25,698 nt of DNA. Source: a virus. Location: positions 1-25,698 of IMG/VR virus record IMGVR_UViG_3300045921_000200; one strand, 5' to 3'. A program made the position numbers and the translations under genes. This document shows, one piece after another, positions 1 through 25,698 of this stretch. The notes under the pieces were generated by a model. It did no database searches. It was not told the origin of the DNA and saw nothing but the letters and a program-made list of their open reading frames with translations. Every line of letters starts with the position of its first letter. Position 1 is the stretch's first letter.

Positions 1-143
1 GTTAATGATGTAATAATTTTGTGCGGGAACTTTTTTCCGTGTGATTGTGATCAGGGCACAATCTACCAGCTTCTTCTCTATTCTGCGTTGTGCCTTAAGC
101 TTAATCAGAGTCGTCTTTTTTATTTTTTCTCTGGTTATCGTGA
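1..143. repeat. Terminal overlap, left copy (circular genome closure)
   Basis: Bases 1-126 are identical to 25556-25681, and 127-143 align without gaps to 25682-25698 with five mismatches (127, 129, 131, 133, 139). The minus-strand frame of the replication initiator continues through the joint in both copies. This is the usual signature of a circular or circularly permuted phage genome assembled as a linear contig. A true short terminal repeat is the alternative. Confidence 0.9.
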
Positions 144-315
144 ACTCTTCGTTTTCTGTCAGCCTATTGGTCGCTTCGAAGTATCTGTATTCATCTATGA
201 GAATTGATAGATATCCCGCCGCCTCTAGCCCTAGCTTGGCGATTAGTGTTTTGTTGAGCACTATGTAATTAGTGCTGGCTAGTGTGTTGATTATTAGATT
301 CTTTTTTGCGTTCAT
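1..315 (-). CDS. Replication initiator, N-terminal DNA-binding part (continues at 25555 across the junction)
   Basis: The minus-strand reading starts at ATG 315-313 and is open to base 1. It continues in frame at 25555 down to the stop at 24950, giving about 306 residues. These first 105 residues look like the winged-helix domain of phage replisome organisers and initiators: 'NYIVLNKTLIAKLG', 'AAGYLSILIDEY', then 'LIKLKAQRRIEKKLVD' and the wing 'LITITRKKVPAQNYYIIN'. No Shine-Dalgarno is present; the start is preceded by 13 A/T-rich bases after a long hairpin (329-396). The role is inferred from the fold, the iterons inside the gene and the loader-like next gene. The contig boundary cuts the gene, so neither half should be read as truncated. 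Confidence 0.8.
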   Translation of the reverse strand, partial: MNAKKNLIINTLASTNYIVLNKTLIAKLGLEAAGYLSILIDEYRYFEATNRLTENEEFTITREKIKKTTLIKLKAQRRIEKKLVDCALITITRKKVPAQNYYIIN

Positions 316-328
316 TTTTGTTAAAAAC

Positions 329-396
329 CGACTATTAAGAGGGCTAGGGGATTCGAATAATGTAGGAACGGCACCGCCTAGACCTCTTAATAGTCG
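329..396 (-). promoter_or_regulatory. Long leader hairpin of the initiator mRNA
   Basis: CGACTATTAAGAGG (329-342) pairs perfectly with CCTCTTAATAGTCG (383-396). A further 5 bp (344-348 with 377-381) form past a one-base mismatch, leaving a 28-nt loop. Read on the minus strand, the stem begins 4 nt after the proposed -10 box and ends 13 nt before the initiator ATG. It is followed by GTTTTT, so it could act as an attenuator or terminator as well as a 5'-end structure. Confidence 0.75.
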
Positions 397-400
397 ACTA

Positions 401-429
401 AGATAATAAAACCGCCCTACATGGCTCAA
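401..429 (-). promoter_or_regulatory. Promoter of the initiator operon
   Basis: On the minus strand TATA precedes TTGAGC (429-424), followed by a 17-nt spacer and TTATCT (406-401). The -10 is imperfect, but spacing and upstream TATA match the other early promoters of this genome. The predicted start falls at the foot of the 329-396 hairpin. A TATTAT with a 15-nt spacer is an alternative -10. Confidence 0.45.
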
Positions 430-433
430 TATA

Positions 434-454
434 TACTTTTTGGTGCAAAAAGTA
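434..454. promoter_or_regulatory. Candidate operator between divergent early promoters
   Basis: TACTTTTT (434-441) and AAAAAGTA (447-454) form a perfect 8-bp inverted repeat around GGTGC. It lies between the -35 boxes of the leftward initiator promoter and the rightward promoter at 475. It is well placed for a dimeric regulator acting on both arms. No obvious repressor gene is recognised, so the binding protein is unknown. Confidence 0.45.
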
Positions 455-474
455 AAATATATAAAAGTTATATA

Positions 475-503
475 TTGGTATCTGGAAGCGTATCCGCTAT
501 ACT
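475..503 (+). promoter_or_regulatory. Leaderless promoter of the 509 gene
   Basis: TATA then TTGGTA (475-480), a 17-nt spacer and TATACT (498-503). The ATG at 509 follows after only 5 nt, so the predicted transcription start coincides with the start codon. The same geometry recurs at 856-890. Confidence 0.6.
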
Positions 504-508
504 GTCAT

Positions 509-766
509 ATGGAAAATAAAAAAGCAAAATGGCAAACACAGATAGCTGCGTGGGAATCCGACAGGGAAGGCAGGAGATATCTTAGGGTAATATTCAATGA
601 AGATTTCGTTTTCAAAAAGGGAGATGCTATGTATTTGAATGCAAATAAATATGCAGACAATAACCCCAAAGCTCCACAGTGGCAAAAGCTCAAAAAGGTT
701 GAAGAAGATGAAGAGTCAATTATGGATGATATATCTCCAAAAGCGAAAAAAGAACTGCCATTCTGA
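509..766 (+). CDS. Small protein with an SSB-like C-terminal tip (85 aa)
   Basis: This is the first gene of the rightward arm. I chose ATG 509 over the in-frame ATG at 440 because a -10 box (498-503) lies inside the longer reading and because 'MENKKAKWQ' begins a normal-looking domain. The body ('GRRYLRVIFNEDFVFKKGDAMYLNANKY') could be a small beta-barrel, but I do not recognise the family. The tail is acidic ('EEDEESIMDD') and ends 'KKELPF', resembling the '-D-[IL]-P-F' tip by which SSB recruits repair and replication enzymes. A single-stranded DNA-binding or SSB-mimicking role is inference. It is probably expressed as a single-gene leaderless transcript, with a hairpin at 796-837 behind it. 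Confidence 0.75.
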   Translation: MENKKAKWQTQIAAWESDREGRRYLRVIFNEDFVFKKGDAMYLNANKYADNNPKAPQWQKLKKVEEDEESIMDDISPKAKKELPF

Positions 767-795
767 ATAGTGAGGGAATATTGTAGAATAATGTT

Positions 796-837
796 GGAGG
801 CGGTTTATTTTTTCTGTTTTTTAAGTTTTCCGCCTCC
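796..837 (+). terminator. Hairpin with T-rich loop after the 509 gene
   Basis: GGAGGCGG (796-803) and CCGCCTCC (830-837) form a perfect 8-bp GC-rich stem around a 26-nt loop made almost only of T. It lies between the 509 gene and the next promoter, so termination or transcript-end protection is plausible. No T-run follows the stem, so it is not a textbook intrinsic terminator. Confidence 0.4.
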
Positions 838-855
838 TTATATATCCGTTATATA

Positions 856-884
856 TTTACATAATTCTACCAAAAAAATATGAT
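856..884 (+). promoter_or_regulatory. Leaderless promoter of the 890-1995 operon
   Basis: TATA then TTTACA (856-861), a 17-nt spacer and TATGAT (879-884). ATG 890 follows after exactly 5 nt. The match to sigma70 consensus is good. An upstream ATG at 880 lies inside the -10 box and cannot be on the transcript. Confidence 0.65.
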
Positions 885-889
885 CCGAT

Positions 890-1039
890 ATGCAAGAATT
901 AAAAGAAAGTGTGCAGGATTGCTTAATCGACTTAATACAGCGGTATCAGGGGGATCAATCGGTAATGATAGAGCTGGAATTAATAGAAGACAAAATCAGC
1001 GAATTAATAGATATATTCTCAGAGCATTCGGCTATATGA
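890..1039 (+). CDS. Tiny acidic protein (49 aa), leaderless start
   Basis: The reading frame starts at ATG 890 with 'MQELKESVQDCLIDLIQRY' and ends 'ELIDIFSEHSAI'. It is rich in Glu, Asp, Leu and Ile, as expected of a short helical protein. Its TGA overlaps the ATG of the next gene (ATGA at 1036-1039), a typical translational coupling. I do not recognise the family. A competing frame from ATG 880 covers the same DNA and gives a basic, low-complexity N-terminus; I reject it because the promoter overlaps that start. Confidence rests on promoter geometry and coupling rather than on homology. Confidence 0.65.
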   Translation: MQELKESVQDCLIDLIQRYQGDQSVMIELELIEDKISELIDIFSEHSAI

Positions 1040-1467
1040 TTATATTATGGCAAAAATTATTAAGGTTTGCCGTCCCGTTATTGTTAATAATGCCCTTAAT
1101 TTTATCTGCTTATTTTGTCTCTCGGCACAGCCCACAGCCCCAACCGCAAGAGATGCGGAGATATGCACAGCCCACTTCCACCCCCATCAGCCAGACATTC
1201 TATCAAGATAAGCCATTCATTTACTTTTTTGATTTGGCTGGAGATGTGCGGGAGGGCTACCGCCAGAGTGCCGAGAAGTTCTTCCTCGATTGCTGCGTCA
1301 CATATCCCGAGACTTATGTTTTAGACCGGTATCACTATGAGAATCACGCAGATAAGAATATAATAATACTGTATCACTCCGTAGCAGATCATAGCGGGCG
1401 GAGACATGACCAGACCGCTATAATCGTATTACAGAATGATAATATATACTTAGATTCATTTTATTAA
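1036..1467 (+). CDS. Membrane-anchored protein of unknown function (143 aa)
   Basis: The start at 1036 overlaps the previous stop. Residues about 7-28 ('LLRFAVPLLLIMPLILSAYF') form one N-terminal transmembrane segment or uncleaved signal. A proline-rich linker follows ('SPQPQPQ', 'QPTSTPIS'), and then a domain of about 85 residues ending 'IIVLQNDNIYLDSFY'. The topology suggests a domain held outside the cytoplasmic membrane. Position in an early operon with RusA could fit host-surface modification or superinfection exclusion, but nothing in the domain identifies a function. The frame extends upstream to 880 without a stop; that extension overlaps a better small gene. Confidence 0.7.
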   Translation: MIILWQKLLRFAVPLLLIMPLILSAYFVSRHSPQPQPQEMRRYAQPTSTPISQTFYQDKPFIYFFDLAGDVREGYRQSAEKFFLDCCVTYPETYVLDRYHYENHADKNIIILYHSVADHSGRRHDQTAIIVLQNDNIYLDSFY

Positions 1468-1469
1468 TC

Positions 1470-1682
1470 ATGGCGGAAAAAAATAAAAATTATTATGAAA
1501 AAGCCGAACAGAGGCATGCCAGATTCTTGCAGATATTGCAGCGTGATGATGTCGAGGACGGACTCAAGAGGCAGATATTCGCCCCCAAGATTGAATTAAT
1601 GCAAGTTGACAGACTGGAGCGATTAGAACAACTAATCATGACCGCATTGTTTCATTTAAAAAAAGAAGGCGATGATAGTTAA
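1470..1682 (+). CDS. Small charged helical protein (70 aa), unknown
   Basis: It starts at ATG 1470, 2 nt after the previous stop. It is highly charged ('MAEKNKNYYEKAEQRHARF', then 'VDRLERLEQLIMTALFHLKKE') and predicted mostly helical, with a possible short coiled coil near the C-terminus. It overlaps the RusA start by 11 nt, so the two are probably co-translated. I recognise no family. Confidence 0.65.
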   Translation: MAEKNKNYYEKAEQRHARFLQILQRDDVEDGLKRQIFAPKIELMQVDRLERLEQLIMTALFHLKKEGDDS

Positions 1683-1995
1683 CATTAATCCCCTCAGTGC
1701 GAATAAGTGCTGGCAGGGGAGGAGATACAAGACGCAAGCGTATAAGGATTACGAAGATGAATTAATGTTCATTCTCCCCCCCAAAAAAATCAGCAAAACG
1801 GCAAAGTTGAAGTTGATTCTTAAGGTTGGATTCAGCAATAAGCTTAGTGACTTAGATAATTGTCAGAAGCCCTTCATCGATATTCTGCAAAAAAAATACG
1901 GGTTCAATGATAACCAAGTGTACAAGATTGAAGCGGAGAAGATAATAGTGCCTAAGGGAGAGGAATTCATAGAGTTTGATATATTAGAGATATAG
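1672..1995 (+). CDS. rusA: RusA-family Holliday junction resolvase (107 aa)
   Basis: RusA enzymes cut four-way DNA junctions in lambdoid and other phages, resolving branched DNA before packaging. The N-terminus 'NPLSANKCWQGRRYKT' matches the usual RusA opening. The acidic metal-binding residues are visible as D60 and D62 in 'SDLDNCQKPFIDIL' and D80 in 'GFNDNQVY'. Length is close to that of the family (about 120). It ends the short early rightward operon and acts logically with the ERF and exonuclease-like proteins on the other strand. Behind it lie about 30 nt and then the end of an opposing gene. Confidence 0.85.
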   Translation: MIVNINPLSANKCWQGRRYKTQAYKDYEDELMFILPPKKISKTAKLKLILKVGFSNKLSDLDNCQKPFIDILQKKYGFNDNQVYKIEAEKIIVPKGEEFIEFDILEI

Positions 1996-2024
1996 TGGAA
2001 AACTTGAAAAACCGGAGGAATTGC

Positions 2025-2645
2025 CTAGATGTCAATATCCGGCATATTGAATATGTCCGTACCATCTTCTTTTTTTAGCCCTTTCAGAATCAAAGGTGAT
2101 TGAGACACGAAGCTTTCTTCTTTGGGGATTAATTCAAAAACTCTGTCAAAAAAATCACGGTAGAAGCAGACTAGTTGTTCACTCTCGATAATTGTGAAGC
2201 TTTCAAGCCTTTTGTTTTGATTCAAATTCATGGATGTCTGAATTATGAAATGGAATTGGTCGTTGTATATTAATACGAACTTAGCATGTGTCGGAATTGT
2301 ACGGATGCTATCAGGGAATAGACCACGCAATGTATTGACATAGTCGGGTTGCCGATTGCGGAATGAGGGGTCAATAATCCACCGCATATTTTGGATTTTT
2401 GTTGAATCTAGGAGTTCTTTTGCCCGCTTCATTGAGGCATCCGCTGCGGTCCATACGGTAATATCTACATTGCACAATCCCGCAGATTCGATTACGTGCT
2501 CAATTACATCAATCAGATTATACTGACCAATGCTTAGGCAGTGGTATTCCGTGTCTTTTTGTAGATATGTGGGTAAGACACTGGAGACCTCTGGCAATTC
2601 GCTGAACTTTAATATTTTTTCTTTTGTTTTTCTGGAGAAAACCAT
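2025..2645 (-). CDS. PLD-superfamily (HKD-like) protein, reversed within the late arm (206 aa)
   Basis: The motif H120-A-K122 with D129 in 'THAKFVLIYND', followed by S138-M-N140 in 'TSMNLNQNKR', matches one HxK(x)nD...SxN unit of the phospholipase D superfamily. Members include nucleases and phosphotransferases. One motif per chain implies a dimer, as in Nuc or BfiI-type nucleases. It is the only minus-strand gene inside the plus-strand arm and sits between RusA and the terminase. It has its own possible -10 box (TATAAT 2656-2651) 5 nt before ATG, so it looks like an autonomously expressed accessory (moron-type) gene. A nuclease role in DNA processing or defence is inference; the substrate is unknown. 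Confidence 0.75.
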   Translation of the reverse strand: MVFSRKTKEKILKFSELPEVSSVLPTYLQKDTEYHCLSIGQYNLIDVIEHVIESAGLCNVDITVWTAADASMKRAKELLDSTKIQNMRWIIDPSFRNRQPDYVNTLRGLFPDSIRTIPTHAKFVLIYNDQFHFIIQTSMNLNQNKRLESFTIIESEQLVCFYRDFFDRVFELIPKEESFVSQSPLILKGLKKEDGTDIFNMPDIDI

Positions 2646-2650
2646 GGTTC

Positions 2651-2656
2651 ATTATA
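2651..2656 (-). promoter_or_regulatory. Possible leaderless -10 box of the PLD gene
   Basis: TATAAT on the minus strand is followed by GAACC and then ATG (2645), the same 5-nt spacing as at 509 and 890. The -35 region is poor (TACAAC at 17 nt), so the call rests on the -10 and the spacing. Confidence 0.4.
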
Positions 2657-2695
2657 TGTATTTTTTAGATTATGTTGTATATTTACTCAGTATAT

Positions 2696-3079
2696 ATGGC
2701 GAAAAACACTAAAAAAAACACGAAAAAAAAAGGCGGAATCACGGGCAAGGGCTTCGATGTAAGCGGACAACCCAGCCCAGAAGCCAAAAGCGAGGGGTGG
2801 GCACGCAGAAGGAACTTGGCGTATTGGATTAATGTGTATTTCAGGATGCCATACAGCGAATTTGTTCGGTTGAGGGCAGATCTGGAAAAAAATCCAGGTA
2901 ATTATAATATGTATCAAGTCACCGCAATGGCCTACGTACAGAAGGCTGTGAAGAATGAACGGGTAATGTTTGATAATCTTGACCGCACCGAAGGTAAAGC
3001 AGTTCAAAAAGTTCAAAATGAGGGCGGCTTAGAGCTTAGAATCATAAAAGAAGTAAAAAAAACAAAAAGCAAAAAATAA
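2696..3079 (+). CDS. terS: Probable terminase small subunit (127 aa)
   Basis: It directly precedes the large terminase, whose ATG follows this stop without a gap. The N-terminus is basic and disordered ('MAKNTKKNTKKKGG'). The segments 'GQPSPEAKSEGWARRR' and 'LDRTEGKAVQKVQNEGG' resemble the small-terminase/DUF5681-like proteins that recognise phage DNA before packaging. I prefer ATG 2696; an in-frame ATG at 2672 adds eight hydrophobic residues ('MLYIYSVY') that do not fit. The assignment is from position and these weak signatures. The bidirectional promoter region is shared with the PLD gene (2646-2695). Confidence 0.7.
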   Translation: MAKNTKKNTKKKGGITGKGFDVSGQPSPEAKSEGWARRRNLAYWINVYFRMPYSEFVRLRADLEKNPGNYNMYQVTAMAYVQKAVKNERVMFDNLDRTEGKAVQKVQNEGGLELRIIKEVKKTKSKK

Positions 3080-4270
3080 ATGAAGATTCATATACAGAAT
3101 TTGGATTATCAAGAGAAAGCCCTATATACAAAAGATAAGTATAGCTGTTTTGTTGCAGGTAGGCAGACGGGCAAGACCACAGCGGCCGTCAATTGGCTGA
3201 TTGAGAATCTTCTAGACAAGGACAATGAGAGCGGGTTATGGGTCGATGTCCGTAATGCCAATATCGATAAATACGTAGAACGCTACTTCTATCCCATCTT
3301 GCGGGAAGTGTGGGGACTTTGCGACTGGAATAAGCAGAAGAAAATTCTGAGATTGCCGAATAATTCTTATATTGATTTCGGCAGTGCAGAGAATCCGGAA
3401 GCATTGGAGGGATTCCATTATGGGTTTGTTGTATTGAATGAGGCGGGGCTAATACTCAAAAAGTCGAGTCTGTGGCATAACACAATATTGCCGATGACCA
3501 AGCGAGCTAAGGTTAGATTCGTCGGAACACCTAAGGGCAAAAACCTATTCCATACTCTGACGTTGCAATACCCGACACACAGAATTACAGCAGAAGAATC
3601 TCCATTGTGGGATCGCAGACAACTCGAGGCAATCCAGGCAAATACGCCTGAACTAGTCTGGAGGCAAGAATTCATGGCGGAGTTCTTGGAGGGGGAAGGA
3701 ACGGTTTTTAGAGGAATCAAAAAATGTGTTAAAGAAATAAAGCAATTGATGAAGGGGGAGGCGGGGAGGCATTATGTCATAGGTGTTGACCTTGCTAAGT
3801 CTCAAGATTTTACCGTAATTACGGTAATAGATGAAGCAAAAAGGGAAGTTGTCTGTTTTGATAGATTTAATCAGCTTGAATGGAATTATCAAAAAAATAA
3901 AATATACGAAGTTTGGCAGAACTTCAATCGGGGTCTCGTGGTGATAGATAGCACAGGCGTAGGCAGTCCAATATTTGATGATCTAAGGAGGGCGGGGGTG
4001 AGGGTTGAGCCATATCAATTCACCTCCAATTCTAAAAAAACATTGATAGAAGGGCTTATGCTCGCTATTGAAAATCAAGAAATAAGTTTTCCCGACATTC
4101 CCGAATTGGTCAATGAGCTTGAATCCTTCGAATTCACAACTTCTCGAAGCGGCAATATCAGCTATAATGCCCCGGAAGGGCTACATGATGATTGCGTCAT
4201 CTCTCTAGCTCTAGCGGTGTATGCCCTGGGGATATACGAACCCACCCGCTTTGATATATCTTTCGTTTAA
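3080..4270 (+). CDS. terL: Terminase large subunit, ATPase and nuclease (396 aa)
   Basis: This is the packaging motor. Walker A is G27-R-Q-T-G-K-T33. The Walker B position reads 'FVVLNEAG' with the catalytic glutamate E121, but Asn120 stands where an Asp is usual. A coupling-type 'GTPKGKN' follows at about 149-155. The C-terminal RNase H-fold nuclease shows D237 ('VIGVDLAKSQD'), D290 ('VVIDSTGVG') and D370/D371 ('LHDDCVISLA'). The length is on the short side for TerL but both domains are complete. It starts immediately after the small subunit, and the portal follows 21 nt later. Headful versus cos packaging cannot be told from the sequence alone. Confidence 0.93.
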   Translation: MKIHIQNLDYQEKALYTKDKYSCFVAGRQTGKTTAAVNWLIENLLDKDNESGLWVDVRNANIDKYVERYFYPILREVWGLCDWNKQKKILRLPNNSYIDFGSAENPEALEGFHYGFVVLNEAGLILKKSSLWHNTILPMTKRAKVRFVGTPKGKNLFHTLTLQYPTHRITAEESPLWDRRQLEAIQANTPELVWRQEFMAEFLEGEGTVFRGIKKCVKEIKQLMKGEAGRHYVIGVDLAKSQDFTVITVIDEAKREVVCFDRFNQLEWNYQKNKIYEVWQNFNRGLVVIDSTGVGSPIFDDLRRAGVRVEPYQFTSNSKKTLIEGLMLAIENQEISFPDIPELVNELESFEFTTSRSGNISYNAPEGLHDDCVISLALAVYALGIYEPTRFDISFV

Positions 4271-4291
4271 AATGTTGTATTATTAGCAAAA

Positions 4292-6367
4292 ATGGGACTG
4301 TTGAACAAAATTTCAAAACTTTTTTCTGATTTGGGATTTATTAATTTCCAAAAAGATCAAAAGCTAAGCGTCACGGAATTAACAAGCTTGGTCGATTACG
4401 CCAGCATGATCGGCAATAAGAACTATCTAGATCAATATATTGGCTGGACCTATAGAGCGGTCCAGTTCAAGGCCGTTGCGTGTGCCAGACAGGAGATAAG
4501 ACTGTACAGACAGACCACTTCGAGGAAGGTGGAGCTTGCTGATTGGTCGACTGAGCCAATTCTTCGAGATATGTATCAGTTTAATGAAGTTCAGACTCTG
4601 TACGAAGCTAGGCTATTACTCCATATTATTTACGGACTTACGGGATTAGTGGTGATATGGGTTGTAGAAGGAACAAAAAGAGGAAGTAAAGACTTCTATA
4701 TCCTGAATCCCGAGCGAGTATCAATCGAGACCAACAAGGCTGGATTACCCAAGATGTATAAGTTCAGGGCCGTGGATGGAGAAGAGGTGAGTATACCGCC
4801 AGAAGACTTGCTGATCATGAGAAACCCAGACCCCAAGAATTGGTTAAAGGGCTTTAGCATCGTGGAAGCAAGCAAGTACGAGCACAATACCTGGGAGTAT
4901 GCCATGAGGCTTAATATGAACACGTTTGCCAATCAAGGCAAAATGCAGGGCATACTTTCCATTGAGGGAATCGGCAAAGAGGAGCGTGAAAGGATCGAAA
5001 ACACCCTAAGGAGTAAGTACCAGGGTTTAAAAAACCCGGGCAAAATATTGGTTACCGGCTTTACCCCTAAATGGATACCGTTCACCTCGTCGCTCAAGGA
5101 CTTGGATTATATTGAAGGAATCGAAAAGATGAAGGCGGATATTCTGGGCATGCATGGTGTACCATCGGTCTTGATTAACGGCGATGGCACTTACGAGAAC
5201 ACCAAGGAAGCGGAAAAAATATTCGCCAAGTACACGATTGATCCAATATTGAAGCAGGAGGCGGACATGTACACGGAGCAATTATTACCCAGATATTACG
5301 GTTCTGACTCTTTACAGGCTAGAAAAATGTATTTTGAGTTCGGGAGTGCGATTCAGACCGACCCACAAGATCAAGCCAAAACAACTAAAATAATGCTTGA
5401 TGCCGGCTTTATCACTCTCAACGAGGCAAGGATTATGAATAACTTGGAGAGGCTTGACGATCCGGATGCGGACAAGTTGCCCAATAAGCAATCCAAGCAA
5501 GATGGCCCAAAAGATACGGAATTGAGCAAAACAAAAAAAACAAGCAAGTTAAAAGAGGAATCAATTCGAGAAGAATTGAGAAAATATATGTTGCAAAAAA
5601 CAGTAGACAATGAGGGTCAATTAATTGCCAAACTCAAAAAATTCTGGGAGGGTCAAAGCAAGAGGGCGATGGAAGCAATTGAGGTAACTCAGAAGGGTCT
5701 CCAGTATGATTTAATGCTCAATCAGGAAGAAGAAATAGCTTTAATGCTTGATTATATGCGGGAGGCTTATGAGGCAATCGGTTTTGATTTTAATAAATTG
5801 ACAAATGAATTACTAGGCGAGAATAAGCCTTTATCGCAAGGGGCAAAAGAAATGCTTAAAAATAACTTGCAGTATTTTAGCGATGAAGTGACCAAAACAA
5901 CAATTGACAACTTAAACGATCTGCTTATATCTGCAATGGAGCGAGGGGCTGGGCTTGATGAATTGAAGGAAGATATCGCCAAACTCTTTATCGGTTATTC
6001 CGACAATGGCGGTAAAGTTGACACGATGACAAGAGCCGAGACTATCGCTCGAACAGAGACCGGCAAAATCAAAAACGCCATTTCTTATGAGAGATACCGA
6101 AAATCCGAAAAAGTAGTGGGCAAAGAATGGCTAGCTACTGGAGGGCTCAACTCAAGACCAGCACACAACAGACTAGACGGTACTGTAGTGGGACTTGATG
6201 AGTACTTCAGCGTTAACGGCTACTTGGCGTTAAGACCTCACGCCGAGAGCTTGCCAGCAAGCGAGGTTGTTAATTGTAGGTGTGACATCCTCCCCAGAAT
6301 TAAGGAAGAATATAAAAGTGCGGTATATATGCAATATTTAGAATTAATTGATAAAATTAAAAAATGA
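4292..6367 (+). CDS. Portal protein fused to a MuF-like minor head domain (691 aa)
   Basis: Residues about 1-400 match HK97-type portal proteins: 'YRAVQFKAVACARQEIRLY', 'FYILNPERVSI', the helical stem, and 'ILGMHGVPSVLINGDG', 'ADMYTEQLLPRYY'. A charged linker ('KQDGPKDTELSKTKKTSK') leads to a helical region, then a Mu F-like domain. Its signatures are 'ETIARTETGKIKNAISYER', 'RPAHNRLDGTVV' and the terminal 'VVNCRCDILPRI'. The dodecameric portal forms the DNA channel and contacts terminase and connector. MuF domains are injected or minor head components in other phages. Portal and MuF are usually two adjacent genes, so this is a fusion. The stop overlaps the protease start (ATGA). Confidence 0.9.
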   Translation: MGLLNKISKLFSDLGFINFQKDQKLSVTELTSLVDYASMIGNKNYLDQYIGWTYRAVQFKAVACARQEIRLYRQTTSRKVELADWSTEPILRDMYQFNEVQTLYEARLLLHIIYGLTGLVVIWVVEGTKRGSKDFYILNPERVSIETNKAGLPKMYKFRAVDGEEVSIPPEDLLIMRNPDPKNWLKGFSIVEASKYEHNTWEYAMRLNMNTFANQGKMQGILSIEGIGKEERERIENTLRSKYQGLKNPGKILVTGFTPKWIPFTSSLKDLDYIEGIEKMKADILGMHGVPSVLINGDGTYENTKEAEKIFAKYTIDPILKQEADMYTEQLLPRYYGSDSLQARKMYFEFGSAIQTDPQDQAKTTKIMLDAGFITLNEARIMNNLERLDDPDADKLPNKQSKQDGPKDTELSKTKKTSKLKEESIREELRKYMLQKTVDNEGQLIAKLKKFWEGQSKRAMEAIEVTQKGLQYDLMLNQEEEIALMLDYMREAYEAIGFDFNKLTNELLGENKPLSQGAKEMLKNNLQYFSDEVTKTTIDNLNDLLISAMERGAGLDELKEDIAKLFIGYSDNGGKVDTMTRAETIARTETGKIKNAISYERYRKSEKVVGKEWLATGGLNSRPAHNRLDGTVVGLDEYFSVNGYLALRPHAESLPASEVVNCRCDILPRIKEEYKSAVYMQYLELIDKIKK

Positions 6368-7173
6368 ACAAAAAAGAATTAATAAAATCTAAACTCTCAA
6401 ACGGTGAAGAGGTGGTATTAAGAAAAGCGTATGAAACTTCGTTTGACCTCAAAAACAAAAGATTCATAGCGTCAAAAGAGATAAGGGATAGCGACGATGA
6501 GATTGTAGACTTATCCGGTGGCGTTTTTGATCGTTATATGAAGAATCCTGTGTGGCTATTCGGTCATAGATCTACGGGCGATATAGAAGATGTAATAGGT
6601 AAGTGCGAAGATTTGAGGTTGGAGGTGGACGAAAACGGAACTAGAATGCTTACATACAGCGGGGTATATGCACCCCACCCCAAAGCTCAAATAATCAAAG
6701 CAATGCACGAGATGGGGATGTTGCTTGCTACCTCAATTGGTTTTAGGGTTCTGGAGTATGATTTTGATAATAACATCATTACAAAATGGGAATTATACGA
6801 AATATCCAATGTAATCTTGCCATCTAATCCCGAAGCAATAGCATACGGTCAGGAGAAGGGGTTGATTGATAATAAGGAGAAGGAGGAACTGATCAGACAG
6901 AAGATGTATCCGATATATAAGAAAAAATTGAAGGCTTACAGGGATTTGTTTATGCAGGATGTTTTTTTTGACCTTCTGGGAATTCAAAAAACTGGCAAGG
7001 AACTTGCAGATTTAAGAAATTTGTATGATAATATTCTTAACAGACTAAAGGCTTTGGCTGAGAACCAGCCCGAAACCGAAGTCAAAACTGCGAACCAGTT
7101 CAATTCCACAGTTGCTCCAAAAGACTCCCCAAAATTATTAACTTTGGATGATCTTTTGAAGATGGCTAATTAA
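6364..7173 (+). CDS. Prohead maturation protease, S78/HK97 family (269 aa)
   Basis: The catalytic His (H68 in 'WLFGHR') and Ser (S124 in 'LATSIGF') and the downstream 'WELYEISNVILPSNPEA' are diagnostic of HK97-type prohead proteases. These cleave the scaffold (delta) part of the capsid protein during maturation. The C-terminal third, from about residue 170, is a charged helical extension of unclear role, perhaps scaffold-like. The start overlaps the portal stop by 4 nt, indicating coupling. Confidence 0.9.
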   Translation: MNKKELIKSKLSNGEEVVLRKAYETSFDLKNKRFIASKEIRDSDDEIVDLSGGVFDRYMKNPVWLFGHRSTGDIEDVIGKCEDLRLEVDENGTRMLTYSGVYAPHPKAQIIKAMHEMGMLLATSIGFRVLEYDFDNNIITKWELYEISNVILPSNPEAIAYGQEKGLIDNKEKEELIRQKMYPIYKKKLKAYRDLFMQDVFFDLLGIQKTGKELADLRNLYDNILNRLKALAENQPETEVKTANQFNSTVAPKDSPKLLTLDDLLKMAN

Positions 7174-7235
7174 TTCCTTTCCTATAATTACAAGGTATCT
7201 AGCATATGGCGGGTGTTCAATATCTTACTCGTATA

Positions 7236-7261
7236 TTTGCGGATTACTAACAATATATAAT
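7236..7261 (+). promoter_or_regulatory. Possible promoter in the 100-nt gap before the capsid gene
   Basis: The gap 7174-7273 is AT-rich and contains TATA-TTTGCG (7236-7241) and TATAAT (7256-7261). The spacer is only 14 nt, shorter than at the other promoters. A dedicated capsid promoter would make sense because a strong terminator follows the capsid gene. The assignment is weak. Confidence 0.3.
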
Positions 7262-7273
7262 TAATATATAACT

Positions 7274-8461
7274 ATGAATACAAAAGAAAATCAAACAAAT
7301 AATGTTGTTGCTAAAGATGCAACAAATGAACAAACAGTTATAGTCAGACAATCTGACCTAGAGGCAATGCTGCACTCAGTCAAGGAGCAGTTCGACAGAG
7401 AGCGTAGAGAATCTCGTAAAAGCTTTAACTTGACAGGTGAACAAAAAGAAAAAAGATTAGAGAGCCTCCAAACCAAATCTTTATTTTATAAATCTTTGTT
7501 ATACCGAGATTTTCAGACTCTTGCTGATATCTCAGATTCAAGAGCGAAAGCCTTAAACGAAGGCAACAACTCACAGGGAGGCTTTTTAGTCCCTCAAGAA
7601 TTTGAGGCAGACGTAATTCGTTATAACAATGATTACGGAAAGATTAGAGCGAATTCCACTATCCTCGTGATGACTGCGGCAGTTCGTAAGCTTAACGAGC
7701 TAGTCAGCGAACCTACCGTCGAGATTGTGGGCGAGGCTGCGGCTATTACAGATAGTACTCCTACATTTGCAGAACCGGTTTTAACCGCGAAAAAATACGT
7801 CGGATCAGTAATTAGATCAGTAGAAATTGACGAAGACGCGGAAATCAACTTAGAAAGGTTTTTGGCTGAAAGACTCGGAATTGCATTTGCAGAAAAAGAA
7901 CAAAACGAATTCATCAATGGAACAACTTCGGGCAGCGAGGGGCTAAGGCAGGTGTCAGGTGTATCAACTGTCGTAATGCCGAACGGCAATACCAACGGTC
8001 AAGGCATCAATTGGGATCATTTACGAGATATGATTTCCAAGGCACAGAGCGTAAACCTCGAAGATGCAGAGAAAGGCAAATTCTATATGCATTCTGATGT
8101 GTGGGGTCAGTTGGAAAAATCAAAAGCTGCGGGTGACGGTAACTACTTCAATAACGTCTCTAACGCACCGATTGCTGGAATTCCACGAATGGCTTGGGGA
8201 CACGAAGTCGTCTTAGTAAACCAAATGCCAGGACTTGTAGGCCTTACCGCCTCAACCAAGTTTGTCATGTTTGCCAACCTGAAAAACCACGCCTACATTG
8301 GCGAAAGAACAGGAATGCGAATTGACGTATTGACAGAGGGTACTGTCAACAACACCAATCTAGCTGGAACTGTACAGATGGCAATAAGAGCCTACAAAAG
8401 AACAGCATTCACAACCGCCCTAAAGAGTGGAATAGTGTGGTTGGTTACATCAGCATCATAA
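7274..8461 (+). CDS. Major capsid protein, HK97 fold (395 aa)
   Basis: Residues about 1-95 form a charged, helical delta/scaffold region ('VRQSDLEAMLHSVKEQFDRE') that the upstream protease probably removes. The mature part begins near 'GNNSQGGFLVPQEFEADVIR', the usual opening of Phage_capsid proteins. It ends with 'GERTGMRIDVLTEGT', 'TVQMAIRAYKRTAF'. Length is normal for the family. It is the only head gene framed by its own gap upstream and an intrinsic terminator downstream, fitting the need for high, separate expression. Confidence 0.92.
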   Translation: MNTKENQTNNVVAKDATNEQTVIVRQSDLEAMLHSVKEQFDRERRESRKSFNLTGEQKEKRLESLQTKSLFYKSLLYRDFQTLADISDSRAKALNEGNNSQGGFLVPQEFEADVIRYNNDYGKIRANSTILVMTAAVRKLNELVSEPTVEIVGEAAAITDSTPTFAEPVLTAKKYVGSVIRSVEIDEDAEINLERFLAERLGIAFAEKEQNEFINGTTSGSEGLRQVSGVSTVVMPNGNTNGQGINWDHLRDMISKAQSVNLEDAEKGKFYMHSDVWGQLEKSKAAGDGNYFNNVSNAPIAGIPRMAWGHEVVLVNQMPGLVGLTASTKFVMFANLKNHAYIGERTGMRIDVLTEGTVNNTNLAGTVQMAIRAYKRTAFTTALKSGIVWLVTSAS

Positions 8462-8479
8462 TATCTTGATGCCGCCGGT

Positions 8480-8509
8480 AAGTGGGAGCTCCAAGCTTCC
8501 ACTTTTTTT
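8480..8509 (+). terminator. Intrinsic terminator after the capsid gene
   Basis: AAGTGGGAGCT (8480-8490) pairs with AGCTTCCACTT (8494-8504) through 11 bp including one G-U, with a CCA loop. The 3' arm runs directly into a T-tract (to 8509, then ATTTT). It is the clearest rho-independent terminator in the window. It probably leaks, since the connector genes behind it have no strong promoter. Confidence 0.9.
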
Positions 8510-8536
8510 ATTTTCTAAAATTGTTAAAATATAACC

Positions 8537-8692
8537 ATGAAAGTAAGAGCGAAACATAACCTTGCGTATGAGGGACAATCATATAATGGGGGCGACGTTT
8601 TCGAGCTGGAGGATGTCGACATGCCTACATACTCAAACGACGTCGAGCCCGTGCAGGAAGACAAACCTAAAAAAAGAGGAAAGGGGGCGTAA
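8537..8692 (+). CDS. Small head protein (51 aa)
   Basis: The frame runs from ATG 8537 to TAA 8690-8692. It begins 'MKVRAKHNLAYEGQSYNGGD', then 'VFELEDVDMPTY', and ends with a basic tail 'KPKKRGKGA'. The N-terminal pattern (beta strand, 'Y.G..Y..GD.FE') is like the short proteins often found between capsid and connector genes in siphoviruses; function there is not established to my knowledge. It lies 6 nt before the connector gene. A TAAAAT sits 6 nt before its ATG, which might restart transcription after the terminator. Confidence 0.75.
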   Translation: MKVRAKHNLAYEGQSYNGGDVFELEDVDMPTYSNDVEPVQEDKPKKRGKGA

Positions 8693-8698
8693 TCTAAT

Positions 8699-9301
8699 AT
8701 GGTAACGCTAGCAGAGGCTAAGGCGTATATACAAGTAAGTGGCAACACTTATGACGGCTTGATTACTGATATTATCAGTTATGTAACCGCAGAAATTGAG
8801 AATTATCTCAATAACAAAATCACCCCCGTAACAACGAAAACAGACGAGCCAATGATCTTCCTTAACGGAGAAACTGAATGGGTGGCTCCTGCATTCCCCA
8901 TCAGCAACGTGACCGTCAAATACGACGGGCAAGCATTAACAGATGAGGAGGATTATTATCTCAACCCCAAAGCGGGTGTTGTATATTTCCCCCAACCCCC
9001 CGAAACATCCACCAGCAAGTATACCGTGACATATACATACGGCTACAGCATTGCCAATGTACCCCAAGCGATAAAATCCGTAGCACTTAAGGCGATAAAA
9101 GCACTTTTTGACGAAAACAGACCTTCGGACAGTCCAGGGGGCGGATCGGGCAATATAACGTCCAAAAAGATTGGGGATTTTTCTGTGACATATTCCGGCA
9201 GCGGAGGAGGCGAATTGACCGGACAGGCTTATATAGTCCAAGATATTATTAATAAGGGCGGGGCAGTGTTGAACCCTTACAGAAGAGTAATATTATTCTG
9301 A
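8699..9301 (+). CDS. Head-tail connector, gp6-like (200 aa)
   Basis: The N-terminus 'MVTLAEAKAYIQVSGNTYD', 'LITDIISYVTAEIENYLNNK' has the helical pattern of HK97 gp6/SPP1 gp15-type adaptor proteins, which form the ring below the portal. It is followed by a beta-rich part ('YTVTYTYGYSIANVPQAIK') typical of this family. At 200 residues it is longer than the usual 100-110, with a Gly/Ser-rich insert near 'SPGGGSGN' and 'SGSGGGEL'. Position after the capsid supports the call. Confidence 0.8.
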   Translation: MVTLAEAKAYIQVSGNTYDGLITDIISYVTAEIENYLNNKITPVTTKTDEPMIFLNGETEWVAPAFPISNVTVKYDGQALTDEEDYYLNPKAGVVYFPQPPETSTSKYTVTYTYGYSIANVPQAIKSVALKAIKALFDENRPSDSPGGGSGNITSKKIGDFSVTYSGSGGGELTGQAYIVQDIINKGGAVLNPYRRVILF

Positions 9302-9651
9302 TGAGCGTATTATCTACTTTATACAATGTAAGTTTTAACGTCATACGAAAAGTGCAAGGCACGGGCGTTAACTCTAAAATATTCAGCGACAACACAATCA
9401 GCACGAATAACAAGGGGACTATTAGGCCGGTGACGGATGTCGCTCAACTTTTCGACCAAACCAACTACGGCCGAGAATATAATCTGTATTGTGATCATGG
9501 CGTAGATATCAAGGTGGGCGATGTAGTGACTGTAGGCACGATTAAATACAACGTAATGGGCAAATCCGTTTTTGATGATTTAGGGGGAGGAGATGTGGAA
9601 TCTCATCAACGTATAAGATTAAACAAAGCTAACAACAGTGGCGATAATTGA
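9301..9651 (+). CDS. Head closure/stopper-like protein (116 aa)
   Basis: It starts at ATG 9301, sharing one base with the previous stop. It is mostly beta ('DIKVGDVVTVGTIKYNV') and of the right size and position for the head-completion protein that closes the connector (SPP1 gp16 type). No diagnostic motif is visible, so the assignment is by gene order. It overlaps the next gene by 14 nt. Confidence 0.6.
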   Translation: MSVLSTLYNVSFNVIRKVQGTGVNSKIFSDNTISTNNKGTIRPVTDVAQLFDQTNYGREYNLYCDHGVDIKVGDVVTVGTIKYNVMGKSVFDDLGGGDVESHQRIRLNKANNSGDN

Positions 9652-10129
9652 CGTTACAATTCAAGAGAAATTAACACGGCTCATTAAGCAAGATGGCTAT
9701 TTTCGCAAAAAACTTGAGCAAGAATTAGAAGACGTTGCGGAGTTGGTCATTTTGCCAGAATACAAAAGACAAATGCCAGTTGACAAGGGTTTCGCCCGAA
9801 AAAACGCCGATATTTTTAACATTTCGCCGCTCCATAAAAAAGTAACAACCAATGTCAATAATAGGGGGCATTACTATATGGTATCCGTCCATGAAGGCAC
9901 TGGACGATATAAAGGCATGGCAGACTTTGGTCGTGTCGAGCCGGGATATACTAGAATCAATGGCTATACCAAAGAAGATAGAATTAGGTTCGCTTCTATG
10001 GCAAAAAAAGGCAAAAAATTTTCTATCAAGCCTAACAAATTTTCGCAAAGAGCGTATAATATAACAAAGCCTCAAGCAATTAAGAGCCTTGGAGCTGGAA
10101 TAAGAAGATTGATCAATGAACCCAGATAA
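9638..10129 (+). CDS. HK97 gp10-like tail completion protein (163 aa)
   Basis: The start is GTG at 9638, inside the previous gene; no ATG is available nearby. The pattern 'LPEYKRQMPVDKGFARKN', 'VSVHEGTGRYKG' and the basic C-terminus is that of HK97 gp10-family proteins, in which a conserved H-E-G turn follows a 'P.dtG.lr' element. These act at the head-tail joint. It ends within the next gene (14-nt overlap). Confidence 0.75.
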   Translation: MAIIDVTIQEKLTRLIKQDGYFRKKLEQELEDVAELVILPEYKRQMPVDKGFARKNADIFNISPLHKKVTTNVNNRGHYYMVSVHEGTGRYKGMADFGRVEPGYTRINGYTKEDRIRFASMAKKGKKFSIKPNKFSQRAYNITKPQAIKSLGAGIRRLINEPR

Positions 10130-10598
10130 TTACACTAAACAGATACAAGACAAACTCATTGCGGACTTGGCGGGTCTGCAATATAGCAATGGCGATAATC
10201 TGCTGGCGGAAGTTGTGGCTCTGGACATTGTTGTTCCTACCGGCAGACCTTACGGAGTCGTAATGCCTACCAGTTTTACAATAGAACAGAATGGCATAAG
10301 CTACGATACCAGACAAGAGAGCTTTTATATCGGGGTTATTTTCCCGGTTGAAGCCGAGGAAACAAACACCTGTGCAAAAAGCAAAATTGACATACTGACA
10401 GAGATCAAGGGCCGGATTTTGCGGTATCTTGAAAAAATGCCTGATATTCTTAATTGGAATCTTCCTAACATTGAGATATACAATGTCAGGCCGACCCGTG
10501 GAGGTATTGAATTATCTCAGAGCGAGGCGGGCATTTCACTTATTCTTAATATTAATGTAATATTCGATATCAATATCGCTAATAATCAATCATTATAA
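10116..10598 (+). CDS. Tail terminator-like protein (160 aa)
   Basis: The size, alternating helix-strand pattern ('TKQIQDKLIADLAGL', 'ISLILNINVIFDINI') and position between gp10-like and tail tube genes match tail terminator proteins (lambda gpU type). These cap the tail tube and join it to the head. No signature residue confirms this. Its stop overlaps the next small gene's start (TAATG). Confidence 0.6.
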   Translation: MNPDNYTKQIQDKLIADLAGLQYSNGDNLLAEVVALDIVVPTGRPYGVVMPTSFTIEQNGISYDTRQESFYIGVIFPVEAEETNTCAKSKIDILTEIKGRILRYLEKMPDILNWNLPNIEIYNVRPTRGGIELSQSEAGISLILNINVIFDINIANNQSL

Positions 10599-10774
10599 TG
10601 ACCAAAAAAGAGGAAAAAGAAATTACCAAAAAAATTTATAACACTGGGCAAAAAATCTTGTTTAGCAAGTATATTGATGGCCAGAAGTACGTGGTTGAAG
10701 CAAGAGACAAGGCTGAGGCAGAAAAAAAATTTGAAAAATTATTGAAAAAAGTAGAAAATAACGTAAATGGCTAA
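10598..10774 (+). CDS. Small Lys/Glu-rich protein before the tail tube gene (58 aa)
   Basis: The frame starts at ATG 10598 (TAATG overlap) and ends at TAA 10772-10774, overlapping the tail tube start by 8 nt. It begins 'MTKKEEKEITKKIYNTG', has a middle 'LFSKYIDGQKYVVEAR', and ends in a charged helix 'AEAEKKFEKLLKKVE'. The tight overlaps on both sides argue that it is real. It may serve tail assembly, but no family is recognised. Confidence 0.7.
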   Translation: MTKKEEKEITKKIYNTGQKILFSKYIDGQKYVVEARDKAEAEKKFEKLLKKVENNVNG

Positions 10775-11759
10775 CGGAATAAAAAGAAAACAAATACTTG
10801 GCATATCTAAGCAGGCAACATTCGGCGTAGCGGATACTCAAAATGATAAGTACTGGATGCCAGTCATGGAGATGACAATAGGAGAAGAGGTAAGCTATAT
10901 TGAAAATGAAGCATTCACCGGATCAATATATAAGGCCAACGATGCTCTACCAGTCATGAAGATGTGTAAGCCTTCATTCACCGTGAAGGTCAGCGAAGCG
11001 GAACTTCCATTATTACTATTATCTTTCGGTACAATGTCATCTGCATTGTATACAGGAGAGACCGCAGTATACGAGCACGTGGTGACATTTACGAATAGCA
11101 ACCAAAAGCAACTATACACCCTATTCTTAGACGATCCCGACAGAACCGACCTGATTATAGATTCTTTTAGGGTTGATACATTCAATATATCCTTCGAAAA
11201 AGGCGGCTGGATTACTGCGGAAATATCTGGGCTTGCCAGATATCCGCAGACAGGCACAGTCTCGCCGACATTGACTGAATGGCTAGAATTCAATACAAGA
11301 CACTGCAATTTTTTAATCAACGACGAGGGTCAAACTGTTGCAACCATTAACCTGTTATCTGCAAAACTCAACCATTCTTTTGGTGTCTCAGATAATGATG
11401 ACAATTTTTATTTGGGCAGTTCCGATTTGAGCACTTCATTCAACAAGGAGGCGGAATTCTCCCACGAAGTCAGCCTACATTTTCCAGATTTAACATATAA
11501 AAATAAATGGAGTGCAGGAACTCGACAGGCTTTTAGGGCAAATATAACCGATACATCAAGATTCGTAACGGGAAGCGTTGCGAATACCAATCCATTAATA
11601 AGATTCGATTATCCCAGTGCTTACCTGTCTAGCTGGTCCGAAGATGGCGGTGCTGGAGATATCCTCAAGCAAACACTCACGATCAAAGCCATAGACCGGG
11701 TAACTGTGACAGATGCTCCAATCAAGATAACGGTCAGGAATGCTGTAGCCAGCTATTAA
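10767..11759 (+). CDS. Major tail tube protein (330 aa)
   Basis: The N-terminus 'IKRKQILGISKQATFGVAD' and the repeated beta pattern ('FTVKVSEAELPLLLLSFG', 'DSFRVDTFNISFEKGG') are those of phage tail tube proteins, which stack as hexamers into the tail tube. The C-terminal domain ('IKAIDRVTVTDAPIKITVRN') is beta-rich. It is followed by a short AT-rich gap and the tail chaperone pair, as expected. Confidence 0.8.
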   Translation: MANGIKRKQILGISKQATFGVADTQNDKYWMPVMEMTIGEEVSYIENEAFTGSIYKANDALPVMKMCKPSFTVKVSEAELPLLLLSFGTMSSALYTGETAVYEHVVTFTNSNQKQLYTLFLDDPDRTDLIIDSFRVDTFNISFEKGGWITAEISGLARYPQTGTVSPTLTEWLEFNTRHCNFLINDEGQTVATINLLSAKLNHSFGVSDNDDNFYLGSSDLSTSFNKEAEFSHEVSLHFPDLTYKNKWSAGTRQAFRANITDTSRFVTGSVANTNPLIRFDYPSAYLSSWSEDGGAGDILKQTLTIKAIDRVTVTDAPIKITVRNAVASY

Positions 11760-11794
11760 TAGACTTTGGTTGTATATATTGCTAATATATATAA

Positions 11795-12184
11795 ATGGCA
11801 AAGTTTTATATTCCGAAAAGAATTGAATTATTCCCATTAATTAAACTTGACGACTGGCAAGATACCTACATCATTGTCCGATCATGCAATGCTCAAGATA
11901 TTAAGGAATTCCAACAATCAGTCTACAAAACGCAAAAAGAATTAAAAACCTTAAAGAAACAGGCAAATGTTACAGATGAGGCGATAACCGAAAAAGAGAT
12001 GGAGACATTTGATGTTATTCTGGAATTCGTGAAGGATAGGTTCATTCGCGGCGTTGTTTATGACTCAGAAGAAAATAAAAAAGTAGAGCTAACCAGAGAA
12101 GATTTGAGTCAATTTAATCTCGAAATACTCCAGTTAATTCTCGCCGAAATGTTCGGTAGGGGTAGCGATCTAAAAAAAAATTAA
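11795..12184 (+). CDS. Tail assembly chaperone gpG (129 aa)
   Basis: It lies between tail tube and tape measure, where lambda G and GT are found. It is mostly helical and charged ('QQSVYKTQKELKTLKKQ'), ending '...GSDLKKN'. The chaperone binds tape measure protein before tube polymerisation. Its last sense codons run through nine consecutive A residues, where a -1 shift opens the gpGT frame. The start is preceded by TAATATATATAA with no SD site. Confidence 0.8.
   Translation: MAKFYIPKRIELFPLIKLDDWQDTYIIVRSCNAQDIKEFQQSVYKTQKELKTLKKQANVTDEAITEKEMETFDVILEFVKDRFIRGVVYDSEENKKVELTREDLSQFNLEILQLILAEMFGRGSDLKKN
12172..12180 (+). promoter_or_regulatory. -1 programmed frameshift slippery site
   Basis: Nine consecutive A residues contain the classical A-AAA-AAA heptamer in the gpG frame (AAA 12173-12175, AAA 12176-12178). 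Slipping one base back continues AAA-TTA-AGG-CGA-TTG directly into the open downstream frame. Confidence 0.85.
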
Positions 12185-12405
12185 GGCGATTGCGTAATTA
12201 TGTGCTTGGCAATTCCTCATTATTATCCCCAAAAGACGAGGTGGACATAATGCTGTATCACTACCAGAGAGAGTTTGGTTTATCTTATCGTCAGGCTATA
12301 TCTGATCCTTACGAGAGGGTTATACTCAATTTAGCCGTTTTAAGCTATTATAATCAGAAAGAAGAAGCAGAAATTAAAAAAGCACAAAGCAAAATAAGAA
12401 AATGA
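12178..12405 (+). CDS. gpT extension of the tail chaperone (made as gpGT, about 203 aa)
   Basis: The downstream frame has no ATG start; the only near candidate is TTG at 12190. By -1 frameshift at 12172-12180 it becomes the C-terminal 75 residues of a gpGT fusion that starts at 11795. It includes 'LLSPKDEVDIMLYHYQREFG' and ends in a basic helix 'IKKAQSKIRK'. In lambda the fusion is made at a few percent of gpG and recruits the tape measure. Its stop overlaps the tape measure start by 4 nt. Confidence 0.8.
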   Translation, partial: KLRRLRNYVLGNSSLLSPKDEVDIMLYHYQREFGLSYRQAISDPYERVILNLAVLSYYNQKEEAEIKKAQSKIRK

Positions 12406-14117
12406 ATAACGTAATTGACATCTCAATAATCGCCAAGGACTTAGCCAGCTCGGTGCTGAAAGGGGTTAATGACAACATCAAAAAAACAGCTAGCGGCGTG
12501 AAGCAGTCAATGGCGGAATCGATCGAGTCCTTTCAAAATGCGGTGAAGACTTTTGGCTCAACCGCTCTACTAGGAGCAAGTGCGGGATTGACGACGTTGG
12601 GCGGTCTTGCTCTTAAGTCGGCTGATGATTTCGAGAAGGCACAGCTCAAGTATGAAGTGTTGCTCGGCAGCCAAGAAAAGGCAGCCGAAAGAGCAAAAGA
12701 GATAGCAGAATATGCGGCGAAAACTCCGTTTTCAATAAAAGATATAACCAAAGGAGATTTAATTCTTCAGGGTTTTGGTATTCGAACGGAAAAATTGTTA
12801 AAAACAATTGGCAATGCGGCCGCTGTGTCAGAGACTAATTTTGGCGAATTATCTCTTATTTTGGGTCAATTATCTCAGTCGAAGGACTTGCAGAATATAA
12901 GGCAGCTGGCAGAGCGGGGAATTGTGACGTTCAACGAGCTAAAAGAAGCCGGTATTAAGTTTGCTAAAGACGGTTCGGTAGTGAATAGTGTTGATGAGAC
13001 TTATACCAAGGTTGTAGAGATTATTGAAAAAAAATTCCGAGGCGGAGCTGAGAAGATAAGCGGAACATTATCGGGGCAGATATCTACTCTCCTTGACAAT
13101 GCTAATATAGCTCTCGGCAAGTTTGTTACTGATACTGGAATTTTAGAGGGGGCTAAAAAATTGGTTGCTGGGCTTAACCAAGCATTCGAGGGCATAGACT
13201 GGGATGGCGTTATTGAGATTTTCAATGATATAAAAGACGGGGTTATTAACGCCTTTGAAACCATAACCGAATCTGAGGCTTTCCAGGTCGGAAAAGAAGC
13301 GATTAAAAACTTCGTGAATTACTTAATTGAGAATAAGGATGCTACTGTTATGGCTATCAGTGCTATTGGCCTTACAATTCTTGCAACCTTTGTTCCGGCC
13401 ATGGTGTCGGCATCCGTTGCGGCTTTGCCTTTTATTGTTGTGTTGGGGCTTATAGCCGTCGCGGTTTTCACGCTTAAAAAAGCTTGGGATAATAATTTTT
13501 TAGGGATTCAAGACATATGGAATAATGTATGGAATAAAATCAAGCCTAAGCTGGATGAGTTGTGGGGTGTTTTTGTGGATCGGATAATTCCCGCCCTTAC
13601 CAGGTTATGGGAGAAGATTCTACCAGCCCTAGAAAAAGCTTGGCTTGTTTTGGAGCCGATAATTAAAAGGGTTTTGGCCTGGATTGGTGTTGAGGGATCC
13701 AAGCATTTGGATAGGTTTGTAGATGGGCTAACGGCCGGCGTTAATTTTGTCGCAGATTTACTCGACAAAATTAATGAAGGCTTTGATACTGTGAAATCAT
13801 TTTTAAAAATGTTGCGAGAAATTGCCAATCTTGCCTCTAAGGGCGTTGCGGACTTTGCAAAAAACTTGAAGATTCCGGGTTTCGCTGTAGGAACTAATTA
13901 TTACGGCGGTGGTCTTGCACTCGTGGGAGAGAGGGGACCTGAATTAGTGCATCTTCCCCGAGGCTCAAAGGTCAGTACGGCGAGCGAATCCAAGCAGATG
14001 CTAAGCGGTGGCGGTGGCGATATTAATATATATAATACCTTCAACAATGCAGAGGATCCCCATGCGGTAGCAATGCGGATAGCATACCAAGCAAGGAATT
14101 TAACATTCAATTATTAA
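12402..14117 (+). CDS. Tape measure protein (571 aa)
   Basis: The N-terminal part ('FEKAQLKYEVLLGSQEKA', 'LGQLSQSKDLQNIRQLAERG') is typical of tape measure proteins. A hydrophobic block around residues 315-355 ('ATVMAISAIGLTILATF', 'ALPFIVVLGLIAVAVFTL') is the membrane-inserting segment. The C-terminus has the familiar 'GFAVGTNYYGGGLALVGE', 'RGPELVHLPRGSKV'. Length sets tail length; 571 residues at about 1.5 angstrom per residue implies a short tail near 85 nm. No peptidase domain is visible. Confidence 0.9.
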   Translation: MNNVIDISIIAKDLASSVLKGVNDNIKKTASGVKQSMAESIESFQNAVKTFGSTALLGASAGLTTLGGLALKSADDFEKAQLKYEVLLGSQEKAAERAKEIAEYAAKTPFSIKDITKGDLILQGFGIRTEKLLKTIGNAAAVSETNFGELSLILGQLSQSKDLQNIRQLAERGIVTFNELKEAGIKFAKDGSVVNSVDETYTKVVEIIEKKFRGGAEKISGTLSGQISTLLDNANIALGKFVTDTGILEGAKKLVAGLNQAFEGIDWDGVIEIFNDIKDGVINAFETITESEAFQVGKEAIKNFVNYLIENKDATVMAISAIGLTILATFVPAMVSASVAALPFIVVLGLIAVAVFTLKKAWDNNFLGIQDIWNNVWNKIKPKLDELWGVFVDRIIPALTRLWEKILPALEKAWLVLEPIIKRVLAWIGVEGSKHLDRFVDGLTAGVNFVADLLDKINEGFDTVKSFLKMLREIANLASKGVADFAKNLKIPGFAVGTNYYGGGLALVGERGPELVHLPRGSKVSTASESKQMLSGGGGDINIYNTFNNAEDPHAVAMRIAYQARNLTFNY

Positions 14118-14118
14118 C

Positions 14119-14976
14119 ATGAACAACCTAACAAGAATACAATACAATGGCTTAACGATTGATTCAAACTCTCAGTATACAATATCTAGAGCAGAAGGGT
14201 TGACCGGCTTGCCCATGAGGACCAGCGAGCAACTGAAGACGGGAGCGGACGGCGGTTTATTCTTCAAGAACCTGTATGGAGCAAGGACAATAGTCATAGA
14301 GGGCCGAATATTCGCTAACACTGTAGATGATTATTTTGACGCTGAGAGGGAGCTCATCCGGGCCTTTACCAAGAGTAATGATGAACTCCCCCTAATCGTT
14401 CGATTGTGGGACGGGTCTGAGAAGTATATTAATTGCCATGTGGTCCAGACCCCTATGATAGTTTACGCCGGAGGCAATGCGACACAGGCACGGTACGCAA
14501 TCGAGCTAAGGGCTTCCGATCCCTATTGGGGGGATGCTAGCACAATCACAGAGTCAATTTTTTTAGCCGATTCGGGGGGGTTGCCTATTAAGGACGGAAC
14601 CCCCCTACCGGCTCCGTTGGGCTATAACGCCCAAAACTACAAGGTAATTAATAATACTGGCGATGTTGCTAATTACGCAAAAATGACAATATACGGAAGT
14701 GTCACTAATCCGGCTGTTAAGGTTGTTAATTCTGCTGGAACTTTTGATTTTAGTTTCGCTTCCACTCTTAACTCTAGCGAGAGAATTGTGATAGAGGTAA
14801 TCAATAATGACCTGTACGTAACTAAGGGCGGCGTGAATTGGCTGCAATACATGACGGGAGATTATCCGATACTCCAGACCGGAGGTAATACAATACAATA
14901 CACCGCTAGCATATACGATTCTACTACTTATCTAGAGGTAGAGTTTCGGAATAAATACCTAAATATATCAACATGA
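14119..14976 (+). CDS. Distal tail protein Dit, phage tail family (285 aa)
   Basis: The N-terminal half ('YTISRAEGLTGLPMRTSE', 'FKNLYGARTIVIEGRIF', 'AIELRASDPYWGD') matches the hub-forming Dit family of Gram-positive siphoviruses. The C-terminal half is a beta galectin-like domain ('YLEVEFRNKYLNIST'). It directly follows the tape measure and overlaps the next gene by 4 nt, the usual order tape measure, Dit, Tal. Confidence 0.85.
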   Translation: MNNLTRIQYNGLTIDSNSQYTISRAEGLTGLPMRTSEQLKTGADGGLFFKNLYGARTIVIEGRIFANTVDDYFDAERELIRAFTKSNDELPLIVRLWDGSEKYINCHVVQTPMIVYAGGNATQARYAIELRASDPYWGDASTITESIFLADSGGLPIKDGTPLPAPLGYNAQNYKVINNTGDVANYAKMTIYGSVTNPAVKVVNSAGTFDFSFASTLNSSERIVIEVINNDLYVTKGGVNWLQYMTGDYPILQTGGNTIQYTASIYDSTTYLEVEFRNKYLNIST

Positions 14977-16058
14977 TAACGATTGAACTATACAATCTCG
15001 ATGTCTTAACGGGGACATTCACCCGCAAGGCGGTGATTAATTCCTATTCCAATCTTAGCTTCTCGGAAGTATTGAATGGAGTGGGGGAGTGCAGTTTTGT
15101 ATTGAATGTATTGAACCCAATTCTTACCAAGGAGAATTTCATCCAATACAGGACTCAGGTCCTGATTAAGGAGGGGGATAACCCTCTGTGGGTGGGAACA
15201 TATACTGGCTATGATTCTGAACTTCGGGGCGAGGCGGGAAGCGTAACGATTAAATGCTTATCTTATTTTGCTCATCTTTTTGCCAGAAATACGGATAAAA
15301 TCACCAATTATATCCAAGTGGAACAGGCTCAGATATTAAGGAACTTGTTGATTCTGACCCAGGGGCGAACTAATGGGGGACTCGGAATAACCTATAATTC
15401 TGAAAATACCGGAATAATACGTGACAGAACCTATGAATACAAAAATATTGGCGAGGCTTTAGTTCAGATGTCTGGTGTTATTAATGGTTGCGACTTTGAA
15501 TTTGTGCCCGTTCTGGGTCCGGGCAACTTGCTCGAGAGTGTTAACTTGCGTATCTATACCCTGCGCAAGGGCGAGGTTCGCAATGATCTCAATTCGCTGA
15601 GGGTGGGAGAGTTGGGGAATGTTTTATCTTTTGGGCTTGGTGTAAGTGATGAATTGTATAATTATGTGGTATCCGAAGGGCAGGGATCGCAAGATGTCGT
15701 TATTTCCGTTTTTGACAACTCCGCCCTTCAGCTCAGCTATACCAGGCGAGAGACGTATTACCCGCAAAAGGATGTGTTGATCCAATCGACACTAGACCAG
15801 AATACCCAGGCGTACGGTAATACGATAAGCACCCCTAAGTTCCTGCTGAATTGCGTGCTCAATCCGCTCAACAAGTCGCTAATCGAAAATCTCAAGCTGG
15901 GGGATATTATTAATATTGATATTGACGCAAGAGATATCTCGCCTAATGCCGGCGATCTAATTCAGTTCGAAAATCAAGCAAGAATAGTCGGAATGCAGTA
16001 TAATATTGACGAACAAGGCGTCAAGACAATAACGCCCAAGTTATTATTTAGGAGTTAA
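14973..16058 (+). CDS. Gp37-like (ReqiPepy6 type) tail hub/baseplate protein (361 aa)
   Basis: Segments 'SNLSFSEVLNGVGECSFVL', 'VLIKEGDNPLWVGTYTG' and 'LLILTQGRTNGGLGI' match the Gp37-like tail proteins that take the place of the Tal hub in several Gram-positive phages. It probably forms the tube closure under Dit. The C-terminal 'IVGMQYNIDEQGVKTITPKL' is a typical ending of this group. No enzymatic domain is visible. Confidence 0.8.
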   Translation: MITIELYNLDVLTGTFTRKAVINSYSNLSFSEVLNGVGECSFVLNVLNPILTKENFIQYRTQVLIKEGDNPLWVGTYTGYDSELRGEAGSVTIKCLSYFAHLFARNTDKITNYIQVEQAQILRNLLILTQGRTNGGLGITYNSENTGIIRDRTYEYKNIGEALVQMSGVINGCDFEFVPVLGPGNLLESVNLRIYTLRKGEVRNDLNSLRVGELGNVLSFGLGVSDELYNYVVSEGQGSQDVVISVFDNSALQLSYTRRETYYPQKDVLIQSTLDQNTQAYGNTISTPKFLLNCVLNPLNKSLIENLKLGDIINIDIDARDISPNAGDLIQFENQARIVGMQYNIDEQGVKTITPKLLFRS

Positions 16059-16060
16059 TT

Positions 16061-16813
16061 ATGGACAATCTTAACCCAAACACCGATGATCTCCCCAAGT
16101 TAATCAGGTCGCTAGACCAGCGATTGGAGAATATTGAGAAGTCAAGGCAGATATACCAGGGTGACTGGGTGGACCTCAATACGGGAATTATTAACAGGTC
16201 TAATACTGTCAATAATAGGTTCGTTGTTGTTGGCAACTTCAATATGCGTCGTTTTTTTTCCGCCGGGCGAAAAATCCGATTCCGCAAAAACAACTCCTTG
16301 GCATGGCATTACGGAATAGCATTTAGGATAAGGGATAATACCTTTGATGTTTTCGGGTCAACAATCACGCCTAGCGAGACTCTCAACGCAATAAGCTACG
16401 CTACGAATGAAACGCCTTCAGGCTTCCCCCAGGAGTTCTCTTATACAACAACCGAAGTTAGCGGTTTTGCCACAATCACCGATCAAGACTGCTACTGTTC
16501 AGTTGTGGGTAATCAGGTCACCGTGAGTAATAAGATAGAATTCAACTGCAATACTACTACCGCTTTTATAAGTTTTGCCCTACCATTCGGCGTTGTTCCG
16601 GATATATCCAATAAATATGTTAACGCTATATATGGGGAAGCTTACAATATATCAGATGGGTATAATATGTCGCTAGTTATGGCCTCACCACCAATAACAA
16701 TCAATGAGAATGAGGTAATATATTGTCCGGGCGATATTTTCGATTTCGTTATTCTGTGGGATGGAGGTAAATCCTACCTTACTTATGCGACGTACACTTA
16801 TTTTTTGAAATAG
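16061..16813 (+). CDS. Tail-tip/baseplate protein (250 aa), possible receptor binding
   Basis: The N-terminus is a short helical segment ('LPKLIRSLDQRLENIEKS'), often used to trimerise and dock on the baseplate. It is followed by a beta-rich body ('QGDWVDLNTGIINRSN', 'FGVVPDISNKYVNAIYGEAY'). No specific family is recognised; position and architecture suggest a structural or receptor-binding protein. The ATG is preceded by AGGAG at 7 nt, one of very few SD-like sequences here, but those bases also encode the previous protein's end. Confidence 0.6.
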   Translation: MDNLNPNTDDLPKLIRSLDQRLENIEKSRQIYQGDWVDLNTGIINRSNTVNNRFVVVGNFNMRRFFSAGRKIRFRKNNSLAWHYGIAFRIRDNTFDVFGSTITPSETLNAISYATNETPSGFPQEFSYTTTEVSGFATITDQDCYCSVVGNQVTVSNKIEFNCNTTTAFISFALPFGVVPDISNKYVNAIYGEAYNISDGYNMSLVMASPPITINENEVIYCPGDIFDFVILWDGGKSYLTYATYTYFLK

Positions 16814-16834
16814 ACTATAATTAACCGAAAAACT

Positions 16835-18037
16835 ATGGCTATACAAGTAACAGCAATCAATGGGATGGGCTCGTATACAATCAACGGGTCTAATATCACC
16901 GCACAGGGAATGAAGGATAACGACATTATGCACGTGTCAGAAGATTACGTAGGTAATGCGGGGGTGGTGAATCTAGCGGGGGACTTGCTTGTCACCCAGA
17001 ATTCTCCTACGGGTGCTAGTGTGCTAGTCGGGGCTGGCACGTGTTATGTGCTTAACCGCAATTATACTGCAAATCAAAACGTTCAAAGTAAGTACTGGCG
17101 AATGATTAATGACGCTTCTGTTACCGTCAATATAGCTTCGAATAATTCAGGCAATCCCAGAGTGGATTCAATATTCATCAGAGTTAACCCCTCCACCTCT
17201 CCCGGCAATAATGGCGAGCTATCCGCAACTATTGGAGTGCTGCAGGGTACACCCGCACCATCTCCGGTAGCCCCATCAATACCCAACGACGGTAATTCAT
17301 ACCTAATACTGGCTAATGTAGCCGTGGCTAATGGCTTCACAAGCATCACCAACGCTAATATTACAGATAGGAGAGTGCCGGCATTATTCCAGTCTAACCA
17401 AGACGGTACTATTAGGCTGCCGGGCACATATACCAGAGTATCTGCGACTGTTATTGGTTGTCCCACGGGCCTAGATCCACGTACATTCTTGAGCATAGGC
17501 GATAAGCTGAGATACACCGAGTCTGTCACTCAGACCGTAAAGTATGCTTATGTTATTGGTCTTACCGCTACCCAGATCACAATCACTAGCGGGACCAGCT
17601 TCGGCGGAGGCATTGCTGCATCGAATGTGCCAACTGATATTATGTATTCTAAGGGCACCATGGTTGGCTTTCCTTCATTCTTCAGCTACGAACCCACAAT
17701 CTCGGCCGTCGGTGGTATGACCGTATCATCTGTGGCCTACGAAGAGCGAAACTTCAAAATAATTGAGCGGACCGTGTACTTCAAGGTTCGTGCTTCCATG
17801 ACCTTGGGTGGCACCCCGTCCAACGGCATAAGAATTACCACTCCCACCACGGTCCCCGCATCGGGCAATGTAGATCTACTCCATGGCAATTGCGGACATA
17901 ACGACGGCGGCTTACTCGCGGGTCTGTGTGTTCAGGATTACAGCAATTCACGTGTACAGATCAACAAGGCCGATAGCTCTAATTACTCCTTGGGCTCGGG
18001 CAGGCGTGTATATGTTCAGGATTTCTACAATATATAA
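16835..18037 (+). CDS. Tail fibre/receptor-binding-like protein (400 aa)
   Basis: The N-terminal 150 residues ('ASVLVGAGTCYVLNRNYT', 'PRVDSIFIRVNPSTSPGNNG', 'SYLILANVAVANG', 'ITDRRVPALF') resemble the baseplate-attachment domain seen in many phage tip proteins. The rest is beta-rich and probably forms the distal head, with 'NFKIIERTVYFKVRASMTL' in a jelly-roll-like region. Host range is likely decided here and in the preceding gene. Function is inferred from order and domain style. Confidence 0.65.
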   Translation: MAIQVTAINGMGSYTINGSNITAQGMKDNDIMHVSEDYVGNAGVVNLAGDLLVTQNSPTGASVLVGAGTCYVLNRNYTANQNVQSKYWRMINDASVTVNIASNNSGNPRVDSIFIRVNPSTSPGNNGELSATIGVLQGTPAPSPVAPSIPNDGNSYLILANVAVANGFTSITNANITDRRVPALFQSNQDGTIRLPGTYTRVSATVIGCPTGLDPRTFLSIGDKLRYTESVTQTVKYAYVIGLTATQITITSGTSFGGGIAASNVPTDIMYSKGTMVGFPSFFSYEPTISAVGGMTVSSVAYEERNFKIIERTVYFKVRASMTLGGTPSNGIRITTPTTVPASGNVDLLHGNCGHNDGGLLAGLCVQDYSNSRVQINKADSSNYSLGSGRRVYVQDFYNI

Positions 18038-18042
18038 CTAAT

Positions 18043-18318
18043 ATGGATTCTATCAATCATGACAATAACAATAATCCAATGGATCTAATACCTCAGTTAA
18101 TCCTCAAAGACATTGCATTCTTGCGTAAGGACATGGAGGCCTTGCTTATATCTTCAAAGGAATTAGATCAATCATTCAAGAATGAGATTAAGCAGATCCG
18201 AGAAAATTACGTCAGCCACAAAGAATTCTTGCCTGTCAAGTCTATTGTATATGGTGCGGTGGGCTTGATATTATCCGGCGTAATTACCGCCCTTGTAGCG
18301 TTGGTTTTGACAAAATAA
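18043..18318 (+). CDS. XhlA-like membrane protein, probable holin component (91 aa)
   Basis: The architecture is a helical, charged N-terminus ('LKDIAFLRKDMEALL', 'FKNEIKQIRENYVSH') and one C-terminal transmembrane helix ('IVYGAVGLILSGVITALVAL') with a 'PVK' just before it. This is the pattern of XhlA and related lysis-cassette proteins. It lies 5 nt before the endopeptidase gene, so the pair forms the lysis module. A structural role is the alternative. Confidence 0.65.
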   Translation: MDSINHDNNNNPMDLIPQLILKDIAFLRKDMEALLISSKELDQSFKNEIKQIRENYVSHKEFLPVKSIVYGAVGLILSGVITALVALVLTK

Positions 18319-18323
18319 CAAAA

Positions 18324-19511
18324 ATGATATTGCCAATTAACGAAAAACTTTTCGCATTAACCAGCCCGTACGGACCCCGTCCGCAATTCAATGATTTCCA
18401 TACTGGAATTGACTACGCACCCAAGACATCGGATAGGAGGTGCTACGCTTCTGAATCAGGTACAATCGTCGAGGCGGGACTAGGCCACCCCTTCACGTGG
18501 AACGGTAGGGTGTATAGGAATTCTGCCGTGGTGATAGATATAGGGGGGGGAGTAAGAATAATATACTTGCATCTTCAATCTTGGGCCGTGAAGGTCGGTG
18601 ATTATGTCCGGATTGGGGATTATATCGGTGAGGCCGGGGCGGTTGGAGCTGCCACAGGCGTTCACCTTCATTGGCAGATTAATGTGAATGGGCAGCATGT
18701 AGATCCCCTCGCTTACATGCAAAAATATAATAATAGTGTATCATTGAATCATATGGACAATACAATCATCGCCCTACCGGGCTGGGGTATATCTCACCTA
18801 GCCAGAGAGGCGGGATATGCAGATTACGCCGATCCGTCCAGGTGGGATTACATTGCAAGATTGAACGGACATGCCGATCGCACCACTTTCCGGATTTTTG
18901 CCGGACAAAAATATCGAGTAAGAGAAAACAATGAACCAAAACACACCGTGGATACGGCTAACCCCACGCAACAAGAATCAATTAGCCAGTTACTGGTTGA
19001 AGCCGAAAAAAAACTTGCAAAAGAAAAAGAAGAGGTTGAAAAAATCAAGCTGGAGATCGAAAACCAAAGAAGGGCTCTTAAAGCTGAAAAATTGGCTGTG
19101 TCAAACGAGCTAGAAGCCCTCCGAAAAAAAATAGATGATGCAAGCATCATCGACAAAGGCGAGGCCGCTATACAAGGATTTGAGCCCCTTAGAATCAATC
19201 TTGGTAAATTGCAAGTCCCTGAGGTGCAAAAAACAGGTATTTCTTACTTATTTTTTGAATTTTCCAAGAACTTTACGGATATGTGGAATAGAATCCCAAG
19301 CAAGAATATGAGGATTGCTATTACTATTATTATTGGGATAATATCCAATTGTGCATTGGTGTACCTAGCGGAGAATCAATTGCCTGAGATTAGCAATGAA
19401 TATATTGTTATTAGCTCGACTGTGCTGACAAGCTTCGTCATCCGGATGTTCCAAGAATTGACTAGATTCGGGGAGAGAGAATTACAGAAGGAGTTGGCTC
19501 AGATATTATAA
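18324..19511 (+). CDS. M23 endopeptidase with LysM-like, coiled-coil and C-terminal membrane segments (395 aa)
   Basis: The N-terminal M23 metallopeptidase keeps its zinc and catalytic residues: H26 and D30 ('FHTGIDYA'), H83 ('YLHL'), and H114-L-H116. It should cut peptidoglycan cross-bridges. Residues about 145-205 ('GWGISHLAREAGYADYA', 'IARLNGHADRTTFRIFAGQ') look like a LysM wall-binding module. About 220-275 is a strong coiled coil ('EAEKKLAKEKEEVEKIKLE'). Near the C-terminus two hydrophobic stretches ('MRIAITIIIGIISNCALVYL', 'YIVISSTVLTSFVIRMF') look transmembrane. There is no N-terminal signal peptide. An endolysin carrying its own membrane domain is unusual; a virion-associated or holin-fused lysin are two readings. 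Confidence 0.85.
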   Translation: MILPINEKLFALTSPYGPRPQFNDFHTGIDYAPKTSDRRCYASESGTIVEAGLGHPFTWNGRVYRNSAVVIDIGGGVRIIYLHLQSWAVKVGDYVRIGDYIGEAGAVGAATGVHLHWQINVNGQHVDPLAYMQKYNNSVSLNHMDNTIIALPGWGISHLAREAGYADYADPSRWDYIARLNGHADRTTFRIFAGQKYRVRENNEPKHTVDTANPTQQESISQLLVEAEKKLAKEKEEVEKIKLEIENQRRALKAEKLAVSNELEALRKKIDDASIIDKGEAAIQGFEPLRINLGKLQVPEVQKTGISYLFFEFSKNFTDMWNRIPSKNMRIAITIIIGIISNCALVYLAENQLPEISNEYIVISSTVLTSFVIRMFQELTRFGERELQKELAQIL

Positions 19512-19910
19512 TAGATTCTTGCTTATTAACAACTCTTCCCATGCGGACAGCAGAAGCCTACCGCTACGTAGTCTATAGCTTGCATACCTCCACAGCTGAG
19601 ATTTTTCTTGAAAATTTGCCATTGCTATTCTTGCAGCCTGGCCGAACTGATCGCCTGACTGATTGGCTTGATGGTGCAATGCTCTGTGTACAGATTCGTG
19701 TATAAGCAATCCGTTGTGTGTATGATTGACCCACGCCTCATGTCTATATACTGAATAAGGGTGTATGTGATGAGCGTGGATTTTGCTCGTTGGGATTAAT
19801 ACGCCCATGAGTGTTAGATGGCAGAATTGGCGATGCCCTGCGAATATTGCATAGTGTTCTTGATATAGGCTCTCCCGAAAATTGGCTTGCTCTATTCTGG
19901 ATCTCGGCAT
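19506..19910 (-). CDS. HNH endonuclease (134 aa)
   Basis: The fold is shown by 'KIHAHHIHPYS' followed about 15 residues later by 'NGLLIHESVHRALHH', the H-H...N...H pattern of HNH nucleases. No zinc-binding CxxC pairs are visible. It is the last gene of the leftward arm, starting 8 nt after the HIT-like gene; its stop codon sits against the opposing lysin stop. HNH proteins often work with terminase in cos cutting, but those lie next to terminase; here it is at the far end, so a homing or accessory nuclease is as likely. TAAAAT occurs 5 nt before its ATG, though this may be chance. Confidence 0.8.
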   Translation of the reverse strand: MPRSRIEQANFRESLYQEHYAIFAGHRQFCHLTLMGVLIPTSKIHAHHIHPYSVYRHEAWVNHTHNGLLIHESVHRALHHQANQSGDQFGQAARIAMANFQEKSQLWRYASYRLRSGRLLLSAWEELLISKNLL

Positions 19911-19918
19911 GCAATATT

Positions 19919-20317
19919 TTAGCTCTTTTTTCTCAAAATGAGAAAATGGGTGTGGTACTGCTCTACCGACTTACCCGAATGCTTGGCGAAGTTGAGGAAT
20001 ATATGTGTATCGGGGTCGTAATATTTCGAAAATTCTATGAATAGATGGGCTATCATATCTTCACGGTCATATATCTCCGTAGATGTGTACTCCATTATGC
20101 TTTTTTTGAGGGAAAAATCGCAAATAAGGAAGTGGTGCAATACCTCCATACCCTCGTATTCTGTGTAGGGGTATCGATTCTCTATTACATAGTGCGTAGC
20201 ATTGCTGTAGAGAATTTTATTTTTGCCGGGATGCAATGGTTGCACAGCCTGCGAGGCTATCCGACTATATTCCGCCTCAGATATTGCCCGCATCATTGGA
20301 ATAATAACCCCTATCAT
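19919..20317 (-). CDS. HIT-superfamily protein with Q-x-H-x-H motif (up to 132 aa)
   Basis: The order 'THYVIENRYPYTEYEG', 'LHHFLICDF', 'HSGKSVEQYHTHFLIL' follows the HIT (histidine triad) nucleotide-binding fold: an N-terminal strand with 'n.yPY', then 'H.li', then the triad. Here the triad reads Q120-Y-H122-T-H124, so the first His is Gln while the central nucleophilic His remains. Such proteins hydrolyse or transfer nucleotides from phospho-anhydrides or phosphoramidates. A phage copy might process modified nucleotides or signalling dinucleotides; that is inference. Three in-frame ATGs (20317, 20296, 20293) are possible; the shorter ones reduce the overlap with the upstream gene. Confidence 0.7.
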   Translation of the reverse strand: MIGVIIPMMRAISEAEYSRIASQAVQPLHPGKNKILYSNATHYVIENRYPYTEYEGMEVLHHFLICDFSLKKSIMEYTSTEIYDREDMIAHLFIEFSKYYDPDTHIFLNFAKHSGKSVEQYHTHFLILRKKS

Positions 20318-20498
20318 CTACACGAGATAATAATAGCCTTAATTCATATATTACCTTGGATCTCTCATATCGGCATGATTCCAGTCTAGACTTAATCTCC
20401 TCGTACTCGTCGGGCTGTCCGATTAACAACAATAAATGCATAATATAATCATTCATAGAAGATCTGTCGGGATGCTGTCCGTACATCGTTACCGCCAT
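20277..20498 (-). CDS. Small RHH-like protein (73 aa from ATG; extension to 20564 possible)
   Basis: From ATG 20498 the protein reads 'MAVTMYGQHPDRSSMNDYIM' and then helical 'YEEIKSRLESCRYERSKVIYE'. 'SSMNDYIMHLL' after a short strand resembles the second part of a ribbon-helix-helix DNA-binding domain, so a regulator is possible. A TTG at 20564 would add 22 residues including 'LYKKKTKNQAICQKLNE', which could complete the domain but overlaps the previous gene by 23 nt. The stop lies inside the HIT-like gene, implying coupling. Confidence 0.55.
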   Translation of the reverse strand: MAVTMYGQHPDRSSMNDYIMHLLLLIGQPDEYEEIKSRLESCRYERSKVIYELRLLLSRVDDRGYYSNDAGNI

Positions 20499-20541
20499 CT
20501 CGTTTAATTTTTGACAGATGGCTTGATTTTTTGTTTTTTTT

Positions 20542-20715
20542 TTATATAATACGCCATATTTCAAATATTTTTCTGTCTTTATAATAAATCTGGAAATATC
20601 TTTTTTTGCTTAATTCTCTGAGCTTGGCAAGATCTTCTTGTCTTGCTGACTCGGAGAGATAAGCGGTGTTGAGCATCTTGCCTAGCAATAGCTGTTTTTT
20701 AATCAAATTTATCAT
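20542..20715 (-). CDS. Tiny basic protein (57 aa)
   Basis: The ATG (20715) overlaps the TGA of the preceding tiny gene (ATGA). It begins 'MINLIKKQLLLGKMLNTAYL' and ends 'KRYFQIYYKDRKIFEIWRII'. It is strongly basic and mostly helical. It fills a stretch that would otherwise look non-coding. No family is recognised; DNA or RNA binding is only a guess from charge. Confidence 0.6.
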   Translation of the reverse strand: MINLIKKQLLLGKMLNTAYLSESARQEDLAKLRELSKKRYFQIYYKDRKIFEIWRII

Positions 20716-20849
20716 TTTGCCAAAAATCTGATAACTAATTGCTCCTTCTGGATGCGATTGAATCGGTTAATTGATAAGTATGATCGGATTATTCTGATTA
20801 TCCGTGCTACTCTTACCTGTGTTTTTGTTTTTAGTTTTTTTCTTTGCAT
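20712..20849 (-). CDS. Tiny highly basic protein (45 aa)
   Basis: It starts at ATG 20849, about 22 nt after the predicted transcription start of a good promoter (20878-20906). The N-terminus is 'MQRKKLKTKTQVRVARIIRI' and the end 'EQLVIRFLAK'. It carries many Lys/Arg and few acidic residues and could be an amphipathic helix that binds nucleic acid or membrane. It is coupled to the next gene by an ATGA overlap. It opens the last leftward operon (RHH-like, HIT, HNH). Confidence 0.6.
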   Translation of the reverse strand: MQRKKLKTKTQVRVARIIRIIRSYLSINRFNRIQKEQLVIRFLAK

Positions 20850-20877
20850 TTTTGGTTTTTGTTATGTATCTGGAATC

Positions 20878-20906
20878 AATATAATTATATTTTGTCGTAA
20901 TGTAAA
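20878..20906 (-). promoter_or_regulatory. Promoter of the 20849-19506 operon
   Basis: On the minus strand TATA-TTTACA (906-901 of this kb), a 17-nt spacer and TATATT (20883-20878). It lies just behind the SLT gene stop and matches the early promoter pattern. Confidence 0.65.
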
Positions 20907-20923
20907 TATATTATGGGTATATA

Positions 20924-21460
20924 TCAATACCACTTGTGAGCCAGCCAGAAATGATAAGCACTACTTACCCCCTGATACCTTATCTCTATATACTTCAGCC
21001 CGCATCTTATCTGTTCCGCATAATCTGCCGTTTTGACACATCCGTACCCTCGCCACGTAGAATCCAAGAATTGGAATATACCGAATGCCGTACTGGTCGG
21101 ATTCTGTGCACAATTATTCATTCCCGATTCTCTGCCGACTATGTAGAATAATTGCCCTATCTGCTCGTCATTGTAGCCGAGTGTTCTTGCTTGGTGAATT
21201 AATTCTTCTCGGATAACCCCGCTGTCGACTCTGACACAGCTTACTACGTCTGCGTTTTTTGTAATTGGCTTGGGCTCGGGTGGTCTGCTCGGCTCAGTGA
21301 TATGGGTAATTGTATTATTCGGCTTGATATTTGCCCGCTGTGCAGGCGGGAATATGCTGGGTGCATAGCTATTAGTCCTTGCCTGATTGGCAAGCAAAAA
21401 AAGTGTTAAAAAAAAGGTGAGTATTAGGAAGTAGAATATTAATTTTATTTTATTTTGCAT
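20924..21460 (-). CDS. Membrane-anchored SLT-type lytic transglycosylase (178 aa)
   Basis: Residues about 5-24 ('IKLIFYFLILTFFLTLFLLA') are a signal anchor. A Pro-rich linker ('PSRPPEPKPITK') leads to a lysozyme-like SLT domain: catalytic E111 in 'IVGRESGMNN', then 'TAFGIFQFLDSTWRGYG', 'YIEIRYQG' and the terminal 'AYHFWLAHKWY'. Paired cysteines (C75, 'NNC', 'YGC', 'RCG') suggest disulfides outside the membrane. It should cleave glycan strands. It is encoded with replication genes on the other strand from the lysis cassette, so an early wall-remodelling role is possible, though it may also aid lysis. Confidence 0.85.
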   Translation of the reverse strand: MQNKIKLIFYFLILTFFLTLFLLANQARTNSYAPSIFPPAQRANIKPNNTITHITEPSRPPEPKPITKNADVVSCVRVDSGVIREELIHQARTLGYNDEQIGQLFYIVGRESGMNNCAQNPTSTAFGIFQFLDSTWRGYGCVKTADYAEQIRCGLKYIEIRYQGVSSAYHFWLAHKWY

Positions 21461-21469
21461 TTTTTTAGG

Positions 21470-21498
21470 GGAGTAAGCCCTGCCCCCCGACTTACTCC
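21470..21498 (-). promoter_or_regulatory. 5'-terminal hairpin of the SLT mRNA
   Basis: GGAGTAAG and CTTACTCC (21470-21477 with 21491-21498) form a perfect 8-bp stem around a 13-nt G-rich loop. The stem starts 5 nt after the -10 box and ends 9 nt before the ATG, so it fills nearly the whole leader. Confidence 0.75.
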
Positions 21499-21503
21499 GT
21501 TAT

Positions 21504-21531
21504 ATAATATTATTTTTGAATTTTACGTAAA
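21504..21531 (-). promoter_or_regulatory. Promoter of the SLT gene
   Basis: TATA-TTTACG (21531-21526), a 16-nt spacer and TATTAT (21509-21504) on the minus strand. It follows the shared early pattern with one change in the -35. Confidence 0.6.
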
Positions 21532-21555
21532 TATATACTCTGTATATATTGCATA

Positions 21556-21846
21556 TTATTCTTCTGTGTGATTAGCTATGTATTGTTCAACATCGAACCC
21601 GCTGTAATTAGCTGCGAATTCAAGGGCTGCCTTGAATCTGTAATCTTCGCCGCCGATGTCCCACATATTAGGGCAAATCATATCGTCTGTATCTAGGCCT
21701 AATTCTTCGAGTCTGGCGTAGTCTTCGTCGCTCATTACCGTGAATCCCTCTAGATCTACCACTTCTCCTCCTACTCTATATTGATTAGCCCCTAGGCTCT
21801 CTACTTCGTATGTATCATTGTTTAATTTATTTCTTTTGTTTTTCAT
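21556..21846 (-). CDS. Acidic hypothetical protein behind duplicated leader A (96 aa)
   Basis: After a basic opening 'MKNKRNKLNNDTYEVESLG' the protein is acidic ('MSDEDYARLEELGLDTDD') and ends 'YIANHTEE'. Low positive charge and small size recall DNA-mimic or inhibitor proteins, but no family is recognised and this is speculation. The first codons ('MKNK') are part of the duplicated sequence shared with the gene at 24083. It is probably a single-gene transcript with its own promoter. Confidence 0.7.
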   Translation of the reverse strand: MKNKRNKLNNDTYEVESLGANQYRVGGEVVDLEGFTVMSDEDYARLEELGLDTDDMICPNMWDIGGEDYRFKAALEFAANYSGFDVEQYIANHTEE

Positions 21847-22014
21847 TTTGTTTTTTTGTTTTTTAATTTATCTATTGTTGTTAATTAATAATTCAAGCTC
21901 TAGTCGAGAATTTGCGGTTTTGCTTAATTCTTAAGCTTCTCCGTCGGTTACTCTTCTAGCTTACCTGTATTATTAATTATGGATAATAATATACCATAAT
22001 CTAATATTTGTAAA
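21841..22014 (-). repeat. Duplicated promoter-leader, copy A
   Basis: The core 21881-21997 matches 24116-24232 with three differences in 117 bases; similarity continues with small gaps to the first codons of the gene. It holds the promoter TTTACA (22014-22009), 17-nt spacer, TATTAT (21991-21986) and about 130 nt of leader. The leader contains the perfect hairpin GCTTAA-GAA-TTAAGC (21936-21922) and a second possible stem AATTC/GAATT. It may be a structured regulatory leader or give rise to a small RNA. Confidence 0.8.
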
Positions 22015-22033
22015 TATATTATTGTTATATATT

Positions 22034-22303
22034 CTAATCATTCGCCACGCTTCGCAGAATCTGATGGACTAGAGTCTGATATTCCTCGTCCTTGCTTGCG
22101 ACTGCGAGCACAGCGATGAATGTCTCGAGTGATGGAGTGGTCCGCATGGCCTTAGCCCTGAGTAATGCAACCTTATCCTGCTCCGCTCGGCGTGCTAGAT
22201 CGGATAGCCTCCTCCTTGCCGCATACGCCGCAAGGAGATTGGCGAATAATTCTCTTATTCTTTGTTTTTTTTCATCTATTTTTTTGTTTCTTTTCTTGAA
22301 CAT
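22034..22303 (-). CDS. Small basic helical protein (89 aa)
   Basis: A very basic N-terminus ('MFKKRNKKIDEKKQRIREL') is followed by Ala/Arg-rich helices ('LLAAYAARRRLSDLARRAEQ', 'TFIAVLAVASKDEEY'). It follows the exonuclease-like gene after 38 nt, without a clear promoter, so it probably belongs to the ERF-exonuclease operon. It may assist DNA metabolism; no family is recognised. Confidence 0.65.
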   Translation of the reverse strand: MFKKRNKKIDEKKQRIRELFANLLAAYAARRRLSDLARRAEQDKVALLRAKAMRTTPSLETFIAVLAVASKDEEYQTLVHQILRSVAND

Positions 22304-22341
22304 TTTTTGTTAATTATTCGATATTGTCGGTATATATCTGT

Positions 22342-23133
22342 TCATGCATTCCATTTATATTCTTTGAGCCACAGGCGGGCTAGCTGTATGCGTTCTTGTA
22401 ACTGGGCGATGTATCCAGGATCATACTCTACATCATATATCTTGACTCTTTCTTTGATGTACATATCGTCATATCTCATCAGCTTTTCAATTTTTTGGGA
22501 CTGTTCCTCATTCCATTGTTCGTACAGCTCTGGCTCGGATGTCTCGGAGTATGGATTCTTGTAGCTTCTATAATACTTTTCTCTCTCTATCTGCTCGTCG
22601 CTAGAGGATGTCAGGCAGTATGCTAGCTTGGCCTTCTTTTTGCCTGTCAGGTGCATATAGCACTGCAATTGGCAATAGTATTGCTTCGTCAACTCTGCCT
22701 TCGCAAAGGTGAAGATGTCGTATAAGGTTTCAACTTCTATGATTAGCTCTGTTTCTATTATATCTGGGGCTCCGAAGAGGTAATTGTCCATAAATTTTTT
22801 AGTGTTTTTGAAAAACACATGTCCCATGTATTCGGATAACAATTCTATGCTTTCTTCTTCGCGAGTATTGCCCTTGTCTATGTCTTTTTTTCGGCCGAAT
22901 AGCTTGAATATATATATCTCCAATAGATATGCCCTAGCCTCATTACTGAACACCTTCTCCCAATATGTGGTGCCTTGCCCTTCTTGCATCAATACTCCCA
23001 CGTTGGCGGGTCGGAAGAGTGTATTGTCAAACATCGTATCCCGCAACTCGCCCAGCGATCGTCTCAGCCATATTTTTCTCAGTTCAGCGTAATACTCTTT
23101 CAATAATTTTTCTATTTTTTCTTTATTTGACAT
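22342..23133 (-). CDS. PD-(D/E)XK exonuclease-like recombination protein lacking the usual Lys (263 aa)
   Basis: It follows the ERF gene with an 11-nt overlap, the place of the partner exonuclease in phage recombination pairs. 'YLFGAPDIIETELIIEVETL' aligns with the core 'G.PD..........(D/E)xK': D124 and E133 are present, but residue 135 is Glu where Lys is expected. 'LTKQYYCQLQCYMHLTG' matches the conserved Y..QlQ.Ym motif of these exonucleases, and an upstream acidic cluster ('REEESIELLSEYMG') fits motif I. The protein may use a displaced Lys, have altered activity, or be inactive and structural. Confidence 0.75.
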   Translation of the reverse strand: MSNKEKIEKLLKEYYAELRKIWLRRSLGELRDTMFDNTLFRPANVGVLMQEGQGTTYWEKVFSNEARAYLLEIYIFKLFGRKKDIDKGNTREEESIELLSEYMGHVFFKNTKKFMDNYLFGAPDIIETELIIEVETLYDIFTFAKAELTKQYYCQLQCYMHLTGKKKAKLAYCLTSSSDEQIEREKYYRSYKNPYSETSEPELYEQWNEEQSQKIEKLMRYDDMYIKERVKIYDVEYDPGYIAQLQERIQLARLWLKEYKWNA

Positions 23134-23806
23134 TTCTTTTTTTAAGAAAATTAAATAACGTCCAGTATGTTTTGGTGATTACATCTTGTGAATCGTGATT
23201 GTCCTGTTCTTGGTATTTAGCCCATATATCTTCAAAAGGCCGAGCTGTAACCATAGCGTATTCTATCATTATTCTCTTCAGATCCTTCATAGTTTTGGGG
23301 GGATATGCTTTTTGTTTTAAGGTTTCTTGACTTACCTCCTGGTCTGGATCATCGCCAGTCTCGATCTTATACGCCTTCATTAGAGCGTACTTGTCGCAAT
23401 ATGTCATTGCCTTGCCATTTGCCTTATCTCCGGAATCTATGCCGTCGGCGTATGTCGTCATCTCAACATATTCAGTAGGATTATCGCAATTCACGAATCT
23501 ATATACGGTTTTGAGCCGCAAAAAAAACTTGGTGGATTCGGATGATTTCCCATTGTATGTATTAGTCGAGGTCAGCATCTCGCTAGCCACAATCTCCCGA
23601 GTATGGGGATAGGAGTATACTCCATTCTCATATTCCAAGCCTTTGACAGCTTCAATGATATCTCTCTCCGCTACGGCCTTGTAGCTGCCCTTGTGTGTGG
23701 ATACATTCAGATTTTTTTTGACGGTTTTAACTTTGCTTGCAATTTCAGCCATTTTTTGATATATATTTTTTGTTGTTTTGTTTTTTTCTGTTTTTCCCGT
23801 TTTCAT
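23123..23806 (-). CDS. erf: ERF-family single-strand annealing protein (227 aa)
   Basis: The ERF domain is clear: 'YKAVAERDIIEAVKGLEYEN', 'YADGIDSGDKANGKAMTYCD', 'KYALMKAYKIETGDDPDQE'. ERF proteins anneal complementary strands and help circularise or recombine phage genomes. The N-terminus is Lys-rich and an alternative start lies at 'MAEIASK' (23752). The C-terminal 45 residues form a helical extension. It acts with the exonuclease-like protein downstream and perhaps with the SSB-tip protein at 509. Confidence 0.88.
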   Translation of the reverse strand: MKTGKTEKNKTTKNIYQKMAEIASKVKTVKKNLNVSTHKGSYKAVAERDIIEAVKGLEYENGVYSYPHTREIVASEMLTSTNTYNGKSSESTKFFLRLKTVYRFVNCDNPTEYVEMTTYADGIDSGDKANGKAMTYCDKYALMKAYKIETGDDPDQEVSQETLKQKAYPPKTMKDLKRIMIEYAMVTARPFEDIWAKYQEQDNHDSQDVITKTYWTLFNFLKKRNVK

Positions 23807-23855
23807 TTTTTTTCTTAATTCTTATTTTTTGAGGCGTATTGCTACCCCCGCAACA

Positions 23856-24083
23856 TTATCTATACTTGGTAATCTCCTTTATTTTTTTGCTGATTTTACG
23901 TGCATTCTCCCAGGTGAGAATATTTTCACTTAATTCTCTTACCCTCTCAGCAGATGGGCGGGTATACATCTCAAGATCAATAAGTAGGTGGTGGGATGGC
24001 ATGTCTGCACCCCCCGCATCAATATAAATTAAAATATTGCTTGGATAATATTTGATCACGATATTTTGTTTTTTGTTTTTCAT
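23856..24083 (-). CDS. Hypothetical protein behind duplicated leader B (75 aa)
   Basis: It starts 'MKNKKQNIVIKYYPSNILIY', with the first four residues inside the duplicated sequence, and continues 'IDAGGADMPSHHLLIDLE'. The end is a charged helix ('NARKISKKIKEITKYR'). No family is recognised. It follows the copy B leader and precedes ERF by 49 nt, so its transcript may include the recombination genes. Confidence 0.65.
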   Translation of the reverse strand: MKNKKQNIVIKYYPSNILIYIDAGGADMPSHHLLIDLEMYTRPSAERVRELSENILTWENARKISKKIKEITKYR

Positions 24084-24249
24084 TTTGTTTTTTGTTTTTT
24101 ATTTATCAATTATTATTAATTAATAATTCGGGCTCTAGTTGAGAATTTGCGGTTTTGCTTAATTCTTAAGCTTCTCCGTCGGTTACTCTTCTAGCTTACC
24201 TGTATTATTAATTATGGATAATAATATACCATTATGAGGAATATGTAAA
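24078..24249 (-). repeat. Duplicated promoter-leader, copy B
   Basis: It pairs with copy A at 21841-22014. The promoter is TTTACA (24249-24244), 17-nt spacer, TATTAT (24226-24221). The two spacers differ in sequence while both boxes and the leader are kept. The leader hairpin GCTTAA-GAA-TTAAGC lies at 24157-24171. Confidence 0.8.
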
Positions 24250-24259
24250 TATATAGTTG

Positions 24260-24847
24260 TTATATATTACCAGAATTCTGCTCGTAATATCTCCTCACTA
24301 TTGCCCGCACCTCATCTATCACGGCGTCATGGTGTATATGTGCCACCTTCTCATATACCCCATCAGAGTTGAATTCGTTGGTTGTGTAATACTCCGTCCT
24401 GTGCTTCTCGATTATCCTGTGGAATTCCTGCTTATTCGTTTCGAATATCGCAAGAGTCAGGAATCCTCGGAATTCCTCCCGAAGCCTTAGATCTAAGAAT
24501 AATCTGTACTCATTACCCCCCTTATGCCAACGTTCCCGGACGGGAGACCGCTTGGGTATATACACCCTATTACTCACAGATATTATCTGGTGTGGTGGCT
24601 TATTCGCCGCCTTTTTGTTTTTCGTAATTCGATAAAATTCGGAAAAAATATTCATTGCCTCGTTGAGATTTCGGGGTTTTTGGGTGTTATCTCTCACCAT
24701 CTGTGCATAGGCTTCTTCAGCAATCTCGGGGTCATAGCTAGAAAGTCTGCTTGCGTACGCACTGAGATTTTTTTGCATAATTGGCATCTTCACTCCGAAG
24801 TGTTCACAGAGCGAGCTGATTATGCTTGTTATTGCTTTGGTTTCCAT
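24260..24847 (-). CDS. Probable helicase loader / replisome protein (195 aa)
   Basis: The N-terminal 75 residues ('ITSIISSLCEHFGVKMPIMQ', 'YDPEIAEEAYAQMVRDN', 'KPRNLNEAMNIFSEF') have the helical pattern of G39P-like phage helicase loaders and related replisome proteins. The C-terminal half ('EYRLFLDLRLREEFRGFL', 'VIDEVRAIVRRYYEQN') is helical and unassigned. It directly follows the initiator gene, where phage loaders (lambda P position) are found. No phage helicase exists here, so it would load the host enzyme. Confidence in the coding region is high, in function moderate. Confidence 0.65.
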   Translation of the reverse strand: METKAITSIISSLCEHFGVKMPIMQKNLSAYASRLSSYDPEIAEEAYAQMVRDNTQKPRNLNEAMNIFSEFYRITKNKKAANKPPHQIISVSNRVYIPKRSPVRERWHKGGNEYRLFLDLRLREEFRGFLTLAIFETNKQEFHRIIEKHRTEYYTTNEFNSDGVYEKVAHIHHDAVIDEVRAIVRRYYEQNSGNI

Positions 24848-24858
24848 TTTTTTATTTT

Positions 24859-24899
24859 CGCTCGATCCAGAGCCGTTGGAGCGGAGACCAGATCAAGCG
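24859..24899 (-). promoter_or_regulatory. 5'-terminal hairpin of the loader mRNA
   Basis: CGCTTGATC and GATCGAGCG (minus strand; 24899-24891 with 24867-24859) pair over 9 bp with one G-U, enclosing a 23-nt loop. The stem starts 6 nt after the -10 box and ends 11 nt before the ATG. Confidence 0.65.
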
Positions 24900-24905
24900 T
24901 TTATC

Positions 24906-24934
24906 AATTTAAGTTTTTTGCCTGTTCTTGTAAA
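24906..24934 (-). promoter_or_regulatory. Promoter of the loader gene
   Basis: TATA-TTTACA (24934-24929), a 17-nt spacer and TAAATT (24911-24906) on the minus strand, directly behind the initiator stop. Confidence 0.6.
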
Positions 24935-24949
24935 TATATAATTAATATA

Positions 24950-25698
24950 TCAACCCACTCCCGCCGACAACGCATTCGGATTAATTATATTGGCGATTGC
25001 CTCCTCCATCGCCCTCATATGTGCCTGTCTATCCTCAATATCTTGCCGATAGAATGTCTTGGGCTTGCCCACAGCGTCCGCCCTGGCAAGGTACGCTTCT
25101 TCACGCATCGTTCGCAAGAATTCCCCGTAGCTCCGCATTATCCAATTCCTCATGAACAGTTTGAAGTCTTTCTTTTTTTTGCTTTTAGGGATGGAATTAT
25201 GCCATTCCTTAGCCGTTTCTAGTTCGTTAATCAGAAATTGTTCCGTGATTCTTGGGAAGAGTTGTTGAAGTTCTGCTAGATAATGATTCAGGTTGTCGGG
25301 GTTGTCCAGGTAATAATCAAAGTCAGAATCGTCAATGTGTCTCTTTTCTGTGTGTGTGTATATTATATTATTATTATTATAGTTATTATTATAGTTATTA
25401 TTATGTAAGATGTTCCCTTTTGGCACTTCTAGATGTTCCCTTTTGGCACTTCTAGATGTTCCCTTTTGGCACATCTGGATGTTCCCTTCCGGCACATCTG
25501 GTTGTTTTGCATTTTCTGTGTGTGTGTGTTCCATCATCTTGATTAACGCGTCTGTGTTAATGATGTAATAATTTTGTGCGGGAACTTTTTTCCGTGTGAT
25601 TGTGATCAGGGCACAATCTACCAGCTTCTTCTCTATTCTGCGTTGTGCCTTAAGCTTAATCAGAGTCGTCTTTTTTATTTTATATATTGTTATAGTGA
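24950..25698 (-). CDS. Replication initiator, central and C-terminal part (with second copy of the terminal overlap)
   Basis: This continues the gene that begins at 315. The methionine at 25537 is internal, since the frame is open through 25555 into the N-terminal part. After the winged-helix domain comes a low-complexity stretch encoded by the iterons and the AT-rich element ('HNNNYNNNYNNNN'), then a C-terminal domain. 'LNHYLAELQQLFPRITEQF' and 'AKEWHNSIPKSKKKKDFKLF' with 'MRNWIMRSYGEF' resemble the end of phage replisome organisers. The origin-in-gene layout copies lambda O. The stop (24952-24950) is followed by the loader promoter. Bases 25556-25698 repeat the start of the window. Confidence 0.8.
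   Translation of the reverse strand, partial: TITIYKIKKTTLIKLKAQRRIEKKLVDCALITITRKKVPAQNYYIINTDALIKMMEHTHTENAKQPDVPEGNIQMCQKGTSRSAKREHLEVPKGNILHNNNYNNNYNNNNIIYTHTEKRHIDDSDFDYYLDNPDNLNHYLAELQQLFPRITEQFLINELETAKEWHNSIPKSKKKKDFKLFMRNWIMRSYGEFLRTMREEAYLARADAVGKPKTFYRQDIEDRQAHMRAMEEAIANIINPNALSAGVG
25358..25409. other. AT-rich element beside the iterons (probable DNA unwinding element)
   Basis: A stretch of nearly pure A/T contains two copies of AGTTATTATTAT (25381-25392, 25393-25404) preceded by a related TTATTATTATTAT. It abuts the iterons and translates to an Asn/Tyr run, so it seems kept for DNA composition. This layout is what replication origins use for melting. Confidence 0.65.
25410..25501. 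repeat. Four 23-bp iterons inside the initiator gene (probable origin)
   Basis: Units lie at 25410-25432, 25433-25455, 25456-25478 and 25479-25501. Units 1 and 2 are identical; 3 and 4 differ at a few positions. Because 23 is not a multiple of three, successive units are read in different frames and code for unrelated peptides (VPEGNI, MCQKGT, SAKREH, VPKGNI). Selection therefore acts on the DNA, as at the lambda ori within gene O. Confidence 0.8.
25556..25698. repeat. Terminal overlap, right copy
   Basis: It matches 1-143. The last 17 bases carry all five differences; in the initiator frame they change TITREKIKK to TITIYKIKK without a stop. Confidence 0.9.

Follow-up and report, generated by a model that had tools for sequence, protein, structure and literature searches.

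The DNA between positions 25358 and 25499 of the 25,698-nucleotide viral stretch analysed here (the window) is, with a probability of roughly 0.9 as judged from its sequence, a phage replication origin embedded in the gene of its own initiator protein. The best reading is that this origin resembles the lambda origin in its working and lies outside the lambda O sequence family.

The virus record is 25,698 bp long and its bases 1–126 are identical to 25556–25681, so that the initiator frame continues across the contig ends. The final 17 bases diverge, as positions 25682–25698 differ from 127–143 after this perfect 126-bp end overlap, and the record probably represents a circular genome, its end affected by strain variation or misassembly. 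As a 25,555-bp circle, it carries a minus-strand frame that opens with an ATG at 315, ends with a stop at 24950 and encodes 306 amino acids. The features of this locus are:

1–315, minus strand: 5′ part of the initiator gene, codons 1–105, encoding the winged-helix DNA-binding domain (AlphaFold2 pLDDT 89, RepA_N-like fold)
24950–25555, minus strand: remainder of the initiator gene, joining 1–315, encoding the linker (iterons and A/T element) and then the C-terminal domain
25477–25499, minus strand: iteron 1, AGATGTGCCGGAAGGGAACATCC (coding strand, 5′ to 3′), most distant from the A/T element
25454–25476, minus strand: iteron 2, AGATGTGCCAAAAGGGAACATCT, self-complementary at 8/11 positions about its A-tract
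25431–25453, minus strand: iteron 3, AGAAGTGCCAAAAGGGAACATCT
25408–25430, minus strand: iteron 4, same letters as iteron 3, adjoining the A/T element
25358–25404, no strand: probable DNA unwinding element, 47 bp, 93.6% A+T, with 12-mer repeats
24260–24847, minus strand: gene next downstream of the initiator, sitting where a helicase loader would, without family or fold match

The four adjoining 23-bp repeats (iterons) reported in a preliminary description of this DNA are real, occupying 25408–25499, and none would be expected by chance. TRF detected an array of period 23 bp at 25408–25506 (4.3 copies, 93% matches), in which the four full-length copies, without gaps, share 19–23 of 23 bases in pairwise comparisons. 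A 21-mer iteron core, searched with up to three mismatches, has four sites in the window, all of them in the array, where shuffled sequences lead one to expect none. Repeats and A/T element both lie, as described, in one minus-strand open frame (24950–25696), with the iterons taking up codons 124–154 of the initiator gene, approximately 370–460 nt 3′ of the start codon. Copies 1 to 4 begin in frames 2, 1, 0 and 2, and because the 23-bp unit is out of frame the encoded peptide does not repeat. The exception is copies 1 and 4, which are in the same frame and encode DVPEGN and EVPKGN.

The A/T element adjoins the repeats, but its earlier description as 52 bp of almost pure A/T is accurate for the inner 44–47 bp only: the A+T content is 95.5% in the inner 44 bp (25361–25404) and 90.4% in the 52-bp version (25353–25404). 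The 12-mer repeats attributed to this element were recovered by TRF as 2.8 copies of TTATTATTATAG, in frame with the initiator coding sequence. By nearest-neighbour energy, the lowest stability of any 45-bp or 60-bp segment in the entire 25,555-bp circle is found at this element, which supports a function at the DNA level. A search for DnaA boxes (TTATNCACA) found none, against 1.15 expected, and we do not claim a DnaA-trio-like reading of the A/T triplets, because coding triplets confound them.

Cumulative GC skew reaches its minimum between about 25151 and 237 and its maximum near 20242. The sign switch looked for at this locus is therefore present, but it coincides with a switch in gene direction and is thus confounded, being no more than consistent with an origin, and third-position skews are inconsistent from gene to gene. 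The gene at 2025–2645, the only minus-strand gene of the rightward arm, still has a plus-strand skew above zero (0.066), a slight argument for replication as the source of the skew. A stretch of its product beginning SMNLNQN appears phospholipase-D-like by eye, with no Pfam match above threshold.

The N-terminal domain of the initiator is recognised by the profiles phrog_428 (3e-7, ‘replication initiation protein’), phrog_7882 (1.2e-5, ‘DnaD-like helicase loader’) and phrog_9773 (1.7e-4, ‘replication initiation O-like’), while the C-terminal domain lies outside the profile matches to phrog_428 and phrog_9773. An AlphaFold2 model of residues 1–105, built from 41 aligned sequences (pLDDT 89), found its best solved-structure matches in 4pql, 4pt7 and 5kbj, with Z scores from 10.2 (4pql, rmsd 2.6 over 90 residues) to 9.2 (5kbj). 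We take 4pql and 4pt7 to be of the RepA_N group. The same group includes 5kbj, a plasmid initiator domain with its iteron DNA bound (PMC7145576). The modelled fold is therefore closest to RepA_N plasmid initiators (the N-terminal domains of pSK41 and pTZ2162 RepA), a match that by itself is no proof of RepA_N membership. The winged-helix profile, searched against PDB sequences, had no significant match. The initiator did not match PF04492 or TIGR01610, the models of the lambda O N-terminal domain, which lambda O itself matched at 5.7e-36 and 5.4e-39, nor the RepA_N profile PF06970 at an E value of 0.1, which the RepA protein of Fusobacterium phage phiHugo matched at 6.3e-10.

Repeats bound by an initiator could also form an autoregulatory operator or a copy-number/incompatibility array, acting by repression or handcuffing, with replication starting elsewhere. 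Regulatory sites too are typically dyad-symmetric repeats, and in iteron plasmids the iterons that bind the initiator often act both in the origin and in regulation. Handcuffing has been summarised previously (PMC5703833). Nevertheless, the array studied here lies inside the gene, some 370–460 nt past the start codon and away from the promoter, and adjoins the DNA of lowest stability in the genome, and most relatives have A/T-rich DNA on this side as well. We consider a regulatory array with its origin elsewhere highly unlikely.

Relatives of the initiator were gathered by winged-helix protein similarity, blind to repeats, with the exception of an Oscillospiraceae element (CATKAZ010000168.1, L074), which entered through a match to the iteron-encoded peptide and was then itself used as a query. 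We determined the best direct-repeat lag, among lags of 16–40, in the 240 nt 3′ of the conserved winged-helix motif. This lag was exactly 23 bp in 18 of 28 initiator families, the window included, whereas a codon-shuffle null gives 3.3% per family, equivalent to 0.9 families at lag 23. The corresponding binomial p values (~2e-20, or 8e-18 without the window and L074) are descriptive, as the families are related to one another. Lag 23 was significant in 16 families and other lags in four, while control segments taken from other ORFs of these loci had lag 23 in 2 of 121 cases. The representatives of the two largest families were off 23, yet 19/25 and 7/12 of their members were significant at this lag. 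Lag 23 was not the best in 10 of the 28 families, among them those of Eggerthella PMBT5 and Flavobacterium FPSV-S2, indicating that the 23-bp rule either is not universal or has been eroded there. The prediction that related phages would conserve the 23-bp spacing while the protein drifts was thus borne out, and a function at the DNA level is supported by relatives that keep the spacing while both iteron letters and protein change.

These comparisons are of distant sequences. A single-sequence search with the initiator in IMG/VR found no relative and the exact iteron core had no match there; as no close initiator relative was found, conservation was tested at long distance only. A blastn search with the array gave no match among plasmids and one among phages, in phiHugo repA. 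Near-exact iterons in 198 genomes of the family of the Oscillospiraceae relative were limited to its own contig and one site with two mismatches (L094), which we took as chance, since an ABC-transporter-like ORF dominates that locus and it has no 23-bp array.

Besides spacing, the relatives share an iteron grammar. Cyclic shifts of 19 family consensus 23-mers, leaving out L074 (a near copy) and L065 (too short), gave an alignment with 12.4 bits of information, against 6.7 ± 0.2 after position shuffling, and none of 60 shuffles reached 12.4. The pattern is AAC-(T/A)-(A/G)-G, then approximately seven variable bases with the first arm among them, then AAA(A/T) and the second arm. Most iteron letters differ between families; common to them are the A-tract with its inverted arms and the AAC-T/A-A/G-G element. 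The dyad centred on the A-tract is 73% complementary, compared with a mean of 26% (s.d. 11%) over all centres. In 17 of 21 families the DNA 3′ of the array is richer in A/T than the DNA 5′ of it, and the 3′ side often has short repeats of its own. A shared grammar and A/T-rich DNA usually on the same side again speak for function at the level of DNA. In several Gram-negative and uncultured members (L086, L092 and L070) the element 3′ of the iterons is made of short ATTACAGAGACTAC-type repeats and is not pure A/T; these repeats encode an ITE-TT-rich peptide. By eye, all families with GG-AAAA-CC arms (L068, L070, L084, L086, L087 and L092) have (A/N)-R-K in the presumed recognition helix and the A/T-armed families do not, an association which may reflect one clade.

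Relatives that share this organisation include initiators matching the ‘replication initiation O-like’ PHROGs (phrog_428, phrog_678 and phrog_9773), found in phages (the Lactobacillus LL-Ku group, Fusobacterium phiBB, E. coli SaltyDalty and Vibrio phages) and plasmids (of Parageobacillus, Bacillus and Marinobacter). They have winged-helix homology to the window initiator, in-gene 23-bp iterons of the same grammar and, 3′ of these, A/T-rich or ACTAC-type short repeats; the window has both the phrog_428 and phrog_9773 N-terminal match and the 23-bp in-gene iterons of this group. It differs in the iteron arms (GTGCC/GGGAAC), and these initiators have other C-terminal domains and partner genes (DnaC-like, DnaB-like or primase/helicase). 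The Oscillospiraceae element, a mobile one, has five 23-bp iterons, the best copy being identical to that of the window at 22 of 23 bases, followed by an A/T tract that contains 15-mer repeats. The winged helix of the element is just ~29% identical, and its C-terminal domain is DUF6017, as in plasmid genes so annotated. Positions 2000–2115 of this locus may be either part of a chimeric initiator or a separately acquired origin, and a serine-recombinase-like ORF was seen nearby by eye.

A natural swap was observed in Lactobacillus delbrueckii phages (L003, L005, L006 and L008), whose initiator is a mosaic with winged helix and iterons exchanged against the C-terminal domain. Phages Ld17 (L005) and Ld3 (L006) are identical over the last 95 residues (95/95) but share 61/96 winged-helix residues and 25/56 linker residues, while LL-Ku/Ld17 and Ld3/Ld25A have near-identical winged helices, similar linkers and differing C-termini. 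Winged helix and linker change together between Ld17 and Ld3 and are kept together in the other two pairs; the iterons therefore travel with the DNA-binding domain. Repeats altered while the protein is kept had been named as the observation that would speak against an origin; the opposite is seen here, as the repeats change with the DNA-binding domain.

This co-variation also bears on whether the array could be a partition (centromere-like) or packaging site that lies in the initiator gene by chance. Tandem repeats are also found at parC/parS and at some pac sites. Furthermore, parC-like iterons occur in a phage (PMC6669507). However, no partition gene was recognised among the scanned window proteins, the array changes together with the initiator's own DNA-binding domain in the Lactobacillus phages, and it is found together with the initiator gene in phages and plasmids whose hosts are unrelated, making such a site even less probable than a regulatory array. 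There is a similarly slight chance that the repeats have no function as DNA and arose by slippage in an unconstrained disordered linker or by selection on an Asn-rich peptide, as the linker they encode is indeed low-complexity and Asn-rich and the 12-mer of the A/T element is in frame, but the 23-bp unit is out of frame and its peptide unrepeated, a period of 23 with a common dyad-centred grammar recurs in far more families than the 0.9 expected and seldom in control ORFs (2/121), and an Oscillospiraceae iteron is 22/23 identical despite a winged helix of ~29% identity.

An origin inside the initiator gene has precedents in two studied systems. Lambda O binds as dimers to iterons within its own gene, and the minimal unwinding unit comprises two iterons and the A/T region (PMC7466680). 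The window has the lambda architecture of tandem dyad iterons in the initiator gene followed by an A/T-rich element, and the resemblance extends to position (lambda codons 116–144, window codons 124–154), to the four copies, to A/T-rich DNA on the 3′ side and to dyad iterons around an A-tract (CCCTC-AAAA-CGAGGG in lambda). In contrast, lambda iterons are 18 bp long and spaced 20, 24 and 23 bp, where the window has a constant 23, their letters are different and the AAC-T/A-A/G-G element is not apparent in them. ‘Lambda-like’ is thus a fitting term for the layout and probable mechanism and not for membership, as the initiator matches neither lambda O domain model. In pSK41, the central part of rep contains the origin with its four Rep boxes, and the part of the protein encoded there, a linker, is dispensable (PMC5703833). 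Most RepA_N iterons are semi-palindromic and converge on a poly-A tract (PMC7145576), as do those within the window's initiator gene. The window initiator differs in having no PF06970 match, which phiHugo has. The RepA of this phage is similar in its N-terminal RepA_N/HTH domain, iterons with CCAAAAGGGAAC and AAT-rich tract, but its repeats are 24 bp long and in frame (L095:1163–1906). The window element therefore shares its architecture with both lambda and RepA_N origins and by sequence falls in neither Pfam family.

From the anatomy of the window and these studied relatives (lambda, pSK41 and RepA_N) we infer a possible mechanism. A dimer of the N-terminal winged helix would bind each 23-bp iteron by contacting the inverted arms on either side of the A-tract, and four adjoining complexes at a fixed 23-bp pitch would form one nucleoprotein complex. 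This complex would strain and open the A/T element on the coding-strand 3′ side, after which the C-terminal domain and neighbouring replication proteins could recruit the host helicase. The repeat-encoded linker peptide would then be a by-product of the constraint on the DNA.

Searches of Pfam, PHROG, NCBIfam, AlphaFold2 models and Foldseek gave no confident identity for the neighbouring gene at 24260–24847, and an assignment as an SPP1 G39P-type loader is unsupported by any of them. Just upstream of the initiator start lies a perfect 14-bp inverted repeat, CGACTATTAAGAGG, at 329–342 and 383–396; the minus-strand RNA has a folding energy of −33 kcal/mol (z −3.6), and the repeat is possibly a leader hairpin, an operator or an attachment site. 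Scans for tRNAs and Rfam families found nothing, and host assignment through the terminase gave distant matches only, spread over many hosts.

A broader generalisation, which we favour with some reserve, is that these initiators form a broad superfamily, carried by phages and plasmids with hosts among Bacillota, Pseudomonadota, Fusobacteriota and uncultured organisms, sharing a code for in-gene origins: 23-bp iterons with an invariant A-tract and AAC-T/A-A/G-G element, and variable inverted arms which set specificity together with the recognition helix of the winged helix. Origins within initiator genes are already known and it is the fixed 23-bp rule that may be new; the part of the open literature covered, to which the search was confined, yielded no apparent description of a constant 23-bp pitch with an AAC-TAG element for O-like initiators, and the generalisation is probably novel.

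For this unclassified 25.6-kb phage, the analysis locates a probable replication origin. It also provides a search rule, namely a winged helix of the KG(V/I)PAK type with a 23-bp lag immediately downstream and A/T DNA after that, which brings out candidate origins in numerous uncultured phages and in some plasmids. Constant spacing in spite of drifting letters and protein points to a constraint of pitch on how the initiator multimer is seated on DNA, and since winged helix and iterons change as a pair, the specificity between initiator and origin becomes testable. If the proposed code is true, origins could be read from the DNA-binding domain or reassigned through it, and the sequences of uncultured phages would predict their incompatibility specificity.
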